This document shows positions 1 through 64,000 of a stretch of 64,000 nucleotides of DNA, piece by piece. Made by a program: the position numbers and the translations under genes. Below the pieces are notes generated by a model. The model was not told where the DNA came from. It saw only the letters and a program-made list of their open reading frames with translations, and searched no databases. The stretch's first letter is position 1, and each line of letters opens with the position of its first letter. The stretch is from Halorhabdus rudnickae (lineage in GTDB: Archaea > Halobacteriota > Halobacteria > Halobacteriales > Haloarculaceae), in contig NZ_CAAHFB010000001.1 in assembly GCF_900880625.1 (NCBI RefSeq), positions 1,922,001 through 1,986,000 of the forward strand, read 5' to 3'.

Positions 1-1107
1 CCACCACTGTCCCGTCTCCGTGATCGTGTGTTCCGGATAGAGCGTTCTGAGTGCGTCGCTGGACAGTTCCTCGAACGATGGACTCACGAAGTCGGCCAGC
101 TCCGGTTCGATGACGGTTTCGAACGCCTCCTCGCCGAGTTCGTCGTATTGCGTTCCAGTCCCGTAGACGAAGTGAAACCAGAAGCGAAAGAAGGGATCAC
201 GGAGACGGTAGCGGCTCCGTTTGCTCCGTTCTTTCCGTTCGGTAATCGGGACGTGTTGATCGATTAAGCGCAATCTCGAAAGCCGGTCGAGATATTTCGA
301 GAGTTGATTGTAGTCGATCCCGGTCGCCCCGGCAATCTCGTTACGGGTCGTCTTCCCGCCGGCGATCGCTTCCAGGATCGAGAAATACCGCGTCGGTTCC
401 CGTAACTCCATCCGAAGCACGTAATCGGGTTCGTCGTGCAACGTCCCGTGCCGGGAGAGGATCGTTCTGTAGACGTTTTCACCAAGCGACGCCTCGGGCG
501 AGACTTCTTCAAGATAATATGGGGTGCCGCCGAAAATGCCCCACGTGCAGATCTGTTCGTCGGCTGTGGAGGCGTCATCGAGGAACGCCATCGCAGCCCC
601 GAATGGGAGCTGTCGAATGTCGAGCTTCACCGACGATCGGCCATAGAGCGGGCTATTCCCAAGGAGTGCTGCCTCTTCCATCATACTGATCGAGGATCCG
701 ACGAGGACGAAGGTCGCCGCCGAATCGTCGAGTTCGTGGTCGAACATCGCCTGCAGTACCGACGGAAGACTCTCGTCTTGCTCGATAAGGTATGGGAACT
801 CGTCGAGGACGACGATGGCGTCTTCTTCGGCCAGATACCCCAGGATCTGCTCCCAATCTTCACGAATCCGTCGTACTCCCGGAAACGACGTTGCAGCCGC
901 GTCGATGAACTGCTCCAGCTGTAACGCAGTCGTCTTCTGTTTCGCCTGGTAGACGACAGTGTCGTCGTACGCCTCGAGCGATCGTTTCACGAGGGCCGTT
1001 TTTCCGAGCCGGCGCCGACCATACAATATTGCGAGTTCGGCCTCGTCCGATTCATAGAGACTCTCGAGGCGCCCCAGCTCCGCCGTCCGGTTCACGAACC
1101 CCGCCAT
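1..1107 (-). CDS. Archaeal AAA-type ATPase with C-terminal winged-helix/DUF234-like region (3' end cut by window edge)
   Basis: An open frame of 369 sense codons runs from ATG at 1107 off the left edge. It begins MAGFVNRTAELGRLESLY, typical of the archaeal ATPase family. Walker A is GRRRLGKTAL at residues 30-39 and Walker B is AIVVLDEFPYL near 97-107. Further on, KTTRNEIAGATGIDYNQLSK looks like a winged helix-turn-helix, followed by an RYRLRDPFFRFWFHFVY segment typical of the DUF234 C-terminal region. Family members are P-loop ATPases of poorly known function, often in mobile or horizontally acquired DNA. Codon use is AT-richer than in neighbouring genes. A dense palindrome cluster lies 50-90 bp upstream and may be its operator. 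Confidence 0.85.
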   Translation of the reverse strand, partial: MAGFVNRTAELGRLESLYESDEAELAILYGRRRLGKTALVKRSLEAYDDTVVYQAKQKTTALQLEQFIDAAATSFPGVRRIREDWEQILGYLAEEDAIVVLDEFPYLIEQDESLPSVLQAMFDHELDDSAATFVLVGSSISMMEEAALLGNSPLYGRSSVKLDIRQLPFGAAMAFLDDASTADEQICTWGIFGGTPYYLEEVSPEASLGENVYRTILSRHGTLHDEPDYVLRMELREPTRYFSILEAIAGGKTTRNEIAGATGIDYNQLSKYLDRLSRLRLIDQHVPITERKERSKRSRYRLRDPFFRFWFHFVYGTGTQYDELGEEAFETVIEPELADFVSPSFEELSSDALRTLYPEHTITETGQWW

Positions 1108-1149
1108 ACCTCTCCTAGGGTAGTGCCTACAATAATACTTCCTATAATC

Positions 1150-1197
1150 GTACTCTAAAGTATGATACTTTGGAGTATGATACTCTAGAGTATCATA
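1150..1197. promoter_or_regulatory. Cluster of overlapping palindromes between divergent genes
   Basis: Three perfect inverted repeats are packed into under 50 bp: AAAGTATGATACTTT (1157-1171), GAGTATGATACTC (1173-1185) and ATACTCTAGAGTAT (1180-1193). All share the half-site AGTAT/ATACT. More half-sites (AATACTT near 1134, TACTCT at 1151) lie on the ATPase side. The cluster sits between the start codons of the ATPase (1107, minus) and the methyltransferase (1298, plus). This is the layout of a repressor operator array. The regulator is not identified; the wHTH of the ATPase itself is one candidate. Confidence 0.6.
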
Positions 1198-1297
1198 ATC
1201 GAATCGACGATCGCCAACGTCCGGAGAGACGGACACGGTCGAGAGAATCGGTTCGTCGGCCTTTTCTCCTCGACTCTTCTATCGCGCAGTAACGCAC

Positions 1298-1915
1298 ATG
1301 GACCCGGAAGACAACCGCCGGATCTGGGCCGGGCGCTCGGGGGCCTACTCGCCCGAGTACTACGCCCACATCGGCCACAACGAGGTCAGCGAGACGCTCG
1401 CAAGCGTCCTCGAGTACTACGCGAACGAGGACGCGAGCATCCTCGAACTCGGGTGTGGCTCGGGCCGCCACCTCGCGCATCTTCTGGACGCCGGCTACAC
1501 CGACCTCGCCGGAATCGACATCAACGACGACTCCTTCGAGGTGATGGCCGATGAGTACCCGCGACTCGCCGAGGAGGGGACATTTCTGAGTGGCGCAATC
1601 GAGGACCTCCTCCCGGAGTATCCCGAGAACGCCTACGACGTCGTCTACTCGGTCGAGACCCTCCAGCACGTCCACCCCGACGACGCGTGGGTGTTCGAGG
1701 AACTGACGCGGATCACCGGCGACCTGTTGATCACGGCCGAAAACGAGGGTAACCGGCCCAACCGGGGGCCGGACGCCGACGACGTCAGCTACGTCGACGA
1801 CGAGTTCCCGCTCTTTCATCGCGACTGGAAAGCCGTCTTTACGGACCTGGGGCTGGCCCAGCTGCTCGTCGAGCGGACCAAGCGCGACACGATACGAGTC
1901 TTCCGGGTTCCCTGA
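1298..1915 (+). CDS. Class I SAM-dependent methyltransferase
   Basis: 205 residues. The SAM-binding motif I ILELGCGSGRHLAHL lies at about residues 47-61 and is followed by an acidic residue-ended strand (LAGIDINDDSF). YDVVYSVETLQHVHPDD fits motif IV/post-motif of the methyltransferase-11 type. The substrate cannot be told from sequence; small molecules or lipids are usual for this fold. It is transcribed alone, divergent from the ATPase and convergent with the cupin gene. Confidence 0.8.
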   Translation: MDPEDNRRIWAGRSGAYSPEYYAHIGHNEVSETLASVLEYYANEDASILELGCGSGRHLAHLLDAGYTDLAGIDINDDSFEVMADEYPRLAEEGTFLSGAIEDLLPEYPENAYDVVYSVETLQHVHPDDAWVFEELTRITGDLLITAENEGNRPNRGPDADDVSYVDDEFPLFHRDWKAVFTDLGLAQLLVERTKRDTIRVFRVP

Positions 1916-1938
1916 CGCCGTCTCGTGGTGGCTGGTAC

Positions 1939-2271
1939 CTATCGAACCATTGTCAATAGCATCTTAAATCGCTCTGTTGCGGCGACTGCATGGGGTGTGT
2001 CGGCGGGGAAGACGATCGATTCGCCCGCCTCCAGTTCGTGGTCTGTCCCGTCGATCGTAACGCGGGCGGTCCCGTCGAGTACCTGCAGGAGTGCCTCATG
2101 GGGGGCGGTGTGCTCGCTGATGGTCTGGCCCTCATCGCAGGCGAAGAGCGTCAACGTCGCACTCTCTCGATCGACCAGCGTCCGAGAGACGATCGCCCCG
2201 TCCTGATAGTCGAGGAGAGTTTCGAGTTCGAGTGCCGATCCGGCGAGGTCCGCGAGTTGATCGTCGGCCAT
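1939..2271 (-). CDS. Small cupin-domain protein
   Basis: About 110 residues forming one cupin barrel. Motif 1 reads SEHTAPHEALLQVLDG and motif 2 PADTPHAV, each supplying His residues for a metal site. I take the start at MADDQLADL (2271); an in-frame ATG seven codons upstream (2292) is possible. Members of this single-cupin group are often annotated as stress or quercetinase-like proteins without proven substrate. It is monocistronic. Confidence 0.75.
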   Translation of the reverse strand: MADDQLADLAGSALELETLLDYQDGAIVSRTLVDRESATLTLFACDEGQTISEHTAPHEALLQVLDGTARVTIDGTDHELEAGESIVFPADTPHAVAATERFKMLLTMVR

Positions 2272-2396
2272 AGATGTGGGGACTGTCGCCACCCGTTTGG
2301 GTCTGTTGCCGAACGTCGGGCCGCCGAAGCCGGGACGTGGACGGCAACCATGATCGCGATACCGATATCAGGCTAGAAAGGGGCCGAACGGGCAGA

Positions 2397-3755
2397 TTAC
2401 TCCCGATCGCCCGCGCCGAGCGCGCTCTCGCCGACTTTCTCCGAACCTTCGATTCGCTCTTGGCCGTCCATGTACGGGACGAGCGCGTCGGGCACGGTCA
2501 CGGTGCCGTCGTCGTTCTGGTAGTATTCCAGGATTGCCACCAGCACGCGCGGCAGCGCCAGTCCCGAGGCATTCAGCGTGTGGAGAAACTCCGCGGATTC
2601 GTGACGTTCGGGCCGGTAGCGGATCCCGGCCCGCCGGGCCTGGAAGGCCTCGAAATTCGAGGCCGAGGAGACTTCGAGCCAGCGCCCGCCTGCTTCGGGA
2701 CCGTCGTCCATGTCATCGCCTGGAGCCCAGACCTCGATATCGTAGGTTTTCGCCGACGCGAAGGTCAGATCGCCGGTACAAAGTTCGAGCACGCGATAGG
2801 GCAGGTCCAGCTGTCGGAGGACTGCCTCGGCCTCATCGAGCAGTGCCTCCAGGCGGTCGTCACTGTCCTCGGGTTCGACGAAGTTGACGAGTTCGACCTT
2901 GTTGAACTGGTGGACGCGGACCATCCCGCGAGTTTCGGTGCCGTGTTCGCCGGCCTCCTGACGGAAGTTCGGCGTGTATGCCTGGTGTTTCAACGGGAGA
3001 TCGTCGGCGAGCAGTATCTCGTCGCGGTACATGTTCGTTACCGGCACCTCGGCAGTCGGACACAGCCAGAGATCTTCCTCTTCGAGTTTGTAGGCGTCGT
3101 CAGCAAATTTTGGGAGCTGGCCCGTTCCGGTCATCGACTCGCTGGAGACCGGGATTGGCGGAACCACCTCGTCGTAGCCTTGCTCACGATGGATATCCCG
3201 CATGAACTGGATGAGGGCGTGTTCCAGCTGGGCGGCGTCACCTTTGAGGAAGTAAAACCCCCCGCCCGAGACTTTCGCGCCGCGTTCGAAATCCAAGATG
3301 TCGAGTTCCTCACCGAGGTCGTAGTGGGGGATCACCTCGTCGGGCAGGTCCCGGAGTTCGTCGAATCCCCAGCGCCTGGTTTCCACGTTGTCACTTTCGT
3401 CCTCGCCCTCCGGAACGCCATCCTGAGGAATGTTCGGGAGTTCCAGTAGTCGCTTCTCCAGTTGGTCTTCGAGTTCGTCGGCCCGCTGTTCAACCTCTTG
3501 GAGTTCGGTCTTCAGTTCCTGAGAGCGCTCGATGGCCTCCTGGGCGGCCGCCTCGTCGCCAGCCTGTTTCAACTCGCCGATCTTCGAGGAGACTTCATTG
3601 CGCTCGTGTCGCAGGTCGTCACCGCGGGCCTTCAGCTCGCGCCATTCCTCGTCGATTTCCAGGATTGCGTCGAGGTCGACGTCCTCAACGCCGCGAGCCT
3701 CGAGGGTCTCTCGAACCTCCGCAGGATGCTCGCGGACGTACTGGCGTGGTAACAT
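2397..3755 (-). CDS. serS: Seryl-tRNA synthetase
   Basis: Charges tRNA-Ser with serine. The start is set at MLPRQYVREHP (3755), matching the usual SerRS N-terminus; an in-frame ATG nine codons upstream looks too early. Residues about 28-105 form the acidic, charged antiparallel coiled-coil tRNA arm. The class II core follows, with motif 2 (FRQEAGEHGTETRGM) and motif 3 (ASGLALPRVLVAILEYYQ). At 452 residues it is full length and of the common bacterial-like type, not the methanogen type. A tandem pair of the 46-bp repeat lies 100-265 bp upstream on the same strand. Confidence 0.96.
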   Translation of the reverse strand: MLPRQYVREHPAEVRETLEARGVEDVDLDAILEIDEEWRELKARGDDLRHERNEVSSKIGELKQAGDEAAAQEAIERSQELKTELQEVEQRADELEDQLEKRLLELPNIPQDGVPEGEDESDNVETRRWGFDELRDLPDEVIPHYDLGEELDILDFERGAKVSGGGFYFLKGDAAQLEHALIQFMRDIHREQGYDEVVPPIPVSSESMTGTGQLPKFADDAYKLEEEDLWLCPTAEVPVTNMYRDEILLADDLPLKHQAYTPNFRQEAGEHGTETRGMVRVHQFNKVELVNFVEPEDSDDRLEALLDEAEAVLRQLDLPYRVLELCTGDLTFASAKTYDIEVWAPGDDMDDGPEAGGRWLEVSSASNFEAFQARRAGIRYRPERHESAEFLHTLNASGLALPRVLVAILEYYQNDDGTVTVPDALVPYMDGQERIEGSEKVGESALGAGDRE

Positions 3756-3855
3756 GGAAACGGCTTCTCGGTGGCGTCTCAAAACCGTATCGCTCTGGTG
3801 GCCGGATTGCCATCAGCCCACAGTCCCGACGGTAGGCAACGGAAAAACTGTCGCC

Positions 3856-3901
3856 AGAAACCCCGTCTATATCTCTACCTTGTAACGGGAAGCACTTAAA
3901 G
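3856..3901 (-). repeat. 46-bp intergenic repeat, copy 1
   Basis: Read on the minus strand it begins CTTTAAGTGCTTC and ends GATATAGACGGGGTTTCT. It differs from copies 2 and 4 at four positions in the middle. It lies exactly 120 bp from copy 2 in the same orientation; the bases between the two copies are unrelated to those between copies 3 and 4. Confidence 0.85.
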
Positions 3902-3975
3902 AACGCTTGCAACCTCAACCGACCACTCCATCCTCTCTCGGAATAGAACACACGTTGACGACTAGAACTGCCCGG

Positions 3976-4021
3976 AGAAACCCCGTCTATATCTTCACCT
4001 TGTAACCAGAAGCACTTAAAG
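3976..4021 (-). repeat. 46-bp intergenic repeat, copy 2
   Basis: Identical over all 46 bases to copy 4 on the opposite strand at 6349-6394. It starts 19 bp after the stop codon of the MBL-fold hydrolase gene and reads in the same direction as that gene. It contains TTTAAG, which resembles a haloarchaeal TATA box. One frame through it gives FKCFWLQGEDIDGVS, which could make gene callers extend an ORF across it. Confidence 0.88.
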
Positions 4022-4040
4022 GACGAATTGTGCAGAAAAT

Positions 4041-4646
4041 TCAGTCGTACTTTGGCTCGCGTTTCTCGGCCCGTTCGAGTGCCGTTTCGACCACGTCGCG
4101 GACGTCGCCGTGAAAGACGCCGCCGTGGCCGCTGTACATGTGCTCGACGCCACGGGGCATCCGATCGAGCAACTCGCGGATCGACTCGATGAGGCGCTCG
4201 CGCGACTGGCCGGGGTTGTCCGTCCGGCCGAAACTGCCGTACTCGAAAGCGCCGTCGTCGTGGACCACCACGTCGCCCGAAAAGAGGGTGGTCTCGCTGA
4301 CCAGCGAGACGTGGTCGTCGGCGTGGCCCGGCGTGTGGACGACCTCGAAGGTCTCGTCGCCGATTTCGACGGTGTCGCCATCGTCGAGAGGATCCGTTCG
4401 CCGAGGGTGCTCGGCGTAGGCGTAGCAGTCGGCGTCGAACGCGTCGAGGACGGACACGAGTTCGGCGACGTGGTCGCCGTGCTGATGGGTCACGACAACG
4501 GCGTCGAGTTCGTCGGTGTGCTCGCGGATCGCGTCGACGACGCCGTCCCACGCGCCGGCATCGACGAGCGTCGGGCGTTCGCCGGTCGCCAGATAGACGT
4601 TGGCGGTGAACGTCTCCGCGTCGCTCGTGACGTTGTGTACGTCCAT
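4041..4646 (-). CDS. MBL-fold metallo-hydrolase
   Basis: 201 residues from ATG at 4646 (MDVHNVTSDAETFTANVYL). The zinc-binding motif HQHGDH occupies residues 54-59; a further ligand His is in HTPGHADDHV and an Asp in FSGDVVV. A final His follows in MYSGHGGVFHG. This is the glyoxalase II/beta-lactamase-like fold; the substrate is unknown, with hydroxyacylglutathione-type thioesters as one possibility. It is divergent from the small MGFGSYDESEQ gene, and its stop codon is followed after 19 bp by the 46-bp repeat pair. Confidence 0.85.
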   Translation of the reverse strand: MDVHNVTSDAETFTANVYLATGERPTLVDAGAWDGVVDAIREHTDELDAVVVTHQHGDHVAELVSVLDAFDADCYAYAEHPRRTDPLDDGDTVEIGDETFEVVHTPGHADDHVSLVSETTLFSGDVVVHDDGAFEYGSFGRTDNPGQSRERLIESIRELLDRMPRGVEHMYSGHGGVFHGDVRDVVETALERAEKREPKYD

Positions 4647-4774
4647 ATGTGTAGGTTGGGGCGAGTGACCTGTTGAGTCTGGCGGTAGATCCGTTAGCAC
4701 GCGGGTTAGAAGAATACCATACCGTACAGAGGGGCGTGTGATTTTTCACCACGACAGTCATACGTACACATGAC

Positions 4775-4954
4775 ATGGGGTTCGGGAGTTACGACGAATC
4801 CGAACAGGACGCGCAGGACCTCGACGCTGATTTTGACGATGATGACGGGGTAAATACCGCCGAAAACACACACGATGGCAACGTCGAGTTCGAGTTCACC
4901 GCCTCGAACGACGAACTGCTCGATAAGTTATCCGACATCAAGGAGAATACCTGA
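4775..4954 (+). CDS. Short acidic haloarchaeal protein (MGFGSYDESEQ family, DUF5786-like)
   Basis: A 59-residue reading frame from ATG 4775 to TGA 4954 begins MGFGSYDESEQDAQDLDADF, the hallmark start of a short conserved haloarchaeal family. It ends SNDELLDKLSDIKENT. Nearly a third of residues are Asp or Glu. Function is unknown. It is easy to miss because of its length and because a longer antisense frame covers it. An AT-rich stretch (GTGATTTTTCACC) lies just upstream. Confidence 0.85.
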   Translation: MGFGSYDESEQDAQDLDADFDDDDGVNTAENTHDGNVEFEFTASNDELLDKLSDIKENT

Positions 4955-5029
4955 CGTGACTGGCGTGGCCGTCGCGCGAGCGGGCCGTTCGTCCGGGATG
5001 GTTCCCGCCTTTGTCTGGCAGCTATCGTC

Positions 5030-5590
5030 ATGAAAGCGGGCGTTCGAGCCCTAGGTATCGCCGAATCGTTCGTCGCCCAGCGCTCGACGCTAGCCGGCGC
5101 AGTCGTCCGCGCCAACCGTGTCGTCGACGGCTTCGTTTTCGGGACCTGCACTGTCGGGGGGAGCGACGCGACCGACGCGATCGTCGACATGGTCGAGCGC
5201 CTCGACCGCGAAGACGTCCGCTACTTGCTCGTCGCCGGGATCGCCCCCGCATGGTTCAACGTCGTCGACCTCCGGGCGATCCACGCGGCGACCGGGTTCC
5301 CGGTGCTCTCGGTCACCTTCGAGGAGAGCGACGGGCTAGAGCCGGCGCTTCGCGAGGAGTTCTCCGGCGAGGCGCTCGACCGTCGCCTATCGACCTACCA
5401 GACCCAGCCCGACCGCGAACCGGTGGCCGTCAACGGCGAGACGATCTACGTCCGCCAGGTCGGCCTGGACGGGGCCAAAGCACGCGAAGTTGTCCGGGGG
5501 TTCACGCCCGAGGGCGGGCGACCCGAGCCGCTCCGGGTGGCGCGACTGGCGGCCCGCGCCGCGGACGGCGCGTTCGGCTCGAAGCGATAG
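5030..5590 (+). CDS. DUF99 (UPF0215) family protein
   Basis: 186 residues beginning MKAGVRALGIAESF. The pattern GVRALGIAESF, VVDGFVFGTCTVGG and YLLVAGIAPAWFNVVDL matches the archaeal DUF99 family, which has an RNase H/endonuclease V-like fold. Biochemical function is not established. It lies 35 bp upstream of the uracil-DNA glycosylase, so a shared transcript and a nucleic-acid role are plausible, but that is inference. Confidence 0.8.
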   Translation: MKAGVRALGIAESFVAQRSTLAGAVVRANRVVDGFVFGTCTVGGSDATDAIVDMVERLDREDVRYLLVAGIAPAWFNVVDLRAIHAATGFPVLSVTFEESDGLEPALREEFSGEALDRRLSTYQTQPDREPVAVNGETIYVRQVGLDGAKAREVVRGFTPEGGRPEPLRVARLAARAADGAFGSKR

Positions 5591-5625
5591 CGGGGCTTTT
5601 GGCGACCCGGGTCCCACGCCCGCCC

Positions 5626-6210
5626 ATGGACCACATGGACGACCTCACGGTGACGGGGTGTGAACGCTGCCCGGAACTCGTCACCTCGCGGTCGCGGATC
5701 GTCGACGGCGTCGGACCAGCCGACGCAGACGTACTGTTCGTCGGCGAGGCACCTGGCGAGCATGAAGACGACGACGGCGAACCCTTCGTTGGCCGGAGCG
5801 GGACGGTCCTCGACGACGCACTCAGGGACGCTGGACTGGCCCGCGCGGACGTTCGCATCACCAACTGCGTCCGGTGTCGCCCACCCGAGAACCGCGATCC
5901 TCGGAGCGAAGAACTGGCGAATTGCCGGGGCTATCTCGAACGGGAGATCGAACTCGTCGATCCCACGGTGATCGTCACGCTCGGGAAGGTTCCGGGCGAG
6001 CACCTCCTCGGTCGGGACGTGGCCGTCACGAGCGAGGCCGGTTCGATCGAAACGGTCGCGATCGGAGACGCGCACCGACGCGTGCTCGTTTGTGTCCATC
6101 CAGCAGCGACGCTGTACGACCGGAGCCAGCAGGAAACCTTCGAGGAGACGATCCGGCAAGCCGCTGATCTGGCTGGCGGCGGCGGACAGGCCGAATTGGG
6201 GGACTTCTGA
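5626..6210 (+). CDS. Family 4 uracil-DNA glycosylase (4Fe-4S)
   Basis: Removes uracil from DNA in base-excision repair. I choose ATG 5626 (MDHMDDLTVTGCERCPEL), giving 194 residues. The four cluster cysteines are C12, C15, C84 and C100, with the C-X2-C and C-X15-C spacing of the family. Motif A is GEAPGEHEDDDGEPFVGRSG (residues 40-59) and the second active-site motif is VHPAA near 157-161. A frame open further upstream belongs to overlap with the DUF99 gene. The gene is followed 19 bp later by copies 3 and 4 of the 46-bp repeat. Confidence 0.92.
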   Translation: MDHMDDLTVTGCERCPELVTSRSRIVDGVGPADADVLFVGEAPGEHEDDDGEPFVGRSGTVLDDALRDAGLARADVRITNCVRCRPPENRDPRSEELANCRGYLEREIELVDPTVIVTLGKVPGEHLLGRDVAVTSEAGSIETVAIGDAHRRVLVCVHPAATLYDRSQQETFEETIRQAADLAGGGGQAELGDF

Positions 6211-6229
6211 GTTCGCCCTGGCCGAATCT

Positions 6230-6275
6230 CTTTAAGTGCTTCTGGTCACAAGGTAAAGATATAGACGGAGTTTCT
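6230..6275 (+). repeat. 46-bp intergenic repeat, copy 3
   Basis: Begins CTTTAAGTGCTTCTGG and ends ATATAGACGGAGTTTCT. It differs from copy 4 at three positions. It starts 19 bp after the stop codon of the uracil-DNA glycosylase gene, the same distance as copy 2 from the MBL hydrolase gene. Confidence 0.87.
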
Positions 6276-6348
6276 CCCGGTGATTTTCGCTTCGAGACAT
6301 GCTGTCGAGAGTGCCTTATCGACGACTTGACTCAGCTCCTCGGTTTTC

Positions 6349-6394
6349 TTTAAGTGCTTCTGGTTACAAGGTGAAGATATAGACGGGGTTTCTG
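6349..6394 (+). repeat. 46-bp intergenic repeat, copy 4
   Basis: Identical to copy 2 in inverted orientation, 2.3 kb away. It begins 119 bp after copy 3. It lies 82 bp before the start of the RNA polymerase epsilon gene, so its TTTAAG could serve as a promoter element for that gene. Confidence 0.87.
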
Positions 6395-6475
6395 CGAGGG
6401 AAGTCAACGTTCGATAGACGCGAATGCGTCCGGACCCAGTGGATTCAACTGTCCGTAGCGAGGAGTCACGTAGTG

Positions 6476-7210
6476 ATGGACAGCGAGGGCGAGAACGGCG
6501 CGAGTCGGTCCCAGGAGCCGGCCGACCGGGAGCGCCAAGAGTGGCGCGAGCAGCGCGAAGTTTCGACCCGGCCAGGAGATGGAACGCTCTCGCGAGCCGA
6601 GGCGAACCGAGACGCGACGATCAGGCAGTGGGACGTGGTAACCCCCAGTGCGACGATTATCGGTCGCCCCGATCGCCCTGACGCCGACGTCGACGAATCG
6701 CTCCGGCGGCTCCACGACGAGCAACACCCTGCCATGGCCGGCCACGCCGAGCGGATGCACCGCCTGGACAAGGCACGGATCACGCACGCGCTGTGTAACG
6801 CCCTCGATCTGACGCCCTGGGAGCGCGACCGCATCCTGGGAATCATGACCGAGCTCGATTTGACGGCATTCGGGAGCCAGCGAGGGATTCCGACGGTCGC
6901 ACTGGTCGTCATCCGCCACGTCGTCGACGCCGAGCGTCGGCGACAGCTCGGTCTCGAGGACGCCGAGCGGATCGCCGAGTTGACGCCAGACGAGATGGCC
7001 TCACTGTACGAGCTGTTCACCTCGATCACCGACGAGTCGGCCTACCAGAATCTGATCGAAGCCCACGGCCTCGATCAGACGAGTGTCAACCGCCTAGAGC
7101 GGGTACTCGAAGAACAACTCGACGAACAGGAGCTGGCCGACGCCGTCTTCGGTCGGTCACCCCATCGCGATCCGAACCTGGATTCGGTCGCCCGATCCGC
7201 GTCAGAGTGA
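6476..7210 (+). CDS. Haloarchaeal DNA-directed RNA polymerase subunit epsilon family protein
   Basis: About 244 residues; ATG at 6476 is preceded directly by an in-frame GTG. The conserved block ATIRQWDVVTPSATIIG and the core LDKARITHALCNALDLTPWE followed by VALVVIRHVVD match proteins annotated as the halobacterial RNA polymerase epsilon subunit. The central helical part resembles a cyclin-like repeat of the type in TFB, which is my inference. The N-terminal 30 residues are charged and probably disordered. Direct evidence for association with the polymerase is limited in the family. Confidence 0.75.
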   Translation: MDSEGENGASRSQEPADRERQEWREQREVSTRPGDGTLSRAEANRDATIRQWDVVTPSATIIGRPDRPDADVDESLRRLHDEQHPAMAGHAERMHRLDKARITHALCNALDLTPWERDRILGIMTELDLTAFGSQRGIPTVALVVIRHVVDAERRRQLGLEDAERIAELTPDEMASLYELFTSITDESAYQNLIEAHGLDQTSVNRLERVLEEQLDEQELADAVFGRSPHRDPNLDSVARSASE

Positions 7211-7294
7211 TCGCCGAGGCGGGCGAATCAAGGGACGATCGGCAACCGTTGAGCGAACGGAAAGGGCCAAGGCCGGGCCGATCGAACAGCGGGT

Positions 7295-7942
7295 ATGACC
7301 GAGCGCCAGACGACCGCCGAGGTGGTCGTCCTCGATTACGGACTGGGCAATCTCCGGAGTGTCACGCGCGGCCTCGAACGCGCGGACGCCCACGTCCAGA
7401 TATCGGACGATCCTGCTGATCTCGACGCCGCCGACGGGATCGTCCTGCCAGGAGTGGGCGCGTTCAGCGAGGGAATGGATAACGCCGGTCCGTTCCGCGA
7501 TATCCTCCTCGATGCCGCCACCGAGGGCAAACCGCTACTAGGCATCTGTCTCGGCATGCAGATGCTATTGACCGACAGTCAAGAGGCCGAACACGCTGGG
7601 GAGGGCGACGTGAAGGGACTGGACCTGATCCCCGGGACGAACGTGCGCTTCGGTGGCGACCGGAAAGTCCCGCATATGGGCTGGAACGAACTCTCAGTCG
7701 GGCGCGACCACCCGCTGTTGGCGGGCGTCGACGGTGAACACGCCTATTTCGTCCACTCGTATTACGCCCAACCGGACGACCGAGACGCTGCCGTCGCCAC
7801 GACCGACTACGGCGAGCGCTTCGCCAGCGTCGTCGCCAACGAGGCGGGCAACGTCATGGGAACGCAGTTCCACCCCGAAAAGTCAGGGGAGACTGGCCTT
7901 CGCATCCTTCGGAACTTCGTCGAGTACTGTGGGGATCGCTGA
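7295..7942 (+). CDS. hisH: Imidazole glycerol phosphate synthase, glutaminase subunit
   Basis: Glutamine amidotransferase that supplies ammonia to HisF in histidine biosynthesis. 215 residues. The nucleophile C85 lies in GICLGMQML; the triad is completed by H193 and E195 in QFHPEKSG. The start MTERQTTAEVVVLDYGLGNL is typical. Other his genes are not adjacent; hisI lies about 3.2 kb downstream, which agrees with the scattered his genes of haloarchaea. Confidence 0.95.
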   Translation: MTERQTTAEVVVLDYGLGNLRSVTRGLERADAHVQISDDPADLDAADGIVLPGVGAFSEGMDNAGPFRDILLDAATEGKPLLGICLGMQMLLTDSQEAEHAGEGDVKGLDLIPGTNVRFGGDRKVPHMGWNELSVGRDHPLLAGVDGEHAYFVHSYYAQPDDRDAAVATTDYGERFASVVANEAGNVMGTQFHPEKSGETGLRILRNFVEYCGDR

Positions 7943-7963
7943 CCGCCCGGAGTCCAAAAGCCC

Positions 7964-8254
7964 TCACAGCGCCCCGACGACGACCACAGCCGACCAGACC
8001 ATCATCAATCCGCCCAGGACGATACCAACCCAGCCGACCGCTTGCAACACCCGCGTCGATATCTGGTCGAGGTCGATCCGATCAGGATTGTCGACGACAG
8101 CGGCGCCAAATCCGGTCAAGAGGATGCCCACGCCCAGTTCCAACACGACGGTCAGCGTCGGCTGATCGCCGACAGCAAACTGGGAGACACCCACGGCCAG
8201 ATTCCCCAGGCCGAGCACCAACACACCGAGTCCGTACCGTAGCCGGGTATCCAT
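7964..8254 (-). CDS. Small integral membrane protein
   Basis: About 96 residues from MDTRLRYGLGVLVLGLGNLA. Three hydrophobic stretches are visible: one at the N-terminus, one around LTVVLELGVGILLTGFGAAV and one at the C-terminus (VGWVGIVLGGLMMVWSAVV). No recognised domain. In-frame ATG codons at 8278 and 8344 are alternatives, but the later one keeps the N-terminus compact and avoids overlap with the ridA promoter. It is convergent with hisH, 21 bp apart. Confidence 0.6.
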   Translation of the reverse strand: MDTRLRYGLGVLVLGLGNLAVGVSQFAVGDQPTLTVVLELGVGILLTGFGAAVVDNPDRIDLDQISTRVLQAVGWVGIVLGGLMMVWSAVVVVGAL

Positions 8255-8304
8255 ACGGCATTCGAGGTCGGCGACCATGATAAAGTGACAGGCATCGACG
8301 GCGG

Positions 8305-8311
8305 TTTTATA
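8305..8311 (+). promoter_or_regulatory. TATA box of ridA
   Basis: TTTTATA centred 28 bp before the ridA start codon. This spacing predicts transcription starting at or within a few bases of the ATG, i.e. a leaderless mRNA. Confidence 0.6.
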
Positions 8312-8335
8312 CACATGGCCGTCGGGAACGAGCGT

Positions 8336-8713
8336 ATGAAGCACACGATCGAGACCGACGACGCGCCCGCCGCTGTCGGTGCCTACAGCCAGGCGACAGC
8401 GACGGACGATCTGGTATTCACCGCCGGACAGATCCCGCTGACGCCGGACGGAGATCTGCTCGACGAGGCAGACATCGATGTCCAGACCCAGCAGGCCTTA
8501 GAGAACGTCACGGCAGTCCTTGCCGAAGCCGGCGCAGGCATGGACGACGTACTGAAAGTGACCGTCTACGTCGAGGACATCGACGACTTCGAGGCGATGG
8601 ACGCGGCCTACGAGACGTTCTTCGAGGCGTCCCCACCGGCCCGTAGCGCCGTCGAGGTGGCCGCCCTCCCGAAGGGCGTCGGCGTCGAGATCGAAGCCGT
8701 GGCGACGCGCTGA
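8336..8713 (+). CDS. ridA: RidA family enamine/imine deaminase
   Basis: 125 residues from ATG 8336 (MKHTIETDDAPAAVGAYSQA). Conserved family elements are AVGAYSQA, FTAGQIPLTPDG, QTQQALENV and PPARSAVEVAALPKG. The Arg in PPARS binds the carboxylate of the imine substrate. RidA proteins hydrolyse reactive enamines and imines made by PLP enzymes. I chose this start because of the TATA box 28 bp upstream and the family N-terminus. The next gene begins one base after the stop codon. Confidence 0.92.
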   Translation: MKHTIETDDAPAAVGAYSQATATDDLVFTAGQIPLTPDGDLLDEADIDVQTQQALENVTAVLAEAGAGMDDVLKVTVYVEDIDDFEAMDAAYETFFEASPPARSAVEVAALPKGVGVEIEAVATR

Positions 8714-8714
8714 G

Positions 8715-8924
8715 ATGATCGACGCCGATATAAGCTGGCGGGCAGCCATCCTGTGGGGGCTGGTCGGTGGATTCTCCTTTCTGGTGTTGCTCCAGGGGTA
8801 CGAACTACTGACGACCGAGCGAGTCAACCCGTTCGTCAAAGGCACAATCGCCGTGCTCGTGACCGTTGGCGCGGCGATACTCGTCAAGTTCGGCCGTCCG
8901 TATCTGGTCAGACGACGGTCCTGA
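8715..8924 (+). CDS. Small haloarchaeal membrane protein, two TM segments
   Basis: 69 residues. TM1 covers about residues 10-28 (AILWGLVGGFSFLVLLQGY) and TM2 about 42-60 (GTIAVLVTVGAAILVKFG), followed by the positively charged tail VRRRS. The ATG follows the ridA stop codon with a single base between, so the two genes almost certainly share a transcript. Function unknown. Confidence 0.7.
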   Translation: MIDADISWRAAILWGLVGGFSFLVLLQGYELLTTERVNPFVKGTIAVLVTVGAAILVKFGRPYLVRRRS

Positions 8925-9140
8925 CCTGCCGAGGGCCAATCCGGGGCGTCCATGTGGAACCACGGTGGGCGGGACGACCGCTGGGCCGAGAACGGAGTCC
9001 AACATGCTGGTCTGTGCCGGCGCGTCCACAAACCACGGCGGTGCGGGTTCAACAAGACGTGTGGAATCGGGAACGCCAGAGTGAGGACAACCGGCCACTG
9101 GGCCATCGAACCAGGGGAATGCTGAGCGATCGAGAGCGAA

Positions 9141-9150
9141 AACGATTAAC
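9141..9150 (+). promoter_or_regulatory. Likely promoter of tRNA-Ser
   Basis: GCGAAAACGATTAACC combines a purine-rich BRE (GCGAAAA) with a TATA-like element (GATTAA) about 30 bp before the mature tRNA 5' end at 9178. The 250 bp before it, back to the end of the membrane-protein gene, show no gene. Confidence 0.5.
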
Positions 9151-9177
9151 CCCCCGATACCACACTGTCGAGTACGA

Positions 9178-9260
9178 GCCAGGATGGCCGAACGGTAAGG
9201 CGCACGCCTGGAAAGCGTGTTCCCCTTCGGGATTCTGGGTTCAAATCCCAGTCCTGGCGT
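9178..9260 (+). tRNA. tRNA-Ser (anticodon GGA)
   Basis: A complete class II tRNA of 83 nt without encoded CCA. Acceptor strands GCCAGGA and TCCTGGC pair, discriminator G at 9260. The anticodon arm CACGC-CTGGAAA-GCGTG shows anticodon GGA. A long variable arm (TTCCCCTTCGGGA region) is typical of tRNA-Ser. The T arm is CTGGG-TTCAAAT-CCCAG. The last 28 bases recur at 9421-9448. Confidence 0.95.
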
Positions 9261-9591
9261 GGACGGCTCGAACTTAGTGAGGGCCGTCGAAATAGTGAAC
9301 GGGGAGCGAAGCGACCCGTGAACACTTTTGCCGCGAGCATATCCGCGAGCGGCAAATACGATATGGATGGGATTTGAAGCCCTACCAGTCGCAGCGCGAA
9401 CGAAGTGAGCGATCGTCTGGTTCTGGGTTCAAATCCCAGTCCCGGCGTCTTCTGTCGCGAACAATTCGTGAGCAACGAATAGGGGATAAACTGGATTTGA
9501 ACTCCGCCTAGTCACGGCGACCGCCAGCACAACCCGAAGCACCTTTCGGAACAGCAAAGTCTAACAGTCAGGGGCGTGAAGGGTGGCAGTG
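9261..9591. other. Gene-free segment with tRNA-like scars
   Basis: No protein gene is credible here. Besides the 28-bp tRNA copy, the reverse-complement T-loop sequence GGATTTGAA occurs at about 9370 and 9492. An inverted repeat TTGCCGC...GCGGCAA spans roughly 9327-9355. The layout looks like a decayed integration site rather than a functional element. Confidence 0.5.
9421..9448 (+). repeat. Partial copy of the tRNA-Ser 3' end (att-like)
   Basis: TTCTGGGTTCAAATCCCAGT and the following bases repeat the T arm and 3' acceptor strand of the tRNA at 9233-9260 with one mismatch (CCC for CCT) over 28 bp. It is 188 bp downstream in the same orientation. The 5' half of a tRNA is absent, so this is not a second tRNA gene. 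Such 3'-end duplications mark integration or excision of elements that use tRNA genes as attachment sites. Confidence 0.75.
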
Positions 9592-9981
9592 ATGCCCACT
9601 GTAGAGTACCTCAATTACGAAGTACTGGACGATCAAGGCTGGGACATGGACGACGACGACCTCTTCGAGAAGGCCGGAGACGCTGGCCTCGACGAAGAGG
9701 ACCACGGAACCATCGACGTCGCCGAAGGCGAGTACATCCTCGAGGCCGCCGAGGCCCAGGGATACGACTGGCCGTTCTCGTGTCGGGCGGGCGCGTGTGC
9801 CAACTGTGCCTCGATCGTCAAGGAAGGCGAAATCGACATGGACATGCAGCAGATCCTCTCTGATGAGGAGGTCGAAGACAAGGGCGTCCGGCTGACGTGT
9901 GTCGGCACCCCGTCCGCCGACGACGTCAAGATCGTCTACAACGCCAAACACCTCGATTACCTGCAGAACCGCGTCATCTGA
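9592..9981 (+). CDS. fdx: Halophilic [2Fe-2S] plant-type ferredoxin
   Basis: 129 residues from [17 protein letters not shown]. The [2Fe-2S] ligands are C64, C69, C72 (CRAGACANC) and C103. The first 30 or so residues form the acidic insertion ([20 protein letters not shown]) that distinguishes haloarchaeal ferredoxins and supports solubility in salt. It is the usual electron acceptor for 2-oxoacid oxidoreductases. An in-frame ATG three codons upstream is less likely. Confidence 0.95.
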
Positions 9982-10092
9982 TCGGGTTCACCCCTTCCGT
10001 TCGGTGACCCGCTTTCGAATTCTGGCCGCTAGGTATCCGTTCAGAGCGTTGGTGTACATTCGTTCCACAAACGCTAACACGCCGCCCCGAAA

Positions 10093-11094
10093 GTGTCGAG
10101 TGTGAACGCGACGCTCCCCGATCTCTTGCGACTGCTGGTAGTCCCGGTTCTGGGGTGGGCCGCCTGGCGGGATGTCCGGACACGCCGGGTGCCCAACCGG
10201 ACCTGGCTCCCACTTCTCGCGCTCGGCGCCCTGTTGCTCGCGTGGGACGGCTGGCTCGTCTGGACCGGCGGTGGGCTGTTCGTCTCCGACCCGGGTCTGT
10301 TCGCGATTCGGGTCGCGTTCAGCCTCGGCCTGCTGGTCCCGTTTGCCTACGCTTTCTGGTGGTTCGGTGGCTTCGGCGGGGCCGACGCGAAGGCGTTGAT
10401 CGTCCTGGCTGTGCTGTTCCCGACGTATCCGATGTACCTCTTCGACGGATTCGTCCTGCCAGCGATCCAGCCACCCCTCGGCGTCTTCTCACTGACGATC
10501 CTCTCGAACGCCGTCCTCGTGGGACTGGCGTATCCGCTGGTGCTTGCCGGGCGAAACGCACTTAGTGGCCACGTCGCGAAGGCGATGGTCATCGGTCGGC
10601 CCATATCCGTCGAGCGAGCGAGCGCGGAATATGGCCGTTTGCTGGAAACGCCGGGAGGGTTCACCAGACGTGGGCTCGACCTGGACGCACTCCGGATGTA
10701 TCTCCAATGGCGGGGCTTGTCACTGGCCGACCTCCGGGAGAACCCCGAAACCTACCGCGATCCCGCGTCACTGCCGGACGACCCCAACGATCCCGGTGAC
10801 GGTTCGATGTCGCCAGGCGACGCTGGCACGATTATGCCGGCGCTCCCGGACGGCGGGGAATACGACGATCCCTGGGGAGCTCAAGCATTTCTGGACGATC
10901 TCGATCACGGAGCCTACGGGACGACCGCCACGGAGTTGCGCGAGGGACTCGACGTCCTCCGCGAGAACGAGACAGTCTGGATCACGCCCGGGATCCCCTT
11001 CCTCGTCCCGATGTTCGGCGGCTTGCTGGTGAGTCTGACCGCCGGGGACGTCCTGGTGTGGCTGCTTGCGGCCGTGGGGATCGGAGTTGTGTGA
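10093..11094 (+). CDS. pibD: A24-family prepilin/preflagellin peptidase
   Basis: About 333 residues from a GTG start (10093; GTG at 10102 is possible). The aspartyl protease residues are D27 in [11 protein letters not shown] and D98 in FGGADAKAL, the GxGD-type motif of type IV prepilin peptidases. Several TM segments surround them, with one more pair at the C-terminus ([24 protein letters not shown]). The middle (about residues 180-290) is a soluble acidic insertion. It would cleave pilin and archaellin signal peptides such as that of the pilin at 29391. Confidence 0.85.
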
Positions 11095-11169
11095 GCGGCC
11101 GGAGGGGCGCCCGGCAGAGACCGGTGCCGGACAAAAAGCCTATGCGAGGAGACCACCGATGGAAGAGAC

Positions 11170-11538
11170 ATGACTGCCGACGTCGACCTGGCGTTCGACG
11201 ACAACGACTATCTCCCGGCCGTCGCCCAGGACGCCGAGGACGGGGATGTCCTCATGCTGGCGTACGTGACCCGTAAAGCCCTCGAACGAACGCGCGAGAC
11301 CGGGCTGGCTCACTACTACTCCCGGAGTCGCGAGGAACTCTGGCAGAAGGGCGAGACGAGCGGGAACGTCCAGCACGTCGAGGAGATCCGGGTGGACTGT
11401 GACGGCGACGCGCTGCTGTACCTGATCGGCCAGGAGGGCGGGGCCTGCCACACTGGGTATCGGTCGTGTTTCCACCGAACGATCGACGGGGAGTTCGTCG
11501 GAACCCAGGTCTTCGACCCCGACGATGTCTACGAATGA
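11170..11538 (+). CDS. hisI: Phosphoribosyl-AMP cyclohydrolase
   Basis: Opens the adenine ring of PR-AMP in histidine biosynthesis. 122 residues. The DxDxD metal motif is D76-C77-D78-G-D80 and the zinc cysteines are C77, C93 and C100 (ACHTGYRSC). The domain is free-standing, not fused to HisE. Its stop codon overlaps the start of the next gene (ATGA). Confidence 0.95.
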
Positions 11539-12683
11539 GTTCGAGTGTCCCCGCGAGTGACGGCCAGAGCACGCAGGAACTCGTCGAAACCCTCCAGCGA
11601 GCGGCGACGGCACACGAGGAGGCCCAGAAACGCGTTGAGGAAGGCGGTCAAGAGCGCCTCGAAGAACTCCAAAAATTCTACGACGAATTGCTGGAACTGT
11701 TCGATCGTTACGAGGAACGGGCGACGGGGGACGGTGACTTCGGGGTTTTCATCGAGTTCCAGGAGAAGATCGCGAACTTCGTCGAGCGGTTGCCCGAGGA
11801 CTTAGACCACCGCGATCGCTTCGAAGAGGTCGACGAGATCCTCCACCAGCGTCGGCTCACCGAGTCGGACTTCGAGGCAGCACGGAACGAACTCGCGCCC
11901 GTCGCCGACCTGGTCGAGCGACTCGACGAACGCGAACGGACGCGCGAACGCTATCAGGCGGCACGCCACGACGTTGCGGTTCGAAAGCGGGAACTCGAAG
12001 CGGAGATCAGCGAGCGAGAGGAGCTGGTCGCGCTCGGCGAAGCGGATCTGAAAGCGCCGATCGAACGCCTTCGAGAGCCGATCGAGACGTACAACCGGAC
12101 GATCGAAGACGTGTTCAGGGAGTTCAAACGCGAGACGCCGGCCAGCGAGGTACTTTCGTTCGTCGAGACGACCGAGTCCTATCCGCTAGTCGCCTACCGG
12201 CAGCCGCCCGACGATCTGGCCACGTACGTCGAGCGAAGCGAGGCGGGCGATGAATCGATCCTGACCCTGCTCGAATACGCCGAGTACTCCGTCTCGAAGC
12301 TCGAACACTACGTCCCCAATGCGAGAGAGCTAAAACGGAACGTCGCGACCCACCAGACCTACCTCCGGCGAATCGACGCCGGGCCGCTGCAGATCGAGTG
12401 GCCTCCTGCCGAGGCGACGACACTGTGGTGGCGCTGCCGAGAGTTGATCGCCGTCGTCGGTCGGATCGCCCCCGAGGACGTGGTCACGAAACTCAGAACT
12501 GTGCGGGATCTGCCGCGGGAGACCGACTACGAGCGACTCCGGGAGAGTGCCCGCGCACGCGATCAATTGGACGACGACGAGCGCGAGCGCCTGGCCAGTG
12601 GCGCCGTCGCGGACGAACTGTCTACGTTGCGGCAGCGTCGCGAAACACTCATCGAGGCACTCTCGGAGTACCCGGAGCGCTGA
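11535..12683 (+). CDS. Coiled-coil protein of unknown function, coupled to hisI
   Basis: 382 residues from ATG 11535, which overlaps the hisI stop codon by four bases. Most of the length is charged and helical with heptad-like segments, notably residues about 15-80 and 120-175 ([20 protein letters not shown]). A less charged middle ([18 protein letters not shown]) may be a small globular domain. No catalytic motif. The pairing with hisI suggests co-expression only; it does not show a histidine role. Confidence 0.75.
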
Positions 12684-12800
12684 GGTTCTTCCTCGCTACA
12701 GGGAGAGGACCGACGGAGTCAGCCTGTCGGCCGTCAGCCTCTTTCGGTCTCTCGCGGTGATTTCGATGGGTATTAGCGCGATGGCGGTCGAAGCGCCGAC

Positions 12801-13325
12801 ATGGCCAACCAGGCGCTCATCGACGCACTCACCGACGCCGAGGCTGTCCGATTCGGTGAATTCGAGCTCTCCCACGGCGGTACCAGCGACTACTACGTCG
12901 ACAAGTACGTCTTCGAGACCGACCCGACCTGTCTGGGGTTGATCGCCGAGTCCTTCGGGAAGCGCCTCGACGGGACGAAACTCGCCGGCGTCGCACTGGG
13001 TGCGGTGCCACTCGTCGCGGCAACGAGCGTCGAGACGGAGACACCCTACGTCATCGTCCGCAAACAGCGCAAGGAGTACGGGACAGGGAACCTGATCGAG
13101 GGGGAACTGACTGACGGGCAAGAAGTCGTCGTCCTCGAAGACATCGCCACGACGGGCCAGAGTGCGATCGACGCCGCCGAAGCACTCCGGGATGCGGGTG
13201 CCACCGTCGAGCGCGTGCTGGTCGTCGTCGACCGACAGGAGGGCGCCAGGGAGAATCTCGCACAAGCGGACCTCGAACTCGAGGCACTGGTGACCGCCGA
13301 GGACCTGCTCGCCGACAGGGACTGA
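12801..13325 (+). CDS. pyrE: Orotate phosphoribosyltransferase
   Basis: Converts orotate and PRPP to OMP in pyrimidine synthesis. 174 residues. The PRPP-binding loop [13 protein letters not shown] spans 109-121 and the mobile loop RKQRKEYG spans 88-95. The N-terminus ([19 protein letters not shown]) is typical. It stands alone, 117 bp after the coiled-coil gene. Confidence 0.94.
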
Positions 13326-13411
13326 GCGCGACCGGATATTCCACAGAAGCGTATAGCTAGTCTGTTTCTGCCTCCGACATATTCACGTTCGTGCCGGTCA
13401 AGCGGTGAGGC

Positions 13412-14128
13412 ATGCGCCGCGCCGAGAAAGTAACCCTCCAGTTGCAAGCCGTCTCGATCCTCCGGCGACTGAAAGCGACGCGGACCTACGACGAGCTCGC
13501 CGAACTGACCGGGCTCTCGACGGGGGACTTGAACCGATACGTCAACGGGCACGTTCTACCCGGTGTCGATCGGGCCAGGTACGTCGTCGAGGAGTGTGGA
13601 CCCGACACCCTCGCCGCCGAGATCGAGTCCCGCATCACGCGCGACGACGAGGGGTACGTCGACAACACGGACGTGGTCTACGACCAGTCGCTACTCGACC
13701 TCGTGGCTGCTGTCGCCGCCGAAGTCAACGACTTCGGGACGCCCGACGCCGTCCTGACTGCAGCCACCGACGGGATCACCCTGGCGAGCGCGGTGGCGCG
13801 CCACTACGACGTGCCTGCCGTCTATGCGAAAAAGTCCCGCGAGACGGCCGTCTCCGAGTTCTTCGAGGCGCGCCAGCGCCTCACGCCGGGCATCGAGATC
13901 ACGTACACCCTGCCCAAAAGCGCGCTCGACCCCGGTGAGAACGTGCTGGTCGTCGACGACTTCGTCAGGTCGGGCGAGACCCAGCGCCTCCTGCTCGACC
14001 TGGCCGAGCGGGCCAATGTGGCCGTCACTGGCGTCTTCACCCTGATCGCCGTCGGAGAAGGGGGGATCGACAGGGTTCGGGACGCCGTCGATGGGCCCGT
14101 CGTTTCGTTTACGTCGCTCTCCGAGTAA
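13412..14128 (+). CDS. HTH-PRTase fusion: probable purine-responsive transcription regulator
   Basis: 238 residues. The N-terminal 60 or so residues form a helix-turn-helix (YDELAELTGLSTGDLNRYVN). The rest is a type I phosphoribosyltransferase fold with the PRPP motif VLVVDDFVRSGET near residue 180. Archaeal relatives include the GfcR-type regulators, in which the PRTase domain senses a ligand. The downstream gene is an NCS2 purine permease, so a role in purine uptake control is the natural inference. It may retain enzyme activity. Confidence 0.75.
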   Translation: MRRAEKVTLQLQAVSILRRLKATRTYDELAELTGLSTGDLNRYVNGHVLPGVDRARYVVEECGPDTLAAEIESRITRDDEGYVDNTDVVYDQSLLDLVAAVAAEVNDFGTPDAVLTAATDGITLASAVARHYDVPAVYAKKSRETAVSEFFEARQRLTPGIEITYTLPKSALDPGENVLVVDDFVRSGETQRLLLDLAERANVAVTGVFTLIAVGEGGIDRVRDAVDGPVVSFTSLSE

Positions 14129-14149
14129 TATACACATTCTTGTACATTG

Positions 14150-14211
14150 GTTGGCCAAATAAATAAAGGATTAAGTCGATACTGTGCAAGTTAGTCGATT
14201 GTGTTAGTCAC
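14150..14211 (+). promoter_or_regulatory. AT-rich promoter region of the NCS2 permease
   Basis: The gap between the regulator and permease genes contains the palindrome TTGGCCAA followed by AATAAATAAAGG, a good TATA candidate about 50 bp before the ATG at 14212. The palindrome next to the TATA box is a plausible site for the adjacent HTH-PRTase regulator. Confidence 0.4.
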
Positions 14212-15657
14212 ATGGCGGTAACCGACACACTCGCTGACTTTTTCGGCTTCGAGGAGCACGGGACAGACCTTCGGACGGAGATCATCGCCGGGATCACAAC
14301 GTTTCTCGCGATGAGTTACATCGTGGTGGTCAATCCGTCGATCATGACTGATCAACCCGGAGACGGGGGATTCACAGACGGCATCGCGATCGAGGGCTAC
14401 ACTGCAGGGGAAGTACAACAGATGCTAGCGGTAGTAACGATCCTTGCAGCGGCGACAGCGATCTTCGTGATGGCGTTCTACGCGAACCGGCCCTTCGGCC
14501 AGGCCCCCGGCCTGGGGCTGAACGCCTTCTTCGCGTTCACTGTCGTCGGGGCACTGGGCGTTCCCTGGGAGACGGCACTGGCAGCAGTGGTCGTCGAGGG
14601 ACTGATCTTTATCGCGTTGACCGCGGTCGGGGCCAGAAAGTACATCATCAGGCTGTTCCCCGAACCAGTCAAGTACGCAGTCGGGACAGGGATCGGGCTG
14701 TTTCTGGGAATCATCGGACTCGAAGCAATGGGAGTGGTCGTCGACGACCAGGCGACGCTCGTGACGCTCGGTGACATCGCCTCCAGCCCGATGGCCATTC
14801 TCTCGGTGGCTGGGTTGTTCCTGACGCTGATACTGTACGTCCGGGGGACACCGGGATCGATCATCATCGGGATCGTCACGACGACGCTCGCGGGAATCGT
14901 TGCGACGTTTGCCGGCGTCGTGGATCCGGGGGTCGTCGCCGGTACGTTCGTCCGAAACGGTGGCTTCGAGTTCTCGAACCTCACCGGAGCCCAATACGAC
15001 ATCACACCGCTGGCCGGCGCGTTCATCGAGGGGCTCCAGAACGTCGAGGCCCTGTCGTTCGCACTGATCGTCTTCACGTTCTTCTTCGTGGACTTCTTCG
15101 ATACGGCCGGAACGCTCGTCGGCGTCGGACAGGCCGGCGGATTCCTCAACGAGGACGGCAACTTCCCGGACATCGACAAGCCGCTGATGGCCGACGCAAT
15201 CGGGACGACCGTCGGTGGCATACTCGGTACCTCGACAGTGACAACCTACGTCGAATCGGCGACCGGTGTCGAGGAGGGCGGTCGGACGGGTATGACGGCA
15301 CTCGTCATCGGCGTGCTGTTCCTCCTCGCGCTGCTGGTCGTCCCGCTGGCGACGGTCGTCCCCCAGTACGCCTCGCACATCGCTCTGGTCGTCGTTGCCC
15401 TGCTCATGTTACGGAACGTCGTCGATATCCAGTGGGACAAGTTGACTCACGCGGTCCCGGCGGGACTGACGATCATCATCATGCCGCTGACGTACTCCAT
15501 CGCCTACGGGATCGCCGCAGGCATCATCAGCTATCCGATCTTGAAGGCCGCCAAAGGCGAGCACCGCGACGTCCACATCGGGCAGTGGATTCTCGCGGCC
15601 GCGTTCGTCGTGTACTTCATCGTCCGGACCGGCGGCGTGCTCGAAACGGTTGCCTGA
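14212..15657 (+). CDS. NCS2 family purine permease (AzgA/PbuG type)
   Basis: 481 residues with about 12-14 TM segments. The start ADFFGFEEHGTDLRTEIIAG and the block TFLAMSYIVVVNPSIM are hallmarks of the AzgA/PbuG adenine-guanine-hypoxanthine branch. GQAPGLGLNAFFAFTVV and the later FFFVDFFDTAGTLVGVG match conserved TM motifs. It would import purine bases with protons. It follows the PRTase-type regulator directly. Confidence 0.9.
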   Translation: MAVTDTLADFFGFEEHGTDLRTEIIAGITTFLAMSYIVVVNPSIMTDQPGDGGFTDGIAIEGYTAGEVQQMLAVVTILAAATAIFVMAFYANRPFGQAPGLGLNAFFAFTVVGALGVPWETALAAVVVEGLIFIALTAVGARKYIIRLFPEPVKYAVGTGIGLFLGIIGLEAMGVVVDDQATLVTLGDIASSPMAILSVAGLFLTLILYVRGTPGSIIIGIVTTTLAGIVATFAGVVDPGVVAGTFVRNGGFEFSNLTGAQYDITPLAGAFIEGLQNVEALSFALIVFTFFFVDFFDTAGTLVGVGQAGGFLNEDGNFPDIDKPLMADAIGTTVGGILGTSTVTTYVESATGVEEGGRTGMTALVIGVLFLLALLVVPLATVVPQYASHIALVVVALLMLRNVVDIQWDKLTHAVPAGLTIIIMPLTYSIAYGIAAGIISYPILKAAKGEHRDVHIGQWILAAAFVVYFIVRTGGVLETVA

Positions 15658-15713
15658 CGGCAAACACGGACAGCACCGCCGGACTCTTTTGGATGGCTGC
15701 CGTACATTGGGTG

Positions 15714-15968
15714 ATGGCAAACCTCGAACTGTACGAACTGCAGGGCTGTCCATACTGTGCGAAAGTCAAAGAGAAACTCGACGAACTCGATCTCGAATAC
15801 GAATCCCACATGGTCCCGTCCTCGAAAAGTGCCAGAGAGGAAGTCAAGGAAGTGAGTGGCCAGACGGGCGTACCTGTCCTCGTCGACACCGACAACGGAA
15901 TCGAGGGGATGCCCGAGAGCGACGACATCGTCGAATATCTCGAAGAGACCTACGGCAGCGGCGCCTGA
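15714..15968 (+). CDS. Glutaredoxin/GST N-terminal-like thioredoxin-fold protein
   Basis: 84 residues from ATG 15714 (MANLELYELQGCPYCAKVKE). The redox motif CPYC is at residues 12-15, and TGVPVLVDTDNG supplies the cis-Pro loop of the thioredoxin fold. ESDDIVEYLEETYG at the end matches GST N-terminal domains. Likely a thiol-disulfide oxidoreductase. An in-frame ATG at 15693 is possible. Confidence 0.85.
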   Translation: MANLELYELQGCPYCAKVKEKLDELDLEYESHMVPSSKSAREEVKEVSGQTGVPVLVDTDNGIEGMPESDDIVEYLEETYGSGA

Positions 15969-16037
15969 GGGATTTTCGCGCTGCCCCTGTAGCGACCGAA
16001 ACAGGAGTTTTAGAACGGTGATCGAACAGTCGAGGGA

Positions 16038-16832
16038 CTACGCGCGTTCGCCCTCGAAATCTGCCAGCCACTCCGAAACGACCTGCTGAATCGCGCCGGT
16101 CGTGCTCCCGAGATTGAGGATCTGGTAGCCCGCCTCGGCCTTCTCGGCCACGTCGTCCATACCGAACCCGAGGCCGCCGACCGGGACGTCTGCATCGAGT
16201 GCCGTCGAGCGAACTGTCTCGACGGCCTCCTGCACTTCGGGATGGTCGACCTCGCCGGGGTGACCCAGCGAAACTGAGAGGTCGAACGGCCCGATGAACA
16301 CGAATCCGAGTTCCGGAACCGAGAGGATGTCCTCGATGTTCTCGACGGCGGCCGCGGTCTCGACGGTTGTCCCGACCAGTGTTTGCTCGTCCTCGGTCGT
16401 CACGTACGCCTCGGAAGTCCCCCAGCGACTGGCTCGCGGGGCTGCAAGCCCGCGATCGCCGGGTTCGCCGTCATAACGGAAACGCCCGGAGCGGACCGCC
16501 GCCTCCACTTCGGCCGCCGTTTCCACTCGCGGGAGGAACACGTTCCGGACGCCCAGATCCAGTGCTTTCCGGACGAGCGTCGGATCGGTGTCGGGCAATC
16601 GGACGAGCAACTCCACGTCGGTCCGCTCGCCGGCCCGCAACAGGTCCTCGATCCGGTCGCCATCCCAGGGATCCGGACCGCCATGTTCGAGGTCCAGCCA
16701 GACGAAGTCGACACCGAGTTCGCCGTAGAACTCCACGAGTCGCGGACTGTAAGCGCTGTCCAGTACACCGAGAGCGACGTCGCCGTCCTCGATCGTGGCC
16801 GCGAGATCGTTGCGAAGGTGTGGAGACCCCAT
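16038..16832 (-). CDS. HpcH/HpaI family aldolase
   Basis: 264 residues from MGSPHLRNDLAATIEDG. The family core is clear: GVDFVWLDLEHGG, the metal-binding region NVFLPRVETAAEVEA, and FIGPFDLSVSLGHPG. Class II pyruvate aldolases of this family cleave 4-hydroxy-2-ketoacids such as 2-keto-3-deoxy-rhamnonate or HKHD. The substrate here is not determined. It is 62 bp downstream of the SMR transporter gene on the same strand. Confidence 0.85.
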   Translation of the reverse strand: MGSPHLRNDLAATIEDGDVALGVLDSAYSPRLVEFYGELGVDFVWLDLEHGGPDPWDGDRIEDLLRAGERTDVELLVRLPDTDPTLVRKALDLGVRNVFLPRVETAAEVEAAVRSGRFRYDGEPGDRGLAAPRASRWGTSEAYVTTEDEQTLVGTTVETAAAVENIEDILSVPELGFVFIGPFDLSVSLGHPGEVDHPEVQEAVETVRSTALDADVPVGGLGFGMDDVAEKAEAGYQILNLGSTTGAIQQVVSEWLADFEGERA

Positions 16833-16894
16833 ACGAGAACCTGTCGTTCCATTGTGATAAGAGTCAGGGGTGAGCGTATGGGTAGGCCTGCACA

Positions 16895-17230
16895 TCAGTG
16901 GGCGGCTGTGTACGCACTAGAACGGGTCAGGAGGACAACACCGGCGACGACAAGAAGCAAGCCGACAACTGCAATCCAGTCGAGGGATTCGCCGAAGTAG
17001 ATGACACCGATCGTCGCAGTCCCGACGATACCGATGGCTGCCCAGATCGCGTAGACTTGCCCGATCGGAAGCGTCTCCAGTGCCAGCGAGAGGGTATAGA
17101 AGGAAGCACCGTACCCGGCGATGACGAGGATGGCCGGCAATAGATTGCTAAAGCCATCGGACAGTTTCAAGGCAGTCGTACCGAGAATCTCCGAAGCGAT
17201 CGCGACGGCGAGGGCTACATACGGTCGCAT
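16895..17230 (-). CDS. SMR family small multidrug/guanidinium exporter
   Basis: 111 residues with four TM helices from MRPYVALAVAIASEILGTTA. The essential membrane Glu is E14. YTLSLALETLPIGQVYAIWAA and IGVIYFGESLDWIAVVG are conserved SMR segments. It works as a dual-topology dimer exchanging protons for cations. Substrate unknown; the paralogue needed for hetero-pairs is not nearby. Confidence 0.9.
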   Translation of the reverse strand: MRPYVALAVAIASEILGTTALKLSDGFSNLLPAILVIAGYGASFYTLSLALETLPIGQVYAIWAAIGIVGTATIGVIYFGESLDWIAVVGLLLVVAGVVLLTRSSAYTAAH

Positions 17231-17270
17231 AGTCATTGGACCACGAGGAGAACACAAGTTAGTTTCCCAA

Positions 17271-17340
17271 TCACATGGCGGTATCGGGTCGGGGACTACG
17301 TCCAGTACCTACTGTCTCGATCACGTGGCGGTATCGGATC
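17271..17340. repeat. Imperfect 20-bp direct repeat
   Basis: TCACATGGCGGTATCGGGTC at 17271-17290 recurs as TCACGTGGCGGTATCGGATC at 17321-17340 with two mismatches, 50 bp apart. It lies between the SMR gene start and the end of the epimerase gene. It could be a small duplication or a regulator site for the SMR gene. Confidence 0.55.
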
Positions 17341-17365
17341 GAATGCCACCCCCGGTCGGTGTAAC

Positions 17366-18742
17366 TCAGAGATACTCGAAGTCTTGGCCACTCGTCGAGA
17401 AGCCGACGCGATCGTGCGCCCAGTCGAAGGGCTCTTCGTCGCGTTTCTCCGCGAGGAACTCGACGATCGCTCCGCCGACATCCCCGCCATAGAGGTTCGG
17501 ACCGGTCGCGATCTCCTCTCGGACGGCCGTCGTTTCGGCGACGTATTCGATCATATTCTGGACGAACTCGCCGTCGACTGGCGGCACGAGAAGGTTCGTC
17601 TGGGCGTCGAAGACCGTCTCCGGACGATCGGTGTTGAACCGTGCCGTCAGGCAGGCTGCCTCGTCGATGTAGTTGAGTTCCTCCTGCATGCTGCCCGAGT
17701 CGGTGAACTCGGCGAAACACTGCCCGGAGGTGAGAAACTCATAGACGTGGGCGTGTTTTTTCCAGAGACCGGTAAAGAGGAAATTCTCCCGGTTCTCGTC
17801 GAGTTCCAGCAGTTTCTCGCGGTAGCCATACTGTTTCAAGGCCTGCTCGGTTGCGGTCAGCTCGATGAAGTTGACATTGTGGCCGGCCTCAACCAGCCCG
17901 ATAACGCCCTCGACGATCGCCTCGAAGCGGTCGGGCAGGAGGTTGGCCCGGCGGTGGATGTCCACGCGGATCCACTCGTCGCGTTCCGCCAGGACAGGGT
18001 AGATATCGAAGATACTCTCTTGTAAGTCGGCATCACGTTTCATCTCGATGGCGTCGACGACGCTGTTTCCGACGACGGGGATCCGCTGTTCGCCGTCGAC
18101 CTCGGCAGGATAGCCCTCGTTTTCGAGGTGTTCGCGATTGAGTTCGACGGGGGCGAACTGATAGATCGAGGCCGCCGAGCCGACGAAGGTGTCGTACTGT
18201 TCGGGGAACGGTTCGGCGCGGTTGATCGACCACTCGCCGTCCCACTGGCGTTCGACGAACGCCGCAGGGTCGTCGTACGTTTCGAAATCCGGGGACATCC
18301 CGCGGAGGCCGGCTTCGTTGTGAGCGACAGCCTGATTGGTGGCGAACAGCCACGCTTGCGGGACGACGCCCGCGGCGTGGGTGTCGCCGTGGACGATCGG
18401 CAGGACCGTGGTGTCGGGCCACTCCTCGGCGAGATGGTCACTCAATTCGTCGATCCGTCGGTGGACCTGTGCGGTCTTCTGGGAGAGACTTCCACGGATA
18501 CCGAGGTCGACGGCGACGCGATCCTCGATGCCGTACTCCGCGAGGCCGTGACCGAGGACGTCGTCGTAGTGCTGGCCGGTGTGGAGGACGAACGTCGGGA
18601 TACCCCGTTCGCGGGCTGCCGTGACGACCGGCGCTTGCTTGTAGAAGTCAGGCTTCGTCGCAGTCACGACTGCGAGGACGAACTCGTCTGCGTCCATCTG
18701 GCGGGCGAGACGATCCTCGTAGATCGTCAATTCACTTGACAT
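17366..18742 (-). CDS. UDP-N-acetylglucosamine 2-epimerase-like protein (WecB family, long form)
   Basis: 458 residues, about 80 more than typical WecB. Family motifs are TATKPDFYKQAPVV, LHTGQHYDDVLG, VHGDTHAAGV, DIHRRANL and TDSGSMQEELNYI. The fold interconverts UDP-GlcNAc and UDP-ManNAc for glycan synthesis. The extra length is mainly in the middle (SPDFETYDDPAAFVERQWDG to NREHLENEGYPAEVDG). No other surface-glycan gene is adjacent, so the pathway is uncertain. Confidence 0.8.
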   Translation of the reverse strand: MSSELTIYEDRLARQMDADEFVLAVVTATKPDFYKQAPVVTAARERGIPTFVLHTGQHYDDVLGHGLAEYGIEDRVAVDLGIRGSLSQKTAQVHRRIDELSDHLAEEWPDTTVLPIVHGDTHAAGVVPQAWLFATNQAVAHNEAGLRGMSPDFETYDDPAAFVERQWDGEWSINRAEPFPEQYDTFVGSAASIYQFAPVELNREHLENEGYPAEVDGEQRIPVVGNSVVDAIEMKRDADLQESIFDIYPVLAERDEWIRVDIHRRANLLPDRFEAIVEGVIGLVEAGHNVNFIELTATEQALKQYGYREKLLELDENRENFLFTGLWKKHAHVYEFLTSGQCFAEFTDSGSMQEELNYIDEAACLTARFNTDRPETVFDAQTNLLVPPVDGEFVQNMIEYVAETTAVREEIATGPNLYGGDVGGAIVEFLAEKRDEEPFDWAHDRVGFSTSGQDFEYL

Positions 18743-18808
18743 ACACGTTCATTGGAGACCAGGGAGTTGTGCGTTCTGATTTCCCATCGCTCTCGAAAGA
18801 AAAGGCTC

Positions 18809-19768
18809 TCAGGCGGGTTCCTCGCCGCGATCGCGTATCATGTCTCGCAACTCGTCGGCGTCCTCGATGCCCTCCATTTCGGATTCCTCGACGAGGGCGG
18901 TCCCCTCAAGTGAATCCCGCGTCGCCCGGTCGACGACGTAGACGGCGCGGGTGCGTGTCACTTTGCCGACCGAAGCCATGATCCGGGCACGCTTTTCGGC
19001 GGCCTCGGTGAGTTCCGAATGCCCCGTCAGTACGCGATCGTGTCGGCGCTGGTTCTCGCTGACGGTCTTGAACGGCGCGCGGTTGGTCGGGTGCACGTCG
19101 AAGCCGACCCGCTGGAGCACCGTCACAACGAGTTCGTCGTCAGGATCGGCCTCGGGGTCATCGGGCATCGTGTCGTCGTCGCGGACCTCTTCGGCCCCTT
19201 CGAGTACCTGGACCGGGGAGGTCAACGGCGCGTCGAAGATCTCCTCAAGTTCGGCGGCCACCTCGACGGAAGCGTCCATGCCGTCCTCGTACTTCGAGAC
19301 TGTCCGCCGGGAGACGCCAAGTTCTTTAGCGAGTTTCCCGAGGCTCATGTCCTCATTCTGGCGGGCATCGGCCAGGACGTCACTGTCGATGTTGACATAC
19401 AGGCCGCCCGGTGCTGCGTAGATCAGCGGTGGGACCTCCTCGAGGAAGAAATCCATCGCCGTGTCCGGACTGAGCACGGGCACGCCGTGGCGGAAGTAGA
19501 CGACGCCCGGCTTGAGTTCCTCGTCGCGCGTCCGGAGGCCGATAACCAGCGGCGTCGCCCGCAGGTACTCCCCCAGTCGACGCATCTCCGCGCCCGTATG
19601 GCCGTCGAAGGCGTCGATGTTGCCGAGGATCTTCACGAGGACCGTGTCCTCGCCCCGACGGGCTGCCACGTCGAAGCTCTTCGGTCGGATCGCACACCGG
19701 TCGCTGACGAGAAAGCCCGCGTCCTCGAGCATGGCCGTGACGTTCTCGACCAGTGCGGATCGTGACAT
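18809..19768 (-). CDS. Archaeal HTH-type transcription regulator (MF_00584-like family)
   Basis: 319 residues. The N-terminal half ([20 protein letters not shown] to [20 protein letters not shown]) resembles a nuclease-like domain conserved in this archaeal family. A Cro/C1-type HTH follows at about residues 140-180 ([20 protein letters not shown]). The C-terminus has an acidic linker and a second globular part. A TATA box CTTTATAG lies at 19801-19808, so the mRNA has at most a very short leader. Target genes are not known. Confidence 0.85.
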
Positions 19769-19800
19769 TGGTGTCGCTACGGAAAACTAACGTGATCGTT

Positions 19801-19808
19801 CTATAAAG
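19801..19808 (-). promoter_or_regulatory. TATA box of the HTH regulator gene
   Basis: CTTTATAG on the minus strand, centred about 36 bp before the start codon at 19768. Confidence 0.55.
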
Positions 19809-19933
19809 GCGTTGTGGCGCCCGTGTATCCGCACTCCGGTGGTTTCGGTACGCGACCAGACCTATCCACTCACTTACTAGTCGTCGATAGTGCGGTCGAA
19901 ACCCGTTAGTCTACCGCCGGAATAGAGCCGTCC

Positions 19934-21280
19934 GTGACGGTCATCGGGATCGACGACACCGACTCCCGGAAGTGGGGGATGTGTACGACCTACCTGGCTG
20001 CGCGGGTAGCCGATCGACTGGCAAACGATCATGCGGTCGACCGCCGGTTGCTGATCCGTCTGAATCCGGCTGTCGAGCACAAGACCCGCGGGAACGCTGC
20101 GCTGGCGATCCACACCGACGCGCCCGTCGAAGCGGCGCTATCGGCCGTCGAGACGGACCTGGACATGGCCGAGACAGGCGACCCGCGGACGAACCCCGGC
20201 GTCGTCGTCGCGCCGGAGGCTCCCACGAACATCCCGGATCAGGTCGTCGCGTTCGCCGGCGAGGCCGTGCAAGAACACCACGCGCTTGCCGACGCGCGTG
20301 ACCTGCTGGCGGACCTGGGATACGCGACCCGTTCGGGCGGGAACGGACGGGGCCTGATCGGCGCGCTCGCCGCCGTCGGCGCGTGGCAGGCCAACGACGA
20401 CTGGACGTACGAGTGTATCTCCTACCGAGAAGCCGACCGTCGGGGGACGCCCCGCGAGGTCGATCCCGAGTCGGTCTTTGCCGCCGCCGAGCAAGCCTAT
20501 CCCGCCGCCTGGGATACCGTCGATCGTGGCGAGGCCTACCGAAGGGGGGCCTCGGAAAATACGATCGGAGAGGGACGAGCCGCGAGCAGCGAGGGCGAAC
20601 TCGTCTGCGTCCCACATACACCCGGGCCGATCCTCCACGGGATCCGTGGCGACGAGCCCGCGACAGTGCGGGCGGTAGCCGACGCCATCGAGGCCGAACC
20701 CGTCGAGCGGCGATCGCTGTTTGTCACCAACCAGGGGACCGACGCACACCTGCAGGATGGGACTGTCGGGACGGTCCGGGACGATCACTCATATCGCGTG
20801 AGCGGCGTCGTTGACGACCCGCCGGAAACCCGCGAGGGCGGGCACGTCTTTCTCTCGATTGTCGACGATGACGACGGCGTGGCCGGGGAGGAGTCACCGA
20901 CGCTTCAGTGTGCGGCCTTCGAGCCCACCAAACGCTTCCGGGACCGCGTGCGGGATCTCAGAGCGGGCGACCGCCTGACCGTCTGTGGCGAGGTGAGCGA
21001 GGGCACACTCAAACTCGAAAAGTTCGCCGTCCGCGACCTCGTGGTGACCGAACGCGTGACGCCGACGTGCCCCGACTGCGGCCGGTCGATGAAGAGTGCC
21101 GGACGCGAACAGGGATACCGCTGTCGGGACTGTGAGACCAGCGCCGATGGGAAGGCCGAGCGCGCGATCGACCGCGACCTGGAACGCGGGTGGTACGAGG
21201 TGCCGCCCTGCGCCCGACGCCACATCGCCAAGCCGCTCGTCCGCGGGGGCTTCGACGCGCCAACCCATCCCGAGCGCTGA
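19934..21280 (+). CDS. tiaS: tRNA(Ile2) 2-agmatinylcytidine synthetase TiaS
   Basis: Attaches agmatine to C34 of tRNA-Ile(CAU) so that it reads AUA. 448 residues from a GTG start (VTVIGIDDTDSRKWGMCTTY). GIDDTDS begins the catalytic THUMP-like/kinase part. An OB-fold region follows (FRDRVRDLRAGDRLTVCGEV). The C-terminal zinc ribbon is CPDCGRSMKSAGREQGYRC plus CRDC. Essential in archaea. Monocistronic as far as seen. Confidence 0.94.
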   Translation: MTVIGIDDTDSRKWGMCTTYLAARVADRLANDHAVDRRLLIRLNPAVEHKTRGNAALAIHTDAPVEAALSAVETDLDMAETGDPRTNPGVVVAPEAPTNIPDQVVAFAGEAVQEHHALADARDLLADLGYATRSGGNGRGLIGALAAVGAWQANDDWTYECISYREADRRGTPREVDPESVFAAAEQAYPAAWDTVDRGEAYRRGASENTIGEGRAASSEGELVCVPHTPGPILHGIRGDEPATVRAVADAIEAEPVERRSLFVTNQGTDAHLQDGTVGTVRDDHSYRVSGVVDDPPETREGGHVFLSIVDDDDGVAGEESPTLQCAAFEPTKRFRDRVRDLRAGDRLTVCGEVSEGTLKLEKFAVRDLVVTERVTPTCPDCGRSMKSAGREQGYRCRDCETSADGKAERAIDRDLERGWYEVPPCARRHIAKPLVRGGFDAPTHPER

Positions 21281-21483
21281 GAGGGACAATCGCCCGCGGC
21301 AGACGGCCCTACCACGTGACGACGGTTTCGCCCTCCGGCGCGTGTTCCTTGGCGACGAGGGTTATCTCGCGGGCCGACTGACAGGTTTCGTGGGGCTGGA
21401 TGCTCTGGTCTACGAGTTTGGTCGGCACAGACCGTCTCTGGAGAGAGCAAACGCTTAATCAGATAGGTGTGACACTGTGTTAC

Positions 21484-22491
21484 ATGGAAACGAGAGTACT
21501 GGGGCCGGACACGGTGACGCGTCTCGCCGCCACGGATGCGATTGTCGAAGCCGTCAAGAGCGCTTTCGCCGCCAGCGCGCGCGACCGCGCGGTCATGCCC
21601 GCCAAGTCCTACGTCGATCTTCCGGAATACAACGGTGACTTCCGGTCGATGCCGGTGTACCTCGCCGTCCGTCCGGGCGACGGGACGAGCGAAGCGGCCT
21701 GGGACGCCGCGGCGGTGAAGTGGGTCAACGTCCATCCCGACAACCCCGCCGACCACGACCTCCCGACGGTGATGGGAACGATCATCTACACAGACCCCGA
21801 GACAGGCTTTCCGCTCGCGGTGCTCGACGGAACACGGATCACTCGCCTCCGGACGGGCGCGGCGGCCGCCGTCGCGACCGAGTACCTCGCCCGCGAGGAC
21901 GCCACCTCGCTGGGACTCGTGGGTGCCGGCCGACAGGCCGATTCCCAACTCGAAGCGATCGCGACGGTCCGGGACGTTCAGCGCGTGGTGGTCGCAGACG
22001 CCGACGAGACGGCTGTCGCCCGCTTTCTCGACCGTTGGGGCGATCGCTTCGACGTGCGCGAGGGGACGATCGCGGAGGCAGCCACCTGCGACATCGTCTC
22101 GACGGTGACGCCCGTCGAGGAGCCGATCGTCGAGACCGTCGGCCCGGACACGCACGTCAACGCGATGGGAGCCGACGCCGCGGGGAAACACGAGATCGAC
22201 GACGATATCCTCCTAGACGCCCGGATCGTCGTCGATGACTACGAGCAGTGTACGCACTCGGGAGAGATCAACGTCCCGTACGGGGAGGGCATGCTGACCG
22301 ACGACGATATCGACGCCACACTCGGGCCGATCGTCGCCGGGGACCTGCCGGGACGACGGGACAGAGACGGCGTCACTGTCTTCGACTCGACCGGGCTGGC
22401 GATCCAGGACGTGGCCAGCGCGCACGTAATCTACGAGCGCGCCCGGGAGACGGATCTTGGCGATCCATACAAACTGGTCGAAACCGAGTAA
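21484..22491 (+). CDS. Ornithine cyclodeaminase / alanine dehydrogenase (mu-crystallin family)
   Basis: 335 residues from ATG 21484 (METRVLGPDTVTRLAATDAI). The substrate site includes MPAKSYVDLP and the catalytic Lys in AAVKWVNVHPDN. The NAD(P) site is SLGLVGAGRQADSQLEAI near residue 140. Archaeal members include alanine dehydrogenase and ornithine cyclodeaminase; sequence alone does not decide between them. A CTTAAT box at 21454-21459 lies 27 bp upstream, which predicts a leaderless mRNA. Confidence 0.85.
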   Translation: METRVLGPDTVTRLAATDAIVEAVKSAFAASARDRAVMPAKSYVDLPEYNGDFRSMPVYLAVRPGDGTSEAAWDAAAVKWVNVHPDNPADHDLPTVMGTIIYTDPETGFPLAVLDGTRITRLRTGAAAAVATEYLAREDATSLGLVGAGRQADSQLEAIATVRDVQRVVVADADETAVARFLDRWGDRFDVREGTIAEAATCDIVSTVTPVEEPIVETVGPDTHVNAMGADAAGKHEIDDDILLDARIVVDDYEQCTHSGEINVPYGEGMLTDDDIDATLGPIVAGDLPGRRDRDGVTVFDSTGLAIQDVASAHVIYERARETDLGDPYKLVETE

Positions 22492-22544
22492 CGAGCGGCC
22501 GTCTCCGTTCTGTGCGCTCTCCGGGACGCTCCAATATCGCGGGC

Positions 22545-22751
22545 TTAGCCTCGGAGAACGCCGAGTCCCTTCGAAACGACCCATCCAGCGACGATGAACG
22601 GAAGCAACGGGAGCAACAGCAAGACGAGCGGTGCTGCGACCAGGTAACCAAAGAGATTCATCTGGACGTTCGGGCCTTCAGTCGTGAGTGGGGTGACCGT
22701 CCGCAACGCCGCCCGTACGTCCGATTCCTCGTCAGCGTCGGCGGTGCTCAT
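22545..22751 (-). CDS. Small haloarchaeal membrane protein
   Basis: 68 residues from MSTADADEESDVRAALRTVT. A soluble acidic N-terminus precedes a Leu/Val-rich segment VAAPLVLLLLPLLPFIVAGW of one or two TM helices. The ending SKGLGVLRG is short and basic. No function can be given. It is convergent with the cyclodeaminase-family gene. Confidence 0.65.
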   Translation of the reverse strand: MSTADADEESDVRAALRTVTPLTTEGPNVQMNLFGYLVAAPLVLLLLPLLPFIVAGWVVSKGLGVLRG

Positions 22752-22886
22752 ACTGCTGCTACGGGTAGCGGGGGCATAAATCACCCGTCGTCGGCAGTCG
22801 ATCGCCCGCGGACGTTATCGGGGGCGTTGTCCGCGGGCACCGTCGGGGGTGATCGCTCACGGGGCCACGTCGACCGGGACGACTCC

Positions 22887-25040
22887 CTACCGTTCGACGG
22901 GCCGCTCCAGCCGACGGTCGCGGGGCGAGTGACCGATCTCGACGACGTACTCACCGGGATCGACAGTCCAGCCGTCGCTATCGTCGTATCGGGCGAAAGC
23001 TCGTTCGTCGAGATCGAGTTCGACCGTCACGCGCTCGCCGGCCGGGACATCGACGGCGGCGAACCCGGCGAGTTCTCGCTCCGGTCGGTCGACGCTCTCG
23101 ATGGCGGGTGGGCGGACGTACGCCTGAACGACCTCCCGGCCGTCGCGTTCGGCAACGTTCTCGACGGTGACCGTCGCCCGCTCCCCGTCGATCGAGGCGT
23201 CGACGTACTCGAAGTCGGCATACGAGAGCCCGTAGCCGAAAGAGTAGGTCGGCTCGGCCCCGGCGCGATCGAAGTGACGGTAGCCGACGAAGACGCCCTC
23301 GTCGTAGTGGACCTGCCCATCGACGCCGGGGAAGCGCCGCTCGTCGGCCGTCGGGTAGGACCCCTCGGGGGCGAACGTGACCGGGAGTCGTCCCGCGGGA
23401 TCGCAGTCCCCGTACAGCACCGCGGCGATCGCGTCACCGTGGGCCTGGCCGGGATACCAGTTCTCGACGATCGCCGCCACCTCCTCTCGCCAGGGCACCT
23501 CGACCGGCCCGCTCGTGTTGAGGACGACGACCGTCCGGTCGTTTGCATCGGCCACCGCCTCGATCAGTTCGTCCTGACGGTCGGGCAACGAGAGGGACTC
23601 TCGATCGAGGGCCTCTGTCGCTACATCGCGGGCGAAGACAACTGCGACCTCGGCCTCGGCCGCCGCGTCGACCGCAGCGTCGATGGCCACCTCACCGTCG
23701 GGTTCGGGATCGGTATCCCCATCCAAGAAGTCCATGAGCGATACACCCACGACCCGCGGCAGGCCACGAACGACATCGACGTCGCCCTCGGCTCTGTCGG
23801 TGATCGCGTCGGCGGGAGCACTCTCGACGACGGGCGAGGTCTCCGAGGAACCGCCGCCTCCGAGGGTCGCCTCGTCGACGTTCGGGCCGATCACGGCGAC
23901 GTCGGCATCCGCCTCGAGGGGGAGGACGCCGTCGTTTTCAAGCAAGACTGTGGCGCGCGTGGCAACGCGCTCGGCGAGCTCGCGATGAGCGGGTGTATCG
24001 ACGCCCCCCTCGATACGATCGCCGTCGAACATCCCCACCCGGTCCATCTGCCTCAGAACGCGGGCGACGATATCGTCGAGACGTTCTTCGGGGACATCTC
24101 CAGCTTGGACTGCGTCCGCAAGCGTCTCCTCGAAGCGCTCGCAGGTCTCGGGGTCGGGCATCCCGTTTGCGACCTCCGCCGACATCGACTCTCCCCCCGC
24201 GTCGTCTGACATCGTGTCTGTGGGTGCCTCCACACCGCCATCGTCACCCGATGGATCCTCCTCATCCTCCGCCATGGGTGCGACCGTCTCGTCCATCGTG
24301 ATTCCAGGCATCTCGACGTCGAGGCCGCCGGTTGCGGCGTCAGCCGCACCTTCGGTCCCGAACCAGTCCGAGACGGTGTAGCCCTCGAACCCGAACTCGC
24401 CTTTGAGGACGGTGTTGATCAGGCGGTCGTGATCACTCATCCGGGTACCGTTGACGGTGTTGTAGGCCGTCATGACCGATCCAGCACCGGCCTCGACGGC
24501 CGCTTGGAAGGCAGGCAGATAGCATTCACGCAGCGGTCGGTCGCCGACCTGAACGTCGGTCGAAGCGCGTGCAGTCTCCTGGTTGTTCGCGACGTAGTGT
24601 TTCGGCGTCGCGATCACGTCCATCGACTGGATCCCTTCGACGACCGCGGACGAAAACGCCGCCGCGTGGATGGGATCCTCGCTGAAGTACTCGAAGTTCC
24701 GGCCGTTCTGCGGGACACGGATCAGATTCACGCCCGGTGCGAGGAGCACGTCCTGGCTTTTCCCGCGGGTTTCTCGACCGAGCGCCGCACCGAACTCGTG
24801 GGCGAGATCGTCGTCGAAGGTTGCCGCGAGCGCAAGCGGTGCCGGGAACGCCGTCGAGGACTCCCCCGGGATTCGGACACCCAGCGGACCGTCGACCATC
24901 CGAAGCGGCGGAACGTCCAGACGCTCGATTCCCGGGATGTATCCGGTAGCCCGGCCGTCCGGGTCAACTGCTCCGTGAGTGAGGCTGACTTTCTCCGCGA
25001 GCGAGAGTTCGTCGATCAGGTCGTCGATCCGATCGTCCAT
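22887..25040 (-). CDS. GH3 family beta-glucosidase / beta-glycosidase
   Basis: 717 residues from MDDRIDDLIDELSLAEKVSL. The nucleophile is D225 in GYTVSDWFG; PKHYVANNQE is the conserved KHF-like substrate motif. Domains in order are the TIM barrel, the alpha/beta sandwich and the C-terminal fibronectin-III-like domain (ending near WTVDPGEYVVEIGHS). An acidic, low-complexity insert of about 40 residues (EDEEDPSGDDGG onward, near 250-290) interrupts the barrel side. No signal peptide, so it is probably cytoplasmic and acts on imported oligosaccharides. A second, broken GH3 gene lies at 56.6 kb. Confidence 0.92.
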   Translation of the reverse strand: MDDRIDDLIDELSLAEKVSLTHGAVDPDGRATGYIPGIERLDVPPLRMVDGPLGVRIPGESSTAFPAPLALAATFDDDLAHEFGAALGRETRGKSQDVLLAPGVNLIRVPQNGRNFEYFSEDPIHAAAFSSAVVEGIQSMDVIATPKHYVANNQETARASTDVQVGDRPLRECYLPAFQAAVEAGAGSVMTAYNTVNGTRMSDHDRLINTVLKGEFGFEGYTVSDWFGTEGAADAATGGLDVEMPGITMDETVAPMAEDEEDPSGDDGGVEAPTDTMSDDAGGESMSAEVANGMPDPETCERFEETLADAVQAGDVPEERLDDIVARVLRQMDRVGMFDGDRIEGGVDTPAHRELAERVATRATVLLENDGVLPLEADADVAVIGPNVDEATLGGGGSSETSPVVESAPADAITDRAEGDVDVVRGLPRVVGVSLMDFLDGDTDPEPDGEVAIDAAVDAAAEAEVAVVFARDVATEALDRESLSLPDRQDELIEAVADANDRTVVVLNTSGPVEVPWREEVAAIVENWYPGQAHGDAIAAVLYGDCDPAGRLPVTFAPEGSYPTADERRFPGVDGQVHYDEGVFVGYRHFDRAGAEPTYSFGYGLSYADFEYVDASIDGERATVTVENVAERDGREVVQAYVRPPAIESVDRPERELAGFAAVDVPAGERVTVELDLDERAFARYDDSDGWTVDPGEYVVEIGHSPRDRRLERPVER

Positions 25041-25050
25041 ACCACGTATT

Positions 25051-25064
25051 ATGAAATGATTCAT
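25051..25064. promoter_or_regulatory. Inverted repeat before the GH3 gene
   Basis: ATGAAATGATTCAT has ATGAA/TTCAT arms and sits 11-24 bp before the GH3 start codon. It falls between a weak TATA-like ACTTTTG (about 25069-25075, minus) and the expected transcription start, which suits a repressor operator. Confidence 0.4.
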
Positions 25065-25181
25065 CACAAAAGTACCGATTCGGCAGGGGTGGCCTCCCGA
25101 ACAGACATCGCTACGGAGGCGAGAACAGACTCGAGCGGACGAAAACCGAGCCGACGGACTTCGAGGCGGTCAGCGATCCGA

Positions 25182-27893
25182 TCACTCCGCGATGTCGATG
25201 GCCGGGCGGCCGGGCTCGGCCTTTCCGGCGAGTTCCTCGGGGGCGTCTTCGGCGGAACACACGGTGACGTCGGCGTCGAATTCGCGCTCGATCAGCCAGC
25301 CGGCCCGCTGGAGTGTCGCCTCCTCGCGTTCGGGATCGAGGAACTCCTCGACGTGGCCCCGGCCGGCCAGTTCCTTCGCGTAATCGGCTGCGTCCTCGCC
25401 GTGTCGCTGGAGGTCCTCGTTTTGCATGACTGCCGGGACGACGTTCTCAGCGTCGCGGGCGACGTCCGCGACGTCGTGTTTCCAGGCGGGGGCGACCGCG
25501 AGCGTGATCTCCGCGGGCTCCTCGATACCGACCGTCTTGACGATGTCCCGGACGTCCTCGCGGGTATCCTCGATCAGGCGGCGTTCGAGGTCGTACTCGG
25601 CCGGTGCCGCCGCGTCGGGCCACTCGGCCTCGGCCAGCAGTCCCTCCCGACCGAGTTCGTCCCAGATCTCCTCGCCGACGTGGGGCGCGACCGGCGCGAG
25701 TAACTTCGTCGCCGTGACGAGGCCACTCTCGAAGGTGTCGGCATCGACAGCCGTGACCTCCCGGTAGCGGCGCAGCAGCGAGACAAGTTCCCGGACCGCC
25801 TGTAAGGCGTGGTTGAACCGGAAATCCTCATACTCCGCGGTGGCCCTGGCGGCCGTCGCCGCGATCTCGCGGTCGACGTACTCGGCGATCGCCGAATCCC
25901 CCGCGGATGCGTCCGCTGCAGTCGTCACCTCACCCGCTGCATGCTCCACGGCCAGCGTATAGAGGTTCTGCAGGAAGTCGTGGGCCGACCGGACGCCCTC
26001 GGCGCTCCAGGCGAACTCTTTCTCGGGCTGGGCGGCCTCCATGATAAACAGCCTGGCAGTGTCGGCCCCGTACTCCTCGATGATCCGCTGGGGCGAGACG
26101 CCGTTTCCACGGCTCTTTGACATTTTGTTGCCGTCTTCGCCCAGCACCATCCCCTGGTTGGTGAGGTTCTCGAAGGGCTCGCGGACCCCCTCCAGTAGGT
26201 CGACATCGTCGAGCACCTTCGTGAAAAAGCGCGCATAGAGCAGGTGCATCACGGCGTGTTCGATCCCGCCGACGTACTGATCGACAGGCATCCACTCGGA
26301 AGCGCGTTCAGTGTCGAAGGGTGCGTCCTCCAGGCCCGGAGAAACGTACCGCAGGAAGTACCACGACGAACCGATGAAGGTGTCCATCGTGTCGGTCTCT
26401 CGTTGGGCAGGTCCACCGCACTCGGGACAGGAGACGTGCTTCCACTCCTCGGCGGCGTCGAGGGGATTGCCAGTCGTGTGGACGAATTCCGGCAGTTCGA
26501 CCGGGAGGTCCTCCTCGGGGACGGGCACTGCACCGCAGTCGTCACACCAGACCATCGGGATCGGCGTCCCCCAGTACCGCTGCCGGGAGATGCCCCAGTC
26601 CCGCAGGTTGTACTCCGTTCGATGCTCGCCATCGAAGACCTCGACGAAGCGCTCGCGGGCCTCAGCGCTCGTGAGGCCGTCGAACGGTTCGGGAGCGACG
26701 CGAGCGTCTTCGACAGCCGAGTGGTCGAGGACGCCGTCCTCCGTGTAGGCTGCCTCCTGAACGTCGATGTCCTCGGGATCGACGTCTGCGTCCGCCGCGG
26801 GTTCGACGACCTGTCGGATCTCGATATCGTGGGCCGTCGCGAACTCGTGGTCGCGGTCGTCGTGGGCCGGGACCGCATAGAGCGCGCCGGTCCCGATGTC
26901 GGTCAGGACGTAGTCGGCGACGTAGACCGGGATCTCCTCGCCCGTGGCGGGATTGATCGCGTACTCGCCGGTGAACACGCCCGAAGTCACGTCGAGGTCG
27001 TCCTCGTCAGCGGCCGCGGCCATCTCGACGTACTCGGCGACCTCGTCGTTCTCGGCGGCGATCTCCTGGGCGACGGGGTGACCGGGTGCGAGAGAGAAAT
27101 ACGTCGCCCCGTAGATCGTATCGAGGCGGGTCGTGAAGATGTCGACCTCGCCGTAGCCGGAAATCTCGAAGGCGACGCTCGCGCCCTCCTGTTTGCCGAT
27201 CCAGTTACGCTGCATCTCCCGAACGTTGTTGGGCCACCCCTCCAGATCGTCTAAGGCCTCGTAGAGTTCCTCGGCATAGTCGGTGATCGTGAGGAACCAC
27301 TGATCCATTTCGCGGGTCTCGATCGGCGTGTCACAGCGCCAGCACAGTTCGTCTTCACCCTCGACCTGCTCGTCCGCGAGGACAGTCTCGCAGGAGGGAC
27401 ACCAGTTCAATTCGGCGGCCTGGCGTTCGACCAGGCCTTCCTCGTGGAAGCGCTCGAACAGCCACTGATTCCAGCGATAGTAGTCGGGATCGCAGGTCGC
27501 TACTTCGCGTTCCCAGTCGTAGCCAAAGCCCATCCGGGTGAGTTGCTCGCGCATCGAGTCGATACAGGAAAGCGTCCAGTCCCGGGGATTGGTGTCGCGT
27601 TCCTCGGCGGCGTTCTCCGCGGGAAGACCGAACGAGTCCCAGCCCATCGGATGGAGCACCTCCTCGCCGCGCATGCGCTCGAAGCGGGCGAACGCGTCGG
27701 TGATCGTGTAGTTGCGGACGTGGCCCATGTGGAGGTTCCCCGACGTGTAGGGGAACATCGCCAGGACGTACGCCGGGTCCTCGGCGTCATCCGGGATGCG
27801 GAAAACGTCCGCCTCCGCCCATGCGTCCTGCCAGGCGGGTTCGATCGCCTCGTGATCGAACCCGCGTTCGCGCTGGTCGCTCTCTGTGGCCAT
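25182..27893 (-). CDS. leuS: Leucyl-tRNA synthetase
   Basis: 903 residues from ATG 27893 (MATESDQRERGFDHEAIEPA). Class I signatures are HMGH (residues 55-58) and KMSKS (about 590). The CP1 editing domain (VFTGEYAINPATGEEIPVYV) comes before the KMSKS loop, and the enzyme is of the bacterial-like type. The zinc-binding part has CPSC and CWRC. A long upstream open frame is an artefact: the TATA-like GGTATAGC near 27921-27928 supports this start and a leaderless mRNA. Confidence 0.96.
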   Translation of the reverse strand: MATESDQRERGFDHEAIEPAWQDAWAEADVFRIPDDAEDPAYVLAMFPYTSGNLHMGHVRNYTITDAFARFERMRGEEVLHPMGWDSFGLPAENAAEERDTNPRDWTLSCIDSMREQLTRMGFGYDWEREVATCDPDYYRWNQWLFERFHEEGLVERQAAELNWCPSCETVLADEQVEGEDELCWRCDTPIETREMDQWFLTITDYAEELYEALDDLEGWPNNVREMQRNWIGKQEGASVAFEISGYGEVDIFTTRLDTIYGATYFSLAPGHPVAQEIAAENDEVAEYVEMAAAADEDDLDVTSGVFTGEYAINPATGEEIPVYVADYVLTDIGTGALYAVPAHDDRDHEFATAHDIEIRQVVEPAADADVDPEDIDVQEAAYTEDGVLDHSAVEDARVAPEPFDGLTSAEARERFVEVFDGEHRTEYNLRDWGISRQRYWGTPIPMVWCDDCGAVPVPEEDLPVELPEFVHTTGNPLDAAEEWKHVSCPECGGPAQRETDTMDTFIGSSWYFLRYVSPGLEDAPFDTERASEWMPVDQYVGGIEHAVMHLLYARFFTKVLDDVDLLEGVREPFENLTNQGMVLGEDGNKMSKSRGNGVSPQRIIEEYGADTARLFIMEAAQPEKEFAWSAEGVRSAHDFLQNLYTLAVEHAAGEVTTAADASAGDSAIAEYVDREIAATAARATAEYEDFRFNHALQAVRELVSLLRRYREVTAVDADTFESGLVTATKLLAPVAPHVGEEIWDELGREGLLAEAEWPDAAAPAEYDLERRLIEDTREDVRDIVKTVGIEEPAEITLAVAPAWKHDVADVARDAENVVPAVMQNEDLQRHGEDAADYAKELAGRGHVEEFLDPEREEATLQRAGWLIEREFDADVTVCSAEDAPEELAGKAEPGRPAIDIAE

Positions 27894-28384
27894 CTTGGCC
27901 CCATCTGAGAGAGCGACACTGCTATACCTTTCTCTTCGGGGGGAAGTCCTCGTGCCGCCACGAGAGCAGGCGATGAGAGGGCGCTGAAGGACGGCCATCC
28001 CCGTGGCCAGACTCGATAGCTTCGGCAGTGGGTTCGAGGAGGCATCGAACAGGGCTGAGGATAAAGGGGCCGAAGACGGCCCGCCCGACCACAGGTCGGG
28101 TGCGGGCGGCGGAGACGGCATCACGGCAACACTGATCGGCGTGGTGGGGATTCCCCGAAGAGATCTAATTCGTCCGGTTCAGTGGTCGGAAACGACTGTT
28201 CGGCGCGGTCGCTCTCGGCGTCGCTGTCCAGTGGCTGCTCGGCCGAGTGCGTGAGTGACTCGTCCCCGTGTGAATGGATCTCGAGTGGAAACGAAGGGGT
28301 TGTGGTGAGTGGGATCGCCCGACCTAGCGGTCGGACGACGAGTCGTAACGTATTTGACTTCGACTCGGTTACTCTCGGATACGT
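27894..28384. other. Intergenic region between leuS and tRNA-His
   Basis: No convincing gene. It holds the leuS promoter at its left end, a run that reads RLFGAVALGVAVQWLLGR without a usable start codon (about 28194-28257), and an ORB-like G-rich element at 28283-28307. A weak promoter for the tRNA (GTATTTGA, about 28348) is near the right end. Confidence 0.5.
28283..28307 (+). other. ORB-like element upstream of tRNA-His
   Basis: GTGGAAACGAAGGGGTTGTG matches the core of the origin boxes at 49022 and 52761 (GAAACRAAGGGG plus a G/T-rich tail). It is 20 kb from the origin. A related sequence, AACGAAGGGGTTGT, is on the opposite strand at 28944-28965, beyond the tRNA. Confidence 0.45.
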
Positions 28385-28458
28385 GTCCGGGTTAGGGTAG
28401 TGGACTATCCTTCAGCCTTGTGGAGGCTGAGACGCGGGTTCAATTCTCGCACCCGGAC
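28385..28458 (+). tRNA. tRNA-His (anticodon GTG) with encoded G-1
   Basis: The anticodon arm CAGCC-TTGTGGA-GGCTG gives anticodon GTG. The T arm GCGGG-TTCAATT-CTCGC is complete. The acceptor stem pairs TCCGGGT with ACCCGGA, leaving G at 28385 opposite C at 28458: this is the G-1:C73 pair required by HisRS, here encoded in the DNA. CCA is not encoded. Confidence 0.93.
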
Positions 28459-29358
28459 CTTCTGGCGACGAACGGATATGAGAAGTCGCGCCCACGGACA
28501 AAGAAGTGGCGAGCGAACGTCCGAAGCGACCGGAGTCAGCTGCTCACTCTGGCCGGAGACGCCCACACAGTCGTACGGACTGCGGTACTTTCGAGAAAAG
28601 ACTATCGAACCAGACGAGACATATTCATTGAAACGTGCGTGTTGTGGGGGGGTAGGGGTGAGCAACACGCTTCGTGCAGTGGGCCCGTGCCTCTGACGGC
28701 CCTCTCCAAAGCGAGGGGGATGACAATCGACGACGGACAGCGACAGCGTGTCGATCGCACGGATCAAGTCCGCGCGTCGGTACTGCCGCGATAGTCACAT
28801 CGCCTGACCGGTACGGGACACCCGGTCAAATATCATGAGTGATGGAAGCCACCTAAATCGTCATGCGCGTTTTCAGAATCGCTAACTGGTAGTAAATGAG
28901 CAGGTCGAACAAAATGCGTGAACGTGTCGTTCGTGAGGTGAAAGGACAACCCCTTCGTTCTCAAATTATTCCAGTCATGCCGAGCCAGAAACAGCCGAAA
29001 AGAGCTTCAAAGATTCGCAATATTGTGGAAGTCGCTAAACGAATACTGCGGGCAGTACGTTCGTAAAGATATTCGCCACCACGGTGGTGACGAATTCCTT
29101 CAGTTTGTTACGGCCGGGAGTATAATCACGACCTCAGAAGCGGAATATGCAGTATATGGATACGAGCACCAGGTGAACTCGATCGCCGTCGTCTAAAATA
29201 TGAAGCTCTTTCGCGGAAAGGCATTTTTATTGTCAATAACAACCTATAGTAATCTGTTTGAAAAATTTCATTCGAGAGTAAGCTAGATCGTAATACGTCG
29301 ATAAATCGTCTTGTCGTGGCGAAAATTCGTTTTGAGATTACATATTCGACTCGTGGAG
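28459..29358. other. AT-rich region of about 0.9 kb with gene debris
   Basis: GC content falls well below the window average, especially from 28820 on. No intact gene is convincing. A frame without start codon, 28942-29196, reads smoothly for 84 codons (SRKELQRFAILWKSLNEYCG, DEFLQFVTAGSII) and may be the end of a decayed gene. A 50-codon basic frame at 28914-29066 overlaps it in another phase and looks random. The right end carries the pilin promoter. Confidence 0.5.
28942..29196 (+). pseudogene. Possible 3' fragment of a decayed gene
   Basis: An 84-codon stretch open after TGA at 28939, with no ATG, GTG or TTG start of good context, ending at TAA 29194. It contains WKSLNEYCGQYVRKDIRHHG and SEAEYAVYGYEHQVNSIAV, which look like real protein sequence. 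The family is not recognised. The AT-rich surroundings suggest acquired DNA. Confidence 0.3.
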
Positions 29359-29366
29359 TTTATATA
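29359..29366 (+). promoter_or_regulatory. TATA box of the pilin gene
   Basis: TTTATATA lies about 25-30 bp before the paired ATG codons at 29388 and 29391, which predicts a leaderless transcript. Confidence 0.65.
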
Positions 29367-29390
29367 TGACCAAGATTACTGTCGGAAATG

Positions 29391-29855
29391 ATGGTACTCA
29401 AGAGATTGGAAGGTAATGACGAACGGGGCTTGTCGCCGGTCATCAGCGTGATTCTGATGGTTGCGATTACGGTGATCCTCGCTGCGGTGATCGCGGGGTT
29501 CGTAATGAACAAAGGGCCGTCGAACAGCGGGCCTGACAGGGTGGAGTTCCGGTACGAAAACTCCACAGGCTGGCTCAGTATCACGCACGACGGTGGAGAG
29601 GCCCTGAAGCTATCGGAATACAGAGTTGTCGTGGATATGGGCGCGTTTACGCGGGATGCAATGATGGACGAGCACTACAGCGGCGATACAATGACTGCCG
29701 GTGACCAGTGGAACATCGATTATACGGGTACAGCTTCGCCCTCCGATAGTCATCTGGGCTCCACCCTCAATGCCGGATCCATTGAAGAGGTCCGTATCGT
29801 CTGGGAGCCCCCCGACAGCGATCGAACGCAGGTCATCGATACCTGGACACCGTAA
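29391..29855 (+). CDS. Type IV pilin (archaeal PilA-like)
   Basis: 154 residues from the second of two adjacent ATGs. The N-terminus MVLKRLEGNDERG is a class III prepilin signal, cleaved after the Gly, followed by LSPVISVILMVAITVILAAV, the hydrophobic polymerisation helix of archaeal pilins (DUF1628-type N-terminus). The rest is an acidic beta-rich head with two short repeats of Asp/Ser. PibD (10093) would process it. No pilus ATPase or membrane platform gene is nearby, so it may be an orphan minor pilin or adhesin. Confidence 0.85.
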   Translation: MVLKRLEGNDERGLSPVISVILMVAITVILAAVIAGFVMNKGPSNSGPDRVEFRYENSTGWLSITHDGGEALKLSEYRVVVDMGAFTRDAMMDEHYSGDTMTAGDQWNIDYTGTASPSDSHLGSTLNAGSIEEVRIVWEPPDSDRTQVIDTWTP

Positions 29856-29931
29856 CGAGTGTCGAGCTACCGTCCTCGTCGACACGCCTCCGAGACGTTT
29901 TTTCCCCTCGGGAGCACGCTATCATACTGAC

Positions 29932-30042
29932 GTGGCGATCAGCGACAAAATCTACAACAAGAACCACCGTCAGCTCGTCTCCCAGCTGAAGAAGTTCGTT
30001 CCCAAGAATTCCGCAGTATTACATAAGGAAATGTTTTCATGA
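29932..30042 (+). pseudogene. Truncated copy of the gene at 30514
   Basis: From GTG 29932 it reads MAISDKIYNKNHRQLVSQLK and then loses similarity and stops at 30042. The first 22 codons match the intact gene at 30514 (MAITDKIYVKNHRQLVSQLE). The match extends upstream as TCCGAGACG followed by a T-rich run. It is a partial duplication of the 5' end with its promoter region. A product of 36 residues could be made. Confidence 0.8.
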
Positions 30043-30063
30043 CAGTTGAGGACGACAATAGAT

Positions 30064-30340
30064 ATGAGATCGCTGAAAGACACCGTGCTTTCGAATCTCG
30101 CCGGTGCGATGGTGGCTCTGTGTGTTCGCTATCGCCCTCCTTTCCGGGGAAGGATTGGCCCGCAGCACGCTGCCCAATATGGCCTACATCGGATTGGTGC
30201 TGATCCCGACCGTTCTCTACTTCCGTTGGCCGACGCTTCAACGGTGGAGCGTCCGGTATCGGGCACAAGAGGATGGGAAGCCGTCAACCGCCGAAGTACA
30301 GGCATATAGGGCACTCAGGGCCAACAGTGGCTTCGTCTGA
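30064..30340 (+). pseudogene. Small membrane-protein gene with apparent frameshift
   Basis: ATG 30064 opens MRSLKDTVLSNLAGAMVALC; the continuation with coding character is one frame over (FAIALLSGEGLARS, MAYIGLVLIPTVLYFRW, QRWSVRYRAQEDGKPSTAEV), ending at TGA 30338. Joined, they give about 90 residues with two TM segments and a soluble tail. The shift occurs near GGTGGCTCTGTG (30111-30122). A GTG at 30104 could start the second part on its own. Real mutation and sequencing error are both possible. Confidence 0.45.
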
Positions 30341-30513
30341 AGTGGTGAGATACTGCCGGCGATACTTCCGGAAAGCTATTCGCCGTCACAGGGTGGCAAT
30401 TTTCGTCGCTATCCTATCATCGGCAGTATTTCTTGCAGGGAGGACGTCGGCGACCGGACAGCGCTCGTGTTTCCGAGACGCTTTTGCCCGGCACTCTCCT
30501 TCGTTCAGTCGTC

Positions 30514-30966
30514 GTGGCGATCACCGACAAGATCTACGTCAAGAACCACCGCCAGCTCGTCTCCCAACTGGAGACGTCCTTCCCGAAGAGTGCCTTCTCC
30601 GGCGCGACACTGGATGTCCTCTTTCACGGGGAGAACCTGGCGAAGGTAGACGACGCCACCCAGGATCGGATCCTCGATTTCGCCGAGGACTTCATGGACT
30701 GTGACTGCGAGTCAGCCCCCCATTGTGGCCATCCCGAGGAGAAGTTCGTCCGGTACCTCCTGGAGTTGCGCGCCGGGGGGCTGGGCCCGGACGCCATCGT
30801 CGACGTGATGGGCGACGACTACATGCTGTATGCCTATCCCGGCGACGTACTCTCTTTTCTTGATAACGCTGTCCGGACGCTGGAAGCCGTCGAATCGCTG
30901 GCGGACGTGGAAGGCGAGACCGACGTCGCCAGACAGGCACAGAACAGACGCGAACAGCTACTCTAG
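30514..30966 (+). CDS. Haloarchaeal conserved protein (MAITDKIYVKNHRQLVSQLE family, possibly DUF5814)
   Basis: 150 residues from GTG 30514; the start is supported by the truncated duplicate that begins at the same codon. A Cys/His cluster CDCESAPHCGHPEEK near residue 70 may bind metal. HPEEKFVRYLLELRAGGLGP and DDYMLYAYPGDVLSFLDNAV are conserved. In related genomes this domain occurs alone or next to helicase-type proteins, as far as I recall; the DUF number is uncertain. Function unknown. Confidence 0.75.
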   Translation: MAITDKIYVKNHRQLVSQLETSFPKSAFSGATLDVLFHGENLAKVDDATQDRILDFAEDFMDCDCESAPHCGHPEEKFVRYLLELRAGGLGPDAIVDVMGDDYMLYAYPGDVLSFLDNAVRTLEAVESLADVEGETDVARQAQNRREQLL

Positions 30967-30984
30967 AAGACGACCGGAAAGACG

Positions 30985-31416
30985 CTACAGCGTCTCTTCG
31001 AACTCGCCGATACGGTAAGCCGATTCCTCATCTTCCTCTGTGCCGTCCAGATCCTCGAGCTGGATGATGTCCTCGTCGTCGCCGTTGACTTCCTCGCGGA
31101 GTTTCGTCACGTAGCGCTTGTACTCTTCGAGTTGCTCACGGAGGTGATCCGATTCGAGTTCGAGGCGCTCGTGCTCGCGGATGAACGACTTCGGGACCTC
31201 GACCTGCGGGGGGAAGGTCTCGTCGTCGCTCTCGGCCCCACCGTTGAGTTCGTGCTCGGGGACGACCTCGACCTTGCCGTTGTGATCGACGAGCATGTCG
31301 ACGTAATCCCGAAAGACAGCCGACAGCGAGATATCACGCTCTTCGGCGATCTCCCGCAAGGTCTCGAATTTCTCCTCGCTGACCCGAAAAGAGATCGTTT
31401 TGTTCTTGTTACTCAT
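30985..31416 (-). CDS. Ribbon-helix-helix plus coiled-coil protein beside the RPA operon
   Basis: 143 residues from MSNKNKTISFRVSEEKFETL. The N-terminal 45 residues look like a CopG/MetJ-type ribbon-helix-helix (TISFRVSEEKFETLREIAEE, SLSAVFRDYVDML). A coiled coil follows (HERLELESDHLREQLEEYKR) and the tail is very acidic. An ATTAAG box at 31445-31450 lies about 31 bp upstream. It is probably a DNA-binding regulator or architectural protein. Its position next to rpap-rpa suggests a link with ssDNA metabolism, but it has its own promoter. Confidence 0.7.
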   Translation of the reverse strand: MSNKNKTISFRVSEEKFETLREIAEERDISLSAVFRDYVDMLVDHNGKVEVVPEHELNGGAESDDETFPPQVEVPKSFIREHERLELESDHLREQLEEYKRYVTKLREEVNGDDEDIIQLEDLDGTEEDEESAYRIGEFEETL

Positions 31417-31521
31417 CGTTGGCGGACGATCGTTCGTCCAGCTACTTAATGATTTGTCAGACAACGCTTCAACGGCCAAAACGTGCCCGAGCTGCCGGAA
31501 AACGGGCGGCGCCGAAGCGGA

Positions 31522-32136
31522 TCAGACGTCGGATTCTGCCGTCTCCGCTTGGAGACTCTCCAGGGCCTCGACGGCCAGCCGCTGGTAATTCTCCATTACC
31601 GGCTCGTACTCCTCGTGTGCCATTCGAACGTACTCGTCGGGGGCGAACTCGTCCTGAGTCGGGTCGGCCTCGCGATAGCCCTGGGCGCGTTCGAGCGTCC
31701 GTTCGGCCGTCTCGACGACCCAGCGGTCGCGCGTCCCCTCGTTGACAGGGGTGATCGACTCGGGCCTGATCGAGACGTTGACCTCGCCGTCGTCAGTCTC
31801 GTAGGTCCGGGGCTTGCCGACCACGGAGACGTACGCGGGCGGTTCGAGTTCCCGCAGCATCGAGGCAGCATCGGGCTGGTACTGCCCGGCGTACATGAAG
31901 AATGTGTCGCCGTTGGGATCGACGACCCGCCCCTGCCAGTACTCGCTGTCCTCGCCGACGTCCTCGGTCTCGGTCAGCGTCCCGACGACGAACACGCGGT
32001 TGGCGCGCTCGCCCGTCGGAAGGAGGACGTACACCGGCGCGCGCTCGTCGTCGCTCTCTTTGAACGTATACATCGCGTCGTTGAACTCGCCGGCAAAGAC
32101 CCGACGGGCGACTTCGCGAGTTGGCGTCGCCGCCAT
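31522..32136 (-). CDS. RPA-associated protein (RPAP, COG3390)
   Basis: 204 residues from MAATPTREVARRVFAGEFND. VLLPTGERANRVFVVGTLTE and VVDPNGDTFFMYAGQYQPDA form an OB-like fold characteristic of haloarchaeal RPAPs, which interact with their cognate RPA. Its start codon overlaps the rpa stop codon by one base (TAATG), so translation is coupled. In Haloferax volcanii the rpa3-rpap3 pair has the same order. The C-terminus is helical. Confidence 0.88.
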   Translation of the reverse strand: MAATPTREVARRVFAGEFNDAMYTFKESDDERAPVYVLLPTGERANRVFVVGTLTETEDVGEDSEYWQGRVVDPNGDTFFMYAGQYQPDAASMLRELEPPAYVSVVGKPRTYETDDGEVNVSIRPESITPVNEGTRDRWVVETAERTLERAQGYREADPTQDEFAPDEYVRMAHEEYEPVMENYQRLAVEALESLQAETAESDV

Positions 32137-33071
32137 TATATCGACCTCGCCTTGATGAGAGCAGCTTCAGGATCGATCGCTTCGGTCAGCGTCTCGACCT
32201 CGTCGGCCAGCAGGTACCGCCCGAAGGTCGGCCCCTCGACGCGATAGTACCGCCCCATGATCGTCCCCTGCATCTCTTCTTCGACGACGCTCGTATCGAG
32301 GGCGTCCATCGCCATGTCCTTGGCCTCCGCTAAGGTCACGCCGGTGAGGTTCTCGGTCGCCTCTTGATCGAAGATGACCTCCGTGACCTCCTCGCCGTCG
32401 TCGAGTACGCCCTTGATCCGGAGGTCGAACTCGCCCTCGACCTCGCCGTGTTCGGAACAGCGGCCGTTCTGGAGGACGCGCGTACAGTCCTCGTCGGGAC
32501 AGCGCTTGATCAGCCCGCTGCCGCTCTGGATGTCGACCAAGGCCCCCTCGACTTCGAGGGCGTCGTCGCCGACTTCGATCTCCTCGTCGGCCTCCTCGAT
32601 GACAGTCGTCCGGTTGAGTTTGACCGAGAACCGTCCCTGGTACTCGTCGGTGACGACGTTCCGGAGGTGGTAGGTCTCGCCCTCTGTGAGTTCGGGAAGG
32701 TCCGATTTCGACCACTTGGTGAACTTGATCGTCCCGGTCGCGTCGCCCAGCAGACCGACCTGCGCGACGGCGTCGCTCCGGGGATCCCACAACTCGACGA
32801 CTTTTGCCGTCATGTCCACCCACTCTTCGGGTGCGTCGACGTCGGCGGCCTGAACCGTCTCGTTGCCGCTCGAACCGCCGCCGATGTCCTCGCGATCCAG
32901 TCCCGCCTCGTCGAGATAGGAGTTAGTGACGCTGCGACGGGCCTCGCTGATGGGGACCTGGTACTCGTTGACCAGCGTATCGAGTCGGTCCTCGATCTCG
33001 TCGAGAGAAACGTCTAGCTGGTCGTCGAACTGCTCGTGTATCTCTTCCGCGTGGGTATGCAAATCCGTCAT
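32136..33071 (-). CDS. Replication protein A (single-stranded DNA-binding, Rpa3-like)
   Basis: 311 residues. The N-terminus is an acidic helical region. One OB fold is clear at about 85-170 (EEWVDMTAKVVELWDPRSDA, GTIKFTKWSKSDLPEL). A zinc finger CPDEDC...CSEHG sits near 215-233. This one-OB-fold plus zinc-finger plan matches Rpa3 of Haloferax rather than the three-fold Rpa1. It protects ssDNA in replication and repair. TTTAAATA around 33129-33136 (minus) is its likely promoter. Cotranscribed with rpap. Confidence 0.9.
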   Translation of the reverse strand: MTDLHTHAEEIHEQFDDQLDVSLDEIEDRLDTLVNEYQVPISEARRSVTNSYLDEAGLDREDIGGGSSGNETVQAADVDAPEEWVDMTAKVVELWDPRSDAVAQVGLLGDATGTIKFTKWSKSDLPELTEGETYHLRNVVTDEYQGRFSVKLNRTTVIEEADEEIEVGDDALEVEGALVDIQSGSGLIKRCPDEDCTRVLQNGRCSEHGEVEGEFDLRIKGVLDDGEEVTEVIFDQEATENLTGVTLAEAKDMAMDALDTSVVEEEMQGTIMGRYYRVEGPTFGRYLLADEVETLTEAIDPEAALIKARSI

Positions 33072-33235
33072 AGCTGTGCTGTCTCCGCGTGTTTTCGATG
33101 GGAGACATCCACTGGTAGGTCGTCCTCCTATTTAAATTACTGGCGACCGGACCGGAAGTGAAAGTCTCGACAAGACCGGGTGAAGGGCGTGTCTGTGGCG
33201 GGAAAGTTCTTGAAGCGGGAGACCGGAGAGAGCGT

Positions 33236-33523
33236 ATGGCCGAGGAGGAGGATCGACTCCCGCAGTTCGTCCGCTCGCGCCTCCAGTCGGTCGGTCGGCA
33301 GTTGGGTGAGGCGAGGCGGGCCTACGCGGACGCAAAGCGTTCGGCCCGCGCGGATCTCCCGCTCTCCGAGGACGGGCAGGCCCGAATCGTCTGTCGACGA
33401 TACGCCGAACAGCGAGCGGTCAGCGTCGACCCCGACGGACGGCCCGAATGCTTCGACCCGGAGCATCCAGATTGCCAGGGATGCGTCGAGGACATCCGTT
33501 CGGACACGATCGAGACGTGGTGA
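33236..33523 (+). CDS. Conserved haloarchaeal protein (DUF7091-like)
   Basis: 95 residues from ATG 33236 (MAEEEDRLPQFVRSRLQSVG). The second half has a conserved Cys/His-poor motif ARIVCRRYAEQRAVSVD, then PECFDPEHPDCQGCVEDI, with three Cys and one His that could bind zinc. It ends DTIETW. I recognise it as a haloarchaeal family but the DUF number is from memory. The last codons are the first unit of a downstream repeat. Confidence 0.65.
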   Translation: MAEEEDRLPQFVRSRLQSVGRQLGEARRAYADAKRSARADLPLSEDGQARIVCRRYAEQRAVSVDPDGRPECFDPEHPDCQGCVEDIRSDTIETW

Positions 33524-33600
33524 ACGGTGGGATCCGAGGGCAGTCGAGACGTATTGGGCAAGTGGAATCAGACGGACAGTCGAGACGTGGTGAGGGAGTG
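33508..33600 (+). repeat. Degenerate tandem repeat of about 35 bp that includes a gene end
   Basis: ATCGAGACGTGGTGAACGGT (from 33509), GTCGAGACGTATTGGGCAAG (from 33543) and GTCGAGACGTGGTGAGGGAG (from 33579) repeat with GTGGGATCC/GTGGAATC following each. The first unit contains the last codons and TGA of the preceding gene. Confidence 0.65.
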
Positions 33601-33674
33601 GAATCCACGGAATCGACTGCAGCGCGTGCAGTCGAAGAGGACCTATTATTATGGGTGTCAGCGAAAGGCGAGTA

Positions 33675-34430
33675 ATGACAGCTGACGGGAACGCGATCAC
33701 CGCGAGGGACATCACCAAGCGGTATGGGGGAACGACTGCGGTCGACGGGCTTGACCTCGAAGTGCCCGCGGGCGTCGTGTACGGCTTTCTCGGCCCCAAT
33801 GGCGCGGGAAAGACGACCACGATGCGGATTCTGACGGGATTGATCGAGCCGACGAGTGGCGACGGGTTCGTCGACGGCATCCATTGCACCGAGCGCGCCA
33901 GCCTCGTCGATCACATCGGACTCCTCCCGGAGGAGCCGCCGCTGTATCGGGAATTGACCGGGCGCGAACAGTTACAGTTCGCCGCCGATCTGCGGGACAT
34001 TCCCTGGTCCGAGGTCAAGCAACGGGCGCTGGAGATTGTCGACGCGCTCGACCTGAAAGACGACCTCGATCGGCGGATCGACGGCTACTCCAAGGGGATG
34101 AAACAGAAAACGGCGTTCGTCCAGGCCATCCAGCACGACCCGGCGGTGGTCTTCCTGGACGAACCGACATCGGGACTGGACCCACGGGCAGCCAAGACCC
34201 TCCGAGAGTTGATCGTGGATCTGGCTGCAGGGGAAACGACGGTGTTTCTCTCGACCCATATTCTGCCAGTCGTCGAGGAGATCGCCGACCGAGTGGGCGT
34301 CCTCTACGACGGCCGGCTGGTCTCAGAGGGGTCGCCCGACGGCCTCGCCGGAGCCAGCGACGACGGTGAGGGTGACCTCGAGGACGCGTTCCTCGAACTG
34401 ACTGCCGATTCGTCCACGTCCTGGCAATGA
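33675..34430 (+). CDS. ABC transporter ATP-binding protein
   Basis: 251 residues from ATG 33675 (MTADGNAITARDITKRYGGT). Walker A is GPNGAGKTTT, signature YSKGMKQK, Walker B AVVFLDEPTSGLDP, and the switch His is in STHILPVVEE. It resembles Nod/DrrA-type exporters. CTATTATTAT about 30 bp upstream is a TATA candidate. The stop codon overlaps the permease start (ATGA). Confidence 0.93.
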   Translation: MTADGNAITARDITKRYGGTTAVDGLDLEVPAGVVYGFLGPNGAGKTTTMRILTGLIEPTSGDGFVDGIHCTERASLVDHIGLLPEEPPLYRELTGREQLQFAADLRDIPWSEVKQRALEIVDALDLKDDLDRRIDGYSKGMKQKTAFVQAIQHDPAVVFLDEPTSGLDPRAAKTLRELIVDLAAGETTVFLSTHILPVVEEIADRVGVLYDGRLVSEGSPDGLAGASDDGEGDLEDAFLELTADSSTSWQ

Positions 34431-36037
34431 CTGGACGCGAACAATCCAGCCGACGGATGGCCAGCATAGTGTGGTCGCTAACTCGAACTGAGTTACGCAC
34501 GACGGTCAGGGCAACCCTGGAGAATTCGCGACAGCTCATCGGACTGGGAACCTTGGCGGTCATGTCACTCGTGTTTCCGATGATGTTCTGGGGTTCGATA
34601 GCCGAATTCGGCCGCGAGGCTGCGGGCGGGACAGTACCCGTCGGGACACTCGCTGCGGGGTACATCGGCGTCGGCTTCAGCGGCCTGTACCTCGGATTCG
34701 TCGGCGGATTCAATCAGTCACGCGTCGGCGTCGTCGGACCGCTGATCCGTACGTCGATGGCCCCGCGTGCCGTCGCTATCGGACAGTTCGCCACGAGGAC
34801 GGTCGAGGGACTCGCGGCGATCGTTCCGTTCGGGATCGTCCTGCTCGTGATCGTCGGCCAGGGGGCTGGTGGGCCGCTCGTTCCCATCCTCGTCGGACTC
34901 GGTGCTATCCCGGTTCTAGCAGCCGGCCTCGTCGTCGGGCGAACCCTCGGTGATTGTTCACGGTACGTGAACGACCGCTTGCAGGTGTCACTGTGGGTCC
35001 GTGCTGCGTTGTTTCTCGCAGTCATGATCGCACTCTTCGTCGGGAGTCAAGTCGCTTTGGCGTCAGTATTCGATGACGAGAGCGCCCTCGAACCGGGATC
35101 GATCGGGGCGATACTGCCTGGCGAACCAGTGCAGGCATACGCTGGCGTCGTGTGCTCGCTCTTCGGGGCGGCGATCGAGCCGCTCGGCGTCGCCGTCGCC
35201 GCGGCGCTGCTCGTGGTTGGACCGGTCGGATTCCTCGTCGCGATCCGGCTTGAAACCCACATGCTCCTCGGCGACGTCGGCGACAGTGAGACACCGGGCG
35301 TCGAGGGCACGGACGGTGTCCCGCGGCTGTTCGATCTCACGCCGGCAAGCCGGATCGCCTGGCGGTACCTGTTGCGGACGCGCCGTGACCCGCGGACGCT
35401 TGCCCATCTGATGCCGGTGTTGTTCGGCGCGCTGGGAATGACTGGGACAGCCCTGGAGGACCCACACACGTTGTTGACGGTCGGTCCCCCCGGGACGGTC
35501 ATCGCGGGGTCAATCCTCGCTGGGGGGGCGTTCTGTCTGAATCCACTGGGCGACGATCGGGACCAGCTCCCGCTGTTGCTGACCAGCACGTCCGAGATCG
35601 GGCCGCTCCTCCGGGGGCGCATGCTCGCCGGGATCGCCCTCGGACTGGTGGTCGCGATCGGGATTGGGGCCCCGTTCGGACTGATCGAATACACCCCCGC
35701 TTTCGTCCTCGGCCAGTCGCTGCTCGCCACCATCCTGGTCGTCGTCGCTGCAGGGACCGCACTCGGGTTGGGAGCGGCCGTCCCGAAGTTCGAACGTCGC
35801 GAGTACATGAACGTCGAGCGGGCCCATCCCTCCCTATTGATCACGATCGCCTTCTTCATGGGTGGAATAATCGTCGGCGCGATCGGGATCGTATTGCTGT
35901 GGGTGACGATAACGGAATCGAGACGGGGCGGTATCACACTCCTGGCCGTCTACGCAGCCGTTCTCGGCCTTGTCGCTGCAGGGGGGTACTGGTACGCCAC
36001 TCGGCGATTCAGGGCGATCTCTCTTGATCGGTGGTAA
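34427..36037 (+). CDS. ABC transporter permease (ABC-2 like)
   Basis: 536 residues with roughly 12 TM segments and overlapping the ATPase gene by four bases. The N-terminus SLTRTELRTTVRATLENSRQ is a cytoplasmic elbow typical of ABC-2 exporters. A second soluble elbow is ASRIAWRYLLRTRRDPRTLA in mid-protein, so the gene looks like two fused half-permeases. Substrate unknown. A close match to the haloarchaeal ATPase-permease pairs of unassigned function. Confidence 0.88.
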   Translation: MTGREQSSRRMASIVWSLTRTELRTTVRATLENSRQLIGLGTLAVMSLVFPMMFWGSIAEFGREAAGGTVPVGTLAAGYIGVGFSGLYLGFVGGFNQSRVGVVGPLIRTSMAPRAVAIGQFATRTVEGLAAIVPFGIVLLVIVGQGAGGPLVPILVGLGAIPVLAAGLVVGRTLGDCSRYVNDRLQVSLWVRAALFLAVMIALFVGSQVALASVFDDESALEPGSIGAILPGEPVQAYAGVVCSLFGAAIEPLGVAVAAALLVVGPVGFLVAIRLETHMLLGDVGDSETPGVEGTDGVPRLFDLTPASRIAWRYLLRTRRDPRTLAHLMPVLFGALGMTGTALEDPHTLLTVGPPGTVIAGSILAGGAFCLNPLGDDRDQLPLLLTSTSEIGPLLRGRMLAGIALGLVVAIGIGAPFGLIEYTPAFVLGQSLLATILVVVAAGTALGLGAAVPKFERREYMNVERAHPSLLITIAFFMGGIIVGAIGIVLLWVTITESRRGGITLLAVYAAVLGLVAAGGYWYATRRFRAISLDRW

Positions 36038-36077
36038 TCCCGGAAGTTCCTTTAGCTCGCCCCGAGAACGCGGACGT

Positions 36078-36281
36078 ATGCGCGGCTACGTCTGGTTCTG
36101 GCTGTTCGCCCTTTCGGTGCTGACGTCGCTGAGTATGATCGTCCTTCTGGTCGTCGATTTCTTCTATCCGGCTCCTCCGTGGGGCGATCTCCCTCCGATC
36201 GGATACGTCGGCGCGATGGCCGTTGCGATCGTCACCGTCGGCGTGATGATCGCGCTGTCGATGGCCCGACCCGAAATGTAA
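36078..36281 (+). CDS. Small two-TM membrane protein
   Basis: 67 residues. TM1 is about residues 5-28 (VWFWLFALSVLTSLSMIVLL) and TM2 about 44-62 (GAMAVAIVTVGVMIALSM). It follows the permease gene by 40 bp on the same strand and may be cotranscribed. No family function known. Confidence 0.65.
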   Translation: MRGYVWFWLFALSVLTSLSMIVLLVVDFFYPAPPWGDLPPIGYVGAMAVAIVTVGVMIALSMARPEM

Positions 36282-36287
36282 AGCCAG

Positions 36288-37073
36288 TCACTCCCGGATC
36301 GAGCCACCGTCTACCGGAACCGCGGACCCGGTGACGAAACTCGCACGGGGACTCAAGAGGAACGCAACCACATCGCCCAGTTCTCGGGGCTCGCCGATGC
36401 GGTCCATCGGGACGTCGCTTGCCCAATCAGTGTACCCGGCCTCGTAACTGTCGTACTCCCCGCGATCGACAGCATCCTGGATCAGTTCCTCGATCCGTGC
36501 CGTCTCGTGGGCACCCGGCAACACGGCGTTGACCCGCACGTCGGGGGCGAACTCCCGGGCCTGGGTTTGCATCAGACCGACGACGGCCCGCCGAACGGCA
36601 TTCGAGAGCACCAGATCGTCGATGACTTCCCGCACTGATCGGGACGTGATGTTGACGATCGAGCCCGCCTCGCTCTCGACGAGGTGAGGGTAGGCGGCCC
36701 GCGTCACGCGGACGACGCTCATCACGAGGAGGTCGTAGGCGTCGTACCACGCGTCGGTCGGTGTATCCAGGAACGATCCGCTGGGCGGCCCACCCGCGCT
36801 CGTCACGAGATGATCCAGCCCGCCGAAGGTCTCGACGGTCTCCGCGACCAGCGCCTCGACGTGGTCCGGATTGGTGATATCGGCCTGGATCGCACGCACG
36901 TCACCCGATCCCGTGGCTTCGAGTCGATCACTGGCCGATTCGAGCCGCGATTCGCTACGACCACAGACGACGACGTCCGCGCCTTCAGTAGCGAGGGATG
37001 CAGCACTCGCGAGTCCGAGGCCGCTGGTAGCAGCGGTACACAGTGCGACGTTACCCGCCAGATCGAGATCCAT
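36288..37073 (-). CDS. Short-chain dehydrogenase/reductase fold, divergent active site
   Basis: 261 residues from MDLDLAGNVALCTAATSGLG. The Rossmann Gly motif is TAATSGLG instead of TGxxxGxG. LVTSAGGPP replaces the NNAG motif. ITSRS keeps the catalytic Ser, but YxxxK is replaced by SNAVR. The end, GSAVPVDGG, is typical. These changes define a subgroup of SDRs without the classical tetrad; the chemistry is uncertain and it may not be a standard oxidoreductase. Convergent with the small membrane protein gene. Confidence 0.8.
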   Translation of the reverse strand: MDLDLAGNVALCTAATSGLGLASAASLATEGADVVVCGRSESRLESASDRLEATGSGDVRAIQADITNPDHVEALVAETVETFGGLDHLVTSAGGPPSGSFLDTPTDAWYDAYDLLVMSVVRVTRAAYPHLVESEAGSIVNITSRSVREVIDDLVLSNAVRRAVVGLMQTQAREFAPDVRVNAVLPGAHETARIEELIQDAVDRGEYDSYEAGYTDWASDVPMDRIGEPRELGDVVAFLLSPRASFVTGSAVPVDGGSIRE

Positions 37074-37175
37074 ACCGTCAGGTGGGCCACACGAAACAAA
37101 AAGACCCACGGGAACTGGCCCGAGCGTACGGCGCGCCACTGGCGAAAATGCGGTCGCGTCCCGAACTGTCCGGAC

Positions 37176-37637
37176 TCAGGCGCCCCAGAAGTTGTCTCGG
37201 CTGCCGAGTTCCGGCCGATCGGGTCCGTCTGCCTCGTCCTCGCTGGTTTCTGCCGTCTCGTCCTCGCTCGTCTCCTCGTCAGATTCGACGTCCTCGTCCG
37301 CATCGAGCGGGAGACGTTCGACTTCCTCGGCGCGGGCGTGATTCGAGTGGACTGTCGTCACGCGAACGCGGGCACGAGCTTCCGGGAGAACGCCATCGAC
37401 CATGAGGATAAACCCGTCCTCGGTGCGACCAACACCGGCCCCGCTCTCGTGGATGTCCTCGACGGTGACGACGACTTCCTCGCCCGGCTTGACCGGCTGG
37501 GACTTCAGGTCCGAGATGGGCTGGTTGTAGTGGTTACACCACTCGGCCCCCCCGCGGTCGCCGTAGTGGGTACAGCCCATGCCCTCGATCCGCTCGGTGA
37601 ATTCGGGGCAATCGTCGGCGAGTGGACAGTCCGCCAT
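37176..37637 (-). CDS. TRAM-domain protein with N-terminal Cys/His cluster
   Basis: 153 residues from ATG 37637. The first 40 residues hold MADCPLADDC, MGCTHYGDRG and EWCNHYNQP, a plausible zinc site. The TRAM domain follows (PGEEVVVTVEDIHESGAGVG, then GFILMVDGVLPEARARVRV). TRAM domains bind RNA. The C-terminal 45 residues are acidic and low in complexity (ESDEETSEDETAETSEDEAD). Probably an RNA chaperone or tRNA/rRNA-modification helper. Confidence 0.8.
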   Translation of the reverse strand: MADCPLADDCPEFTERIEGMGCTHYGDRGGAEWCNHYNQPISDLKSQPVKPGEEVVVTVEDIHESGAGVGRTEDGFILMVDGVLPEARARVRVTTVHSNHARAEEVERLPLDADEDVESDEETSEDETAETSEDEADGPDRPELGSRDNFWGA

Positions 37638-37725
37638 GCTGAATCCGGATAATCGGCGGGTAAGCAAAACATTTGCGTCTGATTCCGGGACCCCGCATGC
37701 AGGGCGTCCCCCGGAGCGGAACGTC

Positions 37726-38022
37726 TTATTCCCCGGGCGTCGAGACGTCCTCACCCGCGCCGTCGGCATCGATTGCCAGCGTCTGGTCAGTCTCGATAGA
37801 TTCGATCCCGTCGAGCGCACAGATCTCCCCCACATCGGTCTGGGGAACGGAAACAGCCAGTGTCTCGAACTCCAGTGTCCGCTCGATCCGCCCGCCGGCC
37901 CCCGCGATCGCGTCACGGACATCGTCGACGGCAGCGCCATCGGCGACGCTGACCAGCAGTGTGGTCGATTCGCCCTCGATCGGATGCTCACGGATCGATC
38001 GGACGGCAGGAGAGACGTACAT
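37726..38022 (-). CDS. Small protein resembling a subtilisin propeptide (I9-like) fold
   Basis: 98 residues from MYVSPAVRSIREHPIEGEST. The order TTLLVSVADGAAVDDVRDAI, GGRIERTLEFETLAVSVP and IESIETDQTLAI follows the beta-alpha-beta-beta-alpha-beta pattern of peptidase-inhibitor I9 domains. No protease gene is adjacent, so it may act as a free chaperone or inhibitor. Fold assignment is by pattern only. Confidence 0.55.
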   Translation of the reverse strand: MYVSPAVRSIREHPIEGESTTLLVSVADGAAVDDVRDAIAGAGGRIERTLEFETLAVSVPQTDVGEICALDGIESIETDQTLAIDADGAGEDVSTPGE

Positions 38023-38166
38023 ACGGACCCATCTATCGGTCGGTAACTTAGGTTTCCCGGCGATCACGCGACGCGATGCCGTCACCGTCGGCCAGCAATC
38101 GACAGCCAGCGTGGAGACGGCTCGACGCCCCAGCGGTTAACTACGTCCGCTACGTGTCTCTGTGGC

Positions 38167-38568
38167 ATGGAAGTCCGAGATGCTGTCGAGGCCGATACCG
38201 AGCGACTCGCCGAGTTGACGGCGTCGCCGGTCGACGTCATGCGAAATCTCGTCCACGATCGGACCGTCCGAGTGGCACTCGACCCGGACGACGAATCGAT
38301 CGTCGGCTTCGTGAGTTTCGATGCCCGCCGAGAGGTGGTCCACGTTACTCAATTCGAGGGGACGACCGCGGCCTGTACCCGGCTCCTCGAGGAGCCGATC
38401 GGGTTCGCTCGACGCGAAACCATGGCCGTGGAAGTACTACTTCCCGATTCTCGCACGGACATTCGTGGCGTCCTCGAGCAAGAGGGTTTCGAGGAGGACG
38501 GGACAGGGCCGCGGTTCGACGGGGAGCCGACGGTCCGGTATCGGCTCGACCCAGCAGAAATAGCCTAG
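38167..38568 (+). CDS. GNAT-like acetyltransferase fold protein
   Basis: 133 residues from MEVRDAVEADTERLAELTAS. The N-terminus and VGFVSFDARREVVHVTQFEG resemble GNAT strands 1-4, but the acetyl-CoA pyrophosphate loop is not a clear Q/RxxGxG/A. The C-terminus RGVLEQEGFEEDGTGPRFDG matches the usual GNAT ending. Probably a divergent or non-catalytic member, seen in haloarchaea. Confidence 0.6.
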   Translation: MEVRDAVEADTERLAELTASPVDVMRNLVHDRTVRVALDPDDESIVGFVSFDARREVVHVTQFEGTTAACTRLLEEPIGFARRETMAVEVLLPDSRTDIRGVLEQEGFEEDGTGPRFDGEPTVRYRLDPAEIA

Positions 38569-38634
38569 GGAATGTGTGTTCCAGTTGGAAGGCAGAACGA
38601 ATACCCTTTCCTTATTCGGTACGTGGCGTCTTGC

Positions 38635-39345
38635 ATGCCCAACGATGCCGACTTCGGGGACGAACTCGAATCGCAGACAGACGCGTATCTCGATCGCCTC
38701 GATAAGTGTGTCGGATTGCTCCCCATCCTCCTCGAACAGTACGAGGCGGGCGAGGACTACACGGAGACGGTCGAACGCATCGGCGACTTAGAGAGTGAAG
38801 GCGACCGGATGATTCGCTCGATCACGAGTTCGATTACGAACTCCGATCCGGAAGACATGGGACTGCTCAACACTCGAATCAACTACAACCAGTCCGGCCT
38901 CATCGAGTTCTACAAGCAGGTCGACTCCTTAGCGAACGTCACCGAGCGGATCGCCGACGAGATCGCCATGATGCAGCCGCCGACGGACACTGACTGCTAT
39001 CAGGGCCTGCGTGAGATGGCCGAGCACGTCGCCGACATGACCGAAACGCTCGAAGAAGTCGTCGAGCGGTTCGTCCACGGTCTCGGGACGACAAGCGGCT
39101 CAGACACGCTCTACGATGAGATCAAGGCAATCAGAGACATGGAGAGTCGGTGTGACTCGATCAAAAACGACGTCATCCGGACCGCCTTCGCCGACGAGGA
39201 GACCGCACAAGCGCTGATGTATCGCGAACTCGCCATCCTCTTTGACGACCTCGCCAACACGATGGAAGACGTCACCGATCAGATCATCGTCATCGCCAGC
39301 GACGAGCCGGGCCTCATCACCGAGGTCGACCCCGCTGAGGAGTGA
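38635..39345 (+). CDS. DUF47/PhoU-like protein (TIGR00153)
   Basis: 236 residues from ATG 38635 (MPNDADFGDELESQTDAYLD). All-helical with repeated metal-type patterns (LESEGDRMIRSI, DMESRCDSIKND) of the PhoU/DUF47 fold. In archaea DUF47 genes usually flank Pit-type phosphate transporters; none is visible here. Possible role in phosphate or metal homeostasis. Confidence 0.82.
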   Translation: MPNDADFGDELESQTDAYLDRLDKCVGLLPILLEQYEAGEDYTETVERIGDLESEGDRMIRSITSSITNSDPEDMGLLNTRINYNQSGLIEFYKQVDSLANVTERIADEIAMMQPPTDTDCYQGLREMAEHVADMTETLEEVVERFVHGLGTTSGSDTLYDEIKAIRDMESRCDSIKNDVIRTAFADEETAQALMYRELAILFDDLANTMEDVTDQIIVIASDEPGLITEVDPAEE

Positions 39346-39442
39346 GAGGGTCGTTCCGGAACGTCATCTCCTTGAGTTCGTGTCTGGCAAAACGTGATCG
39401 GCCGACTGAACATATTTCTGCGCGTGGCACCATGAGTTCGAT

Positions 39443-39523
39443 ATGTCATACGACGACGGTATCGCTAGCCAGCATGGAGACGGCAAACCAGGTACGGCAA
39501 AAGGAGGACGGTTCGACCGATGA
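39443..39523 (+). CDS. Possible 26-residue leader peptide coupled to btpA-family gene
   Basis: ATG 39443 to TGA 39523 reads MSYDDGIASQHGDGKPGTAK plus GGRFDR, ending in ATGA overlap with the next start codon. CATATTT at about 39408-39414 lies 30 bp upstream, so a leaderless mRNA would start near this ATG. AAGGAGGA (39500-39507) inside it can act as Shine-Dalgarno for the downstream gene. Coding status is unproven. Confidence 0.35.
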   Translation: MSYDDGIASQHGDGKPGTAKGGRFDR

Positions 39524-40332
39524 GTCTCGATTTCGGTGGCGATCGAGCCGTCGTCGGGATGGTACACCTGCCACCGCTGCCCGGTGCGCCGGCGTTTGAC
39601 GGCGATAGGGACGCGATCCGGGAAACGATAATGCGAGATGCCCGGCGCCTGGCGGCCGGCGGCGTCGACGCCGTGATGGTCGAGAACTTCGGCGATGCAC
39701 CCTTCTACGCCGAGGCGGTGCCAAAGCACGTCGTCGCATCGATGACAGCCCTCGTCACAGACCTCCGCAAGGAGATCGACCTGCCCGTTGGCGTCAACGT
39801 CCTCAGAAACGATGCCGAATCGGCGTTGTCGATCGCGGCAGCGGCTGGCGCGTCGTTCGTCCGCGTCAACGTCCACTCGGGTGCGCGCCTCACCGACCAG
39901 GGCGTCGTCACCGGGCGGGCGGCCGAGACCGTCCGGCTCCGCGATCGGCTGGACGCCGATGTCTCGATACTCGCAGACGTTGACGTCAAACACTCCGCGC
40001 CACTCGCTGACCGACCCCTTGGGGAAGAAATCGCCGAACTGCTAGAGCGAGGCCACGCTGACGGCGTCGTCGCCAGCGGTTCGGGAACCGGGGCCGAGAC
40101 AGACCGCGATCATCTCCGTTGCGTCGTCGAGGCCCGCGACGATCTCGGGGTTGAAGCGCCGGTGTTCGTCGGGAGCGGCGTCACAGCCGCGACGGCGGCC
40201 GAAACGCTCGATCTCGCCGACGGCGCGATCGTCGGCACCGCACTCAAACAGGACGGGGAAACGACCGCACCAGTCGACGAGCAACGGGTACAGCAGTTGG
40301 TCGGGGCGGCAAAAGCTGACGGCGACCACTGA
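39520..40332 (+). CDS. BtpA/SgcQ family protein
   Basis: 270 residues. GMVHLPPLPGAPAFDGDRDA and GVDAVMVENFGDAPFYAEAV are hallmarks of the BtpA family, a TIM-barrel fold named for photosystem I biogenesis protein BtpA; SgcQ is a sugar-operon member. In archaea the substrate is unknown, though neighbours are often nucleoside or sugar kinases. Here a PfkB kinase lies convergently, 24 bp away. Confidence 0.85.
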   Translation: MSLDFGGDRAVVGMVHLPPLPGAPAFDGDRDAIRETIMRDARRLAAGGVDAVMVENFGDAPFYAEAVPKHVVASMTALVTDLRKEIDLPVGVNVLRNDAESALSIAAAAGASFVRVNVHSGARLTDQGVVTGRAAETVRLRDRLDADVSILADVDVKHSAPLADRPLGEEIAELLERGHADGVVASGSGTGAETDRDHLRCVVEARDDLGVEAPVFVGSGVTAATAAETLDLADGAIVGTALKQDGETTAPVDEQRVQQLVGAAKADGDH

Positions 40333-40356
40333 TAGCCCACCAACTGACGCCTGGAG

Positions 40357-41268
40357 TTATGCTTCGGGGAGATCCTCGCGCGTGGGGAGCGCCCCGCGAG
40401 GTCCCGGAGCGGTACAGTTTTGAGCCGCCGCGGCCGCTGCGACTCGGCCCGCGGCCCCAGCTGTGTGGTTGCCCAGCACCCAGGCGTCGATCAACGCCGC
40501 AGTGAAAGCGTCGCCAGCGCCGGTCGTGTCAACGACGTCGGTTTCGACAGCATTGACGTGGCGCAGTTCGTTTTCGGCTAGGTACGCGCCCGCTGCACCG
40601 ACCGTGACGGCGACACGGCTGGCCCCAGCCTCGCGTAACCGCCGTGCGGCCTCACGAGGTTCCCGCCCGAGATACGATCGGGCAGCGACCTCACCGACCA
40701 CGAACAAATCAACGCTCGCGGTGAGGCGATCGATCGTCTCGGGGGCCGTCCCACGGCCTTCAAGTTCCTCGAGAGGGCCAGCGAGATCGAACGCGAGAGC
40801 ATCAATAGCCCCCGATTCACGGAGATCCAAGAGGTCGTTCACGACGGCGTCGGGGGCGTAGGCGCTCGTGAACACGCAGTCGGCTCCACGTACCCGATCG
40901 CGATCAGTCGGTTGAAGTCGCAACTGTGGGACACTCTCGCCCCCGGCGACGATCATGCGGTCACCGGTGGGGCCTCGAAGGACGAGCGTGTACGAGGACG
41001 CGCCATCGCCCTGCCGAATCCCGGTGGTATCGACATCGTGATCGTGCAGGGAACCGACAATGGTCTCGGCCGCGTCGTCGTCGCCGACCCGCGAGATCAC
41101 TCCGACATCGTGGTCGAGCGTCGCGAGTGCACAGCCGACGTTCGCGGCGACGCCGCCGGCCCGCTCGATACAGTCGGTGGCAAAGGCGCCACCATCTCGC
41201 TCTGGTAAGTTCGTGAGCGTGTAGACGCGATCGAGCACCGCACTCCCGACCGTCACTATCGAGGCCAC
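40357..41268 (-). CDS. PfkB family carbohydrate/nucleoside kinase
   Basis: 303 residues from GTG 41268 (VASIVTVGSAVLDRVYTLTN). The PfkB signature 2 DTTGAGDAFTAALIDAW contains the catalytic Asp. GGVAANVGCALATLDHDVG is the N-terminal Gly-rich motif. Substrate unknown; ribose, adenosine, pseudouridine and ketodeoxygluconate are possibilities. The pairing with a BtpA-family gene, end to end, suggests a shared sugar or nucleoside pathway. Confidence 0.85.
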   Translation of the reverse strand: MASIVTVGSAVLDRVYTLTNLPERDGGAFATDCIERAGGVAANVGCALATLDHDVGVISRVGDDDAAETIVGSLHDHDVDTTGIRQGDGASSYTLVLRGPTGDRMIVAGGESVPQLRLQPTDRDRVRGADCVFTSAYAPDAVVNDLLDLRESGAIDALAFDLAGPLEELEGRGTAPETIDRLTASVDLFVVGEVAARSYLGREPREAARRLREAGASRVAVTVGAAGAYLAENELRHVNAVETDVVDTTGAGDAFTAALIDAWVLGNHTAGAAGRVAAAAAAQNCTAPGPRGALPTREDLPEA

Positions 41269-41409
41269 GCTAGGCCACCCGCGAGCGGTCCAGACAGTAT
41301 CGTGCCCTGGGAGTCGATTCAATGCTAGCGGCGACCTGAAACATATCACAGACCATGCGATCAAATGGCAAGAATTCGTCGCTGAGTCTCGATCATCAAA
41401 TCCCAGCGA

Positions 41410-41535
41410 TTACATGAAGTCCGCGATGCCCGTCTGCTTGCTCGTATCACTCCCACCTTTTTCCGCTCGGGTCACTCGCTTCGCGGCTGCACCGCTCGCT
41501 TTTCCGAGACGCTCCCACAGGTCGCGTCTCGCCAC
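41410..41535 (-). CDS. Possible 41-residue protein ending in a PIP-box-like tail copied from DP2
   Basis: GTG 41535 to TAA 41410 reads VARRDLWERLGKASGAAAKR, VTRAEKGG, then SDTSKQTGIADFM. The last 12 residues are identical to the C-terminus of DP2, 188 bp upstream, from which the DNA was duplicated (36 bp, one synonymous change). QTGIADFM fits the Qxxhxxaa PCNA-interaction pattern. The part before it is basic and unrelated to DP2. No clear promoter; it would need readthrough from polC. Real translation is uncertain. Confidence 0.35.
   Translation of the reverse strand: MARRDLWERLGKASGAAAKRVTRAEKGGSDTSKQTGIADFM
41413..41448. repeat. Downstream copy of the polC 3' end
   Basis: The 36 bases at 41413-41448 match 41601-41636, the codons for the last 12 residues of DP2, with one mismatch that keeps the Phe codon synonymous (TTC against TTT). 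Same orientation, 188 bp apart. Confidence 0.85.
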
Positions 41536-41597
41536 CCTCGCGCAAAAATCTGGACCAAAAATCCGATCCTCGCTCTACTCGGATCGGAAACAAACCA

Positions 41598-44500
41598 TCA
41601 CATAAAGTCCGCGATGCCCGTCTGCTTGCTCGTATCGTCCTCGAAGACGCGCTCGATCGAGCGTTCGAGGATCTCCAGGCGCTGTTTGGTGTACTCCCGG
41701 GCGCCGAACTCCTCGGCGACGCGGATGGCCGTGTCGATGTACTTGTTGACCGATCCCTCGTGGACGGTCAGGTTAACGTCGCCGCCACACTCCCGACACT
41801 CGCCGGTGAGGGGAACGCGACGGTACTTCTCGCCACACGAAAGACACCGGACGTCCTGCCGTGAGAACGCTCGCAGGTTACCGATCAGGTCCGGCAGGAA
41901 GTGATACTCGATGATCCGCTCGGCGACATCGCTCTCCTCTACCGCCCGGAGTTTCCGGGAGATTTCGAGCTGGGCGTCCATCTTGTCCTCCATCGACCCC
42001 AGCGTCTTGTACGCCGACAGATCCGGTCCCAGAGCGATGTCACTCGTATCGTGTGTGTGGGCAAAGCCAGTGTACTCCTCGTCGGTTCCGAGGGTGTCCT
42101 CGGCAATCTTGACGTCGACATCTTCCGGGTGGGCCATCTCCCGGGTCGCCTCGTACAGTTCCAGTGGATACTCCTCGACGATGTCGATATTGTGGGCTTC
42201 GTCGTCGATCTCGGCGGGGTCGATCCGCGAGGACATCACCAATGGCGCGTCCATCCGACCACCACGTTGATCGGGCAAGAACTTCCGACTGAAGTTGATC
42301 AACCCGTCCAGCAACAGCATAACGCAGTCTTCGTCGCCGTCGCACTGTGCCGTATAGAGGTTCTCGACGGCGACAGTGTGTGTATCGGCGACAGTCAAGT
42401 TGTAGACGAACTCGCGGTCGCTTTGTTCGTACTCCACGGCCGTAACCGTCTCGAACGGGACGCCTGCCTCACCGTCCAGGTCGTCGCCCGTCCCCGTCGT
42501 CTCGGTGCCCATCCGCGTCGTTTCGCCGCCGTCGAAGGCGGGGAGTTCGTCACCGACCGCAAGTTCCGACGCCTTGACCTCTTCGAGGCCGTCACCGTTC
42601 CGACGGAGCATCGTGTGGCCGGGCGTGACCGAAAGCGATTCCCCCTCCGTTTCGACTCGAACCACGTGCTCGGGCGCAGGGTGTTTCGAAACGGCTTCGA
42701 CGGGCTTGCGGCAGGGTGTGCCGTCCTGCTCGACCGAGGGAACCAGCACTTCAACGTCTGGTTCGTCGACGAGGTCGCCGAAGTCCGTCTCTTGGGGGTC
42801 AGTGAGATGGTCCTCGACAAGCGTCTCGATCGTTCCAAATTGCCAGTCGCCATCCTCGCCGTACCACAGCCGCGTGCCCGGGTCGAAACAGTTCCGCCGT
42901 TTCGCGGCGTGGAAATACGGGTGGGCGTACCCGACCGCCGCGGAGGTGAAGCCGACCACGCGGCCGACGGTCGCCGCACTGGTGTGTGGCGCCATCCCGA
43001 AGACGAGTTCGCCGACGAGGTCGTCCCGATCCTCGAGTTCGTAGTACGGTTCGAGGCCGTAGTAAGACGTCAGCAAGTCGTCGATGAAGGCGGCGGTCTT
43101 GAGCATGTGCTCGGCCGCGCCATCGGAGAGGACGATATCCTGGACGTTCAATTCGACCAGTTGGTCGTCGTGGACGAGTGGATCGCCGCGGATGTCCTCC
43201 TCGTAGCCGAGCTCGCGGAACTGATCGACAGTGACGTCCAGCTCTTCGGGTCGAACCGACGTGACCGGGAGATCCGTCATGTCGTAGCGGACCGTCCCGT
43301 CCTTGAACGCGCTGACGCCGTGTTTGGCCCGCAGGACCCCTTTCTCCATGGGTTCGGGCGTCTTCTCCTTCGAGGTGAGCCCCTTGACGCCTTTGAGCAC
43401 GTCGAAGGCGACCTCGCGCTCGCCGACGGCCGCAAGGGCTTGGCGGTACTCCTCGCCGATGTCGATCGTGGTCATCCGGGTCGGCGAGGCGAGCGTCTCA
43501 CAGCGGGGGCACTCTGCGCGACCGGACTCGTCGGGTTCGACCTCGCGATCGCAGTCGGGACAGACGTAGACGGATTCGGTGACGCCGCCACAGTCGGGGC
43601 AGCGCGGTCGGTACGTGTCCGTGCTACAGTCGACACAGCGGCGACGGCCGACTTCGAGATCGACCTCACCGGGCGCGTCGCCCATCTCGTCGGCGTGACC
43701 GGCCGCCTTCGCGACGTCGCGCTGGTTGCCGCCGGCCTCGCCGATCGGGAACAGCGTATGGACTGCGGGCGAGAGTTCCCGTTCCTCTGACTTCTCCGGG
43801 CGCCCCATCCGGTTGCCGATCCGTGTGGGGGCGCGCTCGCGCACCTCGAAGGGAGCGATTTCGTTGACGGCCCGGATCGCGTTCTCGCCGTCGTCGTAGT
43901 TGCAAGCGCGTTCCGAGAGGCCCTCGATGGTCCAACGCCGAGTGAGATCGTCCTCGAGCCCCAGTGTTGCGACCAGCGGTCGCCAGGTCGGAACGATCAA
44001 CGAGTCATCGGTCTGGGTGTGTTCGACCAGCAGCGACTCGAGTGTCTTGCGAACGGAATCGTCGTTTGCCACAATGAGGTCGCCCGTCGTCACGTCTCCC
44101 GGGCGGCCGCCGGCCATCGCCGCCCCGTCACCGGTGACGACCTCGCCGTCGGCGATCGCTCCCGCCAGCGCGTCGAGGGCCTCGACGCTCACGTCGTGAT
44201 AGAGGTAGGTGTACTTCGGATGCAACGGCGCGTCATACTCACGGGCCCACTCGAGGGCCTCCTCGGGATCAGGATCCGCGAGGTCGATGGCAGCTGAGTC
44301 CGCCATCGCCTGGACGTCCGCGTCGGTCTCGGCGAACTCCTGGCGCCACCACTCGATGGTGTAAGAGGCCGGCGCAAGCGGGTGATTGTTCTCGACGAAC
44401 TCGCCGTAGTTGACGAGGTACTCACCCAGGTCGAGGATCTTCTCGACGCCGTTGCGGACCTCCAGAGCGTCCGCCGGATCGTCGATCCGTCGAACGTCTC

Positions 44501-45728
44501 CGTTGGCGAGTCTGACCGTCGGTCCCTCGATGGTGTCGACAGGAACGATCCCCGCCGCCTTCCCGGGACGCTCGGTCTTGATCTGGGTGCCCGTTGCGAG
44601 AAAGTCGTCGACGAGGTGCATCGTCGCCGGGTGGACGCCCGCAGTGGCATTACCGTGATTGCGCGCACGGCCATACCGCAGTCGAAACCCACCCGGTTCG
44701 CTCGGATGTGAGAAGACAGGGCGTCCGGCGATGAGGTCTCTGAGGTACTTCTTCGACGGATCAGCCCGAGGAGGCCTGTCGGTTTGGTCACCATTACCAA
44801 CCCCCTTTGTTTCGCCTGGAGTGTCGTCGTCATTCGCCTCTTCTTCCTCGCCGTCTGATGGGTCCTCCTCGCTCTCCGCTTCGTCCGTCCCGATCGTCCC
44901 GTCGATGAGATCCTGGAGCCAGGGCCACTCGACGTCATCTAGCTGGCGCGTATACCGCTGGATCTTGGGGGCCTTCAACGCGATCCCCTCGGCCATCACC
45001 AGACACATGCCGCCCCGAGCACTGTTGGAGTCGACCCGTTCGAGGTCACGGTACCCCGAGACTTCCTCGTCGCCCGTGGCCTCGCCGTCGAGCATGATAG
45101 GCATGTGTTCGGCGATGTGGCGCGTCTCTTTGTCCTTCGGCGAGTACTGGAGACCAGTGTCCTCGTCGTAGAGTTCGATCTCTTCGACGTACCGGCCGAT
45201 CTCTTCCTCGCGGGCGTGGTACTCGTCGATATTTAGGAGGGTTCGTGCATAGTCAGCGACGAGTACGGAGAGTGCCTGGGCGGTCCCGCCGGCCGAGCGG
45301 ATCGGCCCGGCGTAGTAGACGTTGACGAACTGCGTGCCGTCGTCGTTGTCGAGAATTTCGACGCGGTCGATCCCCTCGATCGGTGCGGCGACGACCCCCT
45401 CGGTAAGCAGGGCGACAGCCGTCCGGACGGCCCCCTCGATCTTGCCGGCCTTTGTGTCGTAGTCGCCGACCGACCCCTCGACGAAGTCCTCGACAAGGGC
45501 GAGGGCGGCCTCCTCGCGTGACATCTCACCCTCTAGGTCCCGAACGCGCTCGGCGACGCCGTCGATCCCGAGGATGTTCTCGACGCGGTCGGCCATATCC
45601 TTCGCGACCGGAATCTCCACGTCAGTGGAGGGGTCGTCGCCACGTTCGCGTGCCCGTCGAGCGACGGCAAGAGCGTCGTCGAGGCCGGTTTCCAGCCGTT
45701 CGAAGTAGCGTTCGTCCGCGTCGCGCAT
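41598..45728 (-). CDS. polC: DNA polymerase D large (catalytic) subunit DP2, with mini-intein
   Basis: Catalytic subunit of replicative PolD. 1376 residues including an intein at 947-1128, so the mature protein has 1194. The N-terminal part has GPIRSAGGTAQALSVLVADY and NSARGGMCLVMAEGIALKAP. A zinc-binding region lies at about 698-743 (CVDC, CPDC, CPDC, CPRC). KYLRDLIAGRPVFSHPSEPGG and NHGNATAGVHPATMHL are conserved. C-terminal zinc modules are CLSC and CREC near 1295-1315. The end KQTGIADFM is a PIP-box-like motif for PCNA. An acidic linker at about 285-325 contains PGETKGV encoded by an ORB-like sequence. Confidence 0.96.
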   Translation of the reverse strand: MRDADERYFERLETGLDDALAVARRARERGDDPSTDVEIPVAKDMADRVENILGIDGVAERVRDLEGEMSREEAALALVEDFVEGSVGDYDTKAGKIEGAVRTAVALLTEGVVAAPIEGIDRVEILDNDDGTQFVNVYYAGPIRSAGGTAQALSVLVADYARTLLNIDEYHAREEEIGRYVEEIELYDEDTGLQYSPKDKETRHIAEHMPIMLDGEATGDEEVSGYRDLERVDSNSARGGMCLVMAEGIALKAPKIQRYTRQLDDVEWPWLQDLIDGTIGTDEAESEEDPSDGEEEEANDDDTPGETKGVGNGDQTDRPPRADPSKKYLRDLIAGRPVFSHPSEPGGFRLRYGRARNHGNATAGVHPATMHLVDDFLATGTQIKTERPGKAAGIVPVDTIEGPTVRLANGDVRRIDDPADALEVRNGVEKILDLGEYLVNYGEFVENNHPLAPASYTIEWWRQEFAETDADVQAMADSAAIDLADPDPEEALEWAREYDAPLHPKYTYLYHDVSVEALDALAGAIADGEVVTGDGAAMAGGRPGDVTTGDLIVANDDSVRKTLESLLVEHTQTDDSLIVPTWRPLVATLGLEDDLTRRWTIEGLSERACNYDDGENAIRAVNEIAPFEVRERAPTRIGNRMGRPEKSEERELSPAVHTLFPIGEAGGNQRDVAKAAGHADEMGDAPGEVDLEVGRRRCVDCSTDTYRPRCPDCGGVTESVYVCPDCDREVEPDESGRAECPRCETLASPTRMTTIDIGEEYRQALAAVGEREVAFDVLKGVKGLTSKEKTPEPMEKGVLRAKHGVSAFKDGTVRYDMTDLPVTSVRPEELDVTVDQFRELGYEEDIRGDPLVHDDQLVELNVQDIVLSDGAAEHMLKTAAFIDDLLTSYYGLEPYYELEDRDDLVGELVFGMAPHTSAATVGRVVGFTSAAVGYAHPYFHAAKRRNCFDPGTRLWYGEDGDWQFGTIETLVEDHLTDPQETDFGDLVDEPDVEVLVPSVEQDGTPCRKPVEAVSKHPAPEHVVRVETEGESLSVTPGHTMLRRNGDGLEEVKASELAVGDELPAFDGGETTRMGTETTGTGDDLDGEAGVPFETVTAVEYEQSDREFVYNLTVADTHTVAVENLYTAQCDGDEDCVMLLLDGLINFSRKFLPDQRGGRMDAPLVMSSRIDPAEIDDEAHNIDIVEEYPLELYEATREMAHPEDVDVKIAEDTLGTDEEYTGFAHTHDTSDIALGPDLSAYKTLGSMEDKMDAQLEISRKLRAVEESDVAERIIEYHFLPDLIGNLRAFSRQDVRCLSCGEKYRRVPLTGECRECGGDVNLTVHEGSVNKYIDTAIRVAEEFGAREYTKQRLEILERSIERVFEDDTSKQTGIADFM
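42345..42890 (-). mobile_element. Mini-intein in DP2 (no endonuclease)
   Basis: Residues 947-1128 of DP2 (182 aa). It begins C947-FDPGTRLWYG, with the block B-like motif TPGHTMLRRN and C-terminal block VYNLTVADTHTVAVENLYTA ending in Gln1128 before Cys+1. The intein ends in Gln instead of the usual Asn and the penultimate His is Ala. PolII inteins at this same site in other archaea also have a C-terminal Gln (known for Pyrococcus abyssi). There is no room for a LAGLIDADG domain, so it can splice but not home. Confidence 0.9.
44791..44822 (-). other. ORB-like element inside the DP2 gene
   Basis: On the minus strand it reads CTCCAGGCGAAACAAAGGGG then GTTGGTAATGG. It matches the origin boxes near 49.0 kb and the copy in the DP1 gene (CTCCAGGTGAAACGAAGGGG). 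It codes for PGETKGV in the acidic linker. The G-run points away from the origin. Confidence 0.6.
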
Positions 45729-45791
45729 CTATCGCTCCCGGCTTCGGCTCCAGTTCCATCCTGTGGTTCGTGCGTGGGTGAATATCGACAT

Positions 45792-46214
45792 CTACAACTC
45801 CCAGAGATCCAGGTCGGTCACGTCGTCGTGATGGCGCTCAAGGGACTCCTCGAAGGCCCTCACGTACAGTTCGCCAGCGAACGTCGTAGCGGCATCGAGA
45901 TGACCTGCGAAGGAAGTGCCGTCCCGTCTCGAGAGAACCGCATGCGTGTGCGCGAACGGTTCGTCATCGAGCAGCGAGACGTTGCCGACACAGGACGCCA
46001 CCTCCAGAGGTTCGTCGAACTCGGCCGCGTCGTACGCCTCACGATCTTGGTCGTAGTACCAGATGGTGGCGTCTTCGACGGCACCGAGGCCGACGAAGAA
46101 AGCCGCATCGATCCCTTCCGATGTGGCGAAGTCCTCGATCTGGGCGCGCCAGTCCTCGCCGTGGGCCAGACGAGCGACGAACTCGCGGTCGCCGGAGACT
46201 TCCCGGTAGTGCAT
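45792..46214 (-). CDS. PPC (DUF296) domain DNA-binding protein
   Basis: 140 residues from MHYREVSGDREFVARLAHGE. The plant/prokaryote conserved domain core is FVGLGAVEDATIWYYD, NVSLLDDEPFAHTHAVLSRR and GHLDAATTFAGELYVRAFEE. The His residues HTHAV and GHL can bind zinc. Archaeal PPC proteins form trimers; the function is unknown. It is encoded just upstream of the PolD DP2 gene in the replication locus. Confidence 0.82.
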   Translation of the reverse strand: MHYREVSGDREFVARLAHGEDWRAQIEDFATSEGIDAAFFVGLGAVEDATIWYYDQDREAYDAAEFDEPLEVASCVGNVSLLDDEPFAHTHAVLSRRDGTSFAGHLDAATTFAGELYVRAFEESLERHHDDVTDLDLWEL

Positions 46215-46277
46215 GTACGGGGCCAGGGCAGGCACTCCGATAAGGATTGCTGTGCGGGCGAAGGAGCCGGAGCAGAT

Positions 46278-47093
46278 TCAATCTTGCCAGCTCTCGGGGA
46301 CCTGGATCCGGTAGCGACCGTCTTCCTGGAGCGCGATAATGTACTCCTCGCGCTCATACAGTTCCATCAGGTTGAGTTCGTACTGCCCGGGTTCGACGAT
46401 CCGGATGGACTCGAACTGAGCGTTGAGTTCCGCCCGGAGTTCCTCGAGATCGGGACTGTCAGTTCCGTCTGCGTCGGTCGATTCAGCAGTTGATTCGCCG
46501 TCTGCGGTGTCGGAGGATGTGGGATGATCGGCAGGTGACTGGCCACCGGTAGAGATCTCGGCGGCACCCGATTCCGGCAGTTCCTCCGAAGTGACGACGG
46601 CCGACCGTGCCGAAGTCTGGGCGATATCTTCGTCAGATGTCGCTGAGTCCTCCCGGGGGCGGTCGCGACCCGTCGGGGGGGTCTCGGAACCGCTGGACTC
46701 GGTCGGGTCTGCCGGATCGGTGTCGTCGACATCCGCGGTATCCGCCGGCCAGGGTTCGAGTGGATCGGCCGCCTCGGGGGATGTCCCGGGTTCGTCGGGA
46801 TCGCTCGCGACGATGTCCCGGACCGTCTTGGCCGCGTTGCCGACCGTCTTGGCGACAGAGTCGCCCGGTGTCGAACGGTTCGATCGCTCGTCGGTCGATT
46901 CCGTCCCTGCATTCGGTTTCGACTCGGTAGCGGGGGCTGATTCGGATCCAGGCTGCGGAGCCGGGTCCGACCCGTTGGCACCACTCTCGGGGAGAAACTG
47001 GAACGTGTTGCCGCCACAGTCAGGACAACCCGAGAGCATCTCGGTCGAGCCGTCAGCGAATGTCGTCCCGCAGTCCGTACACTGGTGGGGCAT
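46278..47093 (-). CDS. oapC: Origin-associated protein OapC (zinc-ribbon protein)
   Basis: 271 residues. The N-terminal zinc ribbon is CTDC...CPDC (MPHQCTDCGTTFADG, LSGCPDCGGNTFQF). A long Ser/Thr/Pro/Asp/Glu-rich linker of about 170 residues follows. A conserved C-terminal domain (LEELRAELNAQFESIRIVEP, YELNLMELYEREEYIIALQE) ends the protein. In haloarchaea oapC is the third gene of the oriC1-linked oapABC set. Start codon overlaps the oapB stop by one base. Confidence 0.85.
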   Translation of the reverse strand: MPHQCTDCGTTFADGSTEMLSGCPDCGGNTFQFLPESGANGSDPAPQPGSESAPATESKPNAGTESTDERSNRSTPGDSVAKTVGNAAKTVRDIVASDPDEPGTSPEAADPLEPWPADTADVDDTDPADPTESSGSETPPTGRDRPREDSATSDEDIAQTSARSAVVTSEELPESGAAEISTGGQSPADHPTSSDTADGESTAESTDADGTDSPDLEELRAELNAQFESIRIVEPGQYELNLMELYEREEYIIALQEDGRYRIQVPESWQD

Positions 47094-47479
47094 TATTTCC
47101 GAGAGACGAGGGCGCTAATGAGGGTTTCGTCCTTGTGGAGCGTCTCGATCTGGTTGGCTGGCCCGATGACCGTGAGCTTCTTTGTCGACTCCCGGCCCAT
47201 GAGGCGATCGAGAAAGCTTTGATCGGCAGTCTCCGAACGGGGATAGGTCTCGATCTCGATTCCGTTGAACTCGTCGGGGCTGATTTCGGTCATCGTCACC
47301 TCGATGAGGCGTGACTCTTCGTCCGGCGTGAGACCCTCTTCCAGGATGACAATGTTACCATCTCGGACGCCATCCAAGATTATTCGGATCTTCTCCATGC
47401 TGGCCAACCCGTCCATCCGCTCGGTGCTGATGAGGTCGATCTGGACGCCATCGTGTGATCTGTTTGTGACTTCAGCCAT
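47093..47479 (-). CDS. oapB: Origin-associated protein OapB (DUF2073)
   Basis: 128 residues from MAEVTNRSHDGVQIDLISTE. The DUF2073 core includes MDGLASMEKIRIILDGVRDG and NIVILEEGLTPDEESRLIEV. Conserved next to the Era-like GTPase and OapC throughout Euryarchaeota. Its biochemical role is unknown. Six bp separate it from oapA and one base overlaps oapC, so the three are an operon. Confidence 0.88.
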   Translation of the reverse strand: MAEVTNRSHDGVQIDLISTERMDGLASMEKIRIILDGVRDGNIVILEEGLTPDEESRLIEVTMTEISPDEFNGIEIETYPRSETADQSFLDRLMGRESTKKLTVIGPANQIETLHKDETLISALVSRK

Positions 47480-47485
47480 CCTCGA

Positions 47486-48127
47486 TCACCCGAAGTACTC
47501 CGCGATCTTATCGTAGACCTCATCCATGTTGTCACCCTCCAGCGCAGACAGCGGGACGGTCTCGTGTTGCGGGTAAGCGTTGCGGATGCGCTTGACACTT
47601 GACTCCTCGAGGTCGATCTTGTTCGCGAAGATCAACACGGGCAGGTCCTGGCTCTCGATGATGCCGATCAACATTGTGTTGACCTGCGTGAACGGGTCCG
47701 CCGTCGAATCGAGGACGTAGATGACGCCGTCGACGTCCTCCCGCAACCAATGCATCGCCTCGGCGACACCCTCGGTGGCCTCACGGGAGCGACGGACGGC
47801 GTCGTCTTTCTCCATATCGTGATCGAGAAACTCCGTGTAGTCGACTTTCGTCGTTACGCCAGGCGTGTCGACGATGTCGATCTGGACGGATTTGCCGTCG
47901 CGTTCGATCTCGACGTTCTCCTTACGGCGGGCACGCCGCGTTTCGTGTGGGATCGCACTCTCCGGACCGACGGCGTCGCCGGTCCAGTCCCGGGCGATCC
48001 GGTTGGCCAGCGTCGTCTTCCCCGCGTTCGGCGGGCCATAAATGCCGATCCGTTTAGGGTCCTGTTCGGAGAACAGGCTCGATGCCGCGCGTGATATGCT
48101 ATCTCTGAGTTCTGTGAGCAGTCCCAT
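47486..48127 (-). CDS. oapA: Origin-associated GTPase OapA (Era/YihA-like)
   Basis: 213 residues from ATG 48127 (MGLLTELRDSISRAASSLFS). G1 is GPPNAGKTT (31-39), G3 DTPG, G4 NKID. It belongs to the archaeal Era-like G proteins that accompany DUF2073. The operon starts from the origin side; TTAAGT at 48186-48191 (minus) is a TATA candidate. Genetic work in other haloarchaea links the oap genes to replication initiation, which supports naming the adjacent region oriC. Confidence 0.88.
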   Translation of the reverse strand: MGLLTELRDSISRAASSLFSEQDPKRIGIYGPPNAGKTTLANRIARDWTGDAVGPESAIPHETRRARRKENVEIERDGKSVQIDIVDTPGVTTKVDYTEFLDHDMEKDDAVRRSREATEGVAEAMHWLREDVDGVIYVLDSTADPFTQVNTMLIGIIESQDLPVLIFANKIDLEESSVKRIRNAYPQHETVPLSALEGDNMDEVYDKIAEYFG

Positions 48128-48363
48128 CCTATCCTCCCGCGCCCGAGCGAATCGGGGCATCTGAACGATGTAGCACGGCGAATCCACTTAACTGTATGTC
48201 AGACATATATAAATATAACTATATTTTGGCACCTCATAGCAAGACCATCTGCTTCCCCCGCCCACTGCCGAGCACGTTGCCCGAGCAGGATCAGAGATGT
48301 GGCCCGTCGATCGTCCCGGATCGAAGTCTCTCTCGAGAGAAAATAACAAACACAGCCGAGATT

Positions 48364-48400
48364 GGACACCCCCCACCCCCCTGTTTCAGGTGGAACATGC
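48364..48400 (-). other. Origin recognition box, left
   Basis: On the minus strand TTCCACCTGAAACAGGGGGG then TGGGGGGTGTCC. This is the archaeal ORB core with the halophile-specific G-string at its end. It points away from the AT-rich unwinding region. Confidence 0.8.
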
Positions 48401-48991
48401 TGAGAAACAGGTGACGAGATTCCGAGACCACCGATTATCGGCCGAGTAACTACGGCAATTCAGTATCCCGCGTTGATGACTCAAAGAACGTAATCGAAAT
48501 CTAGAATGAAGCTAGAGAGTCCTTTCTCCATGGGACACTTCCCAAAGAAGTACAACGATATTCGACGAGCACAGGCCGTGAAAACCGACACAAGCCAGAT
48601 TAGGATCTGGAAACAAGACGTTCAATCGAATCCCGTGTGAAAAACAAATTAGAACGATGCTGGGCGTCCATTAGAACGATACAGGAGTGTCGAACGCAGA
48701 CTTGTTGGATCCAACGATCGGGTCAGATGACGACCCATCTGCTGGACGATACCGTACTGGCACGACTGATGTAGATTTCAGTCTCAGACTGAGAAGGACC
48801 CTCGATGAACAGAAGGTCAACACGGGCCAACTCCGAGGCGTCCGTACTCTGGTGTCAGCACCGATAGCTGGCTACAGCTAGGAATATCTAGATTATATAC
48901 TACCTATAGAGAGTAATATATGATAGCGTACGGTTTTGGTTTAATGGTATTAGTAATAAAACCACTGGTTTTCTAGATCAACCTCTTGCAG

Positions 48992-49053
48992 CAGGGACCC
49001 CCCTACCCCTCTTTTGGTCTATTCCACCCGAAACAAAGGGGTGTGGGGGTCCC
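48992..49053. other. Inverted pair of ORB-like elements with G/C-rich arms
   Basis: The plus-strand element is TTCCACCCGAAACAAAGGGG (49022 on) followed by TGTGGGGGTCCC. The left arm GGGACCCCCCTACCCCT (48994-49010) is the inverted repeat of the right arm AGGGGTGTGGGGGTCCC, with two mismatches in 17. The minus-strand element lacks a clean TCCAC half, so it may be a mini-ORB. Confidence 0.75.
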
Positions 49054-49630
49054 TTTGCTATCCCCGCAGAAAGTTAGCAGTACGTCCGAGAGTCTCGAAG
49101 AGTCGAAGGAACAACCCGTGCGGCTATCTATAAACTGAACTGATTATAAAATCTTTTTACGTAAAGATTCATTGTCGGTACCCTGTTTTTCACTATGTTT
49201 AATGTCATTCGATGGGGGTTTTGATGGTAGAGAAAATCTTGATGGTAGATGGGGTCGGATGTACTCTGACGGCACTTCATTTGCGTGTGTCGAATATGTG
49301 CTGTCTTCTGAGAATGATTACGATCAAACGGACGGTATACGCTTTCGAGAGGCTTGTACTCGGTCAGATCGTTTGATCGGACAGCAGCGGAGTTTCTGAG
49401 GTAGGGAACTCCAGAAATGGGCTAAGATTCGTTGGCTCGTTTCTCCGGAAATCGAACGTCGATCCATCGATAGGGAATGGTGCCTGGCCCCGATCACCCG
49501 AACCGAAATTTTTAATACTCTTTCACCCACCCGTTGTTGTGGTTCAACTGGACACTGCCGTCCGTCTGGGATCTCTCGATATCGCCACTATCGACCGTCT
49601 CAGGCCGGAATATCGGATTTGCGGGCGGAT

Positions 49631-49653
49631 CTCCACCTGAAAAGGGGGGCACG
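49631..49653 (+). other. ORB-like element next to orc1
   Basis: CTCCACCTGAAAAGGGGGGC ends 8 bp before the orc1 start codon. The position suits autoregulation of orc1 by its product as well as origin binding. Confidence 0.65.
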
Positions 49654-49660
49654 AACGCAC

Positions 49661-51211
49661 ATGCCAGACACGGACGAAACTGACCTTGACGCGACTGAGA
49701 CAGACGAGTGGGAGCTCGAACCCTCGGAGCGACCGTCGTCGTTTACGGACCACGACCGCGATCGGGACGGGCAGTTACTCGACGACATCGTTTTCGAGGA
49801 CGGTAACTCGGAGGCAGACGAAGCCTCACGTGGGTTGTTCGACGACCTCCTGAGCGGGGAGCCCATTTTCGAGAACAAGGAGGTACTACGCCCTTCCTAT
49901 ACCCCGCGGAAACTCCCTCATCGTGAAGAACAAATCAACAACATGGCGACGATCCTCGTCGCCGCGCTCCGGGGCGATACGCCGTCGAACATTCTCATCT
50001 ACGGCAAGACGGGGACCGGCAAGACCGCCAGCGCAAAGTTCGTCAGTGAGGAACTCGAGCGCACTTCCCAGAAGTACGAGGTGCCCTGTGAGGTCCAGTA
50101 CATCAACTGTGAAGTGACCGACACTCAGTATCGCGTTCTTGCTCAACTCGCCAACACGTTCATCGAGCAAAACGAGACCCACATCAACGAGCGGATCGAC
50201 GACCTCCGGGACCTCGCTGACGCCGCCGAAACCGAGTCGAATGCGCTCGGGGACACCGATTTCGAGTCGATTGAAGATGTCGAGGCGGAGATCGACTCCT
50301 TAGAGAGCGACCTCGCGGAGTTCGAGGAGGTTCCGATGACCGGCTGGCCGACCGATCGCGTCTACAACACGTTCTTCGACGCGGTCGATTACACCGAGCG
50401 CGTCGTCGTGATCATGCTCGACGAGATCGACAAACTCGTCGAGAAGAGCGGTGACGACACGCTGTACAACCTCTCGCGGATGAACTCGGAACTCGAGAAC
50501 TCGCGGGTCTCGATCATGGGGATCTCCAACGACCTGAAGTTCACCGACTTTTTGGACCCTCGTGTCAAGTCCAGTCTCGGCGAAGAGGAGATCGTTTTCC
50601 CGCCGTACGACGCCAATCAGCTCCGGGACATTCTCCAGGCGCGAGCGAACGTCGCATTCAAGGACGGCGCACTCTCGGATGACGTCATCCCTCTCTGTGC
50701 GGCCTTCGCCGCTCAGGAACACGGTGACGCCCGGCGGGCACTGGACCTCTTGCGGACGGCTGGAGAACTGGCCGAACGCGACCAGACGGACCTCGTCGCC
50801 GAAGATCACGTCCGGCAGGCCCAAGAGAAGATCGAACTCGACCGGGTCGTCGAGGTCGTCCGGACGCTCCCGACCCAGAGCAAACTCGTCCTCTTTGCGA
50901 TCATTTTGCTGGAACAGAACGGCGTCCACAACATCAACACCGGCGAAGTCTACAACATCTACAAGCGCCTCTGTGAGGAGATCGACGCCGACGTCCTTAC
51001 CCAGCGCCGCGTCACAGATCTCATCTCAGAACTCGACATGCTGGGGATCGTCAATGCCGTCGTCGTCTCGAAGGGTCGCTACGGCCGCACGAAGGAGATC
51101 AGTCTCTCGGTCCCCTTAGAAGAGACGGAGGCGGTACTGCACTCGGACTCGCGACTCGGCGACATCGAGGACGTCCAGCCGTTCATCCAGGCGCGCTTCG
51201 ACCAGCAGTGA
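49661..51211 (+). CDS. orc1: Orc1/Cdc6 replication initiator
   Basis: 516 residues from ATG 49661 (MPDTDETDLDATETDEWELE). The N-terminal 65 residues are acidic and probably disordered. AAA+ motifs: Walker A GKTGTGKT (115-122), Walker B MLDEID near 252, sensor 1 MGISNDLKFTDFLDP. A 40-residue acidic helical insert (ETESNALGDTDFESIEDVEA) lies between them. The C-terminal winged helix (VLTQRRVTDLISELDMLGIV, GRYGRTKEISLSV) binds ORBs. Adjacent to the origin, it is the cognate oriC1 initiator. A T-rich promoter TTTTTAATAC lies at about 49507-49516. Confidence 0.96.
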   Translation: MPDTDETDLDATETDEWELEPSERPSSFTDHDRDRDGQLLDDIVFEDGNSEADEASRGLFDDLLSGEPIFENKEVLRPSYTPRKLPHREEQINNMATILVAALRGDTPSNILIYGKTGTGKTASAKFVSEELERTSQKYEVPCEVQYINCEVTDTQYRVLAQLANTFIEQNETHINERIDDLRDLADAAETESNALGDTDFESIEDVEAEIDSLESDLAEFEEVPMTGWPTDRVYNTFFDAVDYTERVVVIMLDEIDKLVEKSGDDTLYNLSRMNSELENSRVSIMGISNDLKFTDFLDPRVKSSLGEEEIVFPPYDANQLRDILQARANVAFKDGALSDDVIPLCAAFAAQEHGDARRALDLLRTAGELAERDQTDLVAEDHVRQAQEKIELDRVVEVVRTLPTQSKLVLFAIILLEQNGVHNINTGEVYNIYKRLCEEIDADVLTQRRVTDLISELDMLGIVNAVVVSKGRYGRTKEISLSVPLEETEAVLHSDSRLGDIEDVQPFIQARFDQQ

Positions 51212-52205
51212 GCGGATCGGACTCGTATTGAGACCGATCAGGACCGACTGCGACTGGCTTCTGTGTTCGTCCACTGTTAGCTTTGGCGTCGCCCTGGCCG
51301 GTAAGTAATCGGATCTCCCCCAGGATCGGAACTCGAACTTCGGCGGTCCCTCTGACCCACTCCGGTTTGACTGGGCTGGTGAGCCCCATCACTTGATCGT
51401 AACGGTCATTCGCATCTCCCTTCGTGATGAAGCCGGCGTTGGGGGCCGGGCAGTTCGGTAGTTCGCTACAGGAATCTGCAGTCGAAACAAAGCTTGTATC
51501 CGCCTTTTCGTACCAGTTTTCACCTTCCTCGACCCAGAACCTCGCCCGGTGGATGATTGGCGTCCGGTCGACACTCCCGTCGGGTTCATAGACGATCACG
51601 TCGCCGTATTCCGTGAACATCTGATAACCCGTTTTTTCGCCCGCATGCGTAGTCACGACGGCGGTGTCTCCGTGTGCCCCGGTACCCGGGAACCGCTGTT
51701 CGTCCATAACGAACACGAGATCACCCTTCTGGATGTGTGGATCCATGCTGCCGCTCTCGATGGAGACCAGCGGTGGCCAGATGCCGCTGGCGGCAAACAG
51801 GAACCCACCGACGGCCGCGACGATGAGGACGCTGCTTGCGATGTCGAACAGGTACAGCACGAGCCCGTTACGGGAGGAGTCGTCCGTCGATCCGCTTCTG
51901 GTGGGCGGCGGTCCCCGGTCTGTCCGGAGATCGTCACGAGTTCTCACTCGATCGAAATCGTCTTGGCCCGCTGCTGTCTCTTGATGGCCCGCTGCTGTCT
52001 CTTGATCCGGTGAACTTCGGCCCGGTGCCGTCTCTCCATCCGGTGTATCTCGGTTCGAGGAAGTCCCGCGATCGAGTCCATCGGGTGTCCCGGCGGGCTC
52101 TCGTTCGACAGGCTGTCGGTCCTGATCCCGTTCTCGGTCAGGTCGTCCGGACGACGGCGGATCGTCCCGTTCGGACGACTGTTGTTCGTCGTGGGGATCA
52201 CTCAT
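51183..52205 (-). CDS. S26 signal peptidase I (Sec11-like) with long acidic N-terminus
   Basis: 340 residues. Residues 1-110 are a disordered Asp/Arg/Gly/Pro-rich tail with a perfect 7-residue duplication (QETAAGHQETAAGQ). TM helix at about 115-138 (LYLFDIASSVLIVAAVGGFL). Catalytic Ser in ESGSMDPHIQKGD; His replaces Lys as general base in TPIIHRARF, as in archaeal and eukaryotic Sec11. The C-terminal GEIRLLTGQG region is membrane-proximal. Cleaves Sec signal peptides. The gene end overlaps the orc1 end by 29 bp, convergent. Confidence 0.88.
   Translation of the reverse strand: MSDPHDEQQSSERDDPPSSGRPDRERDQDRQPVEREPAGTPDGLDRGTSSNRDTPDGETAPGRSSPDQETAAGHQETAAGQDDFDRVRTRDDLRTDRGPPPTRSGSTDDSSRNGLVLYLFDIASSVLIVAAVGGFLFAASGIWPPLVSIESGSMDPHIQKGDLVFVMDEQRFPGTGAHGDTAVVTTHAGEKTGYQMFTEYGDVIVYEPDGSVDRTPIIHRARFWVEEGENWYEKADTSFVSTADSCSELPNCPAPNAGFITKGDANDRYDQVMGLTSPVKPEWVRGTAEVRVPILGEIRLLTGQGDAKANSGRTQKPVAVGPDRSQYESDPLTAGRSAPG
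51965..52006. repeat. Perfect 21-bp tandem duplication in the signal peptidase gene
   Basis: GGCCCGCTGCTGTCTCTTGA plus T occurs twice back to back (51965-51985, 51986-52006). It adds seven residues to the disordered tail and keeps frame. Confidence 0.85.
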
Positions 52206-52432
52206 TCGCTCGTCCGTTCCACCCGGACAGTTACAACTCTTCGCTTCCGGTACTGTCTCTTACGGGCCGAACTCGCGCTGTTCGACTCCCACGTTCGAGC
52301 GGTACTTCCGGATCGTCACGACAGATCGGTCCGCTTTTCCTGGATTTGATCGTTGACCATACCTGCTGATGGCCGGAGTCCCGTCCGCGGCGACCGCCAT
52401 GCTTTTGCTGGGGCATTCGCTGTAGACGTAGT

Positions 52433-54037
52433 GTGCCTCTCAAGACGCCCGCAAGGATCGTCGACGAACTCGCGAGTCGGGGGTACAACGCGGAGCGGGA
52501 AGCCGTTACGATCCTCGCGGGGGCAGCCGACACCGAGGCGGCGATCGAACGCGCACTCGAAGCCGTCCCCGAAGGCGCGCTCAAACTCTCTGTCGAACAC
52601 GCACGCGACGCTGTCGAAACCGAATCACTCGAGTCGAATCCGCCGGCACCCACCGCCCCCGGGGAACCGACGGAATCGTCGTCCGGATCGACGGGTGATC
52701 CGACCCCCTCTATTTCAACTGGAAGTAACGACTCGGAATCACTCCATGGCGAAACGAGTTCTCCAGGTGAAACGAAGGGGGTTACGGGCGAACGCGAGGG
52801 CGGCAGAGCTCCCACGGAACCGACGATCGCCGGGGACGTGACTGGTCGGTCGACCGGCACCGGCGAGTATTCGGACTTCCTGGCGGTGTTTCGGGACCGC
52901 TACGAGCGACTCTCGGGAAAACTCCGGGGGCGGGTCAACCACCGACCGGCGACCGCCGTCGAGTCGATGCCCGGCGGGAGCGAGGCGACGATCGTCGGAA
53001 TGGTCGCCGACATCCGTTCGACGGCCAGCGGCCACTGGCTGGTCGAACTGGAGGACACTACCGGTACGTTCCCGGCGTTGGTGATGAAAGACCGGGACAT
53101 CGCCGACCTGGTCGAGGAGTTACTCTACGACGAGGTCATCGCGATCGAGGGAACACTCGCCGACGACGGTGGGATCCTCTTTGCCGACGCGATCCACTTC
53201 CCGGACGTTCCCCGCACGTTCGAGCCTTCTACCGCTGACCGGGAAGTCAGTGCGGCGCTGATCAGCGATGTCCACGTCGGCAGCCAGGAGTTCGACGCCG
53301 AGGCCTGGAATCGCTTCGCCGAGTGGCTCCACACCCCCGAGGCCGAGCGCGTGGAATATCTCCTCCTCGCTGGCGACATGGTCGAGGGCGTCGGCGTCTA
53401 TCCCGATCAGGACGAGGAACTCGACGTCGTCGACATCTACGAGCAATACGAGACCTTCGCGGAGCATCTCAAGGACGTCCCCGGGGACCTGGAGATCGTG
53501 ATGATCCCGGGCAACCACGACGCGGTTCGGCTGGCCGAACCACAGCCGGCCTTCGACGAGGAACTCCGCTCGATCATGTCTGCTCACGATGCGACGATCA
53601 CGGGGAATCCCTCGACGGTGACCGTCGAGGGTGTCGATATCCTCATGTACCACGGCGTCAGCCTCGACGAGGTGATCGCCGAACTGCCCGAGGAGAAAGC
53701 GAGCTACGACGACCCGCACAAGGCGATGGGACAACTCCTGAAGAAACGTCACGTCGCCCCGCAGTTCGGCGGCCACACCCGGATCGCCCCGGAACAACGG
53801 GATTACCTCATCATGGAGGACGTCCCTGACGTCTTCCACACCGGCCACGTCCACAAACTGGGTTACGGCACTTACCACAACGTATTGACGATCAACAGTG
53901 CCTGCTGGCAGCGCCAGACGAGCTTCCAGGAGAGCGTCAACATCGACCCCGACGTGGGCTACGCGCCGATCGTCCATCTCGACAAACTCGATGAGAGTGA
54001 CGCCAGTGACTTCCTGACGATCCGGAGTTTCGGGTAG
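52433..54037 (+). CDS. polB: DNA polymerase D small subunit DP1
   Basis: Exonuclease/processivity subunit of PolD. 534 residues from GTG 52433 (VPLKTPARIVDELASRGYNA). A linker at about 70-145, rich in Ser, Gly, Glu and Pro, contains PGETKGV encoded by an ORB-like sequence. OB fold near 180-260. The calcineurin-like phosphoesterase has ISDVHVGS (about 275), LLAGDMVEG, PGNHD (about 360) and HTGHVH (about 470). It lies two genes from orc1, which is the common haloarchaeal layout. Confidence 0.95.
   Translation: MPLKTPARIVDELASRGYNAEREAVTILAGAADTEAAIERALEAVPEGALKLSVEHARDAVETESLESNPPAPTAPGEPTESSSGSTGDPTPSISTGSNDSESLHGETSSPGETKGVTGEREGGRAPTEPTIAGDVTGRSTGTGEYSDFLAVFRDRYERLSGKLRGRVNHRPATAVESMPGGSEATIVGMVADIRSTASGHWLVELEDTTGTFPALVMKDRDIADLVEELLYDEVIAIEGTLADDGGILFADAIHFPDVPRTFEPSTADREVSAALISDVHVGSQEFDAEAWNRFAEWLHTPEAERVEYLLLAGDMVEGVGVYPDQDEELDVVDIYEQYETFAEHLKDVPGDLEIVMIPGNHDAVRLAEPQPAFDEELRSIMSAHDATITGNPSTVTVEGVDILMYHGVSLDEVIAELPEEKASYDDPHKAMGQLLKKRHVAPQFGGHTRIAPEQRDYLIMEDVPDVFHTGHVHKLGYGTYHNVLTINSACWQRQTSFQESVNIDPDVGYAPIVHLDKLDESDASDFLTIRSFG
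52761..52787 (+). other. ORB-like element inside the DP1 gene
   Basis: CTCCAGGTGAAACGAAGGGG then GTTACGG on the plus strand. It codes for PGETKGVT. It matches the DP2 copy at 44791 at 21 of the first 23 bases and points away from the origin on the other side. Confidence 0.6.
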
Positions 54038-54130
54038 CGTCGGCCGAGCTGCGTTTTCCTGGGCCGTTTCGATACCGGCGAATCTCGACGGCTGTCACCG
54101 ACGGAGGCGAGTCCAGGTGACGGAACCCCA

Positions 54131-54136
54131 CTTATA
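54131..54136 (+). promoter_or_regulatory. TATA box of metY
   Basis: CTTATA centred about 33 bp before the metY start codon at 54166. Confidence 0.5.
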
Positions 54137-54165
54137 CAACGTCGGGTGTCGTAGACTCGCTCGCC

Positions 54166-55461
54166 ATGAGCGACGACGACCGCGGATTCCATACGGACGC
54201 ACTGCACGTCGGGCAGGAAGACCCCGACCCGGCGACTGGGGCTCGGGCCCCGCCGCTGTATCAGACGACGAGTTACGTCTTCGAGGACGCAGAAGACGCT
54301 GCCGCACAGTTCGCCCTGGAGAAGGAGGGTCACATCTACTCGCGGCTGATGAACCCGACCAACTCGCTGCTCCAGCAGCGCCTCGCCAAACTCGAGGGCG
54401 GTATCGGCGCTGTTGCCACCGCTTCAGGGATGGCCGCGCTCAATCTCGCGACGTTCCTGCTCGCGGACGTCGGTGACAACGTCGTCACCGCCTCGGCCCT
54501 CTATGGTGGCACCTACACCTATTACACCCACACGGCCCCCCGCCAGGGTGTCGAGGCGCGCTTCGTCGATACGCTCGACTACGACGCCTACGAGGAAGCC
54601 ATCGACGACGACACTGCTTACGTCCATCTCGAAACCATCGGTAATCCAGCACTGGTGACGCCTGACATCGAGCGGATCGCCGACATCGCCCACGACCATG
54701 GCGTTCCGCTGTTGGTGGACAACACCTTTGCGACGCCGTATCTCTGCAACCCACTCGAACACGGCGCCGATCTCGTCTGGAACTCGACGACGAAGTGGAT
54801 CCACGGCTCGGGGACGACAATCGGCGGGATTCTCGTCGACGGCGGGTCGTTCCCCTGGGACGAGTACGCCGAGAAGTACCCGGAGATTGCGGGGGACAAC
54901 CCCGCCTATCACGGCGTCAACTTTCGGGAGCGCTTTGGCGACGCCGCGTTCACTTACGCCGCAATCGCCCGCGGATTGCGCGATCTGGGCAACCAGCAGG
55001 CTCCATTCGACGCCTGGCAGACGATCCAGGGCCTGGAGACACTCCCCATGCGGATGGAGCGCCACAGCCAGAACGCACAGGCCGTCGCCGAGTACCTCGA
55101 AGACCACGATGACGTCTCCTGGGTCAACTACCCCGGCCTGGAGAGCCACGAAACCCACGAGGAAGCCACGAAATACCTCGATGGCGGCTACGGCGGGATG
55201 ATCACCTTCGGCCTGGAAGCGGGCTACGAGGCCGCACGCGACACCGTCGAGTCGACGGAGCTCGCCAGCCTGCTGGCGAACGTCGGCGACGCCAAGACGC
55301 TCATCATCCACCCGGCCTCGACGACTCATCAGCAACTCACCGACGAGGAGAAGGCTGCCGCGGGCGTCACCGACGACATGGTTCGGCTCTCTGTCGGCGT
55401 CGAGGACACCGAGGACATCATCGACGATCTCGACCAGGCGATCACCTGGGCAACGCATTAA
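54166..55461 (+). CDS. metY: O-acetylhomoserine sulfhydrylase / aminocarboxypropyltransferase
   Basis: PLP enzyme that makes homocysteine from O-acetylhomoserine and sulfide. 431 residues from MSDDDRGFHTDALHVGQEDP. The PLP lysine is in STTKWIHGSGTTIGG. Conserved elements include PPLYQTTSYVFEDAEDAA, YSRLMNPTNSLLQQRLAKLE and NPAYHGVNF; this long central insertion is typical for MetY rather than MetB. The last 24 bp including the stop codon are duplicated downstream. Confidence 0.93.
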   Translation: MSDDDRGFHTDALHVGQEDPDPATGARAPPLYQTTSYVFEDAEDAAAQFALEKEGHIYSRLMNPTNSLLQQRLAKLEGGIGAVATASGMAALNLATFLLADVGDNVVTASALYGGTYTYYTHTAPRQGVEARFVDTLDYDAYEEAIDDDTAYVHLETIGNPALVTPDIERIADIAHDHGVPLLVDNTFATPYLCNPLEHGADLVWNSTTKWIHGSGTTIGGILVDGGSFPWDEYAEKYPEIAGDNPAYHGVNFRERFGDAAFTYAAIARGLRDLGNQQAPFDAWQTIQGLETLPMRMERHSQNAQAVAEYLEDHDDVSWVNYPGLESHETHEEATKYLDGGYGGMITFGLEAGYEAARDTVESTELASLLANVGDAKTLIIHPASTTHQQLTDEEKAAAGVTDDMVRLSVGVEDTEDIIDDLDQAITWATH

Positions 55462-55493
55462 GTAGGGCGCTGGGCAACGCGTTGAGTGGGGCG
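55446..55493 (+). repeat. Tandem duplication of the metY 3' end
   Basis: CTGGGCAACGCATTAAGTAG plus GGCG (55446-55469) is followed directly by CTGGGCAACGCGTTGAGTGG plus GGCG (55470-55493): 24 bp, four transition differences. The first unit holds the last codons and stop of metY. Confidence 0.75.
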
Positions 55494-55703
55494 GCCCGTA
55501 GTTCTCTGATTCCCGCCCAGCCGCTCCATTGCCGGTTGGACACTCTCGATATCTTTCGATTTCGTGCCTGCACAGAGACGAATATAGGCTGATCAACTGT
55601 CGATTTCGATGGCGTCAGACCGCCAGACAAGCACTTCCCCAAATGGGTTATTTAGTTACTTTTCGGAAGGCTCATAGTTACGGTTACACACCCAACAGGT
55701 AGG

Positions 55704-56594
55704 ATGCCGGTTATCGACGCCGGAGCTCAGGACAGGGATTCGGGTGGGGATGGGGCGGGCCGTGCCGTCACGGAGATACTGACTACAATCGCCGCGACCA
55801 CTCCGGCGATCAGGGACGCGCTGGGTTCGCGCCGCCACGCTGTCGGGTCCGTGAATCCGAGTGGCGAGACGCAACTGGCTGCGGACACGTTCACCGACGA
55901 GGTACTCGAGGAGCGACTGCTCGCCCTCGGGGGAGTGAGTGCCTACGCGAGCGAGGAGCGAGAACATGTGGTCGGCGACGGCGACGGACTATCCGTTGCG
56001 GTCGATCCGCTCGACGGTTCCGGGAACCTCGCCTCGAACAACAGCCTGGGGATCGTCCTCGGTATCTACGATGCGCCCCTTCCAGCTGCGGGCGGCGATC
56101 TGGTCGCTGCGGCGGTCGTCACTTTCGGCCCGATAACGGTGATGATCACGGCGCGAAACGACACCGTAACTGAGTATCTCCTTGAAGGCGGGGTACCGAC
56201 GGTCCTTCGATCCGACGTGTCTATTCCTGACGACCCCGAGATCTTCGCGCTCGGCGGCCGGGAGTGGGAGTGGGACAAAGGCTTCCAGCAATTCGCGAAC
56301 GAACTACGAGACGAGTACAAACTCCGCTATACTGGTGCCGTGATCGCGGATTTGCCTCGGATCCTCACCAACGGCGGCATCTACGCCTATCCCGCCGTCG
56401 AGTCCTACCCGAACGGTAAGCCGCGCCACCAGTTCGAGGCGGTCCCGATCAGCTACATCGTCGAGGCTGCCGGGGGCGGCTCTTCCGACGAGACCGGCTC
56501 GTTGCTGCGCTCTTCCGTCGATGAACTCCACGCTCGGACGCCGCTGGCGATCGGCAACGAGTCGCTGGTCGAGCGTTTCGAAGCCTCGCGGTGA
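55704..56594 (+). CDS. fbp: Class 1 fructose-1,6-bisphosphatase
   Basis: Gluconeogenic phosphatase. 296 residues. The metal motif VDPLDGSGN occupies about 100-108, with the upstream acid pair in YASEE (81-85). FALGGREWEWDKGFQQFANE and YTGAVIADLPRILTNGGIYA are class 1 FBPase sequences, and FEAVPISYIVEAAGGGSSD completes the site. Haloarchaea also have other FBPases; this is the eukaryal/bacterial-type enzyme. TTATTTAG (about 55648) may be the promoter. Confidence 0.9.
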   Translation: MPVIDAGAQDRDSGGDGAGRAVTEILTTIAATTPAIRDALGSRRHAVGSVNPSGETQLAADTFTDEVLEERLLALGGVSAYASEEREHVVGDGDGLSVAVDPLDGSGNLASNNSLGIVLGIYDAPLPAAGGDLVAAAVVTFGPITVMITARNDTVTEYLLEGGVPTVLRSDVSIPDDPEIFALGGREWEWDKGFQQFANELRDEYKLRYTGAVIADLPRILTNGGIYAYPAVESYPNGKPRHQFEAVPISYIVEAAGGGSSDETGSLLRSSVDELHARTPLAIGNESLVERFEASR

Positions 56595-56648
56595 CTTGTC
56601 GCGTAAACGGTCACAACACCCACACTGATCCCGGTCGAGGTTCGTGAC

Positions 56649-57111
56649 ATGGATAACTCGGATCTCCCCCTCTTATCGAGACACGTCCCTGCCGGTGGAT
56701 CGACACGTCGAGGACCCCCTCTCACGGATGACCGTCGCGGAGCAGGTCGCCTAGCTCGAATCCGTGCCGCCACGCTGGATGGATGTCGAGGACGAAAGCG
56801 AGATGTCTGCCAGGTCTATACCACCAGCGCCGGCCCCCCAGGCCCGTCCAGTCCAGGAACTGCGGGCCTTCGAGCGCGTTCACCTCGACCCCGGCGAGTC
56901 CGCCACGGTCACGTTCGCGATCGACGCCACCCAGCTTGCGTTCCACGACTGTGACATGAACCTGACTGTCGAACCCGGTGAGTACGAACTCCGCGTCGGG
57001 TCCTCGGCCGCCGACATCCGAACTATTGGCGATTTCGAGATCGTCGGCGAACCGCGGAAACTCGCCCGGAGTGCCCGCACGTACTTCAGCGAGACTGTAC
57101 TCGACAGGTAA
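56649..57111 (+). pseudogene. Remnant of a GH3 glycosidase gene
   Basis: After MDNSDLP the frame slips by one within a C run near 56665-56670. The other frame then reads SYRDTSLPVDRHVEDPLSRM and TVAEQVA, a classic GH3 N-terminus, and stops at TAG 56752 where Gln is expected. The same frame continues past the stop, and from about 56840 it matches a GH3 C-terminal fibronectin-III-like domain (ELRAFERVHLDPGESATVTF, LTVEPGEYELRVGSSAADIR). The catalytic domains are deleted. It is distinct from the intact GH3 gene at 22.9 kb. Confidence 0.85.
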
Positions 57112-57165
57112 GCGTCCGCCGTCAGCCTTCTGTTGATTCTTGCCGCTGTTCCGGTCGGTTTTCGG

Positions 57166-58176
57166 TCAGTGGATGGTCCGTCTCAGGAACTGTTCGATCG
57201 CGTCGGGGCCGGCCGGCGGAACGGTGTCGAGAAGTACCTCAGCGGTCGACCCTTCCTCGTCGTGCGCGCTCGCCAGAACGGCCTGGCCCGGCCGCGGCTC
57301 GTTCGTCAGCCCATCCATGGCCGAGCGTTCGGACGTCTGATCGAAGACGTGTCCGCGCTCGTCGAGTTCGTACAGCGTCGCGTCGACCCCTCGTTCAGTC
57401 AGTGCGTCGTAGAAGCGTCTGCTCTGGCCGATCGGGACGACCTCGTCCGAGCGTCCGTGCATCAGAAGCGTGGGCGGACTATCGGGCGTGGCGTGCGCCT
57501 GCGGACTCGCAAGTCTCGCTCTCTCGGGGTTCTCGGCGATCGGTCCGCCGAGCAGGAGCGACTCGACGCTATCCGGACGGTCCGGGAGGTTCCGAAAGTC
57601 CATGACGGGGTACCAAGCGACGAGGGCCTGGACCGCACCCGATCGCTCTGGGGCGACCTGCTTTTCGACTGCCTGCGTCGGGTACGTTTCCCCTTCGAGG
57701 TCCGCGACATCCTCGAGCGTGGCGGCGAGACTGGCCAGGTGTCCCCCCGACGACGCTCCCCAGACGGCGATGTCCCCGGCGTCGAACCCGTAGGTTCCCG
57801 CGTTGGCCCGCAGCCACCTGATCGCCGCCTTCACGTCGAGGATCTGGTCGGGAAAGATGCCGTTCGGCGTCGGGTTGTCGGGGTCCGGACGAAATTCGGG
57901 GTCGGCACCTGCGGGGATCGGCGCGAGGCGGTAACTCACGCTCGCGAACGCGACACTCCACTCGGCCGCGTACCGGTCGAGATCGGGTGCGTTCTCGCGC
58001 GTCTCCATCACCCAGCCACCACCGTGGACGTAGACGCAAAGCGGCGGTTTTCGGTCCGTCTCGGGGACGTACAGATCGAGTTTCATCGCGCCCGCATCGC
58101 GCTGGGCGTACGTGACGCCTTTCTCGATCCTGACGGACGGCAGACCCTCGCGCTCCGCGGCGTCGGCCCCCGTCAC
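57166..58176 (-). CDS. Alpha/beta-hydrolase esterase (HSL / acetyl-xylan-esterase-like)
   Basis: 336 residues. Oxyanion motif HGGGW at 51-55, nucleophile elbow WGASSGGHLA near 140, Asp in LLMHGRSDEVVP (about 248) and His in DERGHVFDQ (about 277). No signal peptide, so cytoplasmic. The GH3 remnant next door and a similar architecture in polysaccharide-degrading clusters suggest activity on sugar esters, but this is inference. Start overlaps the serB stop by four bases. Confidence 0.85.
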   Translation of the reverse strand: MTGADAAEREGLPSVRIEKGVTYAQRDAGAMKLDLYVPETDRKPPLCVYVHGGGWVMETRENAPDLDRYAAEWSVAFASVSYRLAPIPAGADPEFRPDPDNPTPNGIFPDQILDVKAAIRWLRANAGTYGFDAGDIAVWGASSGGHLASLAATLEDVADLEGETYPTQAVEKQVAPERSGAVQALVAWYPVMDFRNLPDRPDSVESLLLGGPIAENPERARLASPQAHATPDSPPTLLMHGRSDEVVPIGQSRRFYDALTERGVDATLYELDERGHVFDQTSERSAMDGLTNEPRPGQAVLASAHDEEGSTAEVLLDTVPPAGPDAIEQFLRRTIH

Positions 58177-58805
58177 AACACGCCCTCCGCCTCGAGGACG
58201 TCGTGTAATTCGTCCATCGACTCGACCACCACATCACAGGCCGGTCCGACGGCCGGTTTCGGGTCGAATCCGACGGCCAGCCCGGCGACCTCCAGCATCG
58301 GCAGGTCGTTGGCGCCGTCGCCGACGGCGATCGTCTGGTCCATTTCGACGCCGTATGCCTCGGCGAGGTCCGACAGGGCGTCGTCTTTGGTGCCCTCGAT
58401 CAGCGGTCCTTCGACCTCTCCCGTGAGCTGTCCATCCGCGACGGGCAGCCGATTCGAGACGATCCGGTCGACCGAGACATCGGCGTCCTCGAGGGCGGCG
58501 TCGACCCCGCGCTCGAATCCCCCGGTCAGGACCGCCGTCGTCACGCCGGCATCGTTCAGCGCCCCGATCACGTCGGCTGCACCGGGTCGGAGCTGAACCC
58601 GCGAAAAGGCGTCTCGGGTCGCTTCGTCGTCCAGCCCTTCCAGCAACGCACACCGCTCCCGAAGGCTCTGGGCGTACTCGATCTCGCCGGCCATTGCGCG
58701 CTCGGTGATGGCATCCATCTTCTCGACGACGCCGACCTTCTCGGCCAGAAAGGTCGTCATTTCGTCTCCGGAAAGCGTCCCGTCGAAGTCGAAGGCGACT
58801 AGCAT
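58173..58805 (-). CDS. serB: Phosphoserine phosphatase
   Basis: Last step of serine synthesis. 210 residues from MLVAFDFDGTLSGDEMTTFL. HAD motif I DFDGT; motif II TGGFERG; motif III Lys in EGTKDDALSDL; motif IV VGDGANDLPML. The cap fits SerB. An ATG at 58826 is possible. It is coupled by ATGA overlap to the downstream esterase gene. Confidence 0.88.
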   Translation of the reverse strand: MLVAFDFDGTLSGDEMTTFLAEKVGVVEKMDAITERAMAGEIEYAQSLRERCALLEGLDDEATRDAFSRVQLRPGAADVIGALNDAGVTTAVLTGGFERGVDAALEDADVSVDRIVSNRLPVADGQLTGEVEGPLIEGTKDDALSDLAEAYGVEMDQTIAVGDGANDLPMLEVAGLAVGFDPKPAVGPACDVVVESMDELHDVLEAEGVL

Positions 58806-59026
58806 AGCTTCGGGTTTGCGAGCCATCCTTTCAAAAGGCGCGGTTCGACGGAGTGGTCTTCTCGGTCGTCGCTTCTCGCCATCCACTACTCGCTCAAGGC
58901 CCCAGTGCCCTGTGGGTCGACGGGGGTCCCGACCAACAACCCGACCCTCTCAATCGTGGTCGTTCCGGCCCGGCCAATATTGCGTCACGCCGAAGGAATT
59001 TGTCGCCTGCCTGCCTCACCCGGTAC

Positions 59027-59764
59027 ATGGAACCGAAAACCTGTGTCGTGACGGGCGCATCGCGCGGCATCGGGCGTGGGATCGCCGAGCGATTCGGCGA
59101 GGCTGGGTGCGAAGTCGCGGTGAATTACCGGAGTTCAGCGGAAGCCGCCCGCGAGGTCGTCGAAACGATCGAAGACGCCGGCGGGTCAGCACTCGCCGTC
59201 CAGGCCGACGTGACCGAACCTGACGAGGTCGAGCAGATGGCCACGGAGGTCCAGGACGCCTTCGGACCGGTCGACGTGCTGGTCAACAACGCCGGGATCA
59301 ACCAGGACGTCTTCTTCAAGGAGATGAGCCACGAGGAGTGGGACACGGTGCTGGATGTTCACTTGGACGGGACGTTCCACTGTACGCAGACGTTCTACGA
59401 CGACATCGCCGCAGCCGAGGACGGGCGACTGATCAACATCTCAAGCATCGTCGCCAAGGGCGGCAACCTCGGGCAGGCCAATTACGCCACCGCCAAGGCC
59501 GGCATCTTCGGCTTTACCCGCACCCTCGCCCAGGAACTCGCTCGCGAGGGATCGACGGCCAACTGCGTCGCACCAGGGTTCATCAAGACGAGCATGGTGA
59601 CGGACCTGCCGGATTCGATCATCGAACAGGTCGAGGCGGACACGCCGCTTGGCCGGATCGGAGATGTCGAAGAAGTCGCCGACGTGGTTGCCTTCCTCGC
59701 CAGCGAGCGCTCGTCGTTCATCACCGGCGAAATCATCGACGTCAACGGCGGCATGGATCTCTAA
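59027..59764 (+). CDS. FabG/PhaB-type 3-oxoacyl (acetoacetyl-CoA) reductase
   Basis: 245 residues from MEPKTCVVTGASRGIGRGIA. The tetrad is intact: NNAG, ISSIVAKGG with the Ser, and YATAK. VNGGMDL ends the protein. Classical SDR with NADPH-type TGASRGIG. In haloarchaea such enzymes reduce acetoacetyl-CoA for polyhydroxyalkanoate or act on other 3-oxoacyl esters. No pha genes are nearby, so the pathway is not settled. Confidence 0.85.
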   Translation: MEPKTCVVTGASRGIGRGIAERFGEAGCEVAVNYRSSAEAAREVVETIEDAGGSALAVQADVTEPDEVEQMATEVQDAFGPVDVLVNNAGINQDVFFKEMSHEEWDTVLDVHLDGTFHCTQTFYDDIAAAEDGRLINISSIVAKGGNLGQANYATAKAGIFGFTRTLAQELAREGSTANCVAPGFIKTSMVTDLPDSIIEQVEADTPLGRIGDVEEVADVVAFLASERSSFITGEIIDVNGGMDL

Positions 59765-59864
59765 TCCACTCCACTCGGTACCGTGGGCGACAGCCGACGG
59801 AGCACCCCGTCCGGGACGCTATCTGCCCGTCCCGAGCAGTGATCGTTCGAACAGACCCTCACAA

Positions 59865-60890
59865 TCAGCCGTCTCGCTGGAGCAGCCGACACGAACCGGG
59901 ATCGATGCCAAGGGTGACGGGCGTGCCCACCGTGAGTCCGTCGGCTGCGGATCGGTCGATCCGTACCCGGAGTGGTTCCCCACCGCCCCACTCGCACGTA
60001 CAGACTGCACCGGTCGGCCGAACCGCGATCGAGGCCACTCGCGCCTCGATCGCCATCGCGGGATCATCTGGATCGACGGTCAGATCGGCCGGTCGGACCG
60101 CGAGGACAACCCGGTCGGCATCGGTCTCCGCCGGGACGACCAGTTCGGTCGGGCCGATGTCCACGCGGGTTCGCTCTGTTGCCCGTCCGCGGACGATCCC
60201 TTCGATGGCGGTCTGAAAACCGATAAACTCCGCGACGGTGGGGCTCGCGGGGGCGTCGAAGATGGCTTCGACCGGACCGGTCTGGCCGATCGTCCCTCCA
60301 TGCAGGATCGCCAGGCGATCGCCGACTGTCATCGCCTCCTCGCGGTCGTGAGTCACGTACAGAACCGGGACATCGAGAGCAGCGAGGACGTCCCGGAGTT
60401 CGAGACGGAGTCGTCGTCTGATCGGGGCGTCGAGGCTCGCCAGCGGTTCATCGAGCAACAGTGCGTCCGGATCGGCGGCGAGCGTCCGCGCGAGGGCGAC
60501 TCGCTTCCGTTCGCCTCCCGAGAGTGTCTCCGGTGCCCGGTCGAGCAGGTCCGCGATGTCGAGGCGACGAGCCACCGCAGGCACGTCCCGTCCGGGGGCA
60601 GCTCCGAACGCCAGGTTCTCGCGGACGCTCAAGTGGGGGAACAGCGCCCCGTCCTGGAACACTAATCCCACGTTGCGATCCTCGGGGGGATGGCCGTCGA
60701 GTCGCTGCCCGTCGAGGACGATCGTGCCGCTTTGCAGACTCTCGAAGCCAGCGATCGCCGCCAGTAGCGTCGACTTGCCTGCCCCCGAGGGACCGAGCAC
60801 GGCCGTCACGCCGGGGTCGACTGTCAGCGCGAGTGGGCCGATCGTCGTCTCGGGATAATCGACCGTCACATCGGTGATCTTCAGTGTCAT
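59865..60890 (-). CDS. wtpC: Tungstate/molybdate ABC transporter ATP-binding protein
   Basis: 341 residues. Walker A LGPSGAGKST, signature LSGGERKRVA, Walker B ALLLDEPLASLDAP, then a C-terminal TOBE region (EARVASIAVRPTGAVCTCEW). It is cotranscribed with the permease (4-bp overlap) and the binding protein. Whether the ion is tungstate, molybdate or both cannot be told from this sequence alone. Confidence 0.88.
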   Translation of the reverse strand: MTLKITDVTVDYPETTIGPLALTVDPGVTAVLGPSGAGKSTLLAAIAGFESLQSGTIVLDGQRLDGHPPEDRNVGLVFQDGALFPHLSVRENLAFGAAPGRDVPAVARRLDIADLLDRAPETLSGGERKRVALARTLAADPDALLLDEPLASLDAPIRRRLRLELRDVLAALDVPVLYVTHDREEAMTVGDRLAILHGGTIGQTGPVEAIFDAPASPTVAEFIGFQTAIEGIVRGRATERTRVDIGPTELVVPAETDADRVVLAVRPADLTVDPDDPAMAIEARVASIAVRPTGAVCTCEWGGGEPLRVRIDRSAADGLTVGTPVTLGIDPGSCRLLQRDG

Positions 60891-61729
60891 GTATCGAACC
60901 CGATGGACTGGCCGACGTACTGCAGCGCCGCGACGACTCCCAGTCCGGCAGTCAGGAGTACGACGACCAGCGGAGCCGTCGCCTCGACTCCGCCCGCGAT
61001 GTAGGCGGTCCAGATCTGGGTCGGCAACGTCCGTGGCTGGTAGGCGACCATCATTGTCGCGCCGAACTCCCCGAGTGCCCGCCCGAACGTGAGCACGACC
61101 CCGGCGAGGATCGGCCCGCGAGCAAGCGGCAGCGAGACCGTCCGGACGGTTTCGATCGGTCCCTTCCCGAGGTTACGGGCGGCCCGTTCGATGTCCTCGT
61201 CGATCGCGGCGAACCCCGACCGGGCGGTCACGACCAGAAACGGCGCGGCGACGAACGTCTGGGCCACGATGACGCCGAGATACCCACCTGTCAGGTTGAC
61301 GCCGAGGGCTGCCGCCGCGCCCCCGATGGGTGTGTATCGCCCGACGACAGTCAGCAACATCGTGCCACCAACCACTGGCGGCGTCACGAGGGGGAGCACG
61401 ACGAGTGCCTCCACCAGGCGCTTGCCGGGGAACCGTTCGTGGGCGAGTACGTACGCCAGTGGGACGCCAAACAGCGTTGCCACCAGCGTCGCGACCGGTG
61501 CAGTCAGCAGTGAGACTCGTACTGCCGAGAGCACGTCGGGATCGGTAAACGATCCGAGGTCGGGGAGGCCGACGACCACGAGAAACGACAGGACCGGAAC
61601 GACCAACACTGCGGCCAGGAGTCCACCGACGACTCCGAGGGCGAGTCGCTGGGTGCGTGCGTTGGGCCACTTCCGGTCCGGCCCGACCCGTAACTTCCGG
61701 AGGCGATCGGCGTAACTCACTGTGACCAC
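60887..61729 (-). CDS. wtpB: Tungstate/molybdate ABC transporter permease
   Basis: 280 residues with six TM helices. The EAA-like loop is ERAARNLGKGPIETVRTVSL. FGRALGEFGATMMVAYQPRT is typical for ModB/WtpB/CysT permeases. Overlaps wtpC by four bases; 19 bp after wtpA. Confidence 0.9.
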   Translation of the reverse strand: MVTVSYADRLRKLRVGPDRKWPNARTQRLALGVVGGLLAAVLVVPVLSFLVVVGLPDLGSFTDPDVLSAVRVSLLTAPVATLVATLFGVPLAYVLAHERFPGKRLVEALVVLPLVTPPVVGGTMLLTVVGRYTPIGGAAAALGVNLTGGYLGVIVAQTFVAAPFLVVTARSGFAAIDEDIERAARNLGKGPIETVRTVSLPLARGPILAGVVLTFGRALGEFGATMMVAYQPRTLPTQIWTAYIAGGVEATAPLVVVLLTAGLGVVAALQYVGQSIGFDT

Positions 61730-61748
61730 CTGAGAGTAGACGTCTCAC

Positions 61749-62708
61749 TCATGGGAGTACCCCCTCGGGCACAGATCCGTGGCCACGGGGGACAGACTCG
61801 GGCACGACGAGGCCGTTATCGGTGAGCAGATCGGGGCGCTCCGCGAGAAAGCCGACGAACGCCCGGCCGGCCTCGGGACGGGAGGCATCCCCTGGAACCG
61901 TCGCGTTGTAGACGATCGGCGTCCCCACGATCGTTCGTCCCTCGTCGCTCGTGTAGGACGCCTGTGCGTAGTGGTCGGCCAGCGTCGGTTCGGCAAAGTT
62001 CAACTCGGGTGGCAACGTGTGGGCGGCCAGTCCGTGATCGACGGCCATATTCCGGTAGGCTATCGCGGCCGCCCGATCGCCGGCTTCGACGCCCGCCAGC
62101 AACTGTGCTTCCCCGGGATCGACAGTCGTGTTTGCCCGCAGGCGCGCGGCTAGCTCGGGCCGGTCGTAGTACCGCGCGGCAAGTTCGAACAGCTGGACGG
62201 CGCGGTACCCCAGTGGATCCAGATCCGGATCAGTCCGCCCGACCGCCGCGTCAGTGCTCGTTAGCACGTTGTCCCATCGCTCGCCCGAATCGAGCCGCGA
62301 TCCGAGCTGTGTTCGGGGGTCGTACGCGATGACGACGGCGTTCGAGGCGAACGCCACGTCCCAGGTGGTGATTTCGGGCTGTAGACGCTCCCGGAGCAGC
62401 GAGGCGTCGGCGCTGACGACTACGTCCGGGCGTTTCTGTTCGTCCGCGACCATTCGCATGACTGCGTTGGAGCCGTGGAACTCCCCCTGGTAGTCGTAGG
62501 CCGAATGCTCCCCGAACGCCGGCCCGACCACGTTCTCGAACACCCTCGCCAGGCTCCCCGCCGCGAGGACCGACGCGGTCGGATCACTGGATCCGGGACA
62601 GCCCGCCAGCGCTCCCGCCCCGACCCCAGCGACGCTCGCGAGAAACGCCCGGCGGGTGATGGTCACCGGACGGGTTGGCTCTGCCGGTGCTGGCGTCTGT
62701 TGGCCCAT
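61749..62708 (-). CDS. wtpA: Tungstate/molybdate-binding lipoprotein
   Basis: 319 residues. A twin-arginine signal TRRAFLASVAGVGAGALAGC carries the RR at 19-20 and a lipobox with Cys37, so it is Tat-exported and lipid-anchored. The mature part (VLAAGSLARVFENVVGPAFG) has the ModA/WtpA fold with GSNAVMRMV, ASLLRERL and similar conserved segments. First gene of the wtpABC operon, divergent from the ModE-like regulator. A GTG at 62666 would still include the Tat motif. Confidence 0.88.
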   Translation of the reverse strand: MGQQTPAPAEPTRPVTITRRAFLASVAGVGAGALAGCPGSSDPTASVLAAGSLARVFENVVGPAFGEHSAYDYQGEFHGSNAVMRMVADEQKRPDVVVSADASLLRERLQPEITTWDVAFASNAVVIAYDPRTQLGSRLDSGERWDNVLTSTDAAVGRTDPDLDPLGYRAVQLFELAARYYDRPELAARLRANTTVDPGEAQLLAGVEAGDRAAAIAYRNMAVDHGLAAHTLPPELNFAEPTLADHYAQASYTSDEGRTIVGTPIVYNATVPGDASRPEAGRAFVGFLAERPDLLTDNGLVVPESVPRGHGSVPEGVLP

Positions 62709-62865
62709 CGATTCTATCCCGTCGATATGCCCGACTGGACATAACGGTTGTGCCGAACGCAGTCGGTGCGAGACTGGTCGCTGCCAGCGAGTGGTTCCAG
62801 GGGTCAGAGTGTGGCTCTGTCCCAGTCGCCGACAGGGCTATGCGTCGCCCCGGAGAAGCGGGGAT
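62709..62865. promoter_or_regulatory. Divergent control region of wtpABC and the ModE-like gene
   Basis: 157 bp between two divergent starts. A hairpin CCCCGGAGAAGCGGGG spans about 62848-62863, directly before the regulator's ATG. CGTTATG (minus) near 62745 is a weak TATA candidate for wtpA. A shared operator for the ModE-like protein is expected here but cannot be fixed by eye. Confidence 0.4.
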
Positions 62866-63546
62866 ATGGACGCGGGCTTCGAGGCCCATCTCCGAATCGA
62901 CGGCGTGAGCTTCGACGCGTCGGACGCAGCACTGCTTGCCGCGATCGACGAACACCGGTCGCTGAACGCGGCGGCCGAGGCGCTCGGTCGATCCTACTCG
63001 CGGGCCCACGATCGCCTGAAAGAACTGGAATCGGTCCTGGGATCCCTCGCCGAGCGCAGCCGGGGCGGCCGCCAGGGTGGCGGCAGTGAGCTCACCTCGA
63101 AGGGCCGGGATCTGCTGGATCGGTTCGACCGCCTTCAGGCGGTTCTTTCGGACTCGGCTCGGACCGACGAGGTGGCTATCGAGGGCCAGGTTCGGGACCG
63201 TGACGGGGAACTGGCCACTGTCGAGACGCCGGCCGGGACGGTCCGGGCGTTGCTGTTCGAGGACGTCACTGCGGTCGAGGTGCTGTTCCGGGCTGACGCC
63301 ATCACGCTCCACCGCCCGGAGACATCTCCGTCGGCCACTGATACCAGCGCTCGAAATCGATTCGACGGCATCGTCGAGCGCGTCGCGTCGGGCGAGGCGA
63401 TCGCTCACGTCGACGTCGCGGTCGCCGCCGATCTGACGCTACGGGTGACCGTCACTCAGGATAGCATCAGTATGCTCGAACTCGAATCGGGGACGCCGGT
63501 CGTCGCGTCGTTCAAGGCGACCGCGACCCGCGCGGTCCCGCGTTGA
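62866..63546 (+). CDS. ModE-like molybdate/tungstate-responsive regulator
   Basis: 226 residues from ATG 62866. The N-terminal winged helix LLAAIDEHRSLNAAAEALGR then SYSRAHDRLKELESVLGSLA is that of ModE. Two TOBE/Mop-like modules follow (AIEGQVRDRDGELATVETPA and FDGIVERVASGEAIAHVDVA), which bind oxyanions. Divergent from wtpABC, it is the likely repressor of the transporter when the metal is plentiful. Confidence 0.88.
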   Translation: MDAGFEAHLRIDGVSFDASDAALLAAIDEHRSLNAAAEALGRSYSRAHDRLKELESVLGSLAERSRGGRQGGGSELTSKGRDLLDRFDRLQAVLSDSARTDEVAIEGQVRDRDGELATVETPAGTVRALLFEDVTAVEVLFRADAITLHRPETSPSATDTSARNRFDGIVERVASGEAIAHVDVAVAADLTLRVTVTQDSISMLELESGTPVVASFKATATRAVPR

Positions 63547-63635
63547 TCGCCCGCCAGTGCCGGCCCGGACACCGAACGACCAGAGCGGTATCGTCCCTCA
63601 CGATACCGTGCTGGGGACTGGCCTCGCCTGCCGGC

Positions 63636-64000
63636 TCACTCCTCAGCGGGCAGGAACGGTGCGGGGTCGTCGTGACGCAATTCGACGTACTCGTCGTTCA
63701 ACCGGCGACAGAACAGTCGGATCTCCCCCGCGGTCCGGACGGCCTGCAACGTCTCGCCGGCCTGGGTCCGGTCGTAATAGGCCGGGATCAACACGGCGAC
63801 GTTCTCGGCAGGGGCCCGCTCGACGATCAGGAGGTAGACCGTCGATCCGTCGCTCGCACGGAAGACTTCGACTTCCCTGAAGGTGTAGGCGTCGGTGAGT
63901 GTCTCCAGGTCCTCGTACTCCGGGCCGGACAACAGGACATCCAAACCGGTCCGGGACTCGTTGTCCACGAACACTGAATCCCCCGGGTGAAGCTCCAGTG
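63636..64000 (-). CDS. Uncharacterised haloarchaeal protein (5' end beyond window)
   Basis: The frame is open to the right edge: before the GTG that would start FVDNESRTG it reads LELHPGDSV, so the gene probably begins outside the window. The visible 120 residues include VLLSGPEYEDLETLTDAYTF and VAVLIPAYYDRTQAGETLQA. A beta-rich fold with no recognised catalytic motif. Convergent with the ModE-like gene. Confidence 0.7.
   Translation of the reverse strand, partial: LELHPGDSVFVDNESRTGLDVLLSGPEYEDLETLTDAYTFREVEVFRASDGSTVYLLIVERAPAENVAVLIPAYYDRTQAGETLQAVRTAGEIRLFCRRLNDEYVELRHDDPAPFLPAEE

Follow-up and report, generated by a model that had tools for sequence, protein, structure and literature searches.

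In Halorhabdus rudnickae, a genomic stretch of 64,000 nucleotides (64 kb; hereafter the window) contains a short repeat in four copies, arranged as two tandem pairs in opposite orientation on either side of a block of four genes. Each pair closely follows the stop codon of one gene and precedes the start of another, which raises the question of which of these genes the repeat serves, and in what capacity. A tandem promoter, a 3' processing signal and a dispersed element had all been considered in the initial annotation.

Four repeat copies between serS and an RNA polymerase subunit gene

The copies are 46-47 bp each and their identities to the best 47-mer are 43/47 (positions 3856-3902), 46/47 (3976-4022), 44/47 (6229-6275) and 47/47 (6347-6393), which bears out the number and arrangement first described. 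The copy-to-copy spacing is 120 bp in the left pair, which is located on the reverse strand, and 118 bp in the right pair, which is located on the forward strand. Searches with the core pattern TTTAAGTNNYTCYSGYNAYAA, allowing for at most 2 mismatches, yielded 4 matches in 64 kb versus 0.02 expected from dinucleotide shuffles, with no match in the window beyond the four copies. In the direction from TTTAAG to GGGGTTTCT, the left pair aims left into serS, the gene for serine--tRNA ligase (2397..3755, reverse strand; TIGR00414, 485.7 bits), and the right pair aims right into an ORF at 6476-7210 (forward strand, 244 aa). The enclosed genes code for an MBL-fold hydrolase (4041..4643, reverse strand; PF00753), a short acidic DUF5786 protein (4775..4954, forward; PF19099), endonuclease dU, formerly DUF99 (5030..5590, forward; NF052283, PF01949), and a family 4 uracil-DNA glycosylase, UDG (5626..6210, forward; TIGR00758). 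A gap of 18 bases separates the MBL stop (4041) from the left pair and the UDG stop (6210) from the right pair, and the element therefore begins at the 19th base past the stop in both cases, as originally noted.

The ORF at 6476-7210 matched no Pfam or NCBIfam model. Four homologues of nearly full length, with sequence identities of 58-65%, are encoded on haloarchaeal plasmids and carry the RefSeq name DNA-directed RNA polymerase subunit epsilon. We refer to the gene as rpoeps on the basis of these names and of the family survey described below. Epsilon is an additional subunit in a subset of the haloarchaea, the biological relevance of which was called "enigmatic" in a 2021 review (PMC8305020). 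Polymerase with epsilon transcribes native templates efficiently while polymerase without it does not, according to a passage of that review citing Madon and Zillig (1983). The untranslated leader around GTGGATTCAACTGTCCGTAGCG, between the element and the rpoeps start (6394-6475 in the window), is conserved among the Halorhabdus genomes.

A fifth and more divergent copy was identified in the same genome on contig C4 (108405-108456), flanked by a gene of the inositol-monophosphatase family and by a comB-like gene in convergent orientation. The latter (G000:C4:103500-113500, 5237-5818) encodes 193 aa as compared to 255 aa in relatives and contains a premature stop, and is probably a decaying gene in this genome. 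Since additional copies were present both here and in the relatives, the four copies in the window do not represent a simple recent duplication of the kind that the initial annotation had raised.

Linkage of the element to the downstream genes

The locus is shared with the named relatives H. amylolytica and H. salina, and we compared it among seven Halorhabdus genomes. The homologues of serS and of rpoeps were each preceded by a copy of the element in 7/7 genomes, sometimes doubled. Measured from the first T of TTTAAGT in the nearest copy, the distance to the start codon was about 112-127 bp for rpoeps and 131-145 bp for serS, whereas the distance from the preceding stop codon to the element ranged from 18 bp to more than 900 bp because extra sequence separates the MBL gene from the element in two of the genomes (G004 and G005). 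In a third genome (G003), the block containing the genes for MBL, DUF5786, endonuclease dU and UDG is inverted relative to the other six (G003:C1:2070500-2085500, approximately 6078-8670), and the inverted part lies exactly between the two inverted element copies. With the block turned, UDG precedes the serS copy and MBL precedes the rpoeps copy, and both serS and rpoeps have kept their copies. The inversion was likely caused by recombination between the inverted copies. Since the start-codon distance is near constant, the stop distance is variable and the copies were retained in G003, the element goes with the downstream genes, and the MBL gene is an upstream neighbour outside its target set. 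That both pairs in the window follow a stop codon at the same distance of 19 bp is, judging from these comparisons, a coincidence. The suggestion of a 3' processing signal was thus abandoned, given the range of stop distances within one genus, the exchange of the preceding genes in G003 and the lack of RNA folding above shuffles (see below).

The TATA-like nature of TTTAAG was upheld: the collected copies all contain a TTTAAGT box, and in Halorhabdus the nearest copy is 112-145 bp from the start codon of serS or rpoeps, a fitting distance for a core promoter. For comparison, the class I intergenic repeats of HF2 are measured promoters of 56-58 bp with a CTTTAAGT TATA motif from -26 and a G start (PMC8707807), and this spacing was used to predict start sites for the four copies, all of which were identified both directly in the sequence and by model match. 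In copy 1 (3976-4022), the putative distal promoter of serS, TTTAAGT runs from 4020 with a predicted start at about 3994, while in copy 2 (3856-3902), the putative proximal promoter with a position that is kept in 7/7 Halorhabdus genomes, it runs from 3900 with a predicted start at about 3874, some 120 nt from the serS ATG at 3755. Likewise, the candidate distal promoter of rpoeps, copy 3 (6229-6275), has TTTAAGT from 6231 and a predicted start at about 6257, and the candidate proximal promoter, copy 4 (6347-6393), has TTTAAGT from 6349 and a predicted start at about 6375, some 100 nt from the ATG at 6476. That transcription starts at the element, and at these bases, is what we infer from the spacing.

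The element resembles the HF2 class I repeats in being a repeated sequence of promoter type with TATA at -26, a conserved region around the start site and few copies per genome, although the activity was measured in HF2 (PMC8707807) and the element in the window is known by its sequence. It differs from them in that the HF2 repeats serve viral early and middle genes, have another start-site motif and have no link to rpoeps. The class I motifs beta, TCTTTAAGTC, and gamma, CGTCTNNTAGAG, as printed in PMC8707807, were absent from the element consensus, such that the TATA part alone is shared.

A structure at the RNA level, a hairpin or leader, was rejected. The fold z-scores were 1.5 and 1.75 for two copies and 0.4 and -0.2 for the leaders predicted before serS and rpoeps, none of which indicates folding above that of shuffles, and there was no match to Rfam at E-values up to 1.

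Distribution across the Halobacteria

A model built from the sequence only recovered the element in all Halorhabdus, in Halorientalis marina and in a lineage that comprises Halocatena and 'Actinarchaeum', with 4-10 copies each in the latter lineage. It also caught a divergent form in another genus, in which 1-5 copies are located immediately before rpoeps. We surveyed 242 Halobacteria genomes, 99 of which contained a full rpoeps gene (E < 1e-50). At least one sense element (1-5) was present within 700 bp upstream of 63 of the 76 rpoeps loci, and relaxed matching added 3, yielding 66, while an antisense element was found within the same distance at 0 of the 76. The nearest upstream element was mostly located 100-250 bp before the rpoeps start, across families. 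Among the failing loci were those of genus g2, with no element in front, others in which the element is present downstream alone, and a locus whose epsilon is divergent. In genus g2, two copies of a variant element, TTTAAGTGGTTCTGGTCGCAATGGCTGATAGTGAG, are located away from rpoeps (G007:C1:496752-499772, 61-107 and 1473-1519). An epsilon-like paralogue on a small contig of another genome (G201:C4:97500-102500, about 2480) is itself preceded by an element, at a distance of about 180 bp, and short or partial epsilon paralogues on other plasmid-size contigs match phrog_12649, a viral family of unknown function.

The consensus of 172 copies is TTTAAGT-G/A-N-T/C-TCT-G/C-G-T/C-N-A-C/T-AA-G/C-G, followed by a less strictly conserved segment across the presumed start site. 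The pattern used to collect the copies was fixed at TTTAAGT, TC, A and AA, with the remaining positions free, and a model search without any fixed pattern recovered the same TTTAAGT box. As stated in the initial annotation, the sequence between the copies of a pair is not conserved, but its constant length did not hold: the tandem spacing in the relatives is 96-389 bp with a median of 133 bp, and a period of 120 bp is not general. The proposed tandem promoter fared better, given the near-constant distance to downstream starts, the class-wide site before rpoeps and the lack of antisense copies at the 76 loci, and the promoter identity of the element is well supported by these comparisons.

That the element is instead a dispersed repeat, a mobile short element or a signal for 3' end processing or termination seems to us barely credible. 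Copies do occur at non-orthologous sites and on several replicons, so that the earlier mention of a dispersed element was partly right, and those in the window closely follow stop codons. Yet conservation tracks rpoeps rather than a mobile unit, with sense orientation and a preferred distance before this gene across families, the stop distances are as variable as described above, and there are 2-10 copies per genome. No viral contig contained a match with either pattern, and a viral origin was rejected.

The element was found where epsilon is present, with the core pattern in 93 of the 99 genomes with a full rpoeps gene versus 1 of the 143 without (a single divergent match, in G025). A reversed-pattern control gave zero matches in all 242 genomes. 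Fisher's test of the co-occurrence yielded a p-value of 1.9e-58, a test that ignores ancestry. Gene and element nevertheless co-segregate within genera g42 and g48, and in family f4 the only genome to contain the element is also the only one with a full rpoeps. The family of Haloferax volcanii lacks rpoeps in almost every genome that was sampled. Joint loss of rpoeps with its own promoter accounts for part of this pattern. However, in 26 of the 40 genomes listed, some copies are located at a distance of over 5 kb from rpoeps or on a different contig, and the co-occurrence is therefore not merely that of a gene carrying its own promoter.

The same figures bear on the idea that the element is a strong housekeeping promoter for TBP and TFB, duplicated before serS and rpoeps, with rpoeps as simply its most conserved target. 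The TATA-like box and its spacing are canonical, and haloarchaeal rRNA operons are known for several near-identical promoters in a row, spaced by about 100-150 bp and with a (T/C)TTAAGT box. The pairs in the window resemble these in the near-identity of the series, the spacing and the box, but the sequence from TATA to the start and the targets differ, and the possibility that the element is the same as this genome's rRNA promoters was rejected, since the region upstream of its rRNA gave no match to the model. In ordinary archaeal promoters the region from the TATA box to the start site is hardly conserved, so that base-by-base conservation of this region across the class is unexpected of a promoter of that kind, as is the lack of the element in 142 of the 143 genomes without rpoeps. 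We consider this explanation improbable.

Off-locus copies were nearer to the rpoeps-side element of their own genome than to the average of other lineages in 60 of 60 cases, with mean identities of 0.79 versus 0.60 (permutation p = 0.0005). Joint drift of dispersed sites within a lineage is predicted if these sites are read by a shared DNA-reading factor, although some of the effect may stem from gene conversion or recent copying.

The genes near these copies were listed from pattern hits plus a sample of 40 regions, using a crude ORF caller. Sense copies precede serS in Halorhabdus, a gene for a UbiA-family prenyltransferase in four genomes of family f6, a methyltransferase gene, a gene for a cold-shock-domain protein with three copies (G210), and the DsbA and RlaP genes adjoining rpoeps. 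Many of the remaining copies are flanked by convergent genes or run antisense to the start of a gene, as at TRAM-domain genes (G328), mutS, peroxiredoxin, comB and a PIN-domain gene, and by the same crude calling an ORF starts within 500 bp on the same strand for only about 17 of the 60 off-locus copies. Several copies in G328 (L164-L168) form part of a repeated cassette, each on the 3' side of a TRAM-domain gene at a distance of about 104 bp from its end, and three of these copies have a small gene, PadR-like or other, upstream.

The convergent and antisense copies may either make antisense or non-coding RNA or indicate a further role of the element. Such RNAs could even be its main product, with several copies acting on the 3' ends of neighbours such as comB, TRAM and vapC, and copies between convergent genes do recur in several lineages, as do the TRAM-side copies within one genome. 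However, the transcript body beyond the element is not conserved, neither the copies nor the predicted leaders of serS and rpoeps fold above shuffles, Rfam gave no match, and the rpoeps-side copies are all in sense orientation, which makes this a very improbable account of the element as a whole.

The epsilon subunit and a candidate promoter class

Our best reading, for which we have moderate confidence, is that each repeat is an extended core promoter of an epsilon-linked promoter class that is probably self-regulating, the tandem pairs being double promoters that would fire outward, to the left into serS and to the right into rpoeps. It draws on the class-wide conservation, the sense site before rpoeps, the co-occurrence with this gene and the within-genome likeness of the dispersed copies, all of them comparisons of sequences. 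The matching architecture of the HF2 class I repeats and the effect of epsilon on the transcription of native templates fit it as well. Relative to a start at +1, the TATA-like box TTTAAGT would occupy about -26 to -20 and the specific stretch NN-YTCT-SG-YNA-YAA-SG about -19 to -4, followed by a purine start and about a dozen conserved transcribed bases, and leaders from the proximal copies would be about 100-120 nt in length. The specific sequence from TATA to the start is unusual, as is the conservation of the first bases to be transcribed. In the simplest account, RNA polymerase containing epsilon may recognise, open, need or prefer the conserved region after the TATA box, part of which is melted at initiation. 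Epsilon would then serve as a specificity subunit whose few target genes include its own, giving a self-regulating circuit in which tandem copies may raise dose or sensitivity. A contact between epsilon and the DNA is inferred, as is the direction of any regulation. Counting against a promoter class read by epsilon are the small share of off-locus copies with a nearby sense ORF (about 17/60) and the rpoeps genes of genus g2 that lack an element in front.

The structure prediction for epsilon was of little help. AlphaFold was confident only for residues 90-222 approximately, which form an all-helical domain. TFIIB and cyclin T recurred among the best Foldseek hits to this protein, an archaeal TFB included, at non-significant E-values of 0.15 or worse. 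A Pfam search at E-values up to 10 detected no TFIIB domain, the hhalign probability against the TFBs of this genome was 0.4% and a sequence search of solved structures was empty. Neither by fold nor by profile was epsilon linked at a significant level to an initiation factor known to read DNA. A relation of epsilon to TFB was set aside as unsupported, since the profiles show none, the search of structures was empty and the fold hits are not significant. Given how little the structure contributes, that epsilon works like a specificity factor is put forward as a hypothesis, and that it is a TFB is unsupported. The proposed class resembles the multiple-TFB systems of haloarchaea in that basal factors choose sets of promoters, with TFIIB and cyclin among the weak fold hits of epsilon, but epsilon is without a recognisable TFIIB domain.

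Bacterial sigma factors associate with the polymerase and define promoter classes, and genes for alternative sigma factors can be autoregulated. The likeness to sigma regulons is that a polymerase-bound factor is proposed to define a promoter class and to regulate its own gene. The differences are that there is no homology, that archaeal initiation uses TBP and TFB, and that recognition by epsilon is a proposal. On this analogy we tentatively suggest that epsilon may be a sigma-like promoter-specificity factor beside TBP and TFB, that it may read the stretch from TATA to the start, control its own gene via the tandem copies, and drive a small, lineage-variable set of genes (those for serS, the UbiA-family prenyltransferase, the cold-shock protein, DsbA and RlaP) plus some antisense transcripts.

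Alternatively, the element may be a promoter with a built-in operator for another regulator, a repressor or an activator, that governs rpoeps along with a few more genes and comes and goes with them, such that epsilon is a target rather than the reader. Conserved sequence between TATA and the start is a usual place of a repressor site, an operator would produce the same co-occurrence and within-genome likeness, and the targets other than rpoeps differ among lineages. It requires, however, another factor that is distributed over the phylogeny in the same way as rpoeps, and we regard this alternative as unlikely, while giving it some weight.

The search for earlier reports covered the freely readable literature; here we found no described motif that matches the element and no report of a class-wide promoter type tied to epsilon. 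If the element is read by epsilon, as the sigma-like reading would have it, archaeal RNA polymerase would have a specificity subunit outside the scheme of TBP and TFB. With a conserved promoter that tracks epsilon across the class, before its own gene and before others, the role of this enigmatic subunit becomes testable.
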